Below, in pieces: positions 1 to 64,000 of a DNA stretch of 64,000 nucleotides. The translations under genes were made by a program, and so were the position numbers. Within the stretch, counting starts at the first letter, position 1. Each line of letters starts with the position of its first letter. Source of the DNA: Streptomyces sp. TLI_105 (GTDB taxonomy: Bacteria > Actinomycetota > Actinomycetes > Streptomycetales > Streptomycetaceae); the NCBI RefSeq assembly GCF_900105415.1, contig NZ_FNSM01000001.1, positions 3,262,501-3,326,500 on the forward strand, written 5' to 3'. The notes beneath the pieces were generated by a model that saw nothing but the letters and a program-made list of their open reading frames with translations, had not been told where the DNA came from and searched no databases.

Positions 1-266
1 GCACGACGGCGGCGACACGCGTCGGGGTGGGCGCCGGACGGGTCGAGGTGATCGTCCCGAAGAGCGCGGTGGTGAAGCTGCACGCCCAGGTGGGCCTGGG
101 CGATCTGCAGCTGCCGGGCGCGCCCGCCGGCGACATCGACATCGCGCCGGACCGCGACGTGACCCGGACGCTCACCCCGCCGGCCGGGACCACCCCGGCG
201 GGCACCCTGGACCTCTCGCTGGAGGTCGGACTCGGACAGGTGGAGGTCACCCGTGCTGCTTCATGA
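1..266 (+). CDS. C-terminal fragment of a PspC/LiaF-like membrane stress protein
   Basis: The reading frame is open at the left edge, so only the last 87 or so residues are present. What remains is a beta-rich domain with two repeats of a pattern VGxGxxxVxVP / VGLGxLxLPG / VGLGQVEV, typical of the C-terminal domain of LiaF and of PspC-domain proteins (DUF2154/DUF4097-like). In those families this domain follows membrane helices and takes part in envelope-stress signalling. The stop codon lies 14 bases inside the next gene, so translation of the two is probably coupled. The family call rests on a short fragment; the N-terminal PspC domain is outside the window. Confidence 0.55.
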   Translation, partial: TTAATRVGVGAGRVEVIVPKSAVVKLHAQVGLGDLQLPGAPAGDIDIAPDRDVTRTLTPPAGTTPAGTLDLSLEVGLGQVEVTRAAS

Positions 267-513
267 GTTCCGCCCCGGCCGGCTGCTGGTCGGCCTGACC
301 GCCCTCGCCCTGGCCGCGGCCTACGCGGGCGACGCCGCCGACGCCTGGGCGACCCCGTGGTACGCGGTGATCCCCGTGCTCTGCGGCGGCCTCGGCATCG
401 CCGCCCTCGCGACCTGGGTCGCCTATCGAATACGGCGTCGTTCGGCGAGGAGCCGGTCCAGCGAGAGCACCGGGGCCCCGGCCAGCAGCAGCGGGAGCCA
501 GGACATCAGATAG
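253..513 (+). CDS. small membrane protein of unknown function, 86 aa
   Basis: GTG start that overlaps the end of the preceding gene by 14 bases, so it probably belongs to the same operon. The protein has two hydrophobic segments (about residues 11-25 and 35-57) followed by an Arg-rich stretch (RIRRR) and a Ser-rich tail, so it looks like a two-helix membrane protein with a cytoplasmic basic tail. No family recognised. Its last 30 codons overlap the convergent DoxX gene on the other strand, so the tail composition is constrained by the opposite gene. Confidence 0.6.
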   Translation: MLLHEFRPGRLLVGLTALALAAAYAGDAADAWATPWYAVIPVLCGGLGIAALATWVAYRIRRRSARSRSSESTGAPASSSGSQDIR

Positions 514-1103
514 GCCAGGTCGTTGCCGAGGTAGTACGGGTGCACCTGCCAGCTCACGGTCAGCCAGAGGCTCAGCGAGATCAGCGCGCCGCCGAGCGCC
601 GCCAGTCGGGCGAAGAGACCGAAGAGGGTCCCGAGCCCGACGGCGAGCTCGCCGAAGGCGATGGCGTAGCCGAAGCCGGCCGGGTTCTTGAGGGCGAGGT
701 CGACGAGGGCGGGGATCGCGGAGCTATCGCGGACACCGCGCATCATCTCGCCGATGGAGCCGCTGCCCGTGTCGGCGAAGAAGGCGGAGTCGGTGAGCTT
801 GTCGAGTCCGGCGTAGATGAAGGTGACCCCGAGGAAGATCCTCAGCGGAAGGAGGGCGTAGCGGGAGGCGGTCGCCTTCCACAGGTCGAAGGTGGTCTTC
901 CCCTCGGCGAAACGCCCACCGGTCCCGCCCGGGCCGCCGGTGCCGATCCCGCCCAGGTCGCCGGTGCCGGGCCCGTCCGCGCCGCCGGTGCGGCCGGCCC
1001 CGGTCGGGCTGCCCGTACCGCCGGTCCCGCCCGAGGCACCGGTGCCTCCGGTCCGGCTCGGGTCGTCGCCCGTGTCGTGTGGTCGGTCCGTCTGTCCCGT
1101 CAT
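423..1103 (-). CDS. DoxX family membrane protein
   Basis: 226 aa. Residues 1-62 are a Gly/Thr/Pro-rich low-complexity leader; the rest has four hydrophobic segments (about 82-103, 138-160, 165-187, 193-214) with the DoxX signature region around LRIFLGVTFIYAGLDKL. DoxX proteins are four-helix inner-membrane proteins; mycobacterial DoxX works with superoxide dismutase and thiosulfate sulfurtransferase in redox protection, but the Streptomyces members are not characterised. A GAGAGG ribosome binding site lies upstream of the ATG. The 3' end overlaps the convergent small membrane gene by 91 bases. Confidence 0.85.
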   Translation of the reverse strand: MTGQTDRPHDTGDDPSRTGGTGASGGTGGTGSPTGAGRTGGADGPGTGDLGGIGTGGPGGTGGRFAEGKTTFDLWKATASRYALLPLRIFLGVTFIYAGLDKLTDSAFFADTGSGSIGEMMRGVRDSSAIPALVDLALKNPAGFGYAIAFGELAVGLGTLFGLFARLAALGGALISLSLWLTVSWQVHPYYLGNDLAYLMSWLPLLLAGAPVLSLDRLLAERRRIR

Positions 1104-1194
1104 CGTCGGTCACCTCTCCACGCCCCGGACGACTGTTCGCGGAACGATTCTCCTCGCACCCGGCGCCGGAGACACGGGAAGGGGGCCCGGACGC

Positions 1195-2436
1195 TCAGTC
1201 CATGACGTCGATCGTGACCCGGTTGGTCTCCACGCCGGCCGCCGTGACGACCGAGACCTCCACCCGGCCCGGTTCCACGTCCGCCGGGAGGGGGACGGTC
1301 AGGGTCGCGTCGGTGGGGTTGGCGAAGCCGCCCGGGACCGGGACCAGCGGCACGTGGGCGTGGACGGGGCCGATGCGGACGACCAGACGGGTCAGCGGGT
1401 CGGGGGCACCGGCGCCGGGCGGGACGAAGCCGCAGCCGCGGATCTCGATGTCGTCGCCCGTGCGGATCGGGGCGTCGAGGTCGCCCGCCTCCCGGGACCG
1501 GACCACGGAGTGGATCGTGGGGCGGACGCCCTCGGTGACCTTCGCGGCGAGGTGCCAGGCCGCCGAGACGCCGACGAACAGCACGAGGGACCAGGGCACC
1601 TCGGGCAGCCGGTCGGGGTCGCGGACCAGACCGACGGCGGCCAGGGCGAGGACGGCGCCGGAGACGAGGAGGTACTGCACGTCGGCGAGGGCGGCCCGGC
1701 CGCTGTCGTCGCAGACCAGGTCGGCGGCGCGCGGACGGTCGGCCCGCACCTTCTGGAGGCGGCCGGCCGCGATCCCCCGTGCGACGACGAGACGGGCGGT
1801 GACGGTGACGGAGGCGACGAGGGCGAGGACGGTCAGCAGGCCGGCGCCCCGGGCCAGGCCGAAGGCGGTCGCGCCGGGCGACCGGAAGGCCAGGAAGAGG
1901 AGGGTGAAGCCGAGGAACAGCAGCCAGCCGGCGGCGACGGCGCGGGTGGTGGAGAGCCGGTTGTCCTCGCCGATCAGCGGGGCGAGAAGACCGCCCCGGG
2001 CGCGGTGGACGTGGGCGGCGGCGCTGAGGAGGACGGCGAGGACCAGGGCGGTGCAGAGGCCGGCCGTGCGGGCGCCGGTCCAGCCGCCGCCGATGGCGGT
2101 GAGGGCCTGGCCGAGGAGAAGGGCGAGGACGGCGCCCCAGACAGCGCCGAGACCGCCGCGGCGTACGCGGTCGAGCCAGGCGAGCCCGGCTTCCCGGCCG
2201 CGCACGGCCACCGCGCGGGCGGACTGGGCGAGCTCGTCGGATACCCACTGGCGGGCGGCGACCGGCGAGTGGGCGACGGCCGCGGGGACGCCGTGTCCGG
2301 CGGCGAGCTCGTCGCGCCGGGCCAGGAAGGCGGCGACGGCGCGCCGGTGCCCGGCCTGCCCGCAGTGGGCGCAGCCGGCGCAGGCCGTCGCGTGCTCGCC
2401 GTACTGTCTCGCCTCTTGAACCGCCACGGTGCTCAC
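1195..2436 (-). CDS. polytopic membrane protein with Cys-rich N-terminus and TIG-like C-terminal domain
   Basis: About 413 aa from the GTG at 2436; in-frame starts further upstream, including a GTG at 2448 and one near 2580, are possible but give an atypical N-terminus. Residues 18-30 hold a CxxCxxC-type cluster (ACAGCAHCGQAGH) that could bind zinc. Six hydrophobic segments follow (about 95-117, 124-144, 165-185, 200-218, 257-272, 280-297). The last roughly 100 residues are beta-rich (GDDIEIRGCGF, ending in VEVSVVTAAGVETNRVTIDV) and resemble an IPT/TIG-like immunoglobulin fold. No function recognised. It lies in the same direction as the DoxX gene, 91 bases upstream of it. Confidence 0.6.
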   Translation of the reverse strand: MSTVAVQEARQYGEHATACAGCAHCGQAGHRRAVAAFLARRDELAAGHGVPAAVAHSPVAARQWVSDELAQSARAVAVRGREAGLAWLDRVRRGGLGAVWGAVLALLLGQALTAIGGGWTGARTAGLCTALVLAVLLSAAAHVHRARGGLLAPLIGEDNRLSTTRAVAAGWLLFLGFTLLFLAFRSPGATAFGLARGAGLLTVLALVASVTVTARLVVARGIAAGRLQKVRADRPRAADLVCDDSGRAALADVQYLLVSGAVLALAAVGLVRDPDRLPEVPWSLVLFVGVSAAWHLAAKVTEGVRPTIHSVVRSREAGDLDAPIRTGDDIEIRGCGFVPPGAGAPDPLTRLVVRIGPVHAHVPLVPVPGGFANPTDATLTVPLPADVEPGRVEVSVVTAAGVETNRVTIDVMD

Positions 2437-2613
2437 TCCCGAGCTCACTTCACGGCCCGCGTGGATGCGTACCGGAGCGCCCCGAAGGGCCAACCAACCG
2501 TTGATTCCACGGAATTGTGCCGTACCGGCGGCTCTCGCGCCCGCCGCGTGCGCCCCGCCGGAGAGTGATTGCCGCGCCATCTCATTGACGTACAGAAGGG
2601 TGAAGCGATGGTG

Positions 2614-3402
2614 TTACGACAGGAGTTCGGGGTCCGTTCGGCTGATCCTGCGCCACAGGGGCTGGTAGTTGATCCAGGCGACGAGGTCGCTGCCGAGCTG
2701 TTCCCGGGTGGCGACCGCCTCGCGGTGGTCGATGAGCACCGGCTTGCCGGCCGCCCGCGCGGTGAGCTGCACCTGGGCGCAGCGTTCGAGGGCGATGAAC
2801 CACCAGGCGGCCGCGTCGACGGAGGTGCCGACGGTGAGCAGGCCGTGGTTGCGGAGCACGATCGCCTTGAAGGTGCCGAGGGCGACGGCGATCCGGCGGC
2901 CTTCCTCGGCGTCCACGGTGACGCCGGTGTAGGCGTCGTAGAGGGCGTGGTCCTGGTAGAAGGCGCAGGCCTCCTGGGTGATCGGGTCGAGGAGTTCGCC
3001 GAGCGCGGCGAGGGCCCGGCCGTGGACGGAGTGGGTGTGGGCGACGGCGACGGCGTCGGGCCGGGCGCGGTGGACCTGGGCGTGGACGGTGAAGGCGGCC
3101 TGGTTGACGTGGTGGCCGCCCCGGACGACCTGTCCGTCGCCGTTGACCAGGATGAGGTCGCTCGCGGTGAGCTCCTCGAAGGGGGCTCCGAAGGGGTTCA
3201 CCCAGAAGCAGTCGGGGTGCTCCGGGTCGCGGGCGGTGATGTGGCCCGAGACGCCCTCCTCGTACCCGAGCCGCCCGAAGATCCGGAGCGCGCCGACGAG
3301 CCGCTGCTTGCGGTGGGTGCGTTCCTCCTCGGCCGTCGCGTGGACGGGCGGCAGGGCGAAGTGGAGCCGTTCGACGGGGACGGGGTCCGGTATCACGCTC
3401 AT
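2614..3402 (-). CDS. class II aldolase/adducin family protein
   Basis: 262 aa, the usual length for the family. The aldolase II zinc site is visible as HTHSVHG and a third His in LRNHGLL; VSGHITARDP and FWVNPFG match substrate-binding loops. Relatives include L-fuculose-phosphate aldolase, L-ribulose-5-phosphate epimerase and adducin-like proteins of unknown substrate; this long actinobacterial type has no assigned substrate. The ATG is preceded by TACCTT and seven bases, so the mRNA is probably leaderless. It is a single gene, with guaA downstream on the same strand. Confidence 0.85.
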   Translation of the reverse strand: MSVIPDPVPVERLHFALPPVHATAEEERTHRKQRLVGALRIFGRLGYEEGVSGHITARDPEHPDCFWVNPFGAPFEELTASDLILVNGDGQVVRGGHHVNQAAFTVHAQVHRARPDAVAVAHTHSVHGRALAALGELLDPITQEACAFYQDHALYDAYTGVTVDAEEGRRIAVALGTFKAIVLRNHGLLTVGTSVDAAAWWFIALERCAQVQLTARAAGKPVLIDHREAVATREQLGSDLVAWINYQPLWRRISRTDPELLS

Positions 3403-3409
3403 GCGCCGG

Positions 3410-3415
3410 AAGGTA
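3410..3415 (-). promoter_or_regulatory. -10 element for a leaderless transcript of the aldolase gene
   Basis: TACCTT on the minus strand, seven bases upstream of the ATG at 3402, with no ribosome binding site between. This spacing puts the transcription start at or next to the A of the ATG. Inference from spacing only. Confidence 0.5.
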
Positions 3416-3441
3416 ACGCCCGGCCGGTCAAGTCACCAGGG

Positions 3442-3516
3442 TCCGGACGGACATCCCCCCATCCCGCACCCCGCATCCCACACCCCGCACCCCGCCTGAG
3501 TCCGGACGGACATCCC
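3442..3516. repeat. pair of 16-bp direct repeats in the aldolase-guaA intergenic region
   Basis: TCCGGACGGACATCCC occurs at 3442-3457 and again at 3501-3516. The 43 bases between are C-rich with repeated CACCCCGCA/CATCCCA units, which looks like replication-slippage sequence. Each repeat contains the TCCGGA palindrome. No function can be assigned. Confidence 0.7.
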
Positions 3517-3530
3517 GGCCGGGAAGCGGC

Positions 3531-3566
3531 GAGGCCGCCGCCCCGGGGTGCGGGGACGGCGGCCTC
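3531..3566 (-). terminator. guaA: terminator hairpin downstream of guaA
   Basis: GAGGCCGCCG(T)CCCC pairs with GGGGCGGCGGCCTC around a short loop, with one bulged base, 19 bases past the guaA stop. There is no T-run, as is usual for Streptomyces terminators. Confidence 0.65.
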
Positions 3567-3584
3567 GTGCGCGTGCGGGAGGGC

Positions 3585-5177
3585 TTACTCCCACTCGATG
3601 GTGCCCGGCGGCTTGCTCGTGACGTCGAGGACGACACGGTTCACGTCGGCGACCTCGTTGGTGATGCGGGTCGAGATCTTGGCGAGCACCTCGTAGGGCA
3701 GGCGCGACCAGTCGGCCGTCATGGCGTCCTCGGAGGAGACGGGACGCAGCACGATCGGGTGACCGTAGGTGCGGCCGTCGCCCTGGACGCCCACGGAGCG
3801 GACGTCCGCGAGGAGGACGACCGGGCACTGCCAGATGTCGCGGTCGAGGCCGGCCGCGGTGAGCTCCTCGCGGGCGATGGCGTCGGCCTCGCGCAGCAGG
3901 TCCAGGCGCTCCTTGGTGACCTCGCCGACGATGCGGATGCCGAGGCCGGGGCCGGGGAACGGCTGGCGCTGGACGATCTCCTCGGGCAGGCCGAGCTCCT
4001 GGCCGACCATCCGGACCTCGTCCTTGAACAGCTGGCGCAGCGGCTCGACGAGCTCGAACTCGATGTCGTCGGGGAGGCCGCCCACGTTGTGGTGGGACTT
4101 GATGTTGGCCGTGCCGGTGCCGCCGCCGGACTCGACGATGTCCGGGTAGAGCGTGCCCTGGACGAGGAAGGCGACCTCGGGGCCCTCCTCCTGGAGGATC
4201 TCCAGCTGGGCCTGCTCGAAGACGCGGATGAACTCGCGGCCGATGATCTTCCGCTTGGTCTCCGGGTCGGAGACGCCGGCGAGCGCGTCGAGGAAGCGCT
4301 CCTGCGCGTCGACGACCTTCAGGTTGGCGCCGGTGGCGGCCACGAAGTCCTTCTCGACCTGCTCGGTCTCGCCCTTGCGCATCAGACCGTGGTCGACGTA
4401 GACGCAGGTGAGCTGCGAGCCGATGGCCTTCTGCACGAGCGCGGCGGCCACGGCGGAGTCGACGCCGCCGGAGAGACCGCAGATGGCGCGCTTGGTGCCG
4501 ACCTGGGCGCGGATGGCCGCGACCTGCTCCTCGATCACGTTGCCCGTGGTCCAGCTGGGCTCGATGCCGGCGCCGCGGTAGAGGAAGTGCTCGAGGATCT
4601 GCTGGCCGTGCGTGGAGTGCAGCACCTCGGGGTGGTACTGGACGCCGTACAGCTTCTTCTCGTCGTTCTCGAAGGCGGCGACCGGCACGACGTCCGTGGA
4701 GGCGGTGACGGTGAAGCCCTCGGGGGCGGCGGAGCAGGCGTCGCCGTGCGACATCCACACGGACTGCTCGACCGGGGTGCCCTCGAAGAGGGTGGAGCCG
4801 GCCTTGGAGACGTGCAGCGGGGTCCGGCCGTACTCGCGGGCGCCGGTGTTGTCGACGGTGCCACCGAGGGTCGTCGCCATCAGCTGGAAGCCGTAGCACA
4901 TGCCGAAGACGGGGACGCCCGCCTCGAAGAGCTCGCGGTCGAGGCGGGGGGCGCCCTCGGCGTACACGGAGGACGGGCCGCCGGAGAGGATGATCGCCTT
5001 CGGCTTCTTGGCCAGCATCTCGGCCACCGGCATGGTGGACGGGACGATCTCGCTGTAGACCCGCGCCTCACGGACGCGACGGGCGATGAGCTGGGCGTAC
5101 TGGGCGCCGAAGTCGACAACGAGGACTACGTCCGGGTTGGAGACGTCGGGCGCGGCAGCGGGAGTCGCTGATGACAC
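3585..5177 (-). CDS. guaA: GMP synthase (glutamine-hydrolysing)
   Basis: 530 aa. It converts XMP to GMP using glutamine and ATP, the last step of de novo guanine nucleotide synthesis, in the cytoplasm. The N-terminal class I amidotransferase domain shows the nucleophile in GMCYGFQLM (about residue 95) and the His-Glu pair in QYHPEVLH. The ATP pyrophosphatase domain has the PP-loop [12 protein letters not shown] (about 238-249). The C-terminal dimerisation domain ends in the usual KPPGTIEWE. The start is a GTG (GTGTCATCA) with GGAAGG upstream. guaB and guaB3, acting one step earlier, lie about 17 kb away. Transcription diverges from the chorismate mutase leader. Confidence 0.97.
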
Positions 5178-5282
5178 TACGGCGGCCTTCCGGCGGTAGG
5201 AGAGGTTTCCCTGGTGAGGTTTCCCGAGGGGTCCGGAGCGGTCCTGAGGGTTCCCTCGAAAGGGGGGCTATTTGTCGATTCT

Positions 5283-5296
5283 ACCGGCGCGCCGGT
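5283..5296. promoter_or_regulatory. 14-bp perfect palindrome in the guaA / chorismate-mutase divergent region
   Basis: ACCGGCGCGCCGGT is self-complementary. It sits between the divergent guaA gene and the aromatic leader, immediately upstream (in guaA sense) of a possible -10 TAGAAT at 5278-5283. It could be an operator for guaA; the binding protein is unknown. Confidence 0.35.
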
Positions 5297-5327
5297 GAAT
5301 CTTTTCGTCTCACCATCCGAACCCGGG

Positions 5328-5358
5328 TTGTGACGGGGTGCACGAAGGGGGCCATACT
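5328..5358 (+). promoter_or_regulatory. promoter of the aromatic leader transcript
   Basis: TTGTGA (5328-5333) and CATACT (5353-5358) are separated by 19 bases. The -10 ends six bases before the ATG of the leader peptide at 5365, so the predicted start point is the A of that ATG and the mRNA is leaderless. Confidence 0.5.
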
Positions 5359-5364
5359 GTCGCC

Positions 5365-5436
5365 ATGCGCAAGCACCCGACCTTCGTCTTTACCTATGGC
5401 AACCGGCCCACCGGCTGCCATGGTCGTGCTGCTTGA
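5365..5436 (+). CDS. 23-residue leader peptide with Phe/Tyr codons upstream of chorismate mutase
   Basis: An open frame ATG to TGA reads MRKHPTFVFTYG followed by NRPTGCHGRAA. Codons 7, 9 and 11 are TTC, TTT and TAT; TTT and TAT are very rare in high-GC Streptomyces genes, so stalling at low charged Phe- or Tyr-tRNA is plausible. The frame starts exactly where transcription should start (leaderless). It is followed by a hairpin covering the end of the aromatic codons and then by a strong GC hairpin before the chorismate mutase gene. This is the architecture of an amino-acid attenuator. Function inferred; coding is supported by rare codons, promoter position and downstream gene identity. Confidence 0.6.
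   Translation: MRKHPTFVFTYGNRPTGCHGRAA
5396..5421 (+). promoter_or_regulatory. leader hairpin (possible pause or anti-terminator partner)
   Basis: ATGGCA pairs with TGCCAT, with CCGG/CCGG pairing inside around a short loop. It begins right after the Phe-Val-Phe-Thr-Tyr codons of the leader peptide, where a stalled ribosome would cover or free its left arm. Confidence 0.5.
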
Positions 5437-5461
5437 GCTACTGACAAGCGACTTCCCAGGC

Positions 5462-5486
5462 GCCCCGGGCCGACAAGGCCCGGGGC
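5462..5486 (+). terminator. intrinsic-type terminator/attenuator before chorismate mutase
   Basis: GCCCCGGGCC pairs perfectly with GGCCCGGGGC around a five-base loop (GACAA), followed by the T-containing stretch GTTCTGCTTGTCT. It lies between the leader peptide stop and the chorismate mutase start, so it would cut transcription before the enzyme gene unless prevented from forming. Confidence 0.65.
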
Positions 5487-5552
5487 GTTCTGCTTGTCTC
5501 CGGGCGATGTCGCCCCGGGGCTCCGGACCCGACACCACGAGGAGCCCCCGCC

Positions 5553-5843
5553 GTGACCACGAAGACCATCACCGAGCAGACCGGCGCCCGCACCGACGAG
5601 GCGGCGACGCTGATCGGCGACGCCCGCGAGCGCATCGACGCCCTCGACGACCGGATCATCGGCCTCATCCAGGAGCGGATGGCCATCTCGACCGTCATCC
5701 AGGAGGCCCGGATCTCCTCGGGCGGCCGCCGGGTGAACCTGGCCCGCGAGATGGAGGTCCTCGGCCACTACAGGGACGCGCTGGGCAAGCCGGGCACGGC
5801 GCTGGCGATGACGATGCTGGAGCTGTGCCGGGGCCGCATCTGA
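5553..5843 (+). CDS. chorismate mutase (AroQ type)
   Basis: 96 aa, all-helical AroQ class, length typical of stand-alone actinobacterial chorismate mutases. It converts chorismate to prephenate, the first committed step to Phe and Tyr. RERIDALDDRIIGLIQERM is the family helix 1, with the Arg and Asp positions used in the active site; VNLAREMEVLGHYR supplies further charged residues. GTG start with GAGGAG eight bases upstream. The gene follows a leader peptide rich in aromatic codons and a terminator hairpin, so it is likely regulated by attenuation. Confidence 0.9.
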   Translation: MTTKTITEQTGARTDEAATLIGDARERIDALDDRIIGLIQERMAISTVIQEARISSGGRRVNLAREMEVLGHYRDALGKPGTALAMTMLELCRGRI

Positions 5844-6268
5844 GGGACACGGCCCCCGGAACGCATCCGGGTGCGTGCCCGTACCCGAGTTCGGTACGGC
5901 TCTCACCCGTACGGCGCGTGACCGGCTCCGGTCGGGCTTCGTTGGTCCGGTTGTCCGTGCCAGCCAGGGGCGGGCCCGAAAGAAACCACGCGTGGCTTCG
6001 CTGGGGCGTGTGGCGTACCTCTCGGGTACGTCGTGGGACCTCGCACCAGCGCACGTGACCGGACAGCAGGGGACAGCAGCCCGGTCACCCAGAAAGGGCG
6101 GTCGGTCCCGGGGACGCCCGGGGCCGGCCGCAACCGGCCGATCTCCCGATCCTCCCCGTCCCCCTGATCCCCGATCCCGCCATCCCCGATCCCCTCCCCC
6201 CGCGGCGCAACCCCCCGGCGCCGCCCCGCTCGGCACCGCAGCTGCCCTGACGCCGGTGCCGACCCCGA

Positions 6269-6307
6269 GGGCCCCGCGCCGCGACCGGAATCGCGAGCGC
6301 GGGGCCC
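6269..6307 (+). terminator. hairpin followed by TTCTT
   Basis: GGGCCCCGCGC pairs with GCGCGGGGCCC, with additional GCGA/TCGC pairing in the loop, followed by TTCTT. It lies 425 bases past the chorismate mutase stop, so it either ends a long 3' UTR or belongs to an unrecognised small transcript. Confidence 0.55.
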
Positions 6308-6342
6308 TTCTTCGTACCCGGCGCCACACCCCGCCACGGGAA

Positions 6343-6356
6343 GTGACGCGCGTCAC
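6343..6356. promoter_or_regulatory. palindrome resembling a BldD box
   Basis: GTGACGCGCGTCAC is a perfect palindrome. With its flanks it reads AGTGA-N6-TCACA, close to the published BldD recognition pattern AGTgA-(n)m-TCACc. The transcript it would control is not clear: an AT-richer stretch ending in a terminator lies just downstream on the plus strand. Confidence 0.35.
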
Positions 6357-6430
6357 ACAAAGATCCTGTGCAACCGCTACAACCAATGGCAGGGGTCGAA
6401 GGTCATCTATGCAGCAACACCAAAAGCCGG

Positions 6431-6466
6431 AAGGGCGCTGCACTCGGAGGGGGGTGCAGCGCCCTT
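6431..6466. terminator. bidirectional terminator downstream of the GMC oxidoreductase gene
   Basis: AAGGGCGCTGCAC pairs perfectly with GTGCAGCGCCCTT around a G-rich loop, followed on the plus strand by TTCT. On the minus strand it lies 18 bases past the stop of the GMC oxidoreductase gene. Confidence 0.75.
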
Positions 6467-6484
6467 TCTGTGCACCGGTGGCGT

Positions 6485-8311
6485 TCAGTCCTTCTTCGGC
6501 GGGACCGCCGGGATCCCCAGGAACGGCAGCCGCAGGGCGCCGAAGGCCTCGGACGGGACGGCGGGGGACTTCGGCTCGACCGCCGAGATCCGTACGTACG
6601 CCTCGCCCTGCCGCGGGCGCGGGTCCTCCTCGCCCTTGTTCGGCCAGAAGGACATGGCGCGCTCCGCCTGGGCCGTGATCGTCAGGGACGGGTTGACGCC
6701 GAGGTTGGCGGAGACGGCCGCGCCGTCGACGACGGAGATCCCCGGGTGGCCGAAGAGCCGGTGGTACGGGTCGATGACGCCGGTCGCGCCGTCGGCGCCG
6801 ATCGGGCAGCCGCCCAGGAAGTGCGCGGTGAGCGGGGTGCCCATCAGCTCGCCGACGTTGGACCCGGCGAAGCCGTTGATCTCCTCGGCGAGGAGGGTGG
6901 CGGCCTGGGTGGCCTCCGGGATCTGGACCGGGTTCGGAGCGCCGTGTCCCTGGCGGGCCGTGAGCAGGCCCTTTCCGAGGCCGCCGGGCTTGCGGTAGGT
7001 CGTGAGGGAGTTGTCGAGGGACTGCATGACCAGGCCGATGATGGTCCGCTCGGACCAGTGCCGGTTGGAGAGCGAGCGGACGGCGAGCGTCGGGTGCTTG
7101 AGGAGGTTGAGGAACCAGGCGCGCACCCGGTGCGCGCTGTAGGGCACCTGGAGGACGGTCAGGCTGCCCATCGAGTTGGAGCCCTTGCCGTACCGGACCG
7201 GCTCGATGTGGGTGTTCTCGTCCGGGTGGACGGACGACGTGATGGCGACGCCCCTGGTGAAGTCGGCCTTCTCCTTGCCGTGCCGCTTGCGGTAGCGGCG
7301 GTCGGTGGTCTGGGCGCCGACCAGTCCCTCGGAGTTGGTGCGGGTGAGCTCGCCGAGCCGGTTCGAGATGCGGGGCAGCAGTCCGCTGTCCTTCATCCGG
7401 TGCAGCAGGGTCTGCGTGCCGTACGTGCCGGCCGCGATGACCACCCGCTGGGCGGTGAAGGTCCGGCCCCTGCCCTTCCTGCGGTCGTCGGTGGGCAGGG
7501 TCTTCACCGCGAAGCCGCCCCGTGAGTCCTCGGTGACGGTGACGACCGTGGTCATGGGGTGGACGGTGGCGCCCGCCTTCTCGGCGAGGTACAGGTAGTT
7601 CTCGTTGAGGGTGTTCTTGGCGCCGTGGCGGCAGCCGGTCATGCACTCGCCGCACTCGGTGCAGGCGCGCCGGGCCGGGCCCGCGCCGCCGAAGTAGGGG
7701 TCGGCGACCTCGCCGCCGGGCTCCGCCCTCGCCGTTCCGACCCCATCCCCGCCGACGGCGTCTTGTCCGTCTCCGAAGAAGACGCCGACGGGGGCCATGT
7801 GGAAGGTGTCGCCGATGCCCATGGCCTGGGCGGCGGACTTCAGGTGGACGTCGGAGGGGGTCATCGTCGGGTTGAGGCGGACACCGAGCATTCGCTTCGC
7901 CTGGTCGTAGTACGGCCGCAGCTCGTCCTGCCAGTCCGTGATGTCCTTCCACTGCGGGTCGTCGAAGAAGGGCTTGGGCGGTACGTAGAGGGTGTTGGCG
8001 TAGTTGAGGGAGCCGCCGCCGACGCCGGCGCCCGCGAGCACCATGACGTTGCCGAGCAGGTGGATGCGCTGGAGGCCGTAGAGGCCGAGGGCGGGGGCCC
8101 ACAGGAAGTTCTTCAGGTCCCAGGAGTTCTTGGGCAGGGTCGCGCGGGTGAAGCGGCGCCCGGCCTCCAGGACGCCGACCCGGTAGCCCTTCTCGGTGAG
8201 GCGGAGGGCGGTGACCGAACCGCCGAAGCCGGAGCCGACGACCAGGACGTCGTAGTCGTAGGCGGGGTCGTCCGCGAGTTCCTGATTTTGGGTAGGGGGT
8301 ACCGCGGCCAT
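6485..8311 (-). CDS. GMC-family FAD oxidoreductase with ferredoxin-like Cys cluster (ChoD-like)
   Basis: 608 aa. The N-terminal FAD-binding motif VVGSGFGGSVTALRL (about 27-41) and the second GMC signature GAGVGGGSLNYAN are clear; the C-terminal GGCPIG and VNPSLTITA regions hold the usual FAD/active-site contacts. In the middle is CTECGECMTGCRHG, a four-Cys iron-sulfur-type motif found in the cholesterol oxidase/dehydrogenase branch of the family. The position near guaB/guaB3 and guaA matches mycobacterial choD. The substrate is probably a sterol, steroid or other lipophilic alcohol, but this is inferred. Ribosome binding site GAGGAG before the ATG. No secretion signal, so probably cytoplasmic. 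The aldehyde dehydrogenase gene upstream is in the same orientation. Confidence 0.85.
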   Translation of the reverse strand: MAAVPPTQNQELADDPAYDYDVLVVGSGFGGSVTALRLTEKGYRVGVLEAGRRFTRATLPKNSWDLKNFLWAPALGLYGLQRIHLLGNVMVLAGAGVGGGSLNYANTLYVPPKPFFDDPQWKDITDWQDELRPYYDQAKRMLGVRLNPTMTPSDVHLKSAAQAMGIGDTFHMAPVGVFFGDGQDAVGGDGVGTARAEPGGEVADPYFGGAGPARRACTECGECMTGCRHGAKNTLNENYLYLAEKAGATVHPMTTVVTVTEDSRGGFAVKTLPTDDRRKGRGRTFTAQRVVIAAGTYGTQTLLHRMKDSGLLPRISNRLGELTRTNSEGLVGAQTTDRRYRKRHGKEKADFTRGVAITSSVHPDENTHIEPVRYGKGSNSMGSLTVLQVPYSAHRVRAWFLNLLKHPTLAVRSLSNRHWSERTIIGLVMQSLDNSLTTYRKPGGLGKGLLTARQGHGAPNPVQIPEATQAATLLAEEINGFAGSNVGELMGTPLTAHFLGGCPIGADGATGVIDPYHRLFGHPGISVVDGAAVSANLGVNPSLTITAQAERAMSFWPNKGEEDPRPRQGEAYVRISAVEPKSPAVPSEAFGALRLPFLGIPAVPPKKD

Positions 8312-8365
8312 GGCTCTCCTCGTACGGAAAGGGTGTGAAAAGGACAGGGCGTCAGGCGTCAGGCG

Positions 8366-10033
8366 TCAGCGCAGGCGCAGGGCCTTCATCGCCTTCAGGG
8401 ACACGCTCATGAACGCGGCGTACTTCTCGTCGTCCATCCCGAAGGAGGGCGCGAGCGGGATCAGCCGCTGCTGGGCGACGGTCTGCGCCTCGGTGTACTT
8501 GAGGATGCCCTCGGAGCCGTGGCGGCGGCCGAGCCCGGAGTCCTTCATGCCGCCCATCGGGGACTGCACGCTGCCGTAGGCCGGGGCGTACCCCTCGTTG
8601 ATGTTGACGGTGCCGGTGCGCAGCCGGGCCGCGACGGCGTGGCCGCGACGCGAGTCCTTCGTCCAGACGGAGGAGTTGAGGCCGTACGGGGTGGCGTTGG
8701 CGAGCTCGACGACCTCGTCCTCGTCCGTGAAGCGGTAGACGGAGACGACCGGGCCGAAGGTCTCCTCGCCGCAGACGGCCATCGGGGCCTCGACGCCGTC
8801 GAGGATGGTCGGCTCGTAGAAGAGGGGGCCGATGTCGGGGCGGGCGACGCCGCCGGCGACGAGCGTGGCGCCCTTGGCGACGGCCTCCTCCACGTGCTTC
8901 GTGACGGTCTCCAGCTGCCGCTCGCCGACGAGGGAGCCCATGTCCGCCCCGTACGCGAGGGAGTTGCCGAGGCGCATGGCCTTGGTGCGGGTGGCGAAGC
9001 GGTCGAGGAAGGCGTCGGCGATCGACTCGTGCACGTACAGCCGCTCGATGGAGATGCAGAGCTGTCCGGCGGAGGAGAAGCAGGCGCGGACGGCCCCGGC
9101 GGCGGCCTTCTCGATGTCGGCGTCCTCGAGGACGAGCATCGCGTTCTTGCCGCCGAGTTCGAGCGAGACGCCGACGAGCCGGTCGGCCGCGCCCCGGGCG
9201 ACCTCGCGGCCGGTGCGGGTGGAGCCGGTGAAGGAGACGTAGTCGGCGTGGGCGACGACCTCGGGGCCGACGACCGGGCCCTCGCCGAGGACGACCTGGA
9301 AGACCTCGGCGGGCAGTCCGGCCTCGATGAGCAGGTCACGGGCCCAGAGCGCGGTGAGCGCGGTCTCCGTGTCGGGCTTCATGACGACGGCGTTGCCCGA
9401 GACGAAGGCGGGGAGCGCGTCGCCGACGGAGAGCTCCAGGGGGTAGTTCCAGGGGGCGATCTGGCCGACGACCCCGCGCGGCTGGCGCAGTTCGGTGACC
9501 TTGGTGAGGGTCGGCACGACGCCGGTGTGGCGCTTGGCGCGCAGGTACGAGGCGGCCTTGCGGCCGTAGTGGCGGGCGGCGACGGCGACCGCCTGCACCT
9601 CCTCGTGGGCGTGCAGGCGGGCCTTGCCCGTCTCCAGCTGGATGAGGTCGAGGACCTCGGCCTGCCGCTGGAGGACGAGGTCGTGGAAGCGCAGGAGGAC
9701 GGCGGCGCGGGTCCTGACCGGGGTGGCGGCCCAGGCGGGCTGGGCGGCACGCGCGCGCGTGAAGGCCTCGGCGACGTCCTCGGGGGTGGACTCGGGCAGG
9801 TCCGCCAGCTTCTCCCCGGTGAAGGGGGTGTGGTTGGCGGTCCGGCCGGAGCCGACGACTCCGCGCGTGAGCCGGGCGACCAGCTCGGGCGTCACGACGT
9901 CGGCGGCGGTCCGCGCGCCGGCGGGCGCGGGCGCGACCGGGTTGGTCGCGCCGGCGGGCGCGGCCGGGCGGGCCGCCTCGGCGGCGGTGTCGGCGGGAAC
10001 CGTGAGGGCGGCGGGGGCCTGCGAGTCCGTCAT
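8366..10033 (-). CDS. gabD2: succinate-semialdehyde dehydrogenase (NADP-dependent)
   Basis: 555 aa, longer than E. coli GabD because of an Ala/Pro-rich leader of about 60 residues. Catalytic residues are visible: APWNYPLELS (Asn), VSLELGGKN (general-base Glu), and SAGQLCISIERL (nucleophilic Cys). The Rossmann FTGSTRTGREVA motif binds the nicotinamide cofactor. It oxidises succinic semialdehyde to succinate at the end of GABA and related catabolism. The sequence is of the actinobacterial GabD2 type, whose physiological substrate may be a broader aldehyde. The gene lies just upstream of the GMC oxidoreductase, which could supply an aldehyde. A TACGCT element seven bases before the ATG suggests a leaderless mRNA. 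Confidence 0.88.
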   Translation of the reverse strand: MTDSQAPAALTVPADTAAEAARPAAPAGATNPVAPAPAGARTAADVVTPELVARLTRGVVGSGRTANHTPFTGEKLADLPESTPEDVAEAFTRARAAQPAWAATPVRTRAAVLLRFHDLVLQRQAEVLDLIQLETGKARLHAHEEVQAVAVAARHYGRKAASYLRAKRHTGVVPTLTKVTELRQPRGVVGQIAPWNYPLELSVGDALPAFVSGNAVVMKPDTETALTALWARDLLIEAGLPAEVFQVVLGEGPVVGPEVVAHADYVSFTGSTRTGREVARGAADRLVGVSLELGGKNAMLVLEDADIEKAAAGAVRACFSSAGQLCISIERLYVHESIADAFLDRFATRTKAMRLGNSLAYGADMGSLVGERQLETVTKHVEEAVAKGATLVAGGVARPDIGPLFYEPTILDGVEAPMAVCGEETFGPVVSVYRFTDEDEVVELANATPYGLNSSVWTKDSRRGHAVAARLRTGTVNINEGYAPAYGSVQSPMGGMKDSGLGRRHGSEGILKYTEAQTVAQQRLIPLAPSFGMDDEKYAAFMSVSLKAMKALRLR

Positions 10034-10040
10034 GGGGCCG

Positions 10041-10046
10041 AGCGTA
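10041..10046 (-). promoter_or_regulatory. gabD2: -10 element for a leaderless gabD2 transcript
   Basis: TACGCT on the minus strand, seven bases before the ATG at 10033, with no Shine-Dalgarno sequence between. Confidence 0.5.
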
Positions 10047-10185
10047 GGCCGCGTTCCGACCTTTGGGTACCCGTCGGTAACGCGTTTTCACCGTCCACAC
10101 ACATCGCGCCAGCGATCACTGGCACGTAAGTCCTGATCAGGGGCTTACGGCCCCCGGAGGCCGCCCGTGGAGATTTTTCCGCCCC

Positions 10186-11967
10186 TCAGTCCCCCGGCGC
10201 GCGCCAGTGCTGGACGACGATGTCGAACTGCTCCCGGGTGGTCTCCCAGCTCGACTCCGGCGAGGACATGTAGATGGCGTACTCGGTGCCGTCGTCCTCG
10301 TAGTACATCTGGTCGATCGCGTGCCGCGGCCCCGGGAAGTTCTTCTTCTCGGTCCAGGTGAACTCCCACAGACAGGAGCGGACCTGGTCGCGGTAGGTGA
10401 CCTGGTCGAGCTTGATCCGGTTGTAGTCCATGCGCTTCTGGAGGAGGACCTCCAGGTCGAGGGCGTGCATGTACGGGTTCTCGAAGTCGGGGCTGCGGTC
10501 GATGCTGATGCGGATGCGGTGGCGGCCGTTGTCCGGGGTGTAGTCGATCTGGTCGCCCTCCGTCTGCCGCTTCCAGCCGTCCGGTACGAGGAGGCTGAAG
10601 CCCTCCGGGTCCTTGACGCGGTGCCAGCCAGCCGGGATGCCGTCGTCCGAGCCCTTGCCGGCGGGGGAGGTCGCCGTCGTACGTCCGCCGTCCCCGCCGT
10701 CGTGGTCGCCGCCCGCGTAGTTCATGGCGGCGAAGACGGCACCGCCCGCGACGACCCCGGCGAGCAGCGCCGCGAGCACGGCGGTGCGCCAGCGGCCACG
10801 GCCGGAGGCGGACGGGGAGGCGGGGACGACCGTGGGGTGCTGTGGGGGTACGTGTGACGGCTGGGGCTGGTGAGCCAGAGGGGACTGGTTGGACTGGTGC
10901 GACGGGTGGGGCTGGTTGTTCTGGTGAGGCGGGTGGGGCCACTGCGCGGTGGCCTTCCGCGGCTCGCCGGGCGTCAGGCTCTCCGTACCGGTGCCCGTAC
11001 CCCTGCCCGCACCTCCGCCCATGGCGTCCGCGCTACGCGCGTCGCCGCCCGGGCCGTGCGCGCTCGCCGCCGAGTCCAGGTCCTCCCTGGCCACGCGCTG
11101 GGTCGGCACGTACGCCTGCGCCGCCGTCGGCGCGCGTCCCTCCATCGCGTCGAGCAGCATCCGCTCGGCCTCGTCCGCGCGCGGCCGCTGCGCCGGGTCC
11201 TTGCGCAGCAGGGCCACGATGACGGAGGCCAGCGGCCCCGCCTTCGCCGGGTGCGGCGGCTCCTCGGTCACCACGGCCTGCATGGTGCTGATCGGGGAGG
11301 TGCGGCGGAACGGCGAGGTGCCCTCCACCGCCGTGTACAGCGTGGCGCCCAGGGACCAGAGGTCGGAGGCGGGACCCGGGTCGCCGCCCTGCACCCGCTC
11401 GGGCGCCAGGTAGTCGATGGAGCCGACGATCTCGCCGGTCCGCGTGATCGTCGAGTCCCCCTCGATCGCCGCGATCCCGAAGTCGGTGATGAGGACGCGC
11501 CCGTCCCGCGCGAGCAGCACGTTGCCCGGCTTGACGTCCCGGTGCAGCACCCCGGCCGCGTGCGCGGCGCGCAGCGCGCCGACGACGTGCAGCCCGATCC
11601 TGGCCGCCTCGCGGGGCTCGATCGTGCCGGCCTCCTTGGCGGCGTCGGCGAGCGAGGGCCCGTCGACGTACTGCATCACGATCCACGGCCGGTTGTCGTG
11701 CTCCAGGACGTCGTGGACGGTCACCACGCCCGGGTGCGTGATCCGCGCGGCGGCCCGCGCCTCCTTCTGCGTACGGGCGTGCAGCACGAGCCGGTCGGCC
11801 TCGGCCACGAAACGACCCGCCGTCAGCTCCTTCACCGCCACCACGCGGTGCAGCACCTCGTCGTGGGCGCGCCAGACCTTGCCCATGCCGCCGCGCCCGA
11901 TGGACTCGCCCAGCCGGTAGCGACCGGCGAGCAGCAGCCCCGCCCCTGTGCTCTGAGAATGTTCCAC
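10186..11967 (-). CDS. membrane serine/threonine protein kinase with extracytoplasmic domain
   Basis: 593 aa. The kinase domain (about 12-275) is complete: glycine loop GRGGMGKVW, catalytic Lys in VVAVKEL, HRDVKPGNV, and DFGIA. A Pro/Gln/His-rich linker follows, then one membrane helix (about 393-415) and an outer domain of about 150 residues beginning WHRVKDPEGFSLLVPDGWKR, which resembles the PsbP/Mog1-like fold used in some lipoproteins. No PASTA repeats, so it is not PknB. The same outer-domain pattern occurs in the two kinase-like genes upstream, so the three form a paralogous cluster transcribed in one direction. Ligand and substrates unknown. GTG start with GGGGGC upstream. Confidence 0.9.
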   Translation of the reverse strand: MEHSQSTGAGLLLAGRYRLGESIGRGGMGKVWRAHDEVLHRVVAVKELTAGRFVAEADRLVLHARTQKEARAAARITHPGVVTVHDVLEHDNRPWIVMQYVDGPSLADAAKEAGTIEPREAARIGLHVVGALRAAHAAGVLHRDVKPGNVLLARDGRVLITDFGIAAIEGDSTITRTGEIVGSIDYLAPERVQGGDPGPASDLWSLGATLYTAVEGTSPFRRTSPISTMQAVVTEEPPHPAKAGPLASVIVALLRKDPAQRPRADEAERMLLDAMEGRAPTAAQAYVPTQRVAREDLDSAASAHGPGGDARSADAMGGGAGRGTGTGTESLTPGEPRKATAQWPHPPHQNNQPHPSHQSNQSPLAHQPQPSHVPPQHPTVVPASPSASGRGRWRTAVLAALLAGVVAGGAVFAAMNYAGGDHDGGDGGRTTATSPAGKGSDDGIPAGWHRVKDPEGFSLLVPDGWKRQTEGDQIDYTPDNGRHRIRISIDRSPDFENPYMHALDLEVLLQKRMDYNRIKLDQVTYRDQVRSCLWEFTWTEKKNFPGPRHAIDQMYYEDDGTEYAIYMSSPESSWETTREQFDIVVQHWRAPGD

Positions 11968-12079
11968 TTGCCCCCGCCCGTTCCTTCTGAAGCCAGGTTA
12001 CGGAGGGGGGTGCGGGCGGCGGAACCTCGGGGCGGTCATAGGAACAGCACTGTGACCGGGGGGCGGTGGGACACGCGCG

Positions 12080-15067
12080 TCACCGTCCCGGGCGGAACGC
12101 CTTCGTGGCCTGCTCGTAGATCTCGGACACCTTGTCGCGCTCGCTCTCCGGTCCGATGACCTGGACGACGTGGTACCGACCGCCGTCGATCAGGGCGAGG
12201 TTGCGCACGAACACCTCGCGGCCCGTGCTGTCCGGCCAGGTGTAGTACCCCTCGGCCGTCGGCGTCCGGCCGATGTCCACCCGGCGCGTCTTCTCCACCC
12301 GTGACCAGCTGGTCGAGCGGTACGGCTCCAGCTCGCGCTCCTTGGCGTTCTGGTACTCCAGCGGGTCCGCGCCGTTGTCCCGGACGCTGTCCCGGCCGGG
12401 AACGACGATCAGCGTGAAGTCGCCCCCGGTGTAGCGCACTTGTCCGGCGTCGTTGATCGGGCTGCGCCGCCACCCCTTCGGGACCCCGATCCGGAAGCCC
12501 TCCGGGTCCTGGCGCAGGTCGTACCCGGCGGCGAGCGCGAGGGCCGAAGGGCCCGCCGGGGGCGGGGTGGTGGCCGGTTTCGTGGTCGGCTTCGCGGTCG
12601 GTTCGGCGGGCGGCTCCGTGGTCGCGGACGGGCCGGACGCCGGGCCCGTCGCGGTCGCGGGCGTGGTGGGCGCGGCGGTCCGCTCGTCCTTCCCCGGCAT
12701 GAACAGGACGGCGTACGCGACGGCTCCCACGAGCAGCAGGAAGACGAGGATCAGGAGCGTACGGCCCAGGGAGCGCGGAGAACCCGAGGTCCGGGAGGAC
12801 GACGGGCGCGTGGAGGACCGGGGCGCGCGGGGGGCGCGCTGCGGGAGCTCTCCGTCGAACTCGTCACGGAACTCGTCACGGAACTCGTCGCGGTAATCGG
12901 GCTGTACGCGCGCGGAGCCGTGCTCCTGGCCGTACCCGCCCTCCTGCACGGGGCCCCGCAGGCCCTCGCCCCGGCTCGCGGGGCGCGGGTCCTTGCCGCG
13001 CTTGTGGCGGTGACGGCCCGCCCCCGCTCCCCCGCGCCACCGGCGAACCAGCTCGCCGCGCCGGCGCACGATCGGCAGCCGCGCCTCGTCGAAGGACGGC
13101 AGCGGTACGACTCCGAGCCCGGCGTCCGGCTCCGGCGCCGAGCGGACGAGGGAGCGCAGCCAGCCGCGCAGCTCCTCGAAGTCGGGCCGCTCGGTGGGGT
13201 CCTGACGCAGCAGGGACTCCACGACCGGGCGCAGGGGCCCGCACTCCTCGGCGAAGGCCGGCGGCTCGGCACAGACCAGCTGGACCAGCTCGGTCGCGCT
13301 GTCCTCGGGGTACGGGGCATGGCCCTGGACGGCCCGGTAGAGGAGCGCGCCGAGCGCCCACAGGTCGGTGGCGGGGCCGATCGGCGGGGCGAGGCGCCAG
13401 TTCTCGTGCACGGGCCCTGCCTGCTCGGGCGCCCAGCGCTCGGTCACCGCGCCGACGACCGCGATCCGGGTCTGGCGGGCCCGCTCGGCGGCGAGCCGCG
13501 TGGTCGGGCCCCGGTGCGCCTGGGCCGGGATCGCGACCGGCGCTTCGTCCCGGGCGCCGACGGGGGCCGGGAGCGGTGCGGGGTCCGGGGTCGCCGCGGT
13601 GTACCCGGCGGGCAGGGCCGGACGGCCCGAACCGGGCAGCAGGGGGCCGCCACCGGCCGGGATCGGCCCGGAGCCGTCCCGCGAGGCGTGCGGGCCGTCG
13701 CTCCAGCTGCCGGCCAGCATCACGCGCGGCGGCGGGCCGGCCTGCGGGCCGCCGCCGTACGGCTCGTCGCCGTCGTCCTCGTCGTCCTCGTCGTCGGCCA
13801 CCCGTGCCCACCACTGCGGTTCGGGCGCGCCGGACGCCTGCGCCGTCGGCGGCGGGGGCGGTCCGGGCGACTCCGGCGGCGCGGGGCGCTGGACGGGGAG
13901 CGCCCCGGTCTCGCCGAGGCGGGCGGCGGCTCGCGCACCGGCGCGGTACGCGGCGATGGCCCCGGCCCGCGCGGCCCGCACGTCGGCGGTGGGCGGCGCG
14001 ACCGCGGGCCGCGTCTCGGCGACGGGGGGCGTGGCCCGCCCGTAGGGGTCGACGCCGTAGGGGTCGGGGGCGGCGGGCCCGTCGGGGCCGTGACCGGTGC
14101 CGGTGCCGGTGCCGTCCGGATACGGCTCGCCGCCGAACCCGTCGTCCTCCTCGCCCTCGTCGCCCTCGTTGCCCTCCTCGTACACCTCCACCTCGTACGC
14201 CTCGGAGCCGTGTTCCTCGAGCCCGTAGTACGCCTCGGAGCCGTACTCCTCCGTCCCGTACCCCTCGGAGCCGTACTCCTCAAGCCCGTACCCCTCGGAG
14301 TCGTACCCCTCCGCCTCGTACGCCTCCGTCCCGTACTCCTCAGGCGCGTACGGATCGGCGGTGTACGGATCGGCGGTGTACTGATCAGCCGTGTAAGCGC
14401 CCTGTCCCGGCACCGTCGGCTCGTGTTCCTCGTGCTCGGGCGTCGGGGGCGGCGCGAACTCGTCCGGTGGTTCCGGGACCGTCGCGTAGCCGCAGAGGGC
14501 CTCCTCGGCGGCGCCCACCGCGAGGCCGCTGAGGACCACGCGGCCGTCGTCGCAGACGAGCACGGTCCGGGCGGTGATGTTCCGGTGCACCCAGCCGTGG
14601 GCGTGGAGGGCGCGCAGGGCGGTGAGGAGGTCGGCGCCTATCTCGGCCGCGCGGTACGGGTTGAGGGGTCGCTCGGCGAGCAGCGCGGCCAGCGGTCTGG
14701 CCGCCACGCGCTCGCTCACTATCCACAACGAGCCGGCCTCAGCGAAGACGTCGAAGACCTGGTCGAGAAGGGGGTGGTCGGGTATCTGCGCGGCGGCCTG
14801 GGCGGCCTCGATGGCCCGGCGCACGACGGGTTCGGCCGGTCGGCGGGTGGCCGCGCCCGTGCCGCCGTAGGAGCCGGCGGGACCGCCCTGTCCGTCGAGC
14901 ACCTCGGCGTCGACGAACTCCGGCAGCGGCACCTGGCGGACCAGGACCTCCTGCCCGCTGTACGTGTCGAAGGCGCGCGTCTCCACCGGGTCGTACGCGT
15001 CGGCGTCCGCCGGTGGCAGCGGCAGGCGGTAGCGGTCGGCGAGCACCCTTCCCGCGTAGTCGTCCAC
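12080..15067 (-). CDS. membrane pseudokinase with Tyr/Glu repeat insert
   Basis: About 995 aa from the GTG at 15067, which has GGGGAGG upstream. The N-lobe and C-lobe of a kinase fold are recognisable, but the key residues are changed: VLVRQV has Arg where the ATP-binding Lys should be (about residue 44), the catalytic loop reads HRN instead of HRD (161-163), and VVLSGLA replaces DFG (179-181). The fold is interrupted after this point by roughly 300 residues of low complexity, including a Tyr-x-x-Glu repeat, and resumes with PATDLWALGALLYRAV. One membrane helix lies at about 767-788, followed by an outer domain (DPEGFRIGVPKGW) related to the neighbouring kinases. Probably catalytically dead; may scaffold or regulate the flanking kinases. 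Confidence 0.85.
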   Translation of the reverse strand: MDDYAGRVLADRYRLPLPPADADAYDPVETRAFDTYSGQEVLVRQVPLPEFVDAEVLDGQGGPAGSYGGTGAATRRPAEPVVRRAIEAAQAAAQIPDHPLLDQVFDVFAEAGSLWIVSERVAARPLAALLAERPLNPYRAAEIGADLLTALRALHAHGWVHRNITARTVLVCDDGRVVLSGLAVGAAEEALCGYATVPEPPDEFAPPPTPEHEEHEPTVPGQGAYTADQYTADPYTADPYAPEEYGTEAYEAEGYDSEGYGLEEYGSEGYGTEEYGSEAYYGLEEHGSEAYEVEVYEEGNEGDEGEEDDGFGGEPYPDGTGTGTGHGPDGPAAPDPYGVDPYGRATPPVAETRPAVAPPTADVRAARAGAIAAYRAGARAAARLGETGALPVQRPAPPESPGPPPPPTAQASGAPEPQWWARVADDEDDEDDGDEPYGGGPQAGPPPRVMLAGSWSDGPHASRDGSGPIPAGGGPLLPGSGRPALPAGYTAATPDPAPLPAPVGARDEAPVAIPAQAHRGPTTRLAAERARQTRIAVVGAVTERWAPEQAGPVHENWRLAPPIGPATDLWALGALLYRAVQGHAPYPEDSATELVQLVCAEPPAFAEECGPLRPVVESLLRQDPTERPDFEELRGWLRSLVRSAPEPDAGLGVVPLPSFDEARLPIVRRRGELVRRWRGGAGAGRHRHKRGKDPRPASRGEGLRGPVQEGGYGQEHGSARVQPDYRDEFRDEFRDEFDGELPQRAPRAPRSSTRPSSSRTSGSPRSLGRTLLILVFLLLVGAVAYAVLFMPGKDERTAAPTTPATATGPASGPSATTEPPAEPTAKPTTKPATTPPPAGPSALALAAGYDLRQDPEGFRIGVPKGWRRSPINDAGQVRYTGGDFTLIVVPGRDSVRDNGADPLEYQNAKERELEPYRSTSWSRVEKTRRVDIGRTPTAEGYYTWPDSTGREVFVRNLALIDGGRYHVVQVIGPESERDKVSEIYEQATKAFRPGR
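14174..14398 (-). repeat. in-frame repeats encoding Tyr-Thr-Ala-Asp and Glu-Tyr-Gly units
   Basis: Degenerate 9 to 15-base units encode first YTAD-type and then EEYGSEGYGTE-type repeats (about residues 224-298 of the pseudokinase). The plus-strand DNA shows repeated CCGTACTCCTC and CCTCGGAGCCGTA words. About twenty Tyr residues lie in 75 positions of a strongly acidic stretch. Confidence 0.8.
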
Positions 15068-15215
15068 GACGCCTCCCCACGCGCGCACGATGTCCCCCGT
15101 GGACCCGCGGATCCCTCGGGATCACGCGAGTCCGTCAGTTCCGGTCCGGCACCGCGCAGTTGTCGACTCTGTTCGGCTGCGTTCGGTCCGCGAACCTCAC
15201 GATACGTGGCACCGG

Positions 15216-17774
15216 TCAGTCCTTGGGGCTGAACGTGGCGAACGCCGTCTCCCGCAGCGTCTTGCACGCCGCGCCGTTCCACTCGTCCGCCGCGCAGCTG
15301 ACCATGATGGAGTAGCCGTGCGTGGCGTCCACCTTGAAGCCCCGGTTGAGCACGTGGACGCGGATGCCCTTCTGCGTGCGCTCGAACTCCCAGTCGGCGA
15401 CCGTCGGGTAGCCCTTGTACGAGACGGGCCTTATGCCGAGGTGCTTGTAGTCCTGGCTGGTGGCGGCCACGCCGTAACGGGCCAGCTCCCAGGCGTTCGC
15501 CGCGTCGTCCTTCGGGCTGCCGTTGTAGTCGACCTGGACGCGCGGGAAGCCGCCGCTCTCGCTGAAGATCGCGCCGAGCGAGTATCCCGGGATCGAGCGC
15601 TGCTTGAAGGACGTCGGCATCGCCATCGCGAAGTGCAACGGGCCGTTGGTGACGAGGGTGTAGCCGGCGGGCAGCTGCGTGCCCGTGTCGCCGCCGGGCT
15701 TGCCGGAGGGCGTGGTGCCCTTCTGCCCGCCCGTGGACCCCGTCGTGCCGTCGGTGCCCGTCGACCCCGTGCTGCCGTTGTCGCCGGGCTGCACGCCGCC
15801 CTGCTGGCCGGGGCCGCCCGAGGACTGGCCCTGGGCTCCGCCGGAACCGCCGGCGCCCCCGGAGGCGCCGCCACCGGCCGTGGCGCCGGCCGAGGCCGTG
15901 GTGCCCCCGTCGCCCTTGCCCTGGTTGCCCTCGTCGCCCCCGCCGCCGAGGGAGACCGCGAGGATCGTCCCGAGCACGGCGAGGACGGCGACCGCGGCGA
16001 TGATCACCAGGGTGCGGCGCGGCACGACGTCGGTGAGCGGCGCGCGGGCGGGGGCGGGCCTGCCGCCGCCCCGCAGCGGCTCGGTCGCGAGCCTCGGGGC
16101 CGGCTCGGCCTTCGCGGAGGCCGCCGCGTTCCGCACGGACTTCAGCGCGCCCCGCATCCGCTCCACGGCCGCGTCGGGACCCTTCTCGGCCGCCGGAGCC
16201 GTCGGAGCCTGCTCGGGGCGCGGCGGCAGCGGTATGACGGTGGTGACCTCGGGCGAGGCCACGGGCGCCGGCTCGGGCGCGTCGAGGACGGCCCGCAGCA
16301 GGACCCGGGCGCGGGCGTCGTCGAGCCGCTGCGCCGGGTCCTTGGCCAGCAGGCCGTAGATGACCTGCTCCAGCTCGGGGCCGGCGTTCTTCGGCGGGTC
16401 GACCGGCTCGGTCATCACGGCCGTGAGGGTGGCGATGGCGGAGCCCTTGTCGTACGGCGGGCTGCCCTCGACCGCCGCGTAGATGAGGCCGCCCAGCGAC
16501 CACATGTCGGCGGCCGGGCCGGGCTTGTGGCCGCGGGCGCGCTCCGGGGAGATGTACGAGGGGGCGCCGACGAGCATGCCGGTGGAGGTGATCGAGGGGT
16601 CGCCCTCCACCTGGGCGATGCCGAAGTCGGTGAGGACGACCCGGCCGTCCTCGGCGATCAGGACGTTGGACGGCTTCACGTCGCGGTGCAGGATGCCCTC
16701 GCGGTGCGCCGAACGCAGCACGTCGAGGATGGCGAGGCCGACCTCGGCGGCGCGCCGGGGCGTGAGCGTGCCGTCCTCGCGGACGGCGTCCGCGAGCGAC
16801 TTGCCCTCGATGAGCTCCATGACGATCCACGGACGGTCGTCCTCGTCGACGACGTCGTACACGGTCACGGCGCCGTTGTTCCGGATCCGGGCGATGGCCT
16901 TCGCCTCGCGCAGGGTCCGGGTGATGAGGCGTCGCTTCTCGTCCTCGTCGATGCTCGTGGGGAAGCGGAGTTCCTTGACGGCGACGGTGCGGCCGAGGGT
17001 CTCGTCGACGGCGCGCCACACCGTGCCCATGCCGCCGCGCCCGAGGACCGCGCCGAGCCGGTAGCGGCCCGCGAGCAGCCGACCCTCGCCGACCGGCGCC
17101 TTGCGGAACTTGTCGCCGCCGCGCGTGGTGGCCGGACCGGTCCGGTGGTCGCTCTCGCCGTCGCCGTCGCCGGCCCCGAAACCGGCACGTCCGGTCGAGG
17201 GCTCGGTGCCGCGCAGCCGCCCGGCCGCGACGGCGTCGTCACCACCGGCCCCGGAACCCGTCGCACCCGAACCCGCCGCGCTCGAACCCGTCGCCCGGGC
17301 GGACGGCGCGTCCTGAGGCTCCTTCACGTCCGGCCCGGCCTCCCGGGCCGCCGGGACCGCCACGTCCGGCGCGGACTTCACGGACTCCACGGACTCCGCA
17401 GACTTCACGGACTTCGCGGACTCCGCAGGCTTCGCGGGCGCCGCGGACTTCCCGAACTCCACGGACTTCTCGGACTTCACGGACTCCGGAACCTCGACGT
17501 CCGGCGCGGACTCCGCAGCCGTCGGGGACTTCGCGGACCCCACGGATCCCGCCGTCCCCACGACCTCCCCGGACTTCGCGTCCTCGACGTCCCGCCCCGG
17601 CTCCCGCCCGTCCTCCGGGCCCTGCGCACCCCGTCTGACCTGCGCGTCCTTCGTGTCTCGCTCCGACTCGCGCGCGGCCGGAACCGCTCCTCGGTCGCCG
17701 TCGGTCGCGGCCCCCGCGGCGGCGTCCCGCCTGGGGTCCCTCGCCTTGTCCCGCGACTGCTCCGCCTCCGACAT
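15216..17774 (-). CDS. membrane serine/threonine protein kinase with long charged N-terminal region
   Basis: 852 aa from the ATG at 17774, which follows GAGGGG. Residues 1-234 are low complexity, with a SVKSAESVES-type Lys/Ser/Glu repeat. The kinase domain (about 235-505) is intact: GRGGMGTVW, TVAVKEL, HRDVKPSNV, DFGIA. A membrane helix (about 590-612) is followed by a Gly/Ser/Thr linker and an outer domain (LPAGYTLVTNGPLHF onwards) with two Cys residues (VSCAADEWNGAACK) that may form a disulfide. It is the first gene of the three-kinase run and probably the first transcribed. Signal sensed and targets are unknown. Confidence 0.9.
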   Translation of the reverse strand: MSEAEQSRDKARDPRRDAAAGAATDGDRGAVPAARESERDTKDAQVRRGAQGPEDGREPGRDVEDAKSGEVVGTAGSVGSAKSPTAAESAPDVEVPESVKSEKSVEFGKSAAPAKPAESAKSVKSAESVESVKSAPDVAVPAAREAGPDVKEPQDAPSARATGSSAAGSGATGSGAGGDDAVAAGRLRGTEPSTGRAGFGAGDGDGESDHRTGPATTRGGDKFRKAPVGEGRLLAGRYRLGAVLGRGGMGTVWRAVDETLGRTVAVKELRFPTSIDEDEKRRLITRTLREAKAIARIRNNGAVTVYDVVDEDDRPWIVMELIEGKSLADAVREDGTLTPRRAAEVGLAILDVLRSAHREGILHRDVKPSNVLIAEDGRVVLTDFGIAQVEGDPSITSTGMLVGAPSYISPERARGHKPGPAADMWSLGGLIYAAVEGSPPYDKGSAIATLTAVMTEPVDPPKNAGPELEQVIYGLLAKDPAQRLDDARARVLLRAVLDAPEPAPVASPEVTTVIPLPPRPEQAPTAPAAEKGPDAAVERMRGALKSVRNAAASAKAEPAPRLATEPLRGGGRPAPARAPLTDVVPRRTLVIIAAVAVLAVLGTILAVSLGGGGDEGNQGKGDGGTTASAGATAGGGASGGAGGSGGAQGQSSGGPGQQGGVQPGDNGSTGSTGTDGTTGSTGGQKGTTPSGKPGGDTGTQLPAGYTLVTNGPLHFAMAMPTSFKQRSIPGYSLGAIFSESGGFPRVQVDYNGSPKDDAANAWELARYGVAATSQDYKHLGIRPVSYKGYPTVADWEFERTQKGIRVHVLNRGFKVDATHGYSIMVSCAADEWNGAACKTLRETAFATFSPKD

Positions 17775-17963
17775 GCGTCCCCTCTGCGATCCCTGATCTG
17801 CGCCGCGTCTGCCGCTTCCCGCGCGATGCGGTAACCCGCCCTGGAAGAGAGGCCATTGTCTCTCACCTCGGGGCGGGTGACGCCCCCGGGTCCGCACTCC
17901 GGGATACGACGCCTCCGCGCGCCCCCGAGGTTCCCACCGGACGCGGACCCCCCGGACACCCTG

Positions 17964-19670
17964 TCAGATGGGCACGATGTCCGGCGCCCCGAGCCGTGCG
18001 GCGTCCGCGGTCAGGTCGTCGGGCTGCCGCTGCGACTCCCGCTCCGCCTCCACCCGCTTCTCGTAGTGCTCGACCTCCTTCTCGACCTGGCGCTCGTCCC
18101 AGCCGAGGACCGGAGCCATCAGTTCCGCGCACTCGCGGGCGCTGAGCGCGCCCCGGTCGAAGGTCTCGATGGAGATCCTGGTCCGCCGGGTGAGGACGTC
18201 GTCGAGGTGGCGCGCGCCCTCGTGCGAGGCGGCGTAGACGATCTCGGCGCGCAGGTAGTCCTCGGCCGCCGCGAGCGGTTCGCCGAGGCTCGGGTCGGCC
18301 TGGACGAGGTCGAGGACCTCCTCCGTCAGGGAGCCGTAGCGGTTGAGGAGATGCTCGATCCTGACGACGTGCAGCCCGGTCCTGGCGGCGATTCTCGCCC
18401 GCGCGTTCCACAGGGCGCGGTAGCCCTCGGCACCGAGGAGCGGGGTGTCCTCGGTGACGCAGGGGGCGACCCGCTGGTCGAGGCCGTGCACCGCCTCGTC
18501 GACGGCGTCCTTCGCCATCACGCGGTACGTCGTGTACTTGCCACCGGCGACGACCACGAGGCCGGGGGCCGGGTGGGCGACGGTGTGCTCGCGGGAGAGC
18601 TTGCTGGTGGCGTCGGACTCGCCGGCGAGCAGGGGGCGCAGGCCGGCGTAGACGCCTTGGACGTCGTCCCGGGTGAGCGGGGTGGCGAGCACGGTGTTCA
18701 CATGCTCCAGGAGGTAGTCGATGTCGGCGCTGGAGGCGGCGGGGTGCGCCTTGTCGAGGTCCCAGTCGGTGTCGGTGGTGCCGACGATCCAGTGGCGCCC
18801 CCAGGGGATGACGAAGAGCACGGACTTCTCGGTGCGCAGGATCAGTCCGGTGGTCGAGTGGATGCGGTCCTTGGGCACGACGAGGTGGATGCCCTTGGAG
18901 GCGCGGACGTGGAACTGGCCGCGTTCCCCGATGAGGGCCTGGGTGTCGTCCGTCCACACGCCGGTGGCGTTGACGATCTGCTTGGCCCGGATCTCGTACG
19001 CGATCCCGGCCTCCACGTCCTGGACGCGCGCGCCGACGACCCGCTCGCCCTCGCGGAGGAAGCCGGTGACGCGGGCCCTGCTGGCGGCCCTGGCGCCGTA
19101 GGAGGCGGCGGTGCGCACGAGGGTGGTGACGAAGCGGGCGTCGTCCATCTGGGCGTCGTAGTACTGCAGGGCGCCGACCAGGGCGTCCTTCTTCAGGCAG
19201 GGCGCGACGCGCAGGGCGCCGCGGCGGGAGAGGTGCCGGTGGACGGGGAGTCCGCGGCCGTGGCCGGAGGAGAGCGACATCGCGTCGTACAGCGCGACTC
19301 CCGAGCCGGCGTAGAACCGCTCCCAGCCCTTGTGCTGGAGCGGGTAGAGGAAGGGGACCGGCTTCACCAGGTGGGGTGCGAGCCGCTCCAGGAGCAGTCC
19401 GCGCTCCTTGAGCGCCTCCCGCACCAGGGCGAAATCCAGCATCTCCAGATAGCGCAGGCCGCCGTGGATGAGCTTGCTGGACCTGCTGGAGGTGCCGGAG
19501 GCCCAGTCGCGGGCCTCCACGATGCCGGTGGAGAGCCCTCTGGTGACGGCGTCGAGGGCGGTGCCGGCGCCGACCACTCCGGCGCCGACGACCAGCACGT
19601 CCAGCTCTCGCTCGGCCATGGCCGCGAGCGCCTCGGCGCGCTCGGCGGGTCCCAGTGTCGCTGTCCTCAC
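17964..19670 (-). CDS. glpD: glycerol-3-phosphate dehydrogenase/oxidase
   Basis: 568 aa from the GTG at 19670, which has GGGAGG seven bases upstream. FAD motif VLVVGAGVVGAGTALDAVTRG at the N-terminus, the glpD signature SSKLIHGGLRYLE, and a C-terminal helical domain ending in the catalytic-family VGWDERQ-like segment (APVLGWDERQVEKE). It oxidises sn-glycerol-3-phosphate to dihydroxyacetone phosphate at the inner face of the membrane, passing electrons to quinone or oxygen. No glpF or glpK is adjacent, so this is a stand-alone copy and probably not the glycerol-inducible operon gene. Confidence 0.92.
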   Translation of the reverse strand: MRTATLGPAERAEALAAMAERELDVLVVGAGVVGAGTALDAVTRGLSTGIVEARDWASGTSSRSSKLIHGGLRYLEMLDFALVREALKERGLLLERLAPHLVKPVPFLYPLQHKGWERFYAGSGVALYDAMSLSSGHGRGLPVHRHLSRRGALRVAPCLKKDALVGALQYYDAQMDDARFVTTLVRTAASYGARAASRARVTGFLREGERVVGARVQDVEAGIAYEIRAKQIVNATGVWTDDTQALIGERGQFHVRASKGIHLVVPKDRIHSTTGLILRTEKSVLFVIPWGRHWIVGTTDTDWDLDKAHPAASSADIDYLLEHVNTVLATPLTRDDVQGVYAGLRPLLAGESDATSKLSREHTVAHPAPGLVVVAGGKYTTYRVMAKDAVDEAVHGLDQRVAPCVTEDTPLLGAEGYRALWNARARIAARTGLHVVRIEHLLNRYGSLTEEVLDLVQADPSLGEPLAAAEDYLRAEIVYAASHEGARHLDDVLTRRTRISIETFDRGALSARECAELMAPVLGWDERQVEKEVEHYEKRVEAERESQRQPDDLTADAARLGAPDIVPI

Positions 19671-19982
19671 GCTGTTGCCTCCCGTCGTCCCCCGTCCGTC
19701 CCGCACGGGCTCCGTGCGCCGCCGCCCCTCTTCGCGGGCGGGACGCGCACAAGCCGTGAACCGGGCCCGTGTGGTCCGGCTCACAGCTCGATTCTGGCCC
19801 GCTCCCGCGACTTCAGCCACCGCCTCGCCGCCGACCTGTGGATAACACTCGGCGATCTTCGGCTCCGCAATGCCGGATATCGGTCATATTTACGCCTAGT
19901 CTGACATTGCGCTCGACCCGTTCTGTCCACCGGGCTTGCGCGTCGCGTCCCCTCCGGCTACTGGGAAGGACGGCCCACCCCC
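19671..19982. promoter_or_regulatory. divergent control region between glpD and a nucleotide-sugar dehydrogenase homologue
   Basis: 312 bases without a credible gene. AT-rich segment 19870-19910 contains GTCATATTTAC (19883-19893) and a possible -10 TAGTCT (19897-19902) pointing right. The same 11-mer occurs in the bldM-whiD region. A ribosome binding site GGAAGG lies at 19964-19969, rather far from the ATG at 19983. Confidence 0.4.
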
Positions 19983-21224
19983 ATGCCCGCTGATCTCGCC
20001 GTCATCGGCCTCGGCCACCACGGACTCCCCCTGGCCCAGGCCGCCACCGCCGCAGGCATCGACACCATCGGCTACGACACCGACCCCCGCCCCGCCGCCG
20101 AACTCGCCGCCGGCCGCTCCCCGGTCGACGGTTCCCTCACCGCCCCCGAGATCCGCCGGATGCTCTCGGGGAGCTTCCGGCCGACCACCGACCCCGCCGA
20201 GCTCGGCCGGGTCCGCACCGCCGTCCTCTGCGCCCCGACCTCCCTCGGCCCCGACCGGACGCTCGACCTCACCGCCGTCACCGGCGCCGCCCGCGCGCTC
20301 GCCGCCCGGCTGCGCCCGCACACCACCGTCCTCCTCGAGTCCCCGGTCCCCCCGGGCACCACCGAGGGCCTCCTCCGCGAGACCCTGGAGGCGGGCTCCG
20401 GCCTGCGCGCCGGACGCGACTTCCACCTCGCGTACTCCCCCGGCCGCCTCGACCCCGGCAGCCGCACCCCCGGCTACGCCGGCACCCCCAAGGTCATCGG
20501 CGGCCTCACCCCGGCCTGCACCGAGTCCGCGGCCGCCTTCTACGGCCGGCTCACCGACAAGGTGGTACGCGCGCGTGGCCCCCGCGAGGCGGAGACGGTC
20601 AAGCTCCTGGAGACCAACTTCCGGCACGTCAACATCGCCCTCGTCAACGAGATGGCGGTCCTCTGCCACGAACTCGGCGTCGACCTGTGGGACGTCATCC
20701 GCTGCGCCGAGACCAAGCCCTTCGGCTTCCAGGCCTTCCGCCCCGGCCCCGGCGTCGGCGGCCACGGCGTCCCCGTCGACACGGTCGGCGCCCACCGCCC
20801 GCTCCGCCTCGTCGAACTCGCCGGCCAGGTCAACGAGCGCATGCCCCAGTACGTCGTCCAGCGCGCCGCCACCCTCCTCAACGAGCACGGCAAGTCGGCG
20901 CGCGGCGCCCGGATCCTGCTCCTGGGCATCACGTACAAGCCCGACCTCCCCGACCGGCAGGGCTCCCCCGCCGACGAGATCGCCCGCCGCCTCATGGACC
21001 TGGGCGCCGCCGTCAGCTACCACGACCCCCACGTCCCCGACTGGCGCGTCCGCGACCTGCCCGTCCCCCGCGCGGACTCCCTCTACGAGGCCGCCGCCCA
21101 CGCCGACCTGACGGTCCTTCTCCAGCACCACCGCACGTACGACCTGCAGGGCCTCTCGGTGAAGGCGCAGCTCCTCCTCGACACCCGCGGCGCCACCCCC
21201 GCGGGAGCGGCCCACCGGCTCTGA
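19983..21224 (+). CDS. UDP-glucose/GDP-mannose dehydrogenase family protein lacking the catalytic Cys
   Basis: 413 aa. The fold is complete: N-terminal Rossmann motif VIGLGHHGLPLA, the SPVPPGTT loop, the conserved helix TVKLLETNFRHVNIALVNEM with its Lys, and C-terminal LGITYKPDLPDRQGSPA. Members oxidise the C6 hydroxyl of a UDP- or GDP-sugar to a uronic acid through a thioester on Cys in GVGGHC. Here the motif reads GVGGHGVPVD, with Gly in place of the Cys, and the next loop is about seven residues shorter than usual. The protein may therefore not act as a normal four-electron dehydrogenase. No glycosyltransferases are adjacent. Confidence 0.8.
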   Translation: MPADLAVIGLGHHGLPLAQAATAAGIDTIGYDTDPRPAAELAAGRSPVDGSLTAPEIRRMLSGSFRPTTDPAELGRVRTAVLCAPTSLGPDRTLDLTAVTGAARALAARLRPHTTVLLESPVPPGTTEGLLRETLEAGSGLRAGRDFHLAYSPGRLDPGSRTPGYAGTPKVIGGLTPACTESAAAFYGRLTDKVVRARGPREAETVKLLETNFRHVNIALVNEMAVLCHELGVDLWDVIRCAETKPFGFQAFRPGPGVGGHGVPVDTVGAHRPLRLVELAGQVNERMPQYVVQRAATLLNEHGKSARGARILLLGITYKPDLPDRQGSPADEIARRLMDLGAAVSYHDPHVPDWRVRDLPVPRADSLYEAAAHADLTVLLQHHRTYDLQGLSVKAQLLLDTRGATPAGAAHRL

Positions 21225-21234
21225 GGACGCCGAA

Positions 21235-21264
21235 GGGCCCCGCACCGAGACCGGTGCGGGGCCC
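21235..21264. terminator. bidirectional terminator between convergent genes
   Basis: GGGCCCCGCACCG pairs perfectly with CGGTGCGGGGCCC around AGAC. It lies 11 bases after the nucleotide-sugar dehydrogenase stop and 22 bases after the guaB3 stop, and so serves both. Confidence 0.8.
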
Positions 21265-21285
21265 TCAGGAACGTACGGAACGGGC

Positions 21286-22410
21286 TCAGCGCTTGTGCTG
21301 GGCGTCCGCGACCGTGACCTCGACGCGCTGGAACTCCTTGAGCTCGCTGTAGCCCGTGGTGGCCATCGCGCGGCGCAGGGCGCCGAAGAAGTTCATCGAG
21401 CCGTCCGGGGTGTGCGACGGGCCCGCGAGGATCTCCTCGGTGGTGCCGACGATGCCCAGGTCGACCAGCTTGCCGCGCGGCACGTCCTCGTGGACGGCCT
21501 CCATGCCCCAGTGGTGGCCCTTGCCGGGCGCGTCCGTGGCACGGGCCAGCGGGGAGCCGATCATCACGGCGTCGGCGCCGCAGGCGATCGCCTTCGGCAG
21601 GTCGCCGGACCAGCCCACGCCGCCGTCGGCGATGACGTGCACGTACCGGCCGCCGGACTCGTCCATGTAGTCGCGGCGGGCCGCGGCCACGTCGGCCACC
21701 GCGGTCGCCATCGGGACCTGGATGCCGAGGACGTTACGGGTGGTGTGCGCGGCGCCGCCGCCGAAGCCGACCAGCACGCCGGCCGCGCCGGTGCGCATCA
21801 GGTGCAGGGCCGCGGTGTACGTGGCGCAGCCGCCGACGATGACCGGGACGTCCAGCTCGTAGATGAACTGCTTCAGGTTCAGCGGCTCGGCCGCGCCCGA
21901 GACGTGCTCGGCGGAGACCGTCGTGCCGCGGATGACGAAGATGTCCACGCCGGCGTCGACGACGGCCTTGGAGAACTGCGCGGTGCGCTGCGGAGAGAGC
22001 GCGGCGGCGGTGACCACACCGGAGTCGCGCACCTCCTTGATGCGCTGCCCGATCAGCTCTTCCTTGATCGGCGCGGCGTAGATCTCCTGGAGGCGGCGGG
22101 TCGCGGTCGCCTCGTCCAGCTCGGCGATCTCGTCGAGGAGCGGCTGCGGGTCCTCGTACCGGGTCCAGAGACCCTCGAGGTTCAGCACGCCCAGGCCGCC
22201 CATCTCGCCGATGCGGATGGCGGTCTGCGGCGAGACGACCGAGTCCATCGGGGCGGCCAGGAACGGCAGCTCGAAGCGGTAGGCGTCGATCTGCCAGGCG
22301 ATCGAGACCTCCTTCGGGTCCCGGGTGCGCCGGCTCGGCACGACGGCGATGTCGTCGAACGCGTACGCCCTGCGGCCGCGCTTGCCGCGCCCGATCTCGA
22401 TCTCAGTCAC
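21286..22410 (-). CDS. guaB3: GuaB3 family IMP dehydrogenase-related protein
   Basis: 374 aa, IMPDH/GMP-reductase TIM barrel without CBS domains. IADGGVGWSGDLPKA and CGADAVMIGS match the phosphate-binding loops of guaB. The catalytic loop reads GFGGGAAHTTRNVLG where the neighbouring guaB has [15 protein letters not shown], so the nucleophilic Cys is His here. It is thus unlikely to be a standard IMP dehydrogenase; some GuaB3 proteins have been reported as GMP reductases, which also use that Cys. GTG start. It is transcribed in the same direction as guaB, 106 bases downstream, with a hairpin between. Confidence 0.9.
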   Translation of the reverse strand: MTEIEIGRGKRGRRAYAFDDIAVVPSRRTRDPKEVSIAWQIDAYRFELPFLAAPMDSVVSPQTAIRIGEMGGLGVLNLEGLWTRYEDPQPLLDEIAELDEATATRRLQEIYAAPIKEELIGQRIKEVRDSGVVTAAALSPQRTAQFSKAVVDAGVDIFVIRGTTVSAEHVSGAAEPLNLKQFIYELDVPVIVGGCATYTAALHLMRTGAAGVLVGFGGGAAHTTRNVLGIQVPMATAVADVAAARRDYMDESGGRYVHVIADGGVGWSGDLPKAIACGADAVMIGSPLARATDAPGKGHHWGMEAVHEDVPRGKLVDLGIVGTTEEILAGPSHTPDGSMNFFGALRRAMATTGYSELKEFQRVEVTVADAQHKR

Positions 22411-22467
22411 GATGTGTGGCCTTTCCCTCTACGTCTGCGCCTACCAGTATCCCCGACACAAGCGTGA

Positions 22468-22500
22468 GGGGCGGCTCCGGCCACATGCCGGAACCGCCCC
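22468..22500 (-). terminator. hairpin between guaB and guaB3
   Basis: GGGGCGG and TCCGGC pair with GCCGGA and CCGCCCC around CACAT, 17 bases past the guaB stop. It probably separates guaB and guaB3 transcription. Confidence 0.7.
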
Positions 22501-22516
22501 CACGCGTCGCGCTGTG

Positions 22517-24061
<1,545 letters not shown>

Positions 24062-24159
24062 CTAACGGCCTGGAGCGGTGTCTCATTCCACGAGCAAGAT
24101 CAGCGGGCAGCTTTGGACGTTCGCACGTGTACGAAAGGGATGACGGCGCCCGGCAAGGC

Positions 24160-24852
24160 TTACTGCTCGGCCAGTGCGCGCAGCCGGCTGAGGGCACGGT
24201 GCTGCGCGACCCGGACGGCGCCCGGGGACATGCCGAGCATCTGGCCGGTCTCCTCGGCGGTCAGTCCGACCGCGACCCGCAGCACGAGCAGTTCGCGCTG
24301 GTTCTCCGGGAGGTTGGCGAGCAGCTTCTTGGCCCATTCGGCGTCGTCGCTGAGCAGGGCCCGCTCCTCGGGGCCGAGCGAGTCGTCGGGCCGCTCGGGC
24401 ATCTCGTCGGAGGGCACGGCGGTGGACCCCGGGTGCCGCATGGCGGCCCGCTGGAGGTCGGCGACCTTGTGCCCGGCGATGGCGAAGACGAAGGCCTCGA
24501 AGGGCCTGCCCGTGTCCTTGTAGCGCGGCAGCGCCATCAGGACGGCGACGCAGACCTCCTGGGCGAGGTCCTCGACGAAGTGCCGGGCGTCGCCCGGCAG
24601 CCGGTTGAGGCGGGTGCGGCAGTACCGCAGGGCGAGCGGGTGGACGCGCGCGAGCAGGTCGTGGGTGGCCTGCGCGTCGCCGTCGACCGCGCGGTGCACG
24701 AGCGCGCCGATCTCCCCCTGCCCGGCAGGCATGGGGGAACCCACGGTCTCGTCGTCGCGCATCGCTCCATGGTGCCCCGACGCCTCTCGGTTCGCGGCAC
24801 CGCGTCCGTAGTTGTGCACCGAAGCGTTATGAGCAGGTGCGCCGGCACTCAT
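24160..24852 (-). CDS. ECF-type RNA polymerase sigma factor, SigD/ShbA-like
   Basis: About 230 aa from the ATG at 24852; a downstream ATG at 24762 is an alternative start. Region 2 is visible in [21 protein letters not shown] and region 4 in [31 protein letters not shown] as a helix-turn-helix. The location between guaB and bldM/whiD matches mycobacterial sigD and, as I recall, the S. griseus ShbA gene, whose product drives transcription of the principal sigma gene hrdB. No anti-sigma gene is adjacent. Ortholog assignment rests on position and sequence impression. Confidence 0.82.
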
Positions 24853-25005
24853 CTCCCGCGCCCTCCCCTCCCGCTCGATCGACTCGTCCCCGAGGAACTC
24901 CACATCTCAAGGATGCGGCATTCCGCGGGGAAGTGACACAAGCCCACCCCGTCCACCCCACGACGGACGCGGGCGAGGACGGGGAGACGGCAGGTGACCT
25001 GCGAT

Positions 25006-25617
25006 TCAGCGGACCAGGCCCCAGCGGAATCCGAGCGCGACGGCATGCGCCCGGTCGGAGGCACCGAGCTTCTTGAAGAGACGCCGGGCGTGCGTCTTGA
25101 CCGTGTCCTCGGAGAGGAAGAGCTCGCGCCCGATCTCCGCGTTGGACCGGCCGTGGCTCATGCCCTCGAGGACCTGGATCTCGCGCGCGGTGAGGGTGGG
25201 CGCGGCGCCCATCTCGGCCGAGCGGAGGCGGCGGGGGGCGAGCCGCCAGGTCGGGTCGGCGAGCGCCTGCGTGACCGTGGCCCGCAGCTCGGCGCGCGAG
25301 GCGTCCTTGTGCAGGTAGCCACGGGCACCCGCGGCGACGGCGAGCGCGACGCCGTCGAGGTCCTCGGCGACCGTGAGCATGATGATGCGGGCGCCGGGGT
25401 CCGCGGAGAGCAGCCGGCGGACGGTCTCCACGCCGCCCAGGCCGGGCATGCGCACGTCCATCAGAATCAGGTCCGAGCGGTCCGCGCCCCAGCGGCGGAG
25501 GACTTCCTCGCCGTTGGCCGCGGTGGTCACGCGCTCGACGCCGGGCACGGTCGCGACCGCGCGGCGGAGCGCCTCTCGGGCAAGCGGGGAGTCGTCGCAG
25601 ACGAGGACGGATGTCAT
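25006..25617 (-). CDS. bldM: BldM orphan response regulator for aerial development
   Basis: 203 aa from the ATG at 25617 (GGAGG six bases upstream), the known length of BldM. Receiver domain with acidic pair VCDD, phospho-acceptor region LILMDVRMPG, MLTVAED and HKDAS; C-terminal LuxR-type helix-turn-helix LTAREIQVLEGMSHGRSNAEIGRELFLSEDTVKTHARR (quoted in parts as LTAREIQVL and SEDTVKTHARR). BldM acts without a partner kinase, and published work found its Asp54 dispensable. It binds DNA as a homodimer or with WhiI to activate sporulation genes. In S. coelicolor it depends on sigma BldN. It diverges from whiD. Confidence 0.96.
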   Translation of the reverse strand: MTSVLVCDDSPLAREALRRAVATVPGVERVTTAANGEEVLRRWGADRSDLILMDVRMPGLGGVETVRRLLSADPGARIIMLTVAEDLDGVALAVAAGARGYLHKDASRAELRATVTQALADPTWRLAPRRLRSAEMGAAPTLTAREIQVLEGMSHGRSNAEIGRELFLSEDTVKTHARRLFKKLGASDRAHAVALGFRWGLVR

Positions 25618-26050
25618 GCCTGACCTCCGCGGCTCTCGCAGCTGTTGCGCGTCACCTTGAGCCTCCAGGGCTGTACGTATCGTCACCTGTGCGGTTGACG
25701 CTCTCGGACATGTGCCCGAGCGCTTGTTCCTTCAACCGCCTCCGCACTCTCAACGACGGTCACTCGAAAGAGTTACGGGTCGGACGGCGTCTTCGGCACT
25801 CTACGTGAGGGGGCGTGCGCGGAGGAGAGCGACGCAGCCCGTTCGCCCAAACATCGCAAGGTCTGCCCCATTTGGCGGGTTTTCTTCCCTTTTCGCGGTG
25901 TCTGTGACTAGATTCGCAATGAGTCATATTTACATCTACTTCGACAGTAGGTGTATCACCCGGACCTGCCGGGGAAGACGAGGAGCCCCGGCCATCAGCC
26001 ATCCACCCGCCCACCTATCCGTTCGACACGGTTTCAAGGGGACAAGCGCA
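25618..26050. promoter_or_regulatory. divergent promoter region of bldM and whiD
   Basis: 433 bases, unusually AT-rich between 25880 and 25950. It contains a possible -10 TAGATT (25909-25914), the 11-mer GTCATATTTAC (25923-25933) also found upstream of the 19983 gene, and TCACCCG at 25956-25962, which equals a BldM half-site (CGGGTGA reversed) without a full palindrome. The whiD ribosome binding site AAGGGGAC lies at 26036-26043. No small gene seen. Confidence 0.5.
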
Positions 26051-26389
26051 ATGGCAGATTTCTCCCGCCTTCCCGGACCCAACGCCGATCTGTGGGACTG
26101 GCAACTCCTCGCGGCCTGCCGCGGGGTCGACAGCTCCCTGTTCTTCCACCCCGAGGGAGAGCGCGGCGCGGCACGGAGTGCGCGTGAGAACTCGGCGAAA
26201 GAGGTCTGCATGCGGTGCCCGGTGCGCGCGGAGTGCGCGGCACACGCACTCGCCGTGCGGGAGCCCTACGGCGTATGGGGCGGCCTCACCGAGGACGAAC
26301 GCGAAGAACTCATGGGACGCGCGCGCAATCGCCTGATCACGACGGCGCCGGCGACCGCGTCTGCCACGTCCACCGTGGAGCGCATGTGA
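26051..26389 (+). CDS. whiD: WhiD, WhiB-like iron-sulfur sporulation protein
   Basis: 112 aa, same length as S. coelicolor WhiD. The four cluster ligands are C23, C53, C56 and C62 (AACRGV and VCMRCPVRAEC), binding an oxygen/NO-sensitive [4Fe-4S]. The G(V/I)WGG turn appears as YGVWGG, followed by a basic tail (RARNRL). WhiB-like proteins bind sigma factor region 4; WhiD is needed for late spore maturation. The start ATG at 26051 is preceded by AAGGGGAC; a longer upstream frame is not used because the family begins at MADFSRLPG. Confidence 0.97.
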   Translation: MADFSRLPGPNADLWDWQLLAACRGVDSSLFFHPEGERGAARSARENSAKEVCMRCPVRAECAAHALAVREPYGVWGGLTEDEREELMGRARNRLITTAPATASATSTVERM

Positions 26390-26451
26390 AGGAACGTTTC
26401 CTCAACCCACACACGAACTGACGCACGCGCCCGCGTGCCGTGACTGCCCGT

Positions 26452-27345
26452 CTACGCGCGCTTGGCGGCGCGGATCAGCTCGTCGAGCGTGGCGGCGACG
26501 GCCGGGACCTGCGCGAGGTCCGGCAGCGTCAGGGCCACGATCTCCCGCTCCACAGCCGGCTCCACGGCCACGGTCCGCGCACCCTTGGGGCGTACGGACT
26601 CGATGGCCAGCTCCGGCAGGACGGCCACGCCCAGACCGGCGCCGACCAGGCCCACCACGGCCGGATAGTCGTCGGTGGCGAAGTCGATGCGGGGGGTGAA
26701 GCCCGCGTCCTCGCAGACGTCCACGAGCTGGCGGCGGCAGCGCGGGCAGCCCGCGATCCAGGACTCGTCCGCGAGCTCCGCGATGCCGACCGCTCCGGCG
26801 CCGGCGAGCCGGTGCCCCTCGGGCACCAGACCGACGAGCCGGTCGGCGAGGAGCGGGCGGACCACCAGGTCGTCCCACTCGGCCTGCCCGGCCCCGTACC
26901 GGAACGCGAGGGCGATGTCGCAGTCGCCCTCGCGGAGCATCTCGATCGAGCGCGGCGGTTCGGCCTCGACGAGGGAGACCCGGGTGCCGGGGTGCGCGGC
27001 CCGCAGCGCGGCGAGCGCGGTGGGCACGAGGGTGGAGCTGCCGCTCGGGAAGGAGACCAGGCGGACCCGGCCCGCCCGGAGCCCGGCGATGGCGGCGACC
27101 TCCTCCTCGGCCGCGGTGAGCCCGGCGAGGATGCCGGAGGCGTGGCGGACCAGGACCTCGCCGGCCTGGGTGAGGCGCATCTCGCGTCCGGTGCGGATCA
27201 GCAGCGGCGTGCCGGCGGAGGCTTCGAGCGCCTTCATCTGCTGGCTGACGGCGGGCTGGGTGCAGCCGAGTTCGCGCGCGGCGGCCGAGAAGGAGCCGGT
27301 GGCGGCGACGGCGCGCAGGACGCGGAGGTGGCGGGCCTCGATCAT
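26452..27345 (-). CDS. LysR family transcriptional regulator
   Basis: 297 aa. N-terminal winged helix (residues 1-60, FSAAARELGCTQPAVSQQMKAL) and a periplasmic-binding-like effector domain from about 90. A CPRC pair (about residue 196) in the effector domain is unusual and might sense redox or metal. It diverges from a MOSC-domain gene with both predicted transcripts leaderless and only 80 bases between start codons, so autoregulation and control of the MOSC gene are likely. Effector unknown. Confidence 0.9.
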   Translation of the reverse strand: MIEARHLRVLRAVAATGSFSAAARELGCTQPAVSQQMKALEASAGTPLLIRTGREMRLTQAGEVLVRHASGILAGLTAAEEEVAAIAGLRAGRVRLVSFPSGSSTLVPTALAALRAAHPGTRVSLVEAEPPRSIEMLREGDCDIALAFRYGAGQAEWDDLVVRPLLADRLVGLVPEGHRLAGAGAVGIAELADESWIAGCPRCRRQLVDVCEDAGFTPRIDFATDDYPAVVGLVGAGLGVAVLPELAIESVRPKGARTVAVEPAVEREIVALTLPDLAQVPAVAATLDELIRAAKRA

Positions 27346-27351
27346 GCGTCC

Positions 27352-27357
27352 AGCATA
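27352..27357 (-). promoter_or_regulatory. -10 element for a leaderless LysR transcript
   Basis: TATGCT on the minus strand, six bases before the ATG at 27345. Confidence 0.55.
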
Positions 27358-27413
27358 AGCGACTCTTGGGTGAAGCCGACCGTTTTCGCGGGCGACTTTG
27401 AGATCACCGCCCG

Positions 27414-27419
27414 TACAGT
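27414..27419 (+). promoter_or_regulatory. -10 element for a leaderless MOSC transcript
   Basis: TACAGT, six bases before the ATG at 27426. It faces the LysR promoter, 56 bases away. Confidence 0.55.
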
Positions 27420-27425
27420 GCCCGC

Positions 27426-28100
27426 ATGACCTTGCTGAGTGTGAATGTGGGCCGCGCCAGGCCCGTGGAGTACACGGACGCCGCCTCGGGGATGACGGGC
27501 ATCGACAAGCGTCCGGTGGAGGGGCCCGTGCGGATCGAGGCGCCCGGGGCGCCCGGCGTCGGGGCGAGCGGGGTCGCCGGGGACGCGGTCTGCGACCTGC
27601 GCTTCCACGGCGGCGACGACCGGGCGGCGTACGCCTTCGCCCGGGAGGACATGGACCTGTGGGAGCGGGAGCTCGGCCGCGAACTGGCCAACGGCTCCTT
27701 CGGCGAGAACCTCACCACCCGCGGCCTCGACGTGAACGGGGCCCTGATCGGCGAGCGGTGGCGGATCGGCGAGGAGGTGGTCCTGGAGGTGACCGGCGGC
27801 CGCATCCCGTGCCGCACGTTCGCGGGCTTCGTCGAGGAGAAGGGCTGGGTGAAGCGGTTCACGCAGTCGCAGGCCGGTCCCGGCGCCCTGCTGCGGGTGA
27901 TCGTGCCGGGCGAGGTGCGGGCCGGCGACCCGATCACGGTGCTGCACCGGCCGGACCACGACATCACCGTGGCGCTCCTGCACCGCGCCGCGACCACCGA
28001 ACGCGCCCTGCTGCCCTCCACGTTGGCCGCCGCCGAGTGGATGGAGTCCGGGCTCCTCGCGCTCGCCCGCCAGTACACGGAGAAGTACGCCACGGCCTAG
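27426..28100 (+). CDS. MOSC domain protein (YiiM-like)
   Basis: 224 aa. MOSC core with FHGGDDRAAYAF, GSFGENLTT and GRIPCRTFAGF, the last carrying the conserved Cys that in MOSC enzymes can carry sulfur or bind molybdenum cofactor. YiiM-type proteins reduce N-hydroxylated substrates with molybdenum cofactor and protect against 6-hydroxylaminopurine; this is inferred for the present gene. It is probably regulated by the divergent LysR protein. Confidence 0.88.
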   Translation: MTLLSVNVGRARPVEYTDAASGMTGIDKRPVEGPVRIEAPGAPGVGASGVAGDAVCDLRFHGGDDRAAYAFAREDMDLWERELGRELANGSFGENLTTRGLDVNGALIGERWRIGEEVVLEVTGGRIPCRTFAGFVEEKGWVKRFTQSQAGPGALLRVIVPGEVRAGDPITVLHRPDHDITVALLHRAATTERALLPSTLAAAEWMESGLLALARQYTEKYATA

Positions 28101-28150
28101 CCGCGTGGGCAGGAGTCCTGCGGGCCCGGCCCGGTCCGGAGGACAGGCAT

Positions 28151-28156
28151 TAGGTT
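28151..28156 (+). promoter_or_regulatory. -10 element for a leaderless dehydrogenase transcript
   Basis: TAGGTT, six bases before the ATG at 28163. Confidence 0.5.
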
Positions 28157-28162
28157 GCCCGT

Positions 28163-28936
28163 ATGACGACTGCACTGATTACGGGCTCCACCGCGGGCAT
28201 CGGGGCCGCTTTCGCACGGAGGCTGGCGGCGGACGGCCATGACGTCGTGCTCGTGGCCAGGGACCTGAAGCGGCTCCGGGAGCAGGCGACCGAGCTGCAC
28301 GACCGGCACGGCGTGGAGGCCGAGGTGCTCGCGGCGGACCTCTCCGAGGAGGACGGGATCGCCGCCGTCGAGGCCCGGCTCTCGGACCGGAAGCAGCCGG
28401 TGGACATGCTGGTGAACAACGCCGGCTTCGGCAACAAGGGCCGCTTCCTCGAGGTCTCCATGGCCGACGAGCTGAAGATGCTGACGGTGCACTGCGAGGC
28501 GGTGCTGCGGCTGACCTCGGCCGCAGCCGCCTCGATGAAGGACCGACGCCGGGGCGCCGTGGTGAACGTCGCCTCGGTGGCGGCCTTCGTGCCCCGCGGC
28601 ACCTACGGCGCCTCGAAGGCCTGGGTCGTGCAGTTCACACAGGGCGCGGCGCGGGACCTCGCGGGCAGCGGGGTCCGGCTGATGGCGCTCTGCCCCGGCT
28701 TCGTACGGACCGAGTTCCACGAGCGGGCCGGGATGGGCACGGACAACATCCCGGGCTGGATGTGGCTCGACGCGGACAAGCTGGTGGCGGCGGCGCTCAC
28801 CGACCTGGAGCGGGGGAGGACGCTGTCGATCCCTGATCCCCGCTACAAGGCCCTCATGGGTGTGGTGAAGCTGGCGCCGCGCGGCCTGCTCGGCGGGGTC
28901 TCCTCCAAGGCGGGCCGCAAGTACGGCCCGCAGTAG
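28163..28936 (+). CDS. short-chain dehydrogenase/reductase
   Basis: 257 aa, classical SDR. Cofactor motif TGSTAGIGAAFA (TGxxxGxG), NNAGFG, catalytic Ser in VASVAAF, and Tyr/Lys in TYGASKAWV. It uses NAD(P)H; the Arg in VARDLKRL after the second strand fits NADPH. Substrate unknown. It has its own leaderless promoter and converges on the beta-helix gene with only three bases between stop codons. Confidence 0.9.
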   Translation: MTTALITGSTAGIGAAFARRLAADGHDVVLVARDLKRLREQATELHDRHGVEAEVLAADLSEEDGIAAVEARLSDRKQPVDMLVNNAGFGNKGRFLEVSMADELKMLTVHCEAVLRLTSAAAASMKDRRRGAVVNVASVAAFVPRGTYGASKAWVVQFTQGAARDLAGSGVRLMALCPGFVRTEFHERAGMGTDNIPGWMWLDADKLVAAALTDLERGRTLSIPDPRYKALMGVVKLAPRGLLGGVSSKAGRKYGPQ

Positions 28937-28939
28937 CGC

Positions 28940-30463
28940 CTACTGCACCCCCGGTCCCTCGTACGCCCCGATGCCGGGAGCCTCCGTCGCCGACACGGCG
29001 TTGCCGAACCAGTCCCTGCCGCCGTTGTCCGCGATGAGCGTGCCGGCGGACAGGGCGGGGGAGCCGGTGGCGAGACGGAGGTCGGGGAGCAGCAGCGGAT
29101 CGGCGTCGAGGCCGCCGGGGTTGGGACGGGTCATGGCGATGCCGTGGAAGAGGTTGTGCGAGAAGGAGAGCCCCGGAGTGGGGTTCTTGAAGCCGTAGCC
29201 GCCGCTCGCGCCCTCGTTCACGAAGATGTTGTTGCGGATCGCCAGCTCGTGCTGGGTGGTGGCGGGGCTGCCTGCGTCGTCCTGGACGAGGTGGCCGGGA
29301 CGGACGGTCCTGTTGACGAAGGTGTTGTTGTATATCCGCGTGTCGAGGATGGGGCCCCAGCAGTTCTGGATCAGCCGGGCGCCGTCGTCGACGCTGAGGT
29401 TGTAACGGACCACCGTGCCGAGGGTCTTGGCGCCGCTGTAGGGGCAGATCAGCAGGAAGCCGCCGGTGTTGTCGTGGCTGTGGTTGTACTGGAAGACGGT
29501 GCCCTTGGAGGCCCCGTCCGCGTCGAAGGACATGCCGTCCTTGGTGTTGCCGCCGCCGGAGACCTCGTTGTACTCGACGACGGTGTCGTCGGTGTTGAAG
29601 GTCCAGATGCCGGCGTTGGCGGCCTTGGAGCGGAGCTGGAAGCCGTCGAGCCGGTTGTGGTCGACGCGGGTCCCATCGGTCGTGTCGATCTTGATGCCGT
29701 CGCCGGCGAGCGAGGTCAGGGTGTTGTGGTGGATCCGGACGTTCAGGCTGGGCGTCCAGGCACCGGGGTAGGCGTTCGGGTCCTGCTGGTTGCCGACCAG
29801 ATCGCGCCTGGAGAAGCGACTCTTGAAGTAGATGCCCTCGCGGTCGACGTCCCGGATGTCGTTGTGGTGGATCTCCAGGCCGTCGTACCAGCTGGGGACG
29901 GTCGTCCCCTCGACCGCGACGTGGATCGCGCTGGAGCCGGTGAGGGTCTTGAAGTCGCCGCCGCGCACGTCGTGGATCGACAGGTGGTCGAGGGTGATGC
30001 CCTGCGCGGCGCCGAAGTCGGCGAGGCGGAGCCGGACGCCGTTGCGCTCGGTGCCGGGGGCGGCCGCGTTGGTGATCTCCAGGCGGGTGAGGCGCAGGTG
30101 GCGGCTGTTGGCGAGGAGTACGGCGTCGTGGGCGCCGTTGCCGTCGACGACAGCGCGGCCGGCCGCGTCGCCGTAGTCGGCGATGGTGAAGGGGCGGGCG
30201 GCGGAGCCGGAGCCCTGGGGAGCGAGGGTGCCGGTGCAGGTGGCGCCGCGCTTGAACAGGAGCCGGTCGCCGGGCCCGTAGGGGTGGGCGTTGGCCTCGG
30301 CGAGGGTGGTCCAGGGGTGCTGGACGGTGCCGTCGCCCGCTTCGCTCGCGGAGCAGTCGACGTAGTGGCGGTCGCCGGGCGGGGGTGCGGCCTGAGCGGG
30401 GGCGGCCACGAGCAGGGACAGGGTGAGGGCGGCGAGCGCGGAGTACGTACGGCGCTGGGTCAC
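28940..30463 (-). CDS. secreted right-handed parallel beta-helix protein
   Basis: 507 aa from the GTG at 30463 (GGAGG five bases upstream). Signal peptide: RRTYSALAALTLSLLVAAPAQA, with cleavage after AQA (shown here in parts: positive RR, hydrophobic core, AxA). After HYVDCSASEAGDGT the chain has repeated short strands such as LEIHHNDIRDV, VRIHHNTLTSL, VVEYNEVSGGG and TVFQYNHSHDN, the hallmark of a parallel beta-helix found in pectate lyases and other polysaccharide lyases. The start overlaps the stop of the DUF2264 gene by four bases (GTGA), so the two are translationally coupled. Probably an exported polysaccharide-degrading or binding protein. Confidence 0.85.
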   Translation of the reverse strand: MTQRRTYSALAALTLSLLVAAPAQAAPPPGDRHYVDCSASEAGDGTVQHPWTTLAEANAHPYGPGDRLLFKRGATCTGTLAPQGSGSAARPFTIADYGDAAGRAVVDGNGAHDAVLLANSRHLRLTRLEITNAAAPGTERNGVRLRLADFGAAQGITLDHLSIHDVRGGDFKTLTGSSAIHVAVEGTTVPSWYDGLEIHHNDIRDVDREGIYFKSRFSRRDLVGNQQDPNAYPGAWTPSLNVRIHHNTLTSLAGDGIKIDTTDGTRVDHNRLDGFQLRSKAANAGIWTFNTDDTVVEYNEVSGGGNTKDGMSFDADGASKGTVFQYNHSHDNTGGFLLICPYSGAKTLGTVVRYNLSVDDGARLIQNCWGPILDTRIYNNTFVNRTVRPGHLVQDDAGSPATTQHELAIRNNIFVNEGASGGYGFKNPTPGLSFSHNLFHGIAMTRPNPGGLDADPLLLPDLRLATGSPALSAGTLIADNGGRDWFGNAVSATEAPGIGAYEGPGVQ

Positions 30464-32298
30464 GGATCCTCCGGATCGGGGGCTTCGAGGGCTTCGGGGA
30501 CTTCCAGGGCGAGGTGCGCGGTGGTGCCGTTCCGCCAGGTCACCGTGAGGTTGTGGGGGCCGGTGACCCGGACGTTCGCGAGGTGGGACACGGGGGCGGG
30601 GTCGGGCTCGGCGGTGAGGGAGGCGAGGGCCACGAAGAGGCTCTCGGGTCCGTGGGTGGCGCCGTGCAGGGCGAGGGTGCGGCTGCCGGGGCCCTGAAGG
30701 GTCTCCCCGGTGGGGAGTTCCGTGGCCTCGGGCCGGTAGCCGTGGACGGAGTGGAGCTGGGCGTGCGGGCCGTCGGGGGTGACGGCCCAGCCGGTCTGCC
30801 GTACGGGAGTCCCCTCCGGGGCGTCGAGGACGAGGTGGGCGCGGAGCTCGGCGCGGCCGTGGACGAGGGTCGCGGAGAGGACCCGGACGCCGGGCAGCGG
30901 GTGGTGGAGGGAGGCGGCCCGGTCGGGGCCGGTGCCGGCCGGGACGGCGGGGCCTCGGGTGGTGGCCTTCCCGTCGACGAGCAGGGCGAAGTGGTTGTCG
31001 GCGGGGGCGGGCCCGGTGGTGGGTCCCGTACGGGTGGAGTAGGCGTGCCGGGCGTAGCCGGGGTCGTCCTCCCCGCCGGGTGCGCTGTGGACGTGGTTGC
31101 TGCCGTGGTTGTGGAGGCGTACGAGCCCGTCGGCGACGGTGGTCTGGACGAGCAGCCCGGCGGGGGCGAAGGCGCGGACCGCGTCGGCGCGTTCGGCGGG
31201 CAGGGGTTCCTCGGGGTCGGTCCAGGCGGGGTGACCGGTGGGCAGGAGGAGGCCGAGGAAGCCCTTGGACGCCCAGTAGGGGGAGCCGGGTCCCGAGTAC
31301 TCCTGGACGAGCGGCGGGTACGGGCCGTGCCAGCCGAGGCCGAGCAGTCCGCGCTCGTCGGTGGCGCCGCGGTCGAGGAAGTACCGCAGGGCGCCGGAGG
31401 CGAGGCGGCGGGTGGCGCCGGGGGTGAGCGGGGTGTGGCCGGTGAGGGTGCCGAGCCAGGGGGCGGCGGCCGCGGCGAAGCGGTAGATCAGGGACCGCCC
31501 GTACGGGACGGGGGCGCCGGCGGTGTCGAAGAGGTGGACGTGGTCGTCGAGGTGGGCGCGGAGGCGGGGCCCGTAGTGGTCGAGGAGCTTCCGGTCGCCG
31601 GCGAGGTGGGCGTGGAGGACCGGGTAGAAGTGCAGGGCCCAGGCGTTGTAGTGGTCGAAGGCGCGGTTGTCGCCGTCGCTGTACCAGCCGTCGCCGAGGT
31701 ACCAGTCCTCGATGCGGGCGAGGGAGCGGTCGACGGTGGCGGCGGCGCGGTCGGTCTCGATGCTGGCGTCCTGGAGGAAGCCGGCGACGGTGAGGCCGAA
31801 GAGCCACCAGTTGTTGTCGACGGGGGACGGTCCGAGGGCGGGGAGGAGCCAGTCGACGGCCCGCTGTCGGGTGCGGTCGTCGAGGCGGTCCCAGAGCCAG
31901 GGGCGGGTGAGGCGGAGGCCGAGGGCGATCGAGGCGGATTCGACGATCGCCTGGCGGGTGTCGGCCATCAGGGGCCAGGAGTCCTGGTCGTCCCGGCCCG
32001 GCTTCTCGGTGCCGGCGGTGAGCCCCGCGGCGTACCGGTCGAGGTGGCCGCCCGGGTCCTCGCCGTGGGCGCCCGCGACGCGGAGGGCGGCGAGGAGGAA
32101 GGTGCGGGCCCAGCCCTCCAGGCCGTCGGAGCGGGGGCCGGACCAGCTGGGGCGGGGCCCGGGGAGGTCGACGAGGCCGTGACCGGGGGAGCTGAACGGG
32201 CGTACGTCCAGGAGGAGTCGGTCGGCCATGGCCTCCCAGTGGGCACGGGTCCAGCCGGTGTACGGGCTGAGCTCACGGTTCTCGGGCGGCGTGGGCAT
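30460..32298 (-). CDS. DUF2264 family protein, probable carbohydrate-active enzyme
   Basis: 612 aa. The N-terminal pattern WEAMADRLLLDVRPFSSPGHG and the toroid-like helical part (MADTRQAIVESASIALGL, DNNWWLFGLTVAGF, SDGDNRAFDHYNAWALHFYP) match DUF2264, an (alpha/alpha)-barrel family; the C-terminal half is beta-rich. DUF2264 genes usually lie in polysaccharide-utilisation clusters and are thought to act on uronic-acid oligosaccharides, but no activity is firmly known. No signal peptide, so it probably acts on imported sugar. It is first gene of a two-gene operon with the beta-helix protein, and has a TTGACG-N17-CAGGAT promoter overlapped by half-sites shared with the regulator gene. Confidence 0.8.
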   Translation of the reverse strand: MPTPPENRELSPYTGWTRAHWEAMADRLLLDVRPFSSPGHGLVDLPGPRPSWSGPRSDGLEGWARTFLLAALRVAGAHGEDPGGHLDRYAAGLTAGTEKPGRDDQDSWPLMADTRQAIVESASIALGLRLTRPWLWDRLDDRTRQRAVDWLLPALGPSPVDNNWWLFGLTVAGFLQDASIETDRAAATVDRSLARIEDWYLGDGWYSDGDNRAFDHYNAWALHFYPVLHAHLAGDRKLLDHYGPRLRAHLDDHVHLFDTAGAPVPYGRSLIYRFAAAAAPWLGTLTGHTPLTPGATRRLASGALRYFLDRGATDERGLLGLGWHGPYPPLVQEYSGPGSPYWASKGFLGLLLPTGHPAWTDPEEPLPAERADAVRAFAPAGLLVQTTVADGLVRLHNHGSNHVHSAPGGEDDPGYARHAYSTRTGPTTGPAPADNHFALLVDGKATTRGPAVPAGTGPDRAASLHHPLPGVRVLSATLVHGRAELRAHLVLDAPEGTPVRQTGWAVTPDGPHAQLHSVHGYRPEATELPTGETLQGPGSRTLALHGATHGPESLFVALASLTAEPDPAPVSHLANVRVTGPHNLTVTWRNGTTAHLALEVPEALEAPDPEDP

Positions 32299-32342
32299 GA
32301 TGCTCCCTGGGGCTCCCTGCGATGACCTCTGCGTCGCCGGGA

Positions 32343-32371
32343 ATCCTGAACAGGCTCCGATCGAACGTCAA
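32343..32371 (-). promoter_or_regulatory. promoter of the DUF2264 / beta-helix operon
   Basis: On the minus strand TTGACG (32366-32371) and CAGGAT (32343-32348) are 17 bases apart. The half-site GATCGAACG (32359-32367) overlaps the -35 and spacer, so a repressor bound there would block polymerase. Confidence 0.6.
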
Positions 32372-32384
32372 GGGGATCGGAGCG

Positions 32385-32414
32385 AATGATCGAAACTTCC
32401 ATCGTTCGATCATT
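32385..32414. promoter_or_regulatory. operator: inverted repeat in front of the sugar regulator
   Basis: AATGATCGAA and TTCGATCATT form perfect 10-base arms with 10 bases between. The same core (GATCGAACG / CGTTCGATC) occurs once more at 32359-32367, and TTCGATCA occurs upstream of the binding-protein gene at 33670-33677. Likely the binding sites of the regulator encoded at 32530. Confidence 0.65.
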
Positions 32415-32529
32415 TCTGGGTTAGGGTGACCCACCCCGGGGTCGACGGATCACTGGAGCCGACGCATCCACTGGAACCGCCGCACCACCGGGTCGACGGA
32501 CCACCACCACCGCGAGGGGGAACCGCGCC

Positions 32530-33663
32530 GTGCGCGAGAGTGCTGCCGAACGACACGACCGACTGCTGGCCCTGGTGCGCGAGCGCGGCACCGCCCGCGT
32601 CTCCGAACTGGCCGAACGCCTCGGGGTCTCCCCCGTCACCGCCCGCCGCGACGTCGAGGTCCTGGCCGGCCGGGGCCTGCTCGACCGGGTGCACGGCCAG
32701 GTCTCCTGGCCGCAGCGGCAGGGCGCGCCCGGCGGCGGACGCCCCGGCGAGGGCCTGGTCCTCGGCCTGCTGGCCCCCTCCGCCACGTACTACTTCGCCG
32801 AGGTCATCCGGGGGGCGCACGAGGCGGCGGCCCGCGCCGGGGCGCGGCTCGTGCTGCGGATCTCCGACTACCGGCCGGAGGAGGACCGGGCCCGCACCGA
32901 GGGCCTCCTCGCGGCGGGCGCCGAGGGCGTCCTCGTCGCGCCCGGCTGGCGGGGGCCCGAGGACCGGCTCGCGTACGGGGACTGGCTGGCCGAACTGCCC
33001 GTGCCGGCCGTGCTCCTGGAGCGCCGCGCCGAGCCCGGAAGTCCGCTCGACGGCCTGGACCGGGTCTCCTCCGACCACGCCCACGGCGTGCTGCTCGCCC
33101 TGCGCCATCTGCTCTCGCTCGGCCACGCGACCCCGCTGCTCGTGGCCCGCCGGGACTCCCCGACCGCGCTGGCGGTGCGCGCGGGCTACGCCGAGGCGCT
33201 GGGGACGCTGGGCCTGAAGGAGCCGCGCCCGGTCATCGACTCCGTACCGGCCGAGGCGGACCCGGAGGGCTTCGAGCGGGCGGTGCGGGCGCTGCACGAG
33301 GCCGTCGGTTCGGGTCTGGCGAGCGCGGCCCTGGTCCACAACGACGTGGACGCGATCGAGATCGTGCAGCGCCTGGCCGATCTGGGCGTGCGGGTGCCTC
33401 AGGACCTGGCCCTGATCGCGTACGACGACGAGGTCGCCGCCCTCGCCGACACCCCGCTGACGGCGGTCGCGCCGCCGAAGCGGCAGGTGGGACGGCACGC
33501 CACGGAGCTGCTCGTGGAGCGGCTCACCGAGGGGTCCGAGGAGGAGGCCGCGCGGCGGCATCTGAGCCTGCTGCCGTGGCTGCGGGTGCGGGACTCGTGC
33601 GGGGCGCGCTCCACCGGGGTCTCCACCGGGGGCTCCACGGGCGGATCCACACCTTCGGTCTGA
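32530..33663 (+). CDS. transcriptional regulator, DeoR-type HTH fused to LacI-type sugar-binding domain
   Basis: 377 aa, GTG start with AGGGGG upstream. Residues 5-58 are a DeoR-type winged helix (RHDRLLALVRERGTARVSEL, LGVSPVTARRDVEVL). Residues from about 75 are a periplasmic-binding-protein fold of the LacI/GalR type (LGLLAPSATYYFAEVIRGA, ALVHNDVDAIEIVQ, LALIAYDDEVAALADTPLTAV). The Ser/Thr/Gly repeat tail (STGVSTGGSTGGST) is unstructured. It is divergent from the DUF2264 operon and upstream of the transporter genes; probable local repressor released by the imported sugar. Confidence 0.88.
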   Translation: MRESAAERHDRLLALVRERGTARVSELAERLGVSPVTARRDVEVLAGRGLLDRVHGQVSWPQRQGAPGGGRPGEGLVLGLLAPSATYYFAEVIRGAHEAAARAGARLVLRISDYRPEEDRARTEGLLAAGAEGVLVAPGWRGPEDRLAYGDWLAELPVPAVLLERRAEPGSPLDGLDRVSSDHAHGVLLALRHLLSLGHATPLLVARRDSPTALAVRAGYAEALGTLGLKEPRPVIDSVPAEADPEGFERAVRALHEAVGSGLASAALVHNDVDAIEIVQRLADLGVRVPQDLALIAYDDEVAALADTPLTAVAPPKRQVGRHATELLVERLTEGSEEEAARRHLSLLPWLRVRDSCGARSTGVSTGGSTGGSTPSV

Positions 33664-33669
33664 TCTATT

Positions 33670-33721
33670 TTCGATCAATCAATCTTTCGCTCTTGACTTC
33701 GGTCATGAACGGTCACAGGAT
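33670..33721 (+). promoter_or_regulatory. promoter and half-site for the sugar transporter operon
   Basis: TTCGATCA at 33670-33677 matches the arm of the operator at 32405. Downstream TTGACT (33693-33698) and CAGGAT (33716-33721) are 17 bases apart, the same -10 and spacing as the promoter of the divergent operon. Confidence 0.55.
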
Positions 33722-33763
33722 CACGGCCACAACCTCCAGCCGCCCGCCTTCAGGAGCCGCGCC

Positions 33764-35080
33764 GTGTCCCGTACTTGGAGCAGAACGTCCCGCGTCATAG
33801 CCGGCACCGCCACCGCCCTGGCCGTCCTCACGGCCTGCGGCGGCGGCGGTGACGACACCGCAAGCAAGCCGAAGGGGCCGGTGACCATCACCTTCTGGGG
33901 CTGGGCCAAGGGCTCCAAGGACGTCGTGGACGCCTTCAACGCCTCCCACACCGACATCCAGGTGAAGTTCGAGGAGATCCCCTCCGGCACCGCCGGCGGC
34001 TACGCCAAGATCTCCAACGCCGTGAAGGCGGGCAACGCCCCCGACCTGGTCTCCATCGAGTACTCCTCGCTCCCCGAGTTCGTGAGCTCCGGCGCCCTCC
34101 AGGACATCGGCGACCAGTTCACCGAGGCCGACCGCGCCAAGCTCCTCCCGCAGTCCGTCGAACTCACCACCCTCGGCGGGAAGTCCTGGGCCGTCCCCTT
34201 CGACGCCGCCCCGCAGGCCTTCTTCTACCGCAAGGACCTCTTCGCCCGGTACAAGCTCCAGGTCCCCACCACCTGGGACGCGTTCAAGAAGGCCGCCGAG
34301 CAGGTCAAGAAGGCCGACGCCAAGGCCCGCATCGCCACCTTCTTCCCCGACGACCCCACCACCTTCGAAGCCATGGCCTGGCAGGCCGGCGCCCAGTGGT
34401 TCAAGGCCGAGAACGACACCTGGAAGGTGAACACCACCGACCCGGCCACCACCAAGGTCACCGCCTACTGGCAGGGCCTCCTCGACGCCGACCTCGTCCA
34501 CAAGGACGCCTCCTTCAGCCCCGAGTGGGTCGGCTCCCTCAAGAACGGCACCACCATCGGCTACCTCGGCGCCTCCTGGGGAGCGGGCGTCCTCAAGGGC
34601 AACGCCCCCGAGCTGAGCGGCAAGTGGGCCGTCGCCCCCGTCCCCACCTGGGACGGCAAGCCCGCCAGCGGCATGCTCGGCGGCACCTCCTTCGCCGTCA
34701 CCAAGGACAGCAGGCAGAAGGCCGCCGCCGTCGCCTTCGCCGAATGGATGTCCACCACCGAGGAGGGCGTGAAGGCCCGGATCGCCTCCGGCACCTCCTC
34801 CGCCTTCCCCGCCGCCGCGGCCCTGCGCCCGGTCGCCAAGAAGGCCTTCGACGCCGGCTACTACGGCGGCCAGGACATCTACGCCCTCTTCGAGTCCGCC
34901 GGCGCCTCCATCAACCCCAACTGGTCCTGGGGCCCGACCACCGGCACCACCAACACCGCGATCAAGGACAGGTTCGGCAAGATCGCCCAGGGCGGCCCGT
35001 CCATCGCCGACGCCGTCAAGGCCGGCCACGACGCCACCGTCGCCGAACTCACCAAGCGCGGCCTGAAGGTCGAGGGCTGA
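33764..35080 (+). CDS. ABC transporter sugar-binding lipoprotein
   Basis: 438 aa, GTG start with AGGAG seven bases upstream. Lipoprotein signal with lipobox LTAC (Cys about residue 25) followed by a Gly-rich stretch. Then the extracellular solute-binding family 1 fold: VTITFWGWAKGSKDVVDAFN, NAPDLVSIEYSSLPEF, SWAVPFDAAPQAFFYRKDLF, and LGGTSFAVTKDS. It is membrane-anchored on the outer face and delivers a mono- or oligosaccharide to the two permeases encoded next. Carbohydrate specificity is not readable from sequence; the context suggests a uronate-containing oligosaccharide. Confidence 0.93.
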   Translation: MSRTWSRTSRVIAGTATALAVLTACGGGGDDTASKPKGPVTITFWGWAKGSKDVVDAFNASHTDIQVKFEEIPSGTAGGYAKISNAVKAGNAPDLVSIEYSSLPEFVSSGALQDIGDQFTEADRAKLLPQSVELTTLGGKSWAVPFDAAPQAFFYRKDLFARYKLQVPTTWDAFKKAAEQVKKADAKARIATFFPDDPTTFEAMAWQAGAQWFKAENDTWKVNTTDPATTKVTAYWQGLLDADLVHKDASFSPEWVGSLKNGTTIGYLGASWGAGVLKGNAPELSGKWAVAPVPTWDGKPASGMLGGTSFAVTKDSRQKAAAVAFAEWMSTTEEGVKARIASGTSSAFPAAAALRPVAKKAFDAGYYGGQDIYALFESAGASINPNWSWGPTTGTTNTAIKDRFGKIAQGGPSIADAVKAGHDATVAELTKRGLKVEG

Positions 35081-35084
35081 CCGG

Positions 35085-36029
35085 ATGAAGGCCCGCACCC
35101 GCGCCGCCACGCTCCTGCTGACCCCCTTCTTCGTCCTGTTCACCGCGGTGATGGTGGTGCCGATCGGATACGCGGTCTGGCTCAGCCTCTTCACCGAGAA
35201 GCAGTCCGGACTGGGCTTCGGCGGCACCGAGACCGTCTTCACCGGCCTCGACAACTACACCGCGGCGCTGGGTGACCGGGCCTTCCTCGAAGGCTTCGGC
35301 GTCCTCCTCGGATACTGCCTGCTCTACATCCCGCTGCTGCTCGCCGGAGCCCTCGGCCTCGCCCTCCTGCTCGACTCGGCACTCGCCCGCGCCCGCCGCT
35401 TCTTCCAGCTCGCGCTCTTCCTGCCGCACGCCGTCCCCGGCATCATCGCCGCCCTGATCTGGGTCTACCTCTACACGCCCCAGCTCAGCCCGGTCGTGCA
35501 GGCCATGGACGCCGGAGGCGTCGGCTTCGACTTCTTCTCCCCCGAAGGCACCCTGCCCTCCGTCGTCAACATCGCCCTGTGGGAGTGGCTCGGCTACAAC
35601 ATGGTCATCTTCTACGCCGCCCTCCAGGCCATCGACCGCTCCGTCCTCGAAGCCGCCACCGTCGACGGCGCGAGCGCCTGGCGCATCGCCTTCGCCATCA
35701 AGGTCCCGCTCATCAAGTCCTCGCTCGCGATGGTCGGCCTCTTCACGATCATCGGCTCCCTCCAGCTCTTCACCGAGCCGCTCATCCTCAACAAGGGCAC
35801 CGGCTCCGCCGTCACCTCCACCTGGACGCCGAACATGTACGCCTACACCGCGGCCTTCGACCGCAACGACTACGGACTCGCCGCCGCGGCCTCCGTACTC
35901 CTCGCCCTGACGGCGGCGCTGCTCTCCTTCGCCGTGACCCGGCTGACGGGCCGCCGCAAGGCGGGCGCGGCGAGCGCGGCGGGCGCCGCACGCAAGGCGG
36001 TCAGGACACGGAAGGAGCAGCCGGCATGA
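35085..36029 (+). CDS. carbohydrate ABC transporter permease (MalF-like)
   Basis: 314 aa with about six hydrophobic segments. The cytoplasmic loop that contacts the ATPase reads EAATVDGASAWRIAFAIKVPLIK (key EAA...G residues at about 187-194). Starts four bases after the binding-protein stop. No ATPase gene lies in the cluster; Streptomyces sugar transporters commonly share the ATPase MsiK, so that is assumed here. Confidence 0.92.
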   Translation: MKARTRAATLLLTPFFVLFTAVMVVPIGYAVWLSLFTEKQSGLGFGGTETVFTGLDNYTAALGDRAFLEGFGVLLGYCLLYIPLLLAGALGLALLLDSALARARRFFQLALFLPHAVPGIIAALIWVYLYTPQLSPVVQAMDAGGVGFDFFSPEGTLPSVVNIALWEWLGYNMVIFYAALQAIDRSVLEAATVDGASAWRIAFAIKVPLIKSSLAMVGLFTIIGSLQLFTEPLILNKGTGSAVTSTWTPNMYAYTAAFDRNDYGLAAAASVLLALTAALLSFAVTRLTGRRKAGAASAAGAARKAVRTRKEQPA

Positions 36030-36877
36030 GCAACCGCTCCCCCCACCGATGGCTGTCCAAGGCGGCGGTCAACGGCGCCCTCGTCCTCGCCGTCGTCTAC
36101 ATGCTCTTCCCGCTGGTCTGGCTGCTCACCGCCGCCACCAAGGACGCCGGAGGCCTCCTCGCCGGAAACGCCTTCTCCTTCGAGGGCTTCGACCTCGGCG
36201 GCAACCTCTCCCGGATCGCCGAGTACAACGACGGCATCTACTTCCACTGGTACGCCAACAGCCTCCTCTACGCGGGCCTCGGAGCCCTCGCCTGCTCCCT
36301 GGTCAGCGTCGCCGCCGGATACGCCTTCCACGTCTACGACTTCCGGGGCAAGGAGAAGCTCTTCGGCCTCGTCCTCCTGGGCGTGCTCGTCCCCACCACC
36401 GCGCTCGCCCTGCCGATGTACCTCCTCGCCAGCGAGGTCGGCATCGTCAACACCTACTGGGCGGTCCTGATCCCGGTCCTCGTCAACCCCTTCGGGGTCT
36501 ACCTCTCCCGGGTGTTCTGCGCCGGCTACATCCCCGACGAGGCCCTCGAAGCCGCCCGTATCGACGGCGCCGGGGAGATGCGCGTCTTCTGGTCCATCGG
36601 CCTGCGCATGGTCATGCCCGGCTTCGTGACCGTCTTCCTCTTCCAGTTCACCGCCGTCTGGAACAACTTCTTCCTCCCCCTGGTGATGCTCTCGGACCAG
36701 AAGCTCTATCCGCTGAGCCTCGGCCTGTACGCGTGGAACAGCAACGCCCACGCCGAACCCGACTACTACCCCCTCGTCGTCACCGGATCCCTGCTCGCCG
36801 TCGTCCCCCTCGTCATCGCCTTCGTCTCCCTCCAGCGCCACTGGAAGGCCGGCCTGACGGCCGGCAGCGTCAAGTGA
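36026..36877 (+). CDS. carbohydrate ABC transporter permease (MalG-like)
   Basis: 283 aa; the ATG overlaps the stop of the preceding permease (ATGA), so translation is coupled. Six hydrophobic segments and the EAA loop EAARIDGAGEMRVFWSIGL. Ends LQRHWKAGLTAGSVK, the typical tail of the family. It forms the heterodimeric channel with the preceding permease. Confidence 0.93.
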   Translation: MSNRSPHRWLSKAAVNGALVLAVVYMLFPLVWLLTAATKDAGGLLAGNAFSFEGFDLGGNLSRIAEYNDGIYFHWYANSLLYAGLGALACSLVSVAAGYAFHVYDFRGKEKLFGLVLLGVLVPTTALALPMYLLASEVGIVNTYWAVLIPVLVNPFGVYLSRVFCAGYIPDEALEAARIDGAGEMRVFWSIGLRMVMPGFVTVFLFQFTAVWNNFFLPLVMLSDQKLYPLSLGLYAWNSNAHAEPDYYPLVVTGSLLAVVPLVIAFVSLQRHWKAGLTAGSVK

Positions 36878-36886
36878 GGAAGGCCT

Positions 36887-37915
36887 GTGACCACCATGCA
36901 CCCCACCACTGACAACCGCCCGACGCTCCTGCTCGCGATGGGCCCGGGAGTCGACGAACGCCTCCTCACCCCCGCCCACCGCACCCTCCTGACCCACCTC
37001 GCGCACACCGACCCCCACCTGGTGGCCCACGACCTGACCGCCCCCGACCCGCGGGCCGCCGCCGCGCTCGCCGAGGCCGAGATCCTCCTGACCTGCTGGG
37101 GAGCGACGCCGCTCACGGCCGAGGTCCTGGCCCGGGCCCCACGGCTCCAGGCGGTCGTCCACGCGGCGGGCTCCGTCAAGCACCACATCACCGACGCCTG
37201 CTGGGAGCGGGGCCTGCGCGTCACCTCGGCCGCCGCCGCCAACGCGCTGCCGGTCGCCGAGTACACGCTCGCCGCGATCCTCTTCGCCGGGAAGGGAGTC
37301 CTGCGCTCCGCCCAGCAGTACGCGTCGCTCCGCACCGACCACGCCTGGCTGGAGGAGTCCGCCGACTGGGGCAACCACCGCCGCACGATCGGCATCGTCG
37401 GCGCGTCCCGCATCGGCCGCCGGGTCGTCGAACTCCTGAGCCCCTTCGACTTCGAGATCCTTCTCTACGACCCGTACGTGAAGACCCCGCCGCCCGGCAC
37501 GGAACTGACCGGCCTCGACGACCTGTGCGCCCGCAGCACGGTCGTGTCGGTGCACGCCCCGCAGCTCCCGTCCACGCGCCACATGATCGGCGCGGCGCAG
37601 CTCGCCGCGATGCCGGACGGCACGACGCTGATCAACACGTCCCGAGGCTCCCTCGTCGACGAAGCAGCCCTCCTCCCCCACCTCGTCTCGGCCCGCCTCC
37701 ACGCGATCCTCGACGTGACGGACCCGGAACTCCCCCACCCCGACTCCCCCCTGTGGACCCTCCCGAACGTCCTCCTCACCCCCCACGTCGCCGGCTCCCT
37801 CGGCAACGAACTCCACCGCATGGCGGACCAGGCGCTTGAGGAGGTGGCGCGGTACGCCCACGGCGAGCCGTTCGCGGAGGAGGTACGGGCCTCAGACCTC
37901 CAGCGCTCGGCGTAG
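36887..37915 (+). CDS. D-isomer-specific 2-hydroxyacid dehydrogenase
   Basis: 342 aa, GTG start with GAGGAAGG upstream, nine bases after the permease gene, so the last gene of the transport operon. NAD motif GIVGASRIGRRVV (about 165-177), catalytic Arg in NTSRGSLVDE, Glu in DPELPHPD, and His in LTPHVAGS. Family members reduce or oxidise 2-oxo/2-hydroxy acids. In this setting it could process a keto-acid made from a uronic acid sugar; substrate unproven. Confidence 0.88.
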   Translation: MTTMHPTTDNRPTLLLAMGPGVDERLLTPAHRTLLTHLAHTDPHLVAHDLTAPDPRAAAALAEAEILLTCWGATPLTAEVLARAPRLQAVVHAAGSVKHHITDACWERGLRVTSAAAANALPVAEYTLAAILFAGKGVLRSAQQYASLRTDHAWLEESADWGNHRRTIGIVGASRIGRRVVELLSPFDFEILLYDPYVKTPPPGTELTGLDDLCARSTVVSVHAPQLPSTRHMIGAAQLAAMPDGTTLINTSRGSLVDEAALLPHLVSARLHAILDVTDPELPHPDSPLWTLPNVLLTPHVAGSLGNELHRMADQALEEVARYAHGEPFAEEVRASDLQRSA

Positions 37916-37956
37916 GGGCCTTCCGGGACCGTCCTCCACAGCAGGGCGACCCGGGT

Positions 37957-40900
37957 TCACGCCTGCTTCGCAGCCCCGGGTGCGCACGCCTCGAAGACGA
38001 AGGGAGCAGCGGCGGGTTCGAGGTGCAGGACGTCCTTGAGGAGGTCTTGGAGACAGTGCTTCCGCAGGAGCCGCGCGAGCAGCACCCGTCCGCTCGCGGG
38101 CTCGACGACCCGGACCAGCCGCCCCAGCCCGAAGGGCGTTTCACCGGCGCCCGCCGCATCGCCCGGCAGTCCCCTCGACCGCCCTTCGGCAGCCGCCCTG
38201 GCATGCTCACCGGCCTCCGCGAGCGCCATGACCAGCGCGATCCACACGTGGAGGGTGCCGTCCTCGTCCGGGAGGGACCGTACGAAGTCACACGCGCGGT
38301 CGTACTCGCCCGCCGCCACGAGTGCGCGGACGGTCTCCGCGAGGAGCACGGAGACCGTCCAGTGGGACGTGTCCGTCGCACCGGAGACGACGTCCGCGAG
38401 AAGCCCGTCCCCTGCCTCCTCCTCGCCCAGTTCGAAGAAGGCGCGCACCGTGCCCGGGACGGCGATGAAGGCATAGGGTCCCTGTTCGTAGTGGGACAGC
38501 CCTTCGTCCAGGCAGCTGCCGGCCCGCTCCGCGTCCCCCGCCCGGGCGTAGGCCACCGCGACCGCGGTCCAGGCGCGGACACGGTCGTGCGCCGTGGTGA
38601 CGCGCCGTGCGTACGCTTCCGCCGTCACCGGATCCCCGTGGTCGGCCGCCCCCTCGGCCAGGACGCTCCACAGGTGCTCCCTCTCCTTGTCCCCCAGGGC
38701 GTCCGCGACCGCCTCGGCCTGCGCGAACAGTCCCGAGCGGGAGAGGTGCCCCACCGCCGTCGAGACCGCCACCACAGTCGACGGCAGAGCCTTGAGCCGG
38801 CGCACCAGCGCGCCGGCACGGTCGAACTCCCCCAGCCGGACCAGGGCCTCGACCGCCGAAGCCGCGTGGATCCCCAGGCCGATCGGGACGGTTCCGTCCT
38901 CGTCGAGATCGCTCGCCCGCGCGATCCTGTCCTCGACACCGTCCAGCAGACCACGGGCCAGGTCGGCGAAGCCCTCCTCCGCCAGGACGAGCGCCGCATG
39001 AAAGGGATCGAGCCTCCCCGCCCGGGAATCCGCCCTGGCCCGGCCCTCCACCTCCGCCACCACCTCCGCCGCGGCTGCGACGGCCTCGGGCCGCCCGCCG
39101 CCGTCGGAGCAGGCCTCCACCACGCCTCGTACCAACGCGAATCCACCGTTGCCGTAGGGCACGTCAGGCGCGAGCTCACGCGCTCGGCGCAGGTCACCGG
39201 AGCGCGCCAGCGCCTCGACGACGACGCCCAGCGGTTCCCGGGACAACGACTTGAACGGGGCGCCCTCGCGCGCGAGGGCCTCCGCCCGGTCGAACTCGCC
39301 CGCCTCCACCAGCGCCTCCACCACGGTGCGCAGAGCGCGCTCCCTCTCCCCGTCGTCGTCGATGGACCGGGCGAGCTCCTCGGCGGCCCTCAGGCCGTCC
39401 GCGTCATCGGCCGTGGGGTCCGCGGCGAGACCGCGCACGACCTCGCGCAGGGCGGATCCCCGGGCCTCGACGTCCTCGATCGCCTCCGCGAGCGTACGAG
39501 CCTGATCCCGCCGGCCGGCGGTCACCAGAGCGGCGACCACGTCGCACAAGGCCCAGCCGCGCGACTCCGGTGTGTCGAACAACCCCGCAGCGGACGTGGC
39601 CCGCTCGTATTCTCCGGCCTCCGCCAGCGTGTCGACCACACCGGCGAGAACGGGTGACACGCGGACCCTCGCGTCCACGCGGTCCAGCAACTCGGCCGCC
39701 CTCCCGTCACCGGCCCGCAGGAGGACCGCTGCGATGTGGACCCAGGGCAGGATCTCGCCTTCGGGCCCCGCCTCCTCCGCGAGCCGCAGGGCCTGCTCGA
39801 CATCCCCCCGCTCGGCGTGGCCCGCGGCCGCCGTGGCCAGCAACAGCGCCCGGGCCGTCGTGTCCGCTTCGGCCCGGCAGAGGGCATGGGCCCGCTCGTG
39901 CTCGCCCGACGCCACCCACACACGGGACACCTCGCAGAGCAGTTCCGCCCTCCTCCACGGGCGCTCCACCAGACGAGCGGACTCGACGGCCTCGTCGTAC
40001 AGGCCGACATGCGCCCGGCCACGGCTGACCGCTTCCAGCGCCCGATCCCGCTCGTCGCCCCGTACGTTGTCGCACAGCGTCGCGGCTTCCAGCGCGGCGC
40101 TCAGCAGAGAGCCGGCCTCGCCCCGACGACCGGCTTCGTGGAGTCGCAGCGCCACGTCCACAAGGGCCCGCGCCCGCCAGTCGTCGCTGACGATGCTCCG
40201 CGCGAGGCCTTCCGCCCGGTCGTAACGGCCCAGCTTCGCCCAGGCCCACGGCAGCGTCGGCGGGATGCTGTCGCTCCTGTCCACGAGTTCCTCACGGGCG
40301 ATCACCAGGCGCAGGAACTGAAGGAAGTCCGGTACGCCCGCGTCGATGAGGGCGGCTTCCGTCTTCTCGATCTCCGTCAGGGCCGCCAAGTCCCCACCCG
40401 TCGCGGCGAGGAGCCGGTCATGCCGTGCGCCGTCCAGGGCGCACCGCACCATCCGCTCCAGATCGCCACCCGCGCGCAAGGAGGAGAGCCAGCCGTGCAA
40501 GAGGTACGCGGGGGTGTCCTCCGGCCAGCCCCGGGACCGCCATTCCTCCGCCCACGCGTGCACGACGTCCCGGTACCGGTCCACTGCCCGCGGCCCGAGT
40601 ATCTCCGCCGCCAGGAGCTGGAGCTCTTCGTGCGCGAGGAGGTACGCGTCACCGACCCGTGTGAACGTGCGGCCGGCGCTCGTGCGCAGGAGGTCCCGAA
40701 CCTCGTACGCATCTCCCCCGGTCAGCTTCACGAGGTCGTCCGCCGTGAGGCCGCCGCCCGCCGCCGTGAGCAGACCGAGCAGGTCGCGCGGGAGTCCACG
40801 GGCGTCCCGGAGGCCCTTGAGCTCGCGCTCCGCCTCGGAGCGGATCACGCGGGCGGCCGGGGACGGGGCGAGGATCCGTACGGTCGCGGACGTCCGGAGC

Positions 40901-41526
40901 GGGTGGTCCTCGGGGACGTCGGGCGGGAGCGGCGGGTTGAGGCGCCCGGAGACGATGACCGGGAGGTCGTACGGGAGGAGGGCGGCGATCGAGTGGGCGT
41001 CGGGGCCCGTCGTCACCCCCCGGTCCTCGTCGAGGCCGTCGACGAGGAGGACGAGCCGCTCGCCGCGCTCGGCGCAGGCGCGGGCGGCCAGGGCGTACAG
41101 ACCCAGGAGGTGAGCCTCCCTGGTCGCGGAGGTGAGCGACGCCGGCATCCCTTGTCCTGCCAGTTCCGCGAGCTGCTCAAGGACGACGTCCACGTATGCG
41201 TCGACGTCGTTCTGGGTGCTCCAGCGAGCGGTGACGAAGAAGGGAACGACGCGTACGCCCTGTGGGGGATGGAGGGCGAACCATGCCATCAGCGCGGTCT
41301 TCCCGGCCCATGCGTCGGCCCGCCACCACAGACAACCCTGTCCCGTCAGGCCGAAGGCCGCGAGCTCCGCCAATTCCGCTTCTCTGTCGATGAGTTCGGA
41401 CGGCGCGCTGATGAGGACCCGCTCGCGGTAGGCCGACCGGACCGGCGGCCCGCCGGCTCCCACCCAGTTCCCGTCGCCGATCACCACGTTCCCGGCGCCG
41501 TTGTCGACGCTGATCCCCCGCTCCAT
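37957..41526 (-). CDS. giant STAND (NACHT-like) NTPase with helical-repeat C-terminus and amyloid-motif-like N-terminus
   Basis: About 1189 aa from the ATG at 41526 (another ATG at 41547). Residues 6-22 (SVDNGAGNVVIGDGNWV) form a short Asn/Gly-rich hydrophobic motif like the amyloid signalling motifs reported at the N-termini of bacterial NLR-like proteins. The NTPase domain follows: P-loop WRADAWAGKTALM (GKT at 75-77) and Walker B LVLLVDGLDED (Asp about 163), the DGLDE pattern being typical of STAND/NACHT ATPases. The remaining 800 or so residues are TPR-like alpha-helical repeats (ALVRLGEFDRAGALVRRL and many variants). STAND proteins oligomerise on ligand binding and trigger an effector; many act in phage defence. 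No effector domain is fused. It is divergent from a SnoaL-like gene and convergent with the sugar operon. Confidence 0.85.
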   Translation of the reverse strand: MERGISVDNGAGNVVIGDGNWVGAGGPPVRSAYRERVLISAPSELIDREAELAELAAFGLTGQGCLWWRADAWAGKTALMAWFALHPPQGVRVVPFFVTARWSTQNDVDAYVDVVLEQLAELAGQGMPASLTSATREAHLLGLYALAARACAERGERLVLLVDGLDEDRGVTTGPDAHSIAALLPYDLPVIVSGRLNPPLPPDVPEDHPLRTSATVRILAPSPAARVIRSEAERELKGLRDARGLPRDLLGLLTAAGGGLTADDLVKLTGGDAYEVRDLLRTSAGRTFTRVGDAYLLAHEELQLLAAEILGPRAVDRYRDVVHAWAEEWRSRGWPEDTPAYLLHGWLSSLRAGGDLERMVRCALDGARHDRLLAATGGDLAALTEIEKTEAALIDAGVPDFLQFLRLVIAREELVDRSDSIPPTLPWAWAKLGRYDRAEGLARSIVSDDWRARALVDVALRLHEAGRRGEAGSLLSAALEAATLCDNVRGDERDRALEAVSRGRAHVGLYDEAVESARLVERPWRRAELLCEVSRVWVASGEHERAHALCRAEADTTARALLLATAAAGHAERGDVEQALRLAEEAGPEGEILPWVHIAAVLLRAGDGRAAELLDRVDARVRVSPVLAGVVDTLAEAGEYERATSAAGLFDTPESRGWALCDVVAALVTAGRRDQARTLAEAIEDVEARGSALREVVRGLAADPTADDADGLRAAEELARSIDDDGERERALRTVVEALVEAGEFDRAEALAREGAPFKSLSREPLGVVVEALARSGDLRRARELAPDVPYGNGGFALVRGVVEACSDGGGRPEAVAAAAEVVAEVEGRARADSRAGRLDPFHAALVLAEEGFADLARGLLDGVEDRIARASDLDEDGTVPIGLGIHAASAVEALVRLGEFDRAGALVRRLKALPSTVVAVSTAVGHLSRSGLFAQAEAVADALGDKEREHLWSVLAEGAADHGDPVTAEAYARRVTTAHDRVRAWTAVAVAYARAGDAERAGSCLDEGLSHYEQGPYAFIAVPGTVRAFFELGEEEAGDGLLADVVSGATDTSHWTVSVLLAETVRALVAAGEYDRACDFVRSLPDEDGTLHVWIALVMALAEAGEHARAAAEGRSRGLPGDAAGAGETPFGLGRLVRVVEPASGRVLLARLLRKHCLQDLLKDVLHLEPAAAPFVFEACAPGAAKQA

Positions 41527-41558
41527 GCCCCCATGCTGCCAGGGCATCTCCCGCGCCC

Positions 41559-41579
41559 GGACCTAGACTGGAAAGGTCC
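41559..41579 (+). promoter_or_regulatory. promoter with inverted repeat in the STAND / SnoaL-like divergent region
   Basis: GGACCT (41559-41564) and AGGTCC (41574-41579) form perfect arms around a -10-like TAGACT (41564-41569). The start of the downstream gene at 41600 has GGGAGG seven bases upstream. The repeat may be an operator for either divergent gene. Confidence 0.45.
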
Positions 41580-41599
41580 TACCTGGGTCGGGAGGCGTC

Positions 41600-42298
41600 A
41601 TGACATTCGTGCAGATCATCGACTGCAAGACGAGCCGGGTCGACGACCTGAACCGGCTCATGGACCGGTGGGTCGAGCAGACCAAGGGCAAGCGGACCGC
41701 GACGCACAGCATCGTCGGCAAGGACCGTTCCGACGGCTCTCACGTCGTGGAGATCGTCGAGTTCCCCTCGTACGACGTGGCCATGCAGAATTCGCAGCTC
41801 CCCGAGACCGACCGGATCTTCCGGGAGATGGTCGCGCTCTGTGACGAGATGCCGACCTTCACCGACCTGGACGTGGTCCGGGACGAGCAGATGTACAAGG
41901 CGGCCTCCCGCCGGTTCTTCGAGCTGCTCTCGGAGCCGGGGGAGCTTCCGCCGCTGGACGAGGTGTTCGCCGAGGGGTACCACGACCACGATCCGAGCAC
42001 GCCGAACGACTCGTACGGCATGGACGCGCTGCGGCGCGAGGCGGAGATGTGGCGGGCGGCCTTCGACTTCGCCTTCACCGTGGAGGACCAGATCGCCGAC
42101 GGCGACCGGGTCTGCACGCGCTGGACCTGGAACGGCACCCATGTCGGCGACTTCATGGGGATCCAGCCGACCGGGATGGAGGTGAGCATGACCGGGATGG
42201 TCGTCCACCGCTTCCGGGAGGACGGCAAGGCCGTCGAGGGCTGGTGGCAGTACGACCTGCTCGGGCTGATGGAGCAGCTCGGAGCCGTGGAGGCGTAG
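41600..42298 (+). CDS. two-domain protein: alpha/beta-barrel-like N-terminus plus SnoaL-like (NTF2) C-terminus
   Basis: 232 aa. Residues 1-90 (MTFVQIIDCKTSRVDDLNRL, THSIVGKDRSDGSHVVEIVEF) look like a dimeric ferredoxin-like stress domain. Residues 98-225 follow the SnoaL-like polyketide cyclase/NTF2 pattern (VFAEGYHDHDPS, GMDALRREAEMWRAAFDFAF, DRVCTRWTWNGTHVGDFMGIQPTGMEV, WWQYDLLGLMEQLG). Such proteins are often small-molecule binding or cyclase-like; a specific substrate cannot be named. Good ribosome binding site GGGAGG. Strong terminator just downstream. Confidence 0.8.
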   Translation: MTFVQIIDCKTSRVDDLNRLMDRWVEQTKGKRTATHSIVGKDRSDGSHVVEIVEFPSYDVAMQNSQLPETDRIFREMVALCDEMPTFTDLDVVRDEQMYKAASRRFFELLSEPGELPPLDEVFAEGYHDHDPSTPNDSYGMDALRREAEMWRAAFDFAFTVEDQIADGDRVCTRWTWNGTHVGDFMGIQPTGMEVSMTGMVVHRFREDGKAVEGWWQYDLLGLMEQLGAVEA

Positions 42299-42316
42299 GG
42301 CCTGTCCGGCGGAAAC

Positions 42317-42359
42317 GCCGAGGCCCGGTGCTCCCGCGACGGGAGCACCGGGCCTCGGC
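42317..42359. terminator. bidirectional terminator between the SnoaL-like gene and groL
   Basis: Nineteen-base perfect arms beginning GCCGAGGCCCGG and ending CCGGGCCTCGGC around GCGAC, 18 bases after one stop codon and 15 bases after the convergent groL stop. Confidence 0.9.
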
Positions 42360-42374
42360 TGTCAGTCAGCCGCC

Positions 42375-44012
<1,638 letters not shown>

Positions 44013-44112
44013 TCAGCCCTCTCGGAATGGGGTGGAACGAACCGCGCCCCGGGGCGCCTGGAAGGGGCCTCGGGGCGCAGCTCAAAGCATCTGCTTCAGG
44101 TACTTCGGTGAA

Positions 44113-44421
44113 TTACTTCTCGACGATCGCGAGCACGTCGCGAGCCGAGAGGACGAGGTACTCCTCGCCGCTGTACTTCACCTCGGTGCCGCCGTACTTG
44201 CTGTACAGCACGATGTCGCCGGTCTTGACGTCGAGCGGCAGACGCTCGCCGTTCTCGAAGCGGCCCGGGCCCACGGCCAGGACGACGCCCTCCTGGGGCT
44301 TCTCCTTGGCGGTGTCCGGAATGACCAGGCCAGAGGCGGTGGTCTGCTCGGCGTCGAGCGGCTGGACCACAATGCGGTCCTCGAGCGGCTTGATGGCAAC
44401 CTTGGAGCTGGTGGTCGTCAC
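44113..44421 (-). CDS. groES: co-chaperonin GroES
   Basis: 102 aa. Mobile loop region [20 protein letters not shown] (residues about 25-45 in part) and [23 protein letters not shown] near the C-terminus (in part) are standard. It caps GroEL in the folding cycle. GGGGGAGG upstream of the ATG. Promoter 130-160 bases upstream carries two CIRCE operators, so HrcA repression and heat induction are expected. Confidence 0.97.
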
Positions 44422-44520
44422 GATCCGACCTCCCCCTTCGGAGATCTCACGGGGTTAACTGTCTGAGGTGGCGACCAGGTGGATCCGTCGTCGCGGGTGC
44501 CGGACCTGCCCGTCGCTGTG

Positions 44521-44547
44521 TTGGCACTCTCCAGTGGGGAGTGCCAG
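44521..44547. promoter_or_regulatory. CIRCE element, proximal to groES
   Basis: TTGGCACTC-N9-GAGTGCCAG, the HrcA operator pattern with one base change at the outer end of each arm. It lies just downstream of the -10, over the predicted transcription start. Confidence 0.9.
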
Positions 44548-44552
44548 AGCCG

Positions 44553-44582
44553 AGACTATGACCGCGATTAGCACTCGGTCAA
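44553..44582 (-). promoter_or_regulatory. groES-groEL1 promoter
   Basis: On the minus strand TTGACC (44577-44582) and TAGTCT (44553-44558) are 18 bases apart. The -35 lies within the distal CIRCE spacer and the start point lies next to the proximal CIRCE, so HrcA would block both sides. Confidence 0.8.
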
Positions 44583-44594
44583 GCGGAGTGCCAA
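44568..44594. promoter_or_regulatory. CIRCE element, distal; also the 3' end of a lipoprotein gene
   Basis: TTAGCACTC-N9-GAGTGCCAA on the plus strand, near-perfect match to TTAGCACTC-N9-GAGTGCTAA. Read on the minus strand, its 27 bases are the last codons of the upstream lipoprotein gene, with the TAA stop being the final three bases. Confidence 0.92.
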
Positions 44595-44807
44595 TTCATC
44601 GCTCCGTGGCGTGACCGTACGGGGCGCCCGGGCCTCTTCGCAGCGCTTCGCGTCCACCGCCGCCCGCACGTGCTGGACCGGCGAGGGGCGGGGGTTCACC
44701 CGCTCCGCCGCCTTCCGGCCGAGCCGCTCGATCGGGTCGACCGAGGAGGCGCAGGCCGGGAGGGCGAGGAGCGCTCCGGTCACGGCGAGAGCGGCGACCC
44801 ACCTCAT
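44568..44807 (-). CDS. small lipoprotein ending inside CIRCE
   Basis: 79 aa. Lipoprotein signal RWVAALAVTGALLALPACAS with lipobox LPAC (Cys about residue 19), then a short basic, Pro-containing domain and a C-terminus LALRLTEC. The ATG overlaps the stop of the polysaccharide deacetylase gene (ATGA), so the two are translationally coupled and the lipoprotein may assist cell-wall glycan processing. No family recognised. The stop codon is the end of the distal CIRCE. Confidence 0.7.
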   Translation of the reverse strand: MRWVAALAVTGALLALPACASSVDPIERLGRKAAERVNPRPSPVQHVRAAVDAKRCEEARAPRTVTPRSDELALRLTEC

Positions 44808-45727
44808 ACGTAGTCCTCGAGTTTCGCCACCGCGTACCCCTTGGACGTGATCACGTTCATCACACGGCGGATCATGTCCGGCATGGTGCCCTTCCAGTCC
44901 TCCTTGCCGCGGAAATGGGTGAGCACGATGTCGCCGGGGTGCAGGTCCCGGTCCCACTCGCGCCACTCCATGTGGTCGGGGAAGGCCTCGGCGGCCCAGA
45001 GCGGGACGGCCTTGACGCCGCAGCTCTTCGCGGCGCGCAGGGTGTCCTCGTTGTAGTTGCCGTACGGCGGGCGGAAGAGCGGGGGCCGCTTGCCGAACCG
45101 CTTCTCGATGACGTCCTGCATGCCGCAGATCTCGTGCTTCTGCTCGCCGTACGAGAGTGCGGGCAGGTAGGGGTGGTGGAGGGTGTGGTTGTGCAGGGAG
45201 ACGCCGGACTCCTGCGACTTCTGCATCTTCGCGAAGTAGCCGTAGTCGTCCTTGACGAGGTAGTCGCTGAGGAAGGCGCTGTAGGGGATCCGCAGCTCCT
45301 TCATCATCTTGAGCAGCTGGGGGTCCTTCTCCGCGCCGTCGTCGATCGTCAGGAAGACGACCTTCTGCTTGGTCGGCACGGTGGTGAAGACGGGCGGCAG
45401 TCCCTCGCCGTCCGTCTCGAAGCCCTTGCGGGTGGTGATCCTCGGCTTGACGGCGGGTGGGGCGGGGGCTTCGAGCGGGGGTTTGGCGAGGCCCCACTTC
45501 TTGGCGGCGAGCACGCGGGCGGCGCGCTGCGCGCGGACCCTCTCGACGTACGCGTTGAGGGCGCCGGCGGCCGGGGCCTGCTGTCCGGCGGCGGCGGGGG
45601 CGGGGGCGGGTGCGCCGCGCTCGGGTTCGGCGCTGCCGGAGCAGGCCGTGGCGGCGGAGGCGAGGGCGGCCACGGCGAGCGCCGCCCCGAGCGTCCGGCG
45701 GGAGCGGTGCACACCTTTTGCCATCAT
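44804..45727 (-). CDS. polysaccharide deacetylase lipoprotein
   Basis: 307 aa from the ATG at 45727, with AAAAGGA upstream. Lipoprotein signal with lipobox ATAC, a Pro/Ala-rich linker, then a carbohydrate esterase family 4 (NodB) domain: VVFLTIDDGAEKDP (catalytic Asp pair), SLHNHTLHHPYL (metal His pair), and LFRPPYGNYN. It would remove acetyl groups from cell-wall or extracellular glycans at the outer membrane face. A paralogue lies at 49473, with the same C-terminal LEDYV. It is first gene of a pair with the small lipoprotein. Confidence 0.88.
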   Translation of the reverse strand: MMAKGVHRSRRTLGAALAVAALASAATACSGSAEPERGAPAPAPAAAGQQAPAAGALNAYVERVRAQRAARVLAAKKWGLAKPPLEAPAPPAVKPRITTRKGFETDGEGLPPVFTTVPTKQKVVFLTIDDGAEKDPQLLKMMKELRIPYSAFLSDYLVKDDYGYFAKMQKSQESGVSLHNHTLHHPYLPALSYGEQKHEICGMQDVIEKRFGKRPPLFRPPYGNYNEDTLRAAKSCGVKAVPLWAAEAFPDHMEWREWDRDLHPGDIVLTHFRGKEDWKGTMPDMIRRVMNVITSKGYAVAKLEDYV

Positions 45728-45863
45728 CTGGTCCTTTTGTCGTACGAGCTGCATGGCGCCGCATCCTGTCAGCGCGAGAGCCCCTTCCGGGCCACGACAC
45801 CGCCGTACCGCACCCCCCGTCCCCCGGGCGGCCCACAGCCCCACAGGCCCCAGAATGGGACGG

Positions 45864-47045
45864 GTGACCGACCTCGCCTCCTTCGCCGCCCTGCTCACCC
45901 CCGAGGGGCAGACGCTCCTCGCCGCCCTGCGCGACTACGACCCCGCCCAGGAGCTGGCGGTCGCCTCCCGGCTGCGCCGCGACCACCCCGCCGAACTCGT
46001 CACCGCGGCCCTCGGCCAGGCGCGGCTGCGGCAGCGGGCGGTGGCGAAGTTCGGCGCCGAGGACGCGTACCGGATGTACTTCACGCCCAACGGCGTCGAG
46101 CAGTCGACCCGCGCCTCGGTCGGCACGTACCGGGCGGCCCGGCTCAAGGCGCTCGGCGTCCGCGGCGTCGCGGACCTCTGCTCCGGGATCGGCGGCGACG
46201 CGATCGCCCTGGCCCGCGCCGGGATCTCCGTCCTCGCCGTCGACCGGGACCCGCTGACCGCCGAGGCGGTCCGGGCCAACGCGGCGGCACTCGGCCTCTC
46301 GGAGCTGATCGAGGTGCGGTGCGCGGACGTGACCGAGATCGACACCAGCCCGTACGACGCGGTCTTCGTCGATCCGGCGCGGCGCGGCGGCCGGGGCAGG
46401 ATCTTCGACCCCGAGGCGTACTCCCCGCCGCTCTCCTGGGCGATCGACGCGGCCCGCCGGGCGCCGCACGCCGCCCTGAAGGTGGCGCCGGGCATCCCGC
46501 ACGAGGCGGTCCCCGAGGAGGCCGAGGCCGAGTGGATCTCGGACGGCGGGGACGTGAAGGAGGCCGTGCTCTGGTTCGGCACGGAGCCGGGCGCCCGCCG
46601 GGCCACGCTGCTGCCCTCCGGCGCCGGGCTCATCGGCCGGGGGCTGCCCGATCCGGCGGTCCGCCCGGTCGGCCGCTATCTGTACGAGCCGGACGGCGCC
46701 GTGATCCGCGCGCACCTCGTCGCCGAGGTGGCCGAGGAGCTGGACGGCGGTCTGATCGACGAGACGATCGCGTACGTGACGGCGGACGCGCTCGTCCCCA
46801 CGCCGTACGCCACCGCGTACGAGATCACCGACGAACTCCCCTTCAACCTCAAGAAGTTGAAGGCCCTGCTGCGGGAGCGCGAGGTCGGCACCCTCACCGT
46901 GAAGAAGCGCGGCTCGGCGGTCGAACCCGAGGAGATCCGCCGCAAGGTGAAGCCGAAGGGTCCCCACGCGGCGACGGTGCTGCTCACTCGGGTCGCGGGA
47001 GCCCCGACGATGCTGATCGGCCGGCCCGCGGGCGGTGGGCGGTGA
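45864..47045 (+). CDS. class I SAM-dependent methyltransferase with THUMP-like domain
   Basis: 393 aa from the GTG at 45864; an ATG nine bases upstream (45855) is an alternative. SAM-binding motif VADLCSGIGGDAIALARAG, acidic residue in LAVDRDPLTAE, and VFVDPARRGGRGRIF as the catalytic-loop region. The C-terminus (FNLKKLKALLREREVGTLTVKKRG) is the THUMP-like domain seen in predicted RNA methyltransferases. Substrate unproven, probably RNA. A CAGAAT element (45851-45856) seven bases before the GTG suggests a leaderless mRNA. The 3' end overlaps the convergent membrane protein gene by 62 bases. Confidence 0.85.
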   Translation: MTDLASFAALLTPEGQTLLAALRDYDPAQELAVASRLRRDHPAELVTAALGQARLRQRAVAKFGAEDAYRMYFTPNGVEQSTRASVGTYRAARLKALGVRGVADLCSGIGGDAIALARAGISVLAVDRDPLTAEAVRANAAALGLSELIEVRCADVTEIDTSPYDAVFVDPARRGGRGRIFDPEAYSPPLSWAIDAARRAPHAALKVAPGIPHEAVPEEAEAEWISDGGDVKEAVLWFGTEPGARRATLLPSGAGLIGRGLPDPAVRPVGRYLYEPDGAVIRAHLVAEVAEELDGGLIDETIAYVTADALVPTPYATAYEITDELPFNLKKLKALLREREVGTLTVKKRGSAVEPEEIRRKVKPKGPHAATVLLTRVAGAPTMLIGRPAGGGR

Positions 47046-47649
47046 GCCGCACCGCGAAGCGGTAGTGGCCGACGGCCTTCGCCAGTCCGGTCAGCCCCGT
47101 GACCCAGAGGATCAGGGCGACGCCCATGCCGTACGCGACCAGGCCGTAGCCGTCGTCGCGGTCGGCGCCCGCCGGGACCGCGAAGCCCAGCCAGAGGCCG
47201 GTCCCGCACATCGCGAAGGACAGCAGCAGCCAGCAGACGCTGAGGACGGGGGCGCGCAGCCGGGCGTCCGTCGGACCGTGCCGGTCGAGGGCCGCCCACA
47301 GCACGAGGCGCTCACGGACGGTCCGGTCGCGCCGCAGGCTGCGGACGGTCAGCCACACGGCCGGGACGAAGATGCCGATGCCGGGGACCGCCGCGAAGAG
47401 CCCGAGCATCGTCATCATCGGGTCGGGGAGCGGCGCGCCGATCTCGATGAGCAGCACGCCGATCAGCGACCAGCCCAGTTCGAGCAGGAGGAACCAGAGC
47501 AGGAACAGCGCGAGCCGCCCGCCGCCGAGCAGCCGCCTGCCGAGTGCGTCGAGCGCCAGCGCCCGGTCGGCGAGCCGCGCCTCCCGGTCGGGCCAGCTCT
47601 GGAGTTCGGCGGGCGGGGGCGGAGGAGGAAGCGGGGTGCGCGGGGACAT
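46984..47649 (-). CDS. membrane protein with Pro-rich N-terminus
   Basis: 221 aa. Residues 1-15 are Pro-rich (TPLPPPPPPAEL), followed by four hydrophobic segments (about 48-72, 78-98, 140-160, 170-190). No family recognised. TAGGGT seven bases before the ATG suggests a leaderless mRNA. Convergent overlap of 62 bases with the methyltransferase gene. Confidence 0.7.
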   Translation of the reverse strand: MSPRTPLPPPPPPAELQSWPDREARLADRALALDALGRRLLGGGRLALFLLWFLLLELGWSLIGVLLIEIGAPLPDPMMTMLGLFAAVPGIGIFVPAVWLTVRSLRRDRTVRERLVLWAALDRHGPTDARLRAPVLSVCWLLLSFAMCGTGLWLGFAVPAGADRDDGYGLVAYGMGVALILWVTGLTGLAKAVGHYRFAVRLTAHRPRAGRSASSGLPRPE

Positions 47650-47656
47650 GCCCAGC

Positions 47657-47662
47657 ACCCTA
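47657..47662 (-). promoter_or_regulatory. -10 element for a leaderless membrane-protein transcript
   Basis: TAGGGT on the minus strand, seven bases before the ATG at 47649. Confidence 0.45.
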
Positions 47663-47738
47663 AGGGGCGCCTCGCCGAGACGACCGGACGCCCCCTGGGT
47701 CTCCTCCGCGCGGGCTCCCGTCATCGCACCCGACTGTC

Positions 47739-48983
47739 CTACGGATCGGCCGACTTCCGGGCCCGGCCCAGCAGCAGTTCCCGCTCGCTCTCGTTCCTCG
47801 TGAGCGCGGCCGCGCGTTCGAACTCCGCGCGGGCCTCCTCCGTCCGGCCGAGCCGGGTGAGCAGGTCGCCGCGGACGCTCGGGAGCAAGTGGTAGCGGGC
47901 GAGGGACGGTTCGCCGACGAGGGCGTCGACGAGGGCGAGGGCCGCGGCGGGGCCCTCGGTCATCGACACGGCGACCGCGCGGTTCAGTTCGACCACCGGG
48001 GAGGGCGTGAGGGTGCCGAGCCGGCCGTAGAGCGCGGCGATGGTCGCCCAGTCCGTCTCCTCGTACGAGGCGGCCCGCGCGTGGCAGGCGGCGATCGCGG
48101 CCTGGAGGGCGTACGGCCCGTAGGCGCGGCCGTCCCCGGCGCGGGCGAGGGCGGCGTACCCGCGGCGCACGAGGAGCCGGTTCCAGCGGCTGCGGTTCTG
48201 GTCGGCGAGGAGCACCGGCAGCCCGTCGGGGCCGGTGCGGGCGGGGGTGCGGGAGGCCTGGAGTTCGAGGAGCGCGCAGAGGCCGTGCACCTCGCTCTCC
48301 CCCGGCATCAGGGCGGCCAGGCCCCGGGCGAGCCGCAGGGCGTCCTCGCACAGGCCGGGGCGGAGCAGGTCGTCGCCGGCGGTCGCCGCGTACCCCTCGT
48401 TGAAGATCAGGTAGACGACCTCCAGGACGGAGCCGAGCCGGGCCGCCCGTTCCTCCCCGTACGGCACCTCGAACGCCACGGCCGCCTTCGCGAGCGTCCG
48501 CTTGGCGCGGGTGATCCGCGCCGCGACCGTCGCCTCGGGCACCAGGAACGCGCGGGCGATCTCGTCCGTCCGCAGCCCGCCGACGAGCCGCAGGGTGAGC
48601 GCCGCGCGGGCGTCGGCGGAGAGCACCGGGTGGCAGGTGGTGAAGACGAGCCGGAGCACGTCGTCGTCGATGTCGCCGGGGCCGGACGGCTCGGGGTCGT
48701 ACGACTCCTCGTCGAGCGTCCGGCCCACCTCGGCGAGCTTCCGGGCGTACGTCTCGCGGCGCCGCACGAGGTCGACGGCGCGGTGCTTCGCGGCGGCCGT
48801 CAGCCAGGCTCCCGGGTTGTCCGGGACGCCCGACCTCGGCCACTGCTCCAGGGCGGAGACGAGGGCGTCCTGCGCGAGTTCCTCGGCGATGCCGACGTCA
48901 CGGACGATCCGCGTCACCGTGGCGATGATCCGCGCCGACTCCATCCGGAAGACCGTCTCCAGCGTGCTCTCCACCACCGTCAC
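47739..48983 (-). CDS. ECF sigma factor of the ECF42 type with C-terminal TPR-like extension
   Basis: 414 aa, twice the size of an ordinary ECF sigma. Region 2 (RIVRDVGIAEELAQDALVSALEQWP) and region 4 (LRLVGGLRTDEIARAFLVPEATVAARITRAKR, shown by its LRTDEIARAFLVPEA part) fill the first 180 residues. The remaining 230 are helical (YLIFNEGYAATAGDDLLR, LLVRRGYAALARAGDGRAYG). In ECF42 sigmas this extension is needed for function and replaces an anti-sigma. The gene follows a DGPF/YciI gene by 25 bases, the conserved ECF42 partner and presumed target. Confidence 0.92.
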   Translation of the reverse strand: MTVVESTLETVFRMESARIIATVTRIVRDVGIAEELAQDALVSALEQWPRSGVPDNPGAWLTAAAKHRAVDLVRRRETYARKLAEVGRTLDEESYDPEPSGPGDIDDDVLRLVFTTCHPVLSADARAALTLRLVGGLRTDEIARAFLVPEATVAARITRAKRTLAKAAVAFEVPYGEERAARLGSVLEVVYLIFNEGYAATAGDDLLRPGLCEDALRLARGLAALMPGESEVHGLCALLELQASRTPARTGPDGLPVLLADQNRSRWNRLLVRRGYAALARAGDGRAYGPYALQAAIAACHARAASYEETDWATIAALYGRLGTLTPSPVVELNRAVAVSMTEGPAAALALVDALVGEPSLARYHLLPSVRGDLLTRLGRTEEARAEFERAAALTRNESERELLLGRARKSADP

Positions 48984-49008
48984 GTCTCACATGACAGCAC
49001 AGCGCGGG

Positions 49009-49374
49009 TCAGCCTTCCGGCATCTCCTCGACCTCGCGGACCTCCAGGCCGACCTTCCAGTGCGGCGGGTGGACGGCCAGGAACCGCTTCCCCCACTCGA
49101 CGGCCTCGGCCATGTCCTTGCACTGGAGCATCGCGTAGCCGCCGACGACCTCCTTGGTCTCGGTGAACGGGCCGTCGGTGAACGACAGCTTCCCGTCCGA
49201 CCAGCTGATCCGGGTGGCCTCGGCGGTGGGCTTGAGACCGGCCGTGTCCACCATGGCGCCGGCCTTGGTGATCTCCTCGAAGAGGGCGCCCATGCGCTGC
49301 TCGAAGCCGGGGTCGGCGCTCTCCATGTCGATGGTGTTCTCCTCGATGCGGACGAGGGACAGGAAGCGGGGCAT
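49009..49374 (-). CDS. YciI/DGPF domain protein paired with ECF42
   Basis: 121 aa. The family motif FTDGPFTETKEVVGGYAML is present, on a ferredoxin-like dimer fold. GAGGAG precedes the ATG. ECF42 sigma factors direct transcription of DGPF genes like this; enzymatic activity is unknown. First gene of the two-gene unit with the sigma factor. Confidence 0.9.
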   Translation of the reverse strand: MPRFLSLVRIEENTIDMESADPGFEQRMGALFEEITKAGAMVDTAGLKPTAEATRISWSDGKLSFTDGPFTETKEVVGGYAMLQCKDMAEAVEWGKRFLAVHPPHWKVGLEVREVEEMPEG

Positions 49375-49472
49375 GACGACTCCTCGGTGTGCGGTGGGCG
49401 GGGCCGTTCCCCGCCGTCCACACATACGTCGAACGGGATCCGTCCGCATCGACACCGCGCCCGGAGATCTTT

Positions 49473-50321
49473 CTAGACGTAGTCCTCCAGGCGGGCCACG
49501 GTGAAGCCCTGCTCCTGGATCTTCCGCAGCAGCGTCGCCGTCATCTCGGTCATCGTCCGGCCCTTGAGCTCGGACGGGCCCCGGAAGTGGGCCAGGATGA
49601 TGTCGCCGGGGTGCAGCTTCCGGTCGCCGCGCTGGTACTGCATGTTCTTGATCTGCATGGACTCGCGCCACAGCACGATCGCGTCGAGACCGCACTCTCC
49701 CGCCGCCGCGCGCGTGGCCTCGTTCCAGTTGCCGTACGGCGGCCGGAAGAGCCGCGGGGTCGTGCCGTACCGCTGCTTCAGCTTCGTCTGCTGGCCGCAG
49801 ATCTCCCGGCGCTGGGCCTCCGGGGAGAGGGTGCGCAGGTCGGGGTGGGTGAGGGTGTGGTTGGCGAGGCCGTGGCCCTGGGCGAGGAGCGGCGCGAAGT
49901 ACGCGTAGTCGGCGCGTATGGCGGCGTCCGTGAGGAACATCGTGACCGGGACCTGGAGGTCCTTCATCATCCGGACGAACTCGGGGTCCTTCTCGGCCCC
50001 GTCGTCGATCGTGATGAAGACGATCTTCTCGCGGGTGGGGATCTCGCTGATGACGGGCACCGGTCCGCCGGCCGCGCGGACCACGGGCTTGACCGCGGGC
50101 GGGGCGGGCGGGGCGGCGAAGGGCTTCAGGCCCCATCTCCGGTACGCGGCGGCAGCGGCGGCTCCCGGGGCCTCGGGCGCCTTGCGCCCCGCCTCCCTGG
50201 TGGGAGCGGTGGACGGGGAAGCCGTCGGGGCGGCGGCCGCGGAGGGCTCCTCCACCGTGCAGCCGGTCACCAGGAGAGCGACGGTGGTCAGGGCCGCCCA
50301 CAGCGCGATCGTCTTCTTCAC
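49473..50321 (-). CDS. polysaccharide deacetylase lipoprotein (paralogue)
   Basis: 282 aa. Lipobox VTGC (Cys about residue 21), Ala/Pro linker, NodB domain: IVFITIDDGAEKDP, LANHTLTHPDL, LFRPPYGNWNEA. Same domain order, linker style and C-terminus (VARLEDYV) as the protein at 44804, so the two arose by duplication. Predicted to deacetylate an extracytoplasmic glycan. GTG start. Confidence 0.88.
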   Translation of the reverse strand: MKKTIALWAALTTVALLVTGCTVEEPSAAAAPTASPSTAPTREAGRKAPEAPGAAAAAAYRRWGLKPFAAPPAPPAVKPVVRAAGGPVPVISEIPTREKIVFITIDDGAEKDPEFVRMMKDLQVPVTMFLTDAAIRADYAYFAPLLAQGHGLANHTLTHPDLRTLSPEAQRREICGQQTKLKQRYGTTPRLFRPPYGNWNEATRAAAGECGLDAIVLWRESMQIKNMQYQRGDRKLHPGDIILAHFRGPSELKGRTMTEMTATLLRKIQEQGFTVARLEDYV

Positions 50322-50382
50322 GCGCTGTGGGATGCCCCAGAGGATCGAAAGGTTGCTCGATCTCCGCTTATTCGACCGATTC

Positions 50383-50637
50383 TTATTCGACCGATTCGAA
50401 TCGCCAGCGGTGGACCGGACGGGTGATCAGTTCCGCGGCCGGCTCCGGCAGCTCGGGCAGCTCGGCGTCGAAGGTCTCCGCCTCCCACCAGGTGAGGACG
50501 AGGACCCGGTCCTGCGGGGCCCGGAAGAGCTCCCGGCGGACCGGCTCACGGGCGAGGACCTGGGCCCGCGCCCACTCCAGGAGCTCGGCGCCCCGGTCCT
50601 GCGCGGCCCTGGCCTCCCACATGAGCGTGAGCCTCAC
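50383..50637 (-). CDS. 84-residue protein coupled to tsaD
   Basis: The GTG start overlaps the tsaD stop (GTGA). Sequence [20 protein letters not shown] onward with WW in [11 protein letters not shown] and an acidic Pro-rich centre; no signal peptide. No family recognised; the size and the strand-helix pattern could fit a small ferredoxin-like domain. Its coupling to tsaD suggests co-expression with the t6A genes. Confidence 0.65.
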
Positions 50638-51734
50638 GAGTACAGGTTCTCCTTGCTGACCTCGTGCACGTGGTCGTGGTCGTGGGCATGACCCGGCACG
50701 TGGGGGTCCGTCACCGGCAGGGACGAGTCCGCCGACAGCTCCAGGTCGGAGGCCGCCCTGCCCCGGGCGACCATCTCGGAGCCGAGGGCCGCGACCATCG
50801 CGCCGTTGTCGGTGCACAGGCCGGGGCGCGGCACCCGCAGCCGGATCCCGGCGCGCTCGCAGCGCTCCTCGGCGAGGGCCCGCAGCCGCGAGTTGGCGGC
50901 GACGCCGCCGCCGATCATCAGGTGGTCGACGCCCTCGTCCTTGCAGGCCCGGACGGCCTTGCGGGTGAGCACGTCGACGACCGCCTCCTGGAAGGACGCG
51001 GCCACGTCCCGTACGGGCACGTCCTCGCCGGCCGCCCGCTTGGCCTCGATCCAGCGGGCCACGGCGGTCTTGAGGCCGGAGAAGGAGAAGTCGTAGGCGG
51101 GGTCGCGGGAGCCGCTGAGGCCGCGCGGGAAGGCGATCGCCTCGGGGTCGCCCTCCTTGGCGAGCCGGTCGATGACCGGACCGCCGGGGAAGCCGAGGTC
51201 GAGGACGCGGGCGATCTTGTCGAAGGCCTCGCCGGCCGCGTCGTCGATGGTGGCGCCCATCGGCCGCACGTCGGAGGTGATGTCGGTGGAGAGCAGCAGC
51301 GAGGAGTGCCCGCCGGAGACGAGCAGGGCCATCGTCGGCTCGGGCAGCTTGCCGTGCTCCAGCTGGTCGACGCAGATGTGCGAGGCGAGGTGGTTGACGC
51401 CGTAGAGCGGCTTGCCCAGCGCGTAGGCGTACGCCTTGGCGGCGGAGACGCCGACGAGCAGGGCGCCCGCGAGGCCGGGTCCGGCGGTGACGGCGATGCC
51501 GTCGAGGTCCTTCGCGGAGATCCCGGCCGTCTTCAGGGCGCGCTCGATCGTCGGGACCATCGCCTCCAGATGGGCGCGGGAGGCGATCTCGGGCACGACG
51601 CCGCCGAAGCGGGCGTGGGTGTCGACGCTGGAGGCGACGGCGTCGGCGAGGAGCGTGGTCCCGTGGACGATGCCGACGCCGGTCTCGTCGCAGGAGGTCT
51701 CGATGCCGAGTACCAGCGGTTCGTCAGCAGCCAT
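50634..51734 (-). CDS. tsaD: tRNA N6-threonylcarbamoyladenosine transferase TsaD
   Basis: 366 aa. Metal-site motif in [13 protein letters not shown] (His pair), [14 protein letters not shown] at the start, and nucleotide-binding [10 protein letters not shown] and [11 protein letters not shown]. It transfers the threonylcarbamoyl group to A37 of tRNAs that read ANN codons, with TsaB and TsaE. A His-rich tail ([14 protein letters not shown]) may bind metal. The start ATG overlaps the rimI stop by one base. Confidence 0.96.
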
Positions 51735-52234
51735 CAGATCTCAGTCCCAGTTCCTTGAACGATCAGTCGCATCACGAGCGCGTCGACATTGCCCGGCTGG
51801 TAGTAGCCGCGCCGGAAACCGATGGGCTCGAAGCCGAAGCGCTCGTAGAGCTTCTGGGCCCGGGTGTTGTCCACGCGCACTTCGAGGAGGACCTCCTCGC
51901 ACTCGAAGGCGGTGGCTTCCTTGAGCAGGTCGGTGAGGAGCCGGGCGCCGAGGCCCGTGCCCCACTGGTCGCGGGAGACGGCGATCGTCTGCACGTCGCC
52001 GAGTCCGCCGGCGGCGGCGAGCCCGGCGTACCCGACGAGACGGCCGTCGGACGGGTCCTCCGCGACGACGTAGTGACGGGTGGCCCGCTCCCCCCTGGCG
52101 TGCGCGAGCTCCGACCAGAACATCCCCTCGGACCAGGCGTCCTCGGGGAACAGCTCGGCCTCGAGCGCGAGCACGGGCTCGATGTCCCACCAGCGCATCT
52201 CGCGCAGCACGGCCCCGGTCACGGCGGCGCTCAC
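51734..52234 (-). CDS. rimI: ribosomal protein S18-alanine N-acetyltransferase
   Basis: 166 aa GNAT fold. The GTG start overlaps the tsaB stop (GTGA). Acetyl-CoA loop [13 protein letters not shown], and [23 protein letters not shown] at the C-terminal half (in part) typical of RimI. It acetylates the N-terminal Ala of ribosomal protein S18. Operon partner of tsaB and tsaD, as in most actinobacteria. Confidence 0.93.
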
Positions 52235-52887
52235 TTGGGGGTGACCACCTTGTAGTTCTTCGGCACCTGCGCGTCGGGGCGCCGCAGGTACATCGGCAGT
52301 GGGTCGAGGAAGCCGTCCCCGCCGGCCGCGAGCCTCTCGGCGGCGAGCCCGGCGAGCGCGGCGGCCGACTGGTGCTCGGGGTCGCGGGCGTCCGGGAAGG
52401 CCTCGGGGTAGAGGCGGGCGCCCGCGCCGACGACGGGGAGCCCGGCGAGCTCCTCGGCGATGTCGGCGGGCCGGTCGACGGCCGCGTCGCCCACGCGGGT
52501 GCGGGAGTCCTCGTACCGCGCCCAGTAGACCTCCTTGCGGCGCGCGTCCGTCGCGACGGCGAAGGGCCCGTCGATCCCGGAGGCGTACGCGAGGCCGTCG
52601 AGGGTGCACAGGCCGTGCACCGGCACCCCGAGCGCCGACGAGAAGGCCGCGGCCGTGACGAGGCCGACCCGGAGGCCGGTGTACGGGCCGGGGCCGACGC
52701 CGACGACGATCCCGGTGACCGCGTCGAGCTTCAGCCCGGCCTCGTGGAGGACGCGGTCGACGGCGGGCAGCAGCAGCTCCCCGTGGCGGCGGGCGTCGAC
52801 CTGACTCGACGAGGCGACGACGGCCTCGCCGTCGTGGAGGGCGACGGTGACGGCGGGGGTGGCGGTATCCATGGCGAGCAACAGCAC
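52231..52887 (-). CDS. tsaB: t6A modification protein TsaB
   Basis: 218 aa, ASKHA fold: LLLAMDTATPAVTVAL at the N-terminus and GVGPGPYTGLRVGL in the centre. Non-catalytic partner of TsaD. GTG start with TAGGCT six bases upstream and no ribosome binding site, so the tsaB-rimI-tsaD transcript is probably leaderless. Confidence 0.94.
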   Translation of the reverse strand: MLLLAMDTATPAVTVALHDGEAVVASSSQVDARRHGELLLPAVDRVLHEAGLKLDAVTGIVVGVGPGPYTGLRVGLVTAAAFSSALGVPVHGLCTLDGLAYASGIDGPFAVATDARRKEVYWARYEDSRTRVGDAAVDRPADIAEELAGLPVVGAGARLYPEAFPDARDPEHQSAAALAGLAAERLAAGGDGFLDPLPMYLRRPDAQVPKNYKVVTPK

Positions 52888-52893
52888 GCGAAC

Positions 52894-52899
52894 AGCCTA
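52894..52899 (-). promoter_or_regulatory. tsaB: -10 element for a leaderless tsaB transcript
   Basis: TAGGCT on the minus strand, six bases before the GTG at 52887. Confidence 0.5.
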
Positions 52900-52983
52900 C
52901 GGCTCCCGGGCATGCTGCCCCGAACCTCGGGGTGCCGGCTGCTACCGTCACCCTTCGATACGTACGTACGAGAGGTGGGCACG

Positions 52984-53550
52984 GTGGCAAGGAGCAGCTC
53001 GGGATTCGTGGCCGGGCTCACCGCGGCGGCCGTCGTCGCGGTCGGCGTCCTCGCCTACCAGGCCTCGGCGAACGCGCCGGCCGATCTGTCGGCGAAGCCG
53101 CGGACGTCGGGCACGGCCGCCCCCGCGATCTCGCCGAGCGGCGGCCCGAAGCAGCCGGCCAAGGATCCCCTCGCCGTCCCCTTCGGTTCGGGCAGCGGCG
53201 AGCGGGTGGTGTACTCGCTCGCCGACCGCCGGGTGTGGCTCGTGGACGGGACGGGCAAGGCGAGCCGTACGTTCAAGGTGTGGCCGAGCACGGTCGACCC
53301 GGTCCCCGGCGCGTACACGGTGACCTCGCGCTCGGGCTCGGTGCGCGGTTCGGACGGCGTGCAGATCGAGCACGTGGTGCGGTTCGCGACGGCCCAGGAC
53401 GTGGCGATCGGCTTCAGCGCGGCGGTCGACGGCTCGACGCCGTCCCCGGACCCGGAGCGGAAGACCGGCGGCATCCGGATGAAGCGGGCCGACGGCGACG
53501 TGATGTGGACGTTCGCGGTGATCGGCGCGAAGGTCGTCGTCGTCGCCTGA
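52984..53550 (+). CDS. secreted L,D-transpeptidase-like protein without catalytic Cys
   Basis: 188 aa from the GTG at 52984, with GAGAGG eight bases upstream. Signal/anchor helix (SSSGFVAGLTAAAVVAVGVLA), Ala/Pro/Ser linker, then VVYSLADRRVWLVDGTGKAS and a PGAYTVTSR turn, which match the start of a YkuD domain. The expected HxxP/HGCxR active site is absent; in its place are IEHVVRF and IGFSAAVDG. It may be an inactive YkuD-fold, for example a glycan-binding protein. Divergent from tsaB. Confidence 0.7.
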   Translation: MARSSSGFVAGLTAAAVVAVGVLAYQASANAPADLSAKPRTSGTAAPAISPSGGPKQPAKDPLAVPFGSGSGERVVYSLADRRVWLVDGTGKASRTFKVWPSTVDPVPGAYTVTSRSGSVRGSDGVQIEHVVRFATAQDVAIGFSAAVDGSTPSPDPERKTGGIRMKRADGDVMWTFAVIGAKVVVVA

Positions 53551-53608
53551 CCCGCACGTCCGGGCCGTGGGCCTGGGGCTCGTCCCGCGGATCAGGGTCC
53601 GACAGGCC

Positions 53609-53767
53609 CTACGCCGCCTCGTCCCGCACGGCGGATTCCTCCTCCTCTCCCTGCCCGGACGGCTCCGGCGGTGGGGTCGAGAGGGCTCGGGCGGCCGCGC
53701 AGGACGCGAGCAGCTCACTCATCGGGACGTGGTCCCGGGCGGTTTCCGCGCGTTCGGGCGTCGCCAT
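53609..53767 (-). CDS. 52-residue protein under an iron box
   Basis: ATG at 53767 with GGGAGG five bases upstream, good for a start. The product has one Cys (LLASCAAARAL, a short helix) and an acidic C-terminus (QGEEEESAVRDEAA). No signal peptide or known domain. The upstream palindrome (53782-53799) looks like an IdeR/DmdR1 iron operator, so it may be induced by iron shortage. Confidence 0.6.
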   Translation of the reverse strand: MATPERAETARDHVPMSELLASCAAARALSTPPPEPSGQGEEEESAVRDEAA

Positions 53768-53781
53768 GCATGCCTCCCGTA

Positions 53782-53799
53782 GGTTAGGTACACCTAACC
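53782..53799. promoter_or_regulatory. iron-box-like operator (IdeR/DmdR type)
   Basis: GGTTAGGT-AC-ACCTAACC: perfect 8-base arms. Compared with the 19-base iron-box consensus TTAGGTTAGSCTAACCTAA, most positions agree, with mismatches mainly in the middle. It lies 15 bases upstream of the ATG at 53767. Confidence 0.7.
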
Positions 53800-53877
53800 A
53801 GCTCGTGCATCCATGTGACCACGGCTCGTGGGACCCACGCAACACCTTCCCGACACGTTGTCGGAACCTACGGGCGT

Positions 53878-54396
53878 TCAGACCAGCGCGAGGTCCTCCT
53901 CGGCCCAGCGCGCGCCGATCCCGCGCAGCACGACCGTGCGCCGGTCGTCGTCGGTGTCGCCGGTCACCCGGTGGATGAGGAGGTGCAGCCGGTCGTCGGT
54001 CAGCTCCTCGACCTTGCCGTCGCCCCACTCGACGACGACCACGGACTCGGGCAGCGAGACGTCCAGGTCGAGGTCCTCCATCTCGTCGAGCCCGCCGCCG
54101 AGGCGGTACGCGTCGACGTGGACCAGCGCCGGGCCGCCGACCAGGGACGGGTGGACGCGGGCGATGACGAAGGTCGGGGAGGTGACGGCGCCCCGCACCC
54201 CGAGCCCCTCGCCGAGGCCGCGGGTCAGGGTCGTCTTCCCGGCGCCTAGCTCACCGGTGAGCATCACGAGGTCGCCGGGGCGGAGGATCTTCGCGAGCCG
54301 ACGGCCGAGCTCCTGCATCTGCTGCGGGGACTCGACGGAGAGGGTGGCGCCGACGGACCGGGGGGCGCCGGAGACGGGCTGGTGCGCTGCTTCCAT
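53878..54396 (-). CDS. tsaE: t6A modification ATPase TsaE
   Basis: 172 aa. Walker A GELGAGKTTLTRGLG, SPTFVIARVHP and VHVDAYRLGG are the family motifs. ATPase of the threonylcarbamoyl-adenosine machinery with TsaB and TsaD. It normally follows the alpha/beta hydrolase and alr genes directly; here a tnpB element separates it from them. Confidence 0.94.
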   Translation of the reverse strand: MEAAHQPVSGAPRSVGATLSVESPQQMQELGRRLAKILRPGDLVMLTGELGAGKTTLTRGLGEGLGVRGAVTSPTFVIARVHPSLVGGPALVHVDAYRLGGGLDEMEDLDLDVSLPESVVVVEWGDGKVEELTDDRLHLLIHRVTGDTDDDRRTVVLRGIGARWAEEDLALV

Positions 54397-54472
54397 CCCT
54401 TGATTTTCGCAGGGAATCCCGGCCCTCGGGTCCGGCGGCCATGTGAACCTCGGACGGGCGACCTTCGATGAG

Positions 54473-54488
54473 TGGCGACTTGTCGCCA
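54473..54488. repeat. left-end hairpin of the tnpB element
   Basis: TGGCGAC-TT-GTCGCCA, perfect 7-base arms, 57 bases before the tnpB start. Typical of the left-end hairpin recognised by IS200/IS605 transposases. Confidence 0.65.
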
Positions 54489-54545
54489 GGAGGACAGTTT
54501 CCGTCGGTAGCCTGCACTACGGTGACGGCAAGGGGGTGGGCCGGG

Positions 54546-55865
54546 GTGATTCGTACGTACAAGTTCCTGATGCGGCCCACCACGGGCCAACAGGTCGCGC
54601 TCGGCGAGATGCTGAGGGATCACTGCTCGCTCTACAACGGGGCGTTGCAGGAGCGCCGTGACGCCTGGCGGCATGTGTCGAAGACGAGTGTCACGTACGA
54701 GACGCAGTCGGCCCAGCTCAAGGAGATCCGGGCGTTCGACCCGGAGCGCCAAGGTCGCTGGTCGTTCCCCTCTCAGCAAGCCACCCTGCGTCGACTCGAC
54801 AAGGCGTTCGCCGCGTTCTTCCGCCGAATCAGGTCCGGGGATGTCCCTGGTTACCCGCGTTTTCGCGGGATGAACCGGTTCGCCACCGTCGTCTTCCCCA
54901 AGGACGGGGACGGCTGCCGGTGGGACTCCACCCCGCACGACTCCGTCACCCGCGTCCGCTTCCAGGGCATCGGGCATATCAAGGTCAACCGGCACCGCCT
55001 GGTCGTCGGCAAGGTCAAGACCGTGTCGGTGAAGCGTGAAGGCCGCCGCTGGTACGTGGTCCTCACCGCTGAGCGAACCGCGCCAGACCCGCTGCCCGCG
55101 ACTGGCTCTGTGACCGGAATCGACCTGGGCATCGCCAACTTCCTTGCCGACTCAAACGGCAGATTCGTCCCCAATCCGCGCCACGGCCGTAAGGCAGCCG
55201 CAAAGCTCGAAGCCGCACAGCAGGCCCTCGCCCAGTGCAAGCGCGGCAGCAACCGGCGTAAGGAGGTCGCCGCGAAGATCGGTGATCTGCACCGCAAGGT
55301 TCGTCGGCAACGACTGGACCATGCGCACAAGACCGCACTCGACCTCGTGCGGGAACACGACCTCATCGCGCACGAAGACCCCAAGATCCGCAAGATGAGC
55401 AGGGCCCCCGCGCCAACGCCAGACCCCGAGAGGCCGGATGCCTTCCTGCCCAACGGGGCCACTGCCAAGGCCGGGCTGAACAAATCGATCGCCGACGCCG
55501 GATGGGGGGTGTTCCTGACGATCCTGCACGCCAAGGCTGAGAGCGCCGGACGGGAAGTGATCGCCGTCGACCCCCGCAACACCTCCCGAACCTGCCCTGA
55601 ATGCGGGCACGTCTCAGCGGAGAACCGGCCCACCCAGGAAAGGTTCCACTGCACCGCCTGTGGCCACAGCGCGCACGCGGACACAGTGGGCGCCCTGAAC
55701 GTCCTACGGGCCGGGCTGGCCCGTCGCGAAGCCTCACCGGCACAGCGAGAAGCCCCGGCACCCACGCCGGGGAGGAGTCACACCGGCAAATCTAGCTCGT
55801 GCGGAAGGGCTCCCCGGCCGGGACGGCACCGGCCCGCACCAGCAGGTCGGCCAGCCGGTCGGTGA
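54546..55865 (+). CDS. tnpB: TnpB RNA-guided endonuclease (IS605/IS1341 family)
   Basis: About 439 aa from the GTG at 54546. RuvC catalytic residues are all present: Asp 193 in GIDLGIANF, Glu 277 in IAHEDPKIRKM, and Asp 379 in AHADTVGALNVL. Zinc ribbon CPEC (350-353) and CTAC (369-372). TnpB is guided by an omega RNA transcribed from the 3' end of its own gene and cuts DNA next to a short motif; it is the ancestor of Cas12. The last roughly 24 residues are encoded by flanking host DNA, antisense to the hydrolase gene, instead of by the element. Confidence 0.88.
   Translation: MIRTYKFLMRPTTGQQVALGEMLRDHCSLYNGALQERRDAWRHVSKTSVTYETQSAQLKEIRAFDPERQGRWSFPSQQATLRRLDKAFAAFFRRIRSGDVPGYPRFRGMNRFATVVFPKDGDGCRWDSTPHDSVTRVRFQGIGHIKVNRHRLVVGKVKTVSVKREGRRWYVVLTAERTAPDPLPATGSVTGIDLGIANFLADSNGRFVPNPRHGRKAAAKLEAAQQALAQCKRGSNRRKEVAAKIGDLHRKVRRQRLDHAHKTALDLVREHDLIAHEDPKIRKMSRAPAPTPDPERPDAFLPNGATAKAGLNKSIADAGWGVFLTILHAKAESAGREVIAVDPRNTSRTCPECGHVSAENRPTQERFHCTACGHSAHADTVGALNVLRAGLARREASPAQREAPAPTPGRSHTGKSSSCGRAPRPGRHRPAPAGRPAGR
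55753..55772 (+). ncRNA. right-end hairpin, candidate omega-RNA scaffold
   Basis: CCCCGGC pairs with GCCGGGG around ACCCAC near the 3' end of tnpB. In IS605-type elements the omega RNA overlaps the tnpB 3' end, folds here and uses the adjoining flank as its guide. Confidence 0.45.
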
Positions 55866-56943
55866 CCGCCTCCGGGTGCTCCAGCATCACCAGATGGCCC
55901 GCGTCCGGGACGATGACGAGCTCCGCGTCCGGCAGCAGGCCGGCGATGGCCTCCGTGTGCGAGCTGGGGGTGACCAGGTCGTTGTCCCCGGCGAGCGCGA
56001 GCACCGGCAGCTCGCTGAAGACGGCGAGGGCGGCGGCCTTGTCGTGCTCGGCGAAGGCCGGGTAGAAGGCGGCGACCACGTCGATCGGGGTCGACTCGAT
56101 CATCCGCTCCGCGAAGCGGGCGACCGCCGGGTCCACGTCCTTCGACGCGAACGAGTACTTCTTGATCAGCCCCGCGAAGAGGTCGGCGGTCGCCCGGCGC
56201 CCGCGCTCGACCAGCTCCGCCTGGGAGCCGAGGGCCCGCAGGACGCCCGGCAGGACCCACCGGACGGCGTTGACGCCGGCGAGCGGCAGCCCGTACGACA
56301 CCTCCGCCAGCTTCCCCGCCGAGGTGCCGACGAGGGCGACGCCGACGACCCGGTCGCGGATCAGCTCCGGGTACTGCTCGGCGAGCGCCATCACCGTCAT
56401 GCCGCCCATGGAGTGCCCGACGAGGACGAGCGGCCCCTCGGGCGCCGCGACGTCGAGGACGGCCTTGAGGTCGCGGCCGAGCCGGTCGATGGAGACGGGC
56501 ACCCCGTCGGGCCCGGCCCCGGAGCGGCCGTGGCTGCGCTGGTCCCAGTGGACGGTGCGGACGAGTCCGCGCAGCGCGGCCCGCTGGAAGTGCCAGGAGT
56601 CCTGGTTGAGGCAGTAGCCGTGGCTGAAGACGACGGTGACGGGGGCGGGTTCCTTCCGCCCGAAGAGCCGTCGGCGGCGGCCGGCCGACGAGGCCTCCCG
56701 CTCGACCTCGTCCACCTCGTAGTGGAGGACGGTCCCGTCGTCGGCGAGCGCCCGGCCGGGCGTGCCGCGCAGCCCGCCGTACGGGCCGGTGGCATCCAGG
56801 GCGAGCCGCGCCTTCTGCCGTACGGAACGGCCGACGGTGAGCCGCTCGACGGCCACCCCGGCGGCCGCTCCGGCGGCGAGGACGCCTATCGCGGCACCGG
56901 CGAAGCCGGCACGTCGCCAGCTGCTCCCGCTCGACTCGGCCAT
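55792..56943 (-). CDS. membrane-anchored alpha/beta hydrolase
   Basis: 383 aa. N-terminal hydrophobic anchor (GFAGAAIGVLAAGAAAGVAV), then an alpha/beta hydrolase domain: FSHGYCLNQDSWHFQ (oxyanion), nucleophile elbow LVGHSMGGMT, Asp in LALAGDNDLVT and His in VPDAGHLVMLEHPE. Substrate unknown. Starts six bases after the alr stop, so in the alr operon. Its stop codon lies at the boundary of the tnpB element; about 24 codons of tnpB overlap its 3' end on the opposite strand. Confidence 0.88.
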   Translation of the reverse strand: MAESSGSSWRRAGFAGAAIGVLAAGAAAGVAVERLTVGRSVRQKARLALDATGPYGGLRGTPGRALADDGTVLHYEVDEVEREASSAGRRRRLFGRKEPAPVTVVFSHGYCLNQDSWHFQRAALRGLVRTVHWDQRSHGRSGAGPDGVPVSIDRLGRDLKAVLDVAAPEGPLVLVGHSMGGMTVMALAEQYPELIRDRVVGVALVGTSAGKLAEVSYGLPLAGVNAVRWVLPGVLRALGSQAELVERGRRATADLFAGLIKKYSFASKDVDPAVARFAERMIESTPIDVVAAFYPAFAEHDKAAALAVFSELPVLALAGDNDLVTPSSHTEAIAGLLPDAELVIVPDAGHLVMLEHPEAVTDRLADLLVRAGAVPAGEPFRTS

Positions 56944-56949
56944 GGCGGG

Positions 56950-58098
56950 CTACTCCCCCAGATAGACCCGCGGGACGCGCGCCCCGATCCGGGTGACGAT
57001 CTCGTACGCGATGGTGTCGGCGGCCACCGCCCAGTCCTCGGCGGTCGGCTCGCCCCGGTCGCCGGGGCCGAAGAGCACGGCCTCGGTGCCGGGCTCGGGG
57101 GTGTCCCCGCCGAGGTCGACCACGAACTGGTCCATGGCGACGCGTCCGGCGACCGTGCGGACCCGGTCGCCGACGAGGACCGGGCCGCGTCCGGAGGCGT
57201 GCCGGGGCACCCCGTCCGCGTACCCCATCGGGACGAGCCCCAGGGTGGTCTCGCCCTCGGTGACGTAGTGGTGCCCGTAGCTCACCCCGTGCCCGGCGGG
57301 CACGTGCTTGACCAGCGCCAAGCTCGCCTTGAGCGACATGACGGGCCGCAGGCCGAGCTCGGCGGAGGTGCCGAGCTCGGGGTTCGGCGAGACGCCGTAC
57401 ATCGCGATGCCCGGCCGGACCAGGTCGAAGTGGGCCTCGGGCAGGGTGAGGGTGGCCGGGGAGTTCGCGATGTGCCGGACCTCGGGCCGGACGCCCGCCT
57501 GCTCGGCGTGGTCCAGCATCGAGCGGAAGACGTCGAGCTGGGCGGCGATGGAGGGGTGGTGCGGCTCGTCGGCGCAGGCGAAGTGCGACCAGAGGCCGGT
57601 CACCTTCACGTGTCCGTCGACCTCCGCCTTCAGGGCGGCCCCGACCAGCTCGGGCCACTCGGCGGGCTGGCAGCCGTTGCGGCCGAGACCGGTGTCGGCC
57701 TTGAGCTGGATCCGGGCGGTCTTCCCGACCGCCCTGGCCGCCTCGACGACCTCGTCCAGGGCCCACATCCCGCTGACGGAGATGTCGAGACCGGCCTCGA
57801 CGCCCTGCTCCCAGGGGTCCCCGGGAGTCCAGAGCCAGCACAGGACGGGCACGTCCGTGATCCCGGCGGCGCGCAGCGCGAGCGCCTCGTGCGGGGTGGC
57901 CGTGCCGAGCCAGTCCGCGCCCGCGTCCAGGGCGGCGCGGGCGCAGCGCAGGGCGCCGTGTCCGTACGCGTCGGCCTTGACCACGGCCATGATCCGGACG
58001 TGGGGGGCGACGCGGGCGCGCAGCGTGCGGACGTTCGCACGCAGCGCGCCGAGGTCGATCTCGGCGCGGGCCCTGGGGGGCGGAGGTGTCTCAGTCAT
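56950..58098 (-). CDS. alr: alanine racemase
   Basis: 382 aa. PLP lysine in VVKADAYGHGA, Tyr of the second site in AMYGVSPNP, and VPMGYADGVPR. It makes D-alanine for peptidoglycan. Followed by the hydrolase and (after the insertion) tsaE, as in other actinobacteria. Confidence 0.96.
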   Translation of the reverse strand: MTETPPPPRARAEIDLGALRANVRTLRARVAPHVRIMAVVKADAYGHGALRCARAALDAGADWLGTATPHEALALRAAGITDVPVLCWLWTPGDPWEQGVEAGLDISVSGMWALDEVVEAARAVGKTARIQLKADTGLGRNGCQPAEWPELVGAALKAEVDGHVKVTGLWSHFACADEPHHPSIAAQLDVFRSMLDHAEQAGVRPEVRHIANSPATLTLPEAHFDLVRPGIAMYGVSPNPELGTSAELGLRPVMSLKASLALVKHVPAGHGVSYGHHYVTEGETTLGLVPMGYADGVPRHASGRGPVLVGDRVRTVAGRVAMDQFVVDLGGDTPEPGTEAVLFGPGDRGEPTAEDWAVAADTIAYEIVTRIGARVPRVYLGE

Positions 58099-58118
58099 CG
58101 CGCCCAGTCTCTCAGGTG

Positions 58119-58973
58119 TCAGCGCCCGGGCCGCTTTCCCCAGATGTAGACCCGGTCACCCTTACGGAGGACGCCCCAGAGTTTCCGCGCGTCGGCGTAG
58201 CTCAGATTGACGCAACCACGGCTGCCGCCGGGCGTGGCGAGCTGCCCGTAGACGGCGTGGAAGGCCTGGCCCCCGCTGAAGAACTGGGCGTACGGCATGG
58301 GGGTGTCGTAGACGGACGACCAGTGGTCCTTGTGGCGCCAGTAGACGGTGTGCCAGCCTGTGCGGGTGGCGTAACCGGGCCGCCCGGTCCGTACGTTGAC
58401 GACCTGGTACGTCACCTTCTTTCCCTTTCGCACCCACATGAGCTGGCGGTCGAGGTCGACGCAGGCGACGGCGTGCGTCTTCACCGGGCAGCGCCGGCCC
58501 GGGTCGAGGTTCTTCCGGGCGGCGAGCAGCTCGGCGCGGGCCCAGGTCACGGGCCCGGCGTACCCGGCGGCCGGCTTGATCTTCTCCTTCACCTGGAAGG
58601 CGCGGATCGCCCGGCAGTCGGCGGCGGACTGCTTCCCGTCGACCCGCAGTCCCAGCAGCCGCTCGACCTGCCGCTGATAGGTGCTCGCCTTCGCGGTGCA
58701 GGCGGCTCCGACGGCGCTGCGCGGCAGGTACTCGACCAGCTCGTCGACCTCCTCCTCGGGCTCGGGCACGGGGACGTCGCCCTCCGGCTGGAGGGGCGGC
58801 AGCACCTGATCGGGCGTGTCCATCGGATACTCGGCCGACCCGGCCCCGACGACCCCGGGCACGAGCGGATCGGGATCGCCGACCGGAGGGGCGGCGAAGG
58901 CGACGGACCCCCACGCGAGCGAGGCGGCGAGGACGAACGACAAGGGCGCGGTACGACTTCTCCAACGGGTCAC
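58119..58973 (-). CDS. L,D-transpeptidase
   Basis: 284 aa from the GTG at 58973. Signal sequence (SFVLAASLAWGSVAFAAPP), acidic Pro/Glu linker, a peptidoglycan-binding-like helical part (VERLLGLRVDGKQSAADCRA), and a YkuD domain with the active site HAVYGQLATPGGSRGCVNLS (catalytic His and Cys). It would make 3-3 crosslinks in peptidoglycan, outside the membrane. Transcribed in the same direction as alr, 20 bases upstream of its start. Confidence 0.9.
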   Translation of the reverse strand: MTRWRSRTAPLSFVLAASLAWGSVAFAAPPVGDPDPLVPGVVGAGSAEYPMDTPDQVLPPLQPEGDVPVPEPEEEVDELVEYLPRSAVGAACTAKASTYQRQVERLLGLRVDGKQSAADCRAIRAFQVKEKIKPAAGYAGPVTWARAELLAARKNLDPGRRCPVKTHAVACVDLDRQLMWVRKGKKVTYQVVNVRTGRPGYATRTGWHTVYWRHKDHWSSVYDTPMPYAQFFSGGQAFHAVYGQLATPGGSRGCVNLSYADARKLWGVLRKGDRVYIWGKRPGR

Positions 58974-59067
58974 CCCACCCACCCAATCCGCCCGCCGCCC
59001 CGGCAGCGCGCGGGAACCCACGGCTGGGTCAACGGTGTTCGGCCGAGTGGGGGTGGACCCGACGGCC

Positions 59068-60519
59068 CTACGCCCCCGCCGTCACGTCCCGCCACGCCCC
59101 CCGCAGCGAGCCCGCCACCTCCGTGGCCGTCACCGGCGCGCCCCCCTCCGCCGCCCGCCGGGCGGCGAGCCCGTGCAGATAGGCCGCGCAGGAGGCCGCG
59201 TCCAGGGCGGGAAGACCCGCCGCGAGGAGGGAGCCCGCGAGGCCGGACAGGACGTCGCCGCTGCCCGCCGTCGCCAGCCAGGACGTCCCGGTCGGGTTCA
59301 CCCGTACGGGCCCGCCGTCCGCCCCGCACACCACCGTCGTCGAACCCTTCAGGAGGACCGTCGCCCCGAAGCGGCCCGCCAGTTCGCGCACCGCCGCGAG
59401 CCGCCCCGCCTCGACCTCCTCCCGCGCCACGCCGAGCAGCGCCGCCGCCTCGCCGGCGTGCGGGGTCAGCAGGGTCGGAGCCGTACGGGCCCGGACGGCG
59501 TCCGGCGCGAGCCCCCGCAGGCCGTCCGCGTCGACGAGCACGGGGACGTCCGAGGCCAGGACCTCCCCGACAGCGACCCCGGCGCCCGGGCCCTCCCCGA
59601 GACCGGGCCCGACGACCCACGCCTGGACCCGGCCCGCCTTGTCGGGGGGCCCGGGGTGCACCAGCGTCTCGGGGTGCGCGGCGATCACGGCGTCGCCGGC
59701 GTGACCCACGTACCGCACCGCCCCCGCACCGCCGCGCAGCGCGCCCGCCACGGCGAGCACGGCGGCGCCGGGATAGCGGGCGGAGCCGGCGAGGACCCCG
59801 ACGACGCCCCGCCGGTACTTGTCGCTCTCGGCGCCCGGCACCGGCAGCAGCCACGCCAGGTCCTCGTGCTGGAGGGCCTCCAGGTCCGGCACGCCGGGCA
59901 GCACGTCGCCGAGCCCGATGTCGACGAGGCGCAGCGCCCCCGCGTACTCCCGGGCCGGGTCGACGAGCAGGCCCGGCTTGTACGCGCCGAACGTGATCGT
60001 CGCGTCGGCCCGCAGCGCCTCGCCGTGGACCTCCCCGGTGTCGGCGTCGACGCCGCTCGGCAGGTCGACGGCGACGACGACGGCGTCCGAGCCGCGCGCG
60101 GCCCGGGTGACGGGCACGGCCTCGGGGCGCAGGCCGCCGCGCCCTCCGATGCCGGTGATGCCGTCGAGGACGAGGTCGGCGCGGGCGAGCGGGGCGAACG
60201 GCTCGTCGGCGACGCGGCCTCCGGCCGCCCGGAGCGCCGCGAGACCGCCGTCGTGCGCCCGCTCCCCGAGCAGCACCGCCGTGACTCCGGCGCCGCGCCG
60301 GGCGAGCCGGGCCCCGGCGTACAGGGCGTCGCCGCCGTTGTCGCCGCTGCCGACGAGCAGGACGACCCGGGCGCCGTACACCCGCCCCTTCCCGAGCAGC
60401 GAACAACAGGCGGCGGCGAGGCCGGCGGCGGCGCGCTGCATGAGGGCGCCGTGCGGCAGTCGTGCCATGAGCTCGGCCTCGGCGGCCCGGACGGTCTCCA
60501 CGCGATAAGCGGTACGCAT
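59068..60519 (-). CDS. nnr: bifunctional NAD(P)HX epimerase / ADP-dependent dehydratase
   Basis: 483 aa from the ATG at 60519. N-terminal epimerase domain (YjeF_N: MQRAAAGLAAACCSLLG, GSGDNGGDALYAGARLA, AVDLPSGVDADTGEV) and C-terminal carbohydrate-kinase-like dehydratase (VVGPGLGEGPG, LTPHAGEAAALLG, TAGSGDVLSGLAGSLLA). It repairs hydrated NAD(P)H. CAGACT seven bases before the ATG suggests a leaderless mRNA. Confidence 0.94.
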   Translation of the reverse strand: MRTAYRVETVRAAEAELMARLPHGALMQRAAAGLAAACCSLLGKGRVYGARVVLLVGSGDNGGDALYAGARLARRGAGVTAVLLGERAHDGGLAALRAAGGRVADEPFAPLARADLVLDGITGIGGRGGLRPEAVPVTRAARGSDAVVVAVDLPSGVDADTGEVHGEALRADATITFGAYKPGLLVDPAREYAGALRLVDIGLGDVLPGVPDLEALQHEDLAWLLPVPGAESDKYRRGVVGVLAGSARYPGAAVLAVAGALRGGAGAVRYVGHAGDAVIAAHPETLVHPGPPDKAGRVQAWVVGPGLGEGPGAGVAVGEVLASDVPVLVDADGLRGLAPDAVRARTAPTLLTPHAGEAAALLGVAREEVEAGRLAAVRELAGRFGATVLLKGSTTVVCGADGGPVRVNPTGTSWLATAGSGDVLSGLAGSLLAAGLPALDAASCAAYLHGLAARRAAEGGAPVTATEVAGSLRGAWRDVTAGA

Positions 60520-60526
60520 GCCCAGC

Positions 60527-60532
60527 AGTCTG
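60527..60532 (-). promoter_or_regulatory. nnr: -10 element for a leaderless nnr transcript
   Basis: CAGACT on the minus strand, seven bases before the ATG at 60519; weaker than the other examples. Confidence 0.35.
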
Positions 60533-60645
60533 CCCGCGGCACGGGCGATCGTCCCGCACCTCCACCCACCACCGCGCGAGCGCGCCTCCACGGGCGGTTC
60601 CCACCCGCCGTGCGAGCGCGCCCACGGGGCCGGCGAGAGCGCAGG

Positions 60646-61014
60646 TCACCCCTCTGCGATCACCACCGCCGACGCCACCCCCGCGTCATGGCTCAGCGAC
60701 ACGTGCCAGTGCCGGACGCCCAGTTCCGCCGCCCTCGCCGCCACCGTCCCCCGTACCCGCAGCCGCGGCTGCCCGGTGCCCTCGACGTACACCTCTGCGT
60801 CGGTCCAGTGCAGTCCGCCCGGCGCGCCGAGCGCCTTCGCGAGCGCCTCCTTCGCGGCGAACCGCACCGCGAGCGAGGCCGGGCCGCGCCGTTCGCCGCT
60901 CGGGAGAAGCACCTCGCGCTCGACGAAGAGGCGCTGGAGCAGCCCCGGTGTCCGCTCGATGGACGCGGCGAAGCGGTCGATCTCCGCCACGTCGATCCCC
61001 ACCCCAATGATCAT
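60646..61014 (-). CDS. acpS: holo-[acyl-carrier-protein] synthase
   Basis: 122 aa. Magnesium/CoA motifs [12 protein letters not shown] and [13 protein letters not shown]. It transfers phosphopantetheine from CoA to acyl carrier proteins of fatty acid and polyketide synthesis. Starts seven bases after glmS stop, so in the glmS operon, with GAGTGGG upstream of the ATG. Confidence 0.95.
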
Positions 61015-61021
61015 TTCCCAC

Positions 61022-62869
61022 TCACTCCACGGTCACGGATTTGGCCAGGTTGCGCGGCTGGTCGACCTCGTTGCCCCGCGCGGTGGCGAGCTCGCAGGCG
61101 AAGACCTGGAGCGGCACGGTGGCGACCAGCGGCTGGAGCAGCGTAGGCGTGGCGGGGATGCGGACGAGGTGGTCGGCGTACGGGACGACGGCCTCGTCGC
61201 CCTCCTCCGCGATGACGATGGTCCGTGCTCCGCGGGCCCGGATCTCCTGGATGTTGGAGACGATCTTGTCGTGGAGGACGGAGCGGCCGCGCGGCGAGGG
61301 CACGACCACGACGACCGGCAGGCCCTCCTCGACGAGCGCGATCGGCCCGTGCTTGAGCTCGCCCGCCGCGAAGCCCTCGGCGTGCATGTACGCGAGTTCC
61401 TTGAGCTTGAGCGCGCCTTCCAGGGCCACCGGGTAGCCGACGTGCCGACCGAGGAAGAGGACGGTGTCCTTGTCGGCGAGGGACCGGGCGAGGGCCCGTA
61501 CCGGCTCCATGGTCTCCAGGACGCGCTCCACCTCGTCGCCGATCCGGGCGAGGTCGCGGACGACGGTGTGGATCTCGTCGCCCCACTTGGTGCCGCGCAC
61601 CTGGCCGAGGTAGAGGGCGAGCAGGTAGCAGGCGACGAGCTGCGTGAGGAAGGCCTTGGTGGAGGCGACGGCGACCTCGGGCCCGGCGTGCGTGTAGAGC
61701 ACGGCGTCCGATTCCCGGGGGATGGTCGAGCCGTTCGTGTTGCACACGGCGAGCACCTTCGCGCCCTGTTCCCGGGCGTGCCGGAGCGCCATGAGGGTGT
61801 CCATGGTCTCGCCGGACTGGGAGATCGCGATGACGAGGGTGCGCTGGTTCAGGATCGGGTCGCGGTAGCGGAACTCGCTGGCGAGTTCGACCTCGCAGGG
61901 GATGCGGGTCCAGTGCTCGATGGCGTACTTGGCGATGAGCCCGGCGTGGAAGGCGGTGCCGCAGGCGACGATGACGACCTTGTCGGCCTCGCGGAGCACG
62001 GCGTCGGGGATGCGCACCTCGTCGAGGGTGAGCCGGCCGGCCCCGTCGATCCGCCCGAGGAGGGTGTCGGCGACGGCCTTGGGCTGCTCGGCGATCTCCT
62101 TGAGCATGAAGGAGGCGTAGCCGCCCTTCTCGGCGGCGGAGGCGTCCCAGTCGACGTGGTAGGCCCGGACGTCGGCGGGCACGCCGTCGAAGTCGGTGAC
62201 GGTGACGCCGTCCCTGGTCAGCTCGACGACCTGGTCCTGCCCGAGTTCGATGGCGGAGCGGGTGTGCGCGATGAACGCGGACACGTCGGAGGCGAGGAAG
62301 TTCTCCCCCTCCCCCACGCCGACGACGAGCGGCGAGTTCCGGCGGGCGCCGACGACGACGTCGGGCTGGTCGGCGTGGACGGCGACGAGGGTGAAGGCCC
62401 CGTCGAGGCGGCGGCAGACGAGCCGCATGGCCTCGGCGAGGTCGCCGGCGGAGGAGAACTCCTCGGCGAGGAGGTGGGCGACGGTCTCGGTGTCGGTGTC
62501 GGAGAGCAGCGTGTGGCCGCGCTCGACGAGTTCCTCCCTGAGGGCGGCGAAGTTCTCGATGATGCCGTTGTGGACGACGGCGACGCGCCCGGCGTTGTCC
62601 AGGTGCGGGTGTGCGTTGGCGTCGGTGGGCCCGCCGTGGGTGGCCCAGCGGGTGTGCCCGATGCCGACGGAGCCGCCGGGCAGCGGCCGTTCGACGAGCT
62701 CCTTCTCCAGGTTGACGAGCTTGCCCGCCTTCTTGGCCGCGGCGATCCCCCCGTCGGAGAGCACCGCGACACCGGCCGAGTCGTAGCCCCGGTATTCGAG
62801 CCGCTTGAGGCCCGTGACCACCACATCAAGCGCCGACTGCCCGCCGACGTAACCCACGATTCCGCACAT
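61022..62869 (-). CDS. glmS: glutamine-fructose-6-phosphate aminotransferase
   Basis: 615 aa. N-terminal nucleophile Cys2 in MCGIVGYVG, then two SIS domains ([29 protein letters not shown]) and C-terminal NLAKSVTVE. First step to UDP-GlcNAc for cell wall and glycans. TAGCCT six bases before the ATG and no ribosome binding site, so probably leaderless; no glmS ribozyme is visible upstream. acpS follows. Confidence 0.97.
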
Positions 62870-62875
62870 GACGGC

Positions 62876-62881
62876 AGGCTA
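62876..62881 (-). promoter_or_regulatory. glmS: -10 element for a leaderless glmS transcript
   Basis: TAGCCT on the minus strand, six bases before the ATG at 62869. Confidence 0.5.
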
Positions 62882-62969
62882 CGCCGGAACCCCTCCCACC
62901 GGCCGGAGTCGACGCGGGGCGCGCCCCGGCCCGTGTCGCAGGGGGCGGGGGCGCACCGGAGGGGCCGGG

Positions 62970-63734
62970 TCAGCCGAGCTTGGCGGCCTGCGCGTCGATC
63001 ACGGCCTTCGGCAGCGCCTCGACCGTGCCGCCGAGGCTGAGGGTGGAGAACGAGGCCAGGGTGTTGCCCTTGCGGAAGACGACCAGCTTGGTGACGAACG
63101 GCTCGCCGTCCATGTCGGTGGTCACCGTCCAGGCGAGCGACTCCTCGCCGGCGGACACCGTCTCCGGCGCGACCTTGCTGATCTTCGTCTTCTCGCCGCC
63201 GCCGAGGAGCGTGAAGCCGCCCGCGCAGTCGGTGCCGGCGGTCTTCAGGGAGGCGAAGGCCTCCTGGGCGCCCTGCCCGTCGTACGAGCCGAGGGTCACG
63301 CTCGTCACGGGTGCGGCCAGCGCCCCGAGGGCGTCCTTCGGCGAGGCCGAGGCCCCTTCGGTCTTGGGCACCTCGATGGTCTTGCGCTGCGCGGACGCGC
63401 CCGGTTCGCCGGTGGCGACGGACGACATCGCGTGGGCGAGGGGCGTGCAGGAGGGCTTGTCGGCGGAGACGGAGTCGGCCTTCACGATGTCCGTGGCCTT
63501 GGCCTTCTGGACCTGGTGGCCCGGCAGGTCGGCCTGCTCGACGATCAGCTTCTCCAGCTCGGCGGCGGACAGCGCCTTCGCGGCGGGCGCGCTGCTCGCG
63601 GCGGAGGCGCTCGGCGCGGCGTCCTTGCCGGTGCCCTTGTCCCCGCCCTTCTCCCCGCCGCCGCATGCGGTGACGAGCAGCGCGAGGGAGAGGGCGGTGG
63701 TGGCGACGGCGGCGCTTCTCAGGGACGTACGCAT
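62970..63734 (-). CDS. lipoprotein of unknown function, 254 aa
   Basis: Lipoprotein signal ending LLVTACGGG (Cys about residue 24), Gly/Lys and Ala/Ser linker, then a domain with two Cys (KPSCTPLAHAM and GTDCAGGFTLL) that could form a disulfide, and a pattern of alternating strands. It resembles the LppX/DUF3558-like sensor lipoproteins common in actinobacteria, but no firm family assignment. Same direction as glmS, 100 bases upstream of it. Weak ribosome binding site. Confidence 0.75.
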   Translation of the reverse strand: MRTSLRSAAVATTALSLALLVTACGGGEKGGDKGTGKDAAPSASAASSAPAAKALSAAELEKLIVEQADLPGHQVQKAKATDIVKADSVSADKPSCTPLAHAMSSVATGEPGASAQRKTIEVPKTEGASASPKDALGALAAPVTSVTLGSYDGQGAQEAFASLKTAGTDCAGGFTLLGGGEKTKISKVAPETVSAGEESLAWTVTTDMDGEPFVTKLVVFRKGNTLASFSTLSLGGTVEALPKAVIDAQAAKLG

Positions 63735-63756
63735 CGGTGGTGGTTCTCTGCTTTCT

Positions 63757-63925
63757 CTGCGGGCCGCGCGATGACGGCTCTCTACGGGCCGCGCGGCGGC
63801 GACGGCTCTGTGCGGGGCCGCACGGCGGCGGCTCTCCACAGGTCCACGCGACGGCGGCTCGGCTCTCCGTGCCGCCCGGCGGCGGCCCTCGGCTCTCTCG
63901 ATGCCGCCCGGCGGCGGCTCCCCCC
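63757..63925. repeat. degenerate GC-rich tandem repeats
   Basis: Units of about 30-36 bases with the core CGCGGCGGCGACGGCTCT (variants GGCCGCACGGCGGCGGCT, CCGCCCGGCGGCGGC) occur about five times upstream of the lipoprotein gene. No gene is visible to the window end. Confidence 0.7.
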
Positions 63926-64000
63926 GTGTGAGGTGCGGAGCACACGCGGCTCCTGCATGATCGCCGCTGCCCGCGGACGGCACAACGGCTTTTGTCGCGT

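Follow-up and report, generated by a model that had tools for sequence, protein, structure and literature searches.

A predicted leaderless Phe/Tyr leader peptide attenuator in front of chorismate mutase in Streptomyces and other actinobacteria

Introduction

Does the short open reading frame (ORF) that precedes the chorismate mutase gene of Streptomyces sp. TLI_105 adjust the enzyme to the supply of phenylalanine and tyrosine? The frame lies in a 64,000-nucleotide stretch of this genome (hereafter, the window), in which a first-pass annotation had read it as a leaderless leader peptide gene with a transcription attenuator. There are two known systems with which such an element can be compared. 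In Escherichia coli, the Phe leader peptide PheL is described as attenuating pheA, the gene of the chorismate mutase-prephenate dehydratase (PMC11802643). The window shares with pheL-pheA a leader peptide with Phe codons ahead of a chorismate mutase gene, but differs in that the leader is of the leaderless type and has Phe as well as Tyr codons, and in that the enzyme is a monofunctional AroQ protein. In Corynebacterium glutamicum, a leader with the residues Phe-Tyr-Phe, aroR, is described as controlling the DAHP synthase gene aroF (PMC11802643, PMC4046766), and a review credits it with a response to Phe but none to Tyr (PMC11802643). Like aroR, the window leader is an actinobacterial Phe/Tyr leader on an aromatic pathway gene, yet it stands before chorismate mutase rather than DAHP synthase; the likeness drawn here is based on published descriptions of aroR.

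Results

A leaderless-type frame with rare aromatic codons

The following features of the window describe the promoter, the leader frame and the gene behind it:

5328-5333, plus strand: possible -35 element TTGTGA, 19 nt upstream of the -10 element, from the sequence
5353-5358, plus strand: -10 element CATACT, followed by GTCGCC (5359-5364) and then the leader ATG
5365-5436, plus strand: leader peptide gene (MRKHPTFVFTYGNRPTGCHGRAA, then stop), 23 codons, ATG at 5365-5367, TGA at 5434-5436
5383-5397, plus strand: control codons TTC GTC TTT ACC TAT (Phe-x-Phe-x-Tyr), the second Phe and the Tyr constant in 97/97 distinct regions
5540-5544, plus strand: probable Shine-Dalgarno site AGGAG of the chorismate mutase gene, from the sequence
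5553-5843, plus strand: chorismate mutase gene (AroQ type, TIGR01808/NF005894), matching PF01817, with NF005894 and TIGR01808 above cut-off

Direct reading bore out what had been claimed for this frame, namely that it starts six bases after CATACT, that its codons 7, 9 and 11 are TTC (5383-5385), TTT (5389-5391) and TAT (5395-5397), and that chorismate mutase follows downstream. The codons thus match the end products of the controlled gene: Phe, Phe and Tyr before chorismate mutase. The supposed rarity of TTT and TAT was confirmed as well, as five ORFs of the window, with 67 Phe and 62 Tyr codons between them, use neither. On the other hand, the remark that a leaderless leader peptide would be unusual did not hold, since seven of the eight leader peptides in a transcriptome-based list for Streptomyces lividans TK24, which include trpL1, trpL2, leuL1, leuL2, ilvL, thrL and metL, are described as leaderless (PMC8079986). 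The window leader resembles these in combining an ORF that carries codons of the amino acid concerned with hairpins downstream; according to Table 4 of the same source, none of the eight is for Phe or Tyr and none stands before chorismate mutase.

The sequence suggests that transcription would start at the A of the leader ATG (5365). A generic sigma-70 scan did not detect the leader promoter. Nevertheless, a search that ignored reading frame found a -10-like hexamer 6 to 7 nt upstream of an in-frame start in 161/161 loci, one of which has an additional, out-of-frame start behind such a hexamer. These loci are what we kept, for starts and folds, out of 170, having dropped L167, L168, L176 and L199, in which a strict finder saw no hairpin, and L205, L209, L214, L215 and L221, whose codon pattern did not match. 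A TTG lies 16 to 19 nt upstream of the -10 element in 75/97 distinct Streptomyces regions, but it is scarce in the remaining sets (8/36 family loci, 2/15 others), such that the -35 element has no general conservation.

Upstream of the leader lies a divergent minus-strand ORF (3585-5177), which resembles guaA. Between this gene and the leader promoter we noticed TCTCACCATCCGAAC at 5308-5322; as TCTCACCATCCG followed by A or G, it is conserved in 80/110 Streptomyces loci, and in the genome of the strain one perfect copy and three single-mismatch copies occur. It may serve as a regulator site or belong to a promoter.

Elsewhere in the same genome, a search for further copies of the leader gave 11 matches at E <= 10, one of them full length and ten partial or antisense. 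Reading by eye, we saw no comparable leader upstream of the class II DAHP synthase, of two prephenate dehydratase matches or of the prephenate dehydrogenase gene. A further chorismate mutase gene of this genome (PF07736, AroH type; L235:1076-1441, near C1:6428729) adjoins the prephenate dehydrogenase gene on its upstream side, and no comparable leader was seen there by eye. Thus, the enzyme behind the leader is not the sole chorismate mutase of this strain.

Aromatic codons are constant throughout Streptomyces

Conservation of the leader codons was assessed in 110 Streptomyces loci collected through the enzyme protein, that is, free of selection by a leader model. They comprise 80 named records, one titled Microtetraspora, and 30 others including the window (L081), and correspond to 97 distinct regions, as 13 genomes were entered twice under two names. 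The oddly titled record, L004 (Microtetraspora glauca), has a typical Streptomyces leader, and its chorismate mutase shares 93% identity with the window enzyme; the title may be wrong.

All 110 loci (97 distinct) have the leader. Among the distinct regions, the -10 hexamer reads CATACT in 92 and TACACT in five, and is separated from the start codon by 6 nt in 79 and 7 nt in 18. Counting from the Tyr codon as 0, codon -4 (codon 7 of the window) encodes Phe in 91, Tyr in four and Ser in two regions; codon -2 (codon 9) encodes Phe in all 97, with TTT in 96; and codon 0 (codon 11) is TAT, for Tyr, in 97/97. By comparison with these, the codons in between and those toward the 5' end are variable. 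In L031, L059 and L079, a one-base shift after the aromatic codons changes the C-terminal part of the peptide, but the RNA is preserved and a stop codon still lies close by. We take the constancy of the aromatic codons, together with the retention of the RNA despite such frameshifts, to mean that selection keeps the aromatic codons and the RNA, and the conservation foreseen for many Streptomyces is therefore borne out in 97 distinct regions.

The same data bear on whether the frame might encode a small protein, or the terminated transcript act as a small RNA in trans, with read-through into the enzyme gene being incidental. A terminated transcript would be ∼130 nt long, and the attenuator leader peptide peTrpL is described as acting in trans in another bacterium (PMC7298713). 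However, the N-terminal codons vary, the C-terminus is frameshifted in the three loci named above, and what is kept are the aromatic codons and the competing helices described below. We consider this explanation barely credible as a replacement for attenuation, although a small protein or RNA may have an added role beside it.

Three mutually exclusive helices in computed folds

Computed folds of the region following the control codons divide it into these elements:

5396-5406, plus strand: region 1, 5' arm of a protector hairpin (AUGGCA.CCGG), from computed folds
5411-5423, plus strand: region 2 (CCGG.UGCC.UGG), pairing with region 1 (5411-5421) or with region 3 (antiterminator)
5431-5449, plus strand: inner stem GCUUG/CAAGC inside the antiterminator, from the fold, with some two-sided changes in columns 71-73 of alignment A2
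5456-5471, plus strand: region 3, in which the antiterminator 3' arm (5456-5468) overlaps the terminator 5' arm (5461-5471)
5477-5487, plus strand: region 4, the terminator 3' arm, followed by the tail TTCTGCTTGT; from the fold, covariation and the T tail

The free leader folds as hairpin 1:2 (5396-5421, AUGGCA.CCGG/CCGG.UGCCAU), just where a hairpin had been placed right after the aromatic codons, plus terminator 3:4, with a z score of -5.8. In the fold of a piece lacking region 1 and most of region 4 (5410-5480), region 2 instead pairs with region 3, with CCGG.UGCC.UGG facing CCA.GGCG..CCGG around GCUUG/CAAGC. As far as computed folds go, there are thus three mutually exclusive helices, 1:2, 2:3 and 3:4, as in a classical attenuator. 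The attenuation reading of the first-pass annotation is supported by this, but it needs the antiterminator (5411-5423 with 5456-5468), which had not been named. No match to any Rfam family, T-box or riboswitch reached the gathering score in the window, a lax threshold giving sub-threshold matches, and these candidates were rejected.

Both upstream helices exceed expectation beyond the window. The mean number of expected 1:2 pairs is 10.6 in Streptomyces (87 distinct sequences), 10.2 in the family set (36) and 6.5 in others (14), compared to 2.1 to 2.4 in shuffles; for 2:3, the respective values are 12.0, 13.6 and 9.5, compared to 4.2 to 5.0. Locus L190, in which the finder misplaced the terminator, was counted in this comparison but left out of alignment A2 and of the stall folds described below.

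A conserved and covarying terminator

The GC hairpin before the enzyme gene, put at 10 pairs (5462-5486) by the earlier reading, is present but has 11, pairing 5461-5471 with 5477-5487. Its T-containing tail was borne out, too: the 10 nt 3' of the terminator hold 5.2 T compared to a background of 1.4. A terminator scan requiring 5 T in 8 did not list the window hairpin.

As for covariation, alignment A1 was composed of 44 diversity-filtered loci of the 110 and the window (begun one base late), while A2 combined 22 Streptomyces loci chosen by hand with 35 family loci (57 sequences). Streptomyces alone yielded next to no covariation and was uninformative, the element being too invariant; hence, the covarying hairpins that had been anticipated became visible for the terminator, and with the wider family. 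Here, 8 of 15 terminator pairs show two-sided changes. The two-sided cells number 43, whereas shuffles give 11.4 and a slid helix gives no more than 11. Helix 1:2 is 93.2% paired and nearly invariant, with two two-sided cells. The antiterminator is 81.3% paired, compared to 29 to 51% when slid, and has 18 two-sided cells compared to 9.1 in shuffles, its count of covarying pairs not being above shuffles. The antiterminator signal is thus modest, and the structural argument draws on covariation for 3:4 and on thermodynamic consistency and positional logic for 1:2 and 2:3. With mean energies of -32 to -36 kcal/mol for the terminator and of -24 to -28 kcal/mol for folds that hold the antiterminator, the terminator is the stabler structure, which implies that antitermination must be kinetic.

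Control might instead act on translation, through a hairpin over the Shine-Dalgarno site of the enzyme gene. Positions 5517-5524 of the window (GGGGCTCC) can indeed pair with 5541-5548 (GGAGCCCC) over this site. Yet over 118 sequences the mean pairing of the site is 0.75 compared to 0.67 in shuffles (0.51 in the window), with 77/118 sequences above their own shuffles. We rejected Shine-Dalgarno sequestration as not clearly above shuffles, and what is strongly conserved instead is the terminator with its T tail, making translational control a very improbable account of this locus.

Control codons are predicted to be sited to release the antiterminator

We then asked where a ribosome would have to pause in order to free region 2, assuming that it covers 12 nt on the 5' side and 15 nt on the 3' side of the first P-site base. 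Under this assumption, antiterminator pairs in the window rise from 0.1 without a ribosome to 11.1 with one at the Tyr codon and 11.2 at the Phe codon. With the ribosome at the stop codon they amount to 0.0 or 3.0, the latter when more 5' sequence is folded. A scan along the window frame gave 1.1 to 3.3 pairs at codons -9 to -5, 11.2 at -4, 6.7 at -3, 11.2 at both -2 and -1, 10.8 at 0, 4.0 at +1, 1.5 at +2 and 0 to 3.0 beyond, the aromatic codons being -4, -2 and 0. Placing the ribosome on the Tyr codon increased 2:3 pairing over the free state in 86/87 Streptomyces and 35/35 family sequences.

The model is not equally sharp everywhere. The Streptomyces mean already stands at 5.8 to 6.2 at codons -9 to -5, compared to 1.8 in the free state, before reaching ∼10 at -4 and -3, 12 at -2 and -1, and 11.1 at codon 0, then falling to 2.4 at +2. 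In this model, stalling at the control codons places the ribosome over region 1 and leaves region 2 free.

Taken together, the leader very probably constitutes a ribosome-mediated transcription attenuator that would set chorismate mutase according to the charging of tRNA-Phe and tRNA-Tyr. This reading is based on sequence and computation (frame, codons, alternative helices, positional logic, conservation and terminator covariation), from which we infer transcription start, stalling, termination and amino acid response. Transcription would begin at the leader ATG, with a ribosome loading on the leaderless 5' end. With Phe and Tyr in ample supply, the ribosome would pass the aromatic codons and reach the TGA, where either it covers region 2 or 1:2 re-forms; in both cases, terminator 3:4 would form and transcription stop before the enzyme gene. 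Upon shortage of Phe or Tyr, the ribosome would stall on TTC, TTT or TAT with its footprint over region 1, allowing 2:3 to pair, such that the terminator would come too late and the enzyme gene be transcribed. Against attenuation speaks that there are only three aromatic codons, and that these are not consecutive. Moreover, codon changes in the leader of Streptomyces coelicolor ilvB are stated in PMC1262725 to have had no effect, a reminder that look-alike leaders can mislead.

The leader recurs in the family Streptomycetaceae

At E <= 0.01, a covariance model built on the Streptomyces leaders (R1) matched in 140/200 family genomes. All 17 genera are represented among these matches, the weakest of which may be partial. 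In the loci fetched, the leader could be read before chorismate mutase in 16 of the 17 genera, including that of the window. The seventeenth, g150, gave weak R1 matches only and an enzyme match in 0/12 genomes. In the class, R1 matched in 102/394 genomes, many of them through the terminator alone. Since it was a Streptomyces-derived model that retrieved the family, f17 and related sets, their conservation partly reflects how they were picked.

We looked at 36 family loci, 28 from other genera and eight divergent members of the same genus. Their N-termini differ, and the distance from the start to the Tyr codon varies from 24 to 39 nt, while Phe is found at codon -2 in 36/36, Tyr at codon 0 in 35/36, and Phe or Tyr at codon -4 in 23/36. 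Trp codons occur at +4 in 13/36 and at -3 in 3/36 of these loci, making a Trp response possible in a few species; stalling at +4 gave a mean of 1.8 antiterminator pairs.

Leaders of a similar type precede the enzyme in other families

Of 61 genomes from an order sampled around genome G668, 56 have this chorismate mutase. We examined the 450 nt upstream of 56 enzyme matches, 55 of them in genomes of the order and one in family f17, all located through the enzyme protein and hence free of selection by a leader model. The feature sought was a short ORF of the leaderless type in which some stretch of seven codons includes at least three aromatic ones. Forty of the 56 loci, in 14 families, have a leader by this rule, compared to 0/56 on the opposite strand and 0/560 in dinucleotide shuffles; the remaining 16 do not. 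The exact motif FFYGYR is present in 14 of the 40 leaders, FFYG in 26 and YG in 37, with Trp in one.

For folding, we used the 37/40 leaders with YG, 22 of which are followed by a hairpin of at least 9 pairs; an earlier, hand-picked set had 31/40 leaders, of which 20 were profiled. In the 22, the antiterminator averages 7.6 to 8.2 pairs with the ribosome at codons -2 to 0, 1.1 when free and 2.4 at the stop codon, and in 20/22 individual leaders a ribosome on codons -2 to 0 raises it above both the free and the stop state. In four loci of family f4 (L269, L271-L273), the chorismate mutase leader contains FFYGYR, and the GC hairpin behind it is imperfect and escaped the strict finder.

That F(T/S)YG in the family, and YG in 37/40 of these leaders, are conserved as peptides would also be expected of an arrest peptide. 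In that case, the nascent chain (F-x-F-T-Y-G or FFYG), possibly aided by a ligand, would itself halt the ribosome and throw the same RNA switch without any sensing of tRNA charging. We consider this highly unlikely. Phe and Tyr interchange at codon -4, and in three loci a frameshift alters the C-terminus. In addition, the Gly codon and the 3' half of the frame sit in regions 1 and 2, and their conservation can be ascribed to this position within the pairing regions.

Related leaders precede DAHP synthase genes

Tracing RNA model matches in the class, at E values of 1e-7 to 1e-3 per genome, led to leaders in front of another gene. In family f17, in which the enzyme was matched in 1/41 genomes at E <= 0.001, the RNA model found leaders of the type MQRNFWRFYGYRPVPRTVACKALR, ended by a stop codon, in 12 loci (L202-L204, L206-L208, L210-L213, L216 and L217). 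These leaders, which begin with MQRNFWRFYGYRP, have Phe, Trp, Phe, Tyr and Tyr codons (FWRFYGY), a TATAGT 7 nt before the start, and a terminator; L222, L223 and L225-L227 were grouped with them. Wherever tested, in five of these loci, the gene after an FWRFYGY leader is a DAHP synthase (TIGR01361 and NF006421 above cut-off; PF00793 and PF18152 for L222). DAHP synthases also follow the leaders of L224 (f17, MRNLVYFFRYDRPGRLVCQALR) and L228 (family f28). With a stalled ribosome, the antiterminator of the DAHP synthase leaders is higher than in the free state in 8/11 and higher than in the stop state in 10/11.

From the E values given above, we infer common descent, and not convergence, for the DAHP synthase and chorismate mutase leaders. 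Somewhat more tentatively, we lean toward an ancient, class-wide leaderless aromatic attenuator whose codons have been re-set according to the gene behind it, namely to Phe/Tyr for chorismate mutase and to Phe/Trp/Tyr for DAHP synthase in f17.

Discussion

The kind of attenuator proposed here is already known from pheL-pheA and aroR-aroF. The open-licence literature we searched yielded no report of this leader, and a comparative survey of actinobacteria states that it saw no conserved RNA structures ahead of phenylalanine or tyrosine operons (PMC1262725). The more interesting part, to us, is the breadth of the distribution together with the codon set of the DAHP synthase leaders. If the common origin outlined above is true, the FWRFYGY leader would on its own sense Phe, Trp and Tyr where the aromatic pathway begins. 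If the attenuator works as proposed, it would place the Phe/Tyr branch of Streptomyces and many other actinobacteria under end-product control, offer a target for raising the supply of aromatic antibiotic precursors, and constitute a natural series in which to study how leader codons evolve to fit the gene they control.
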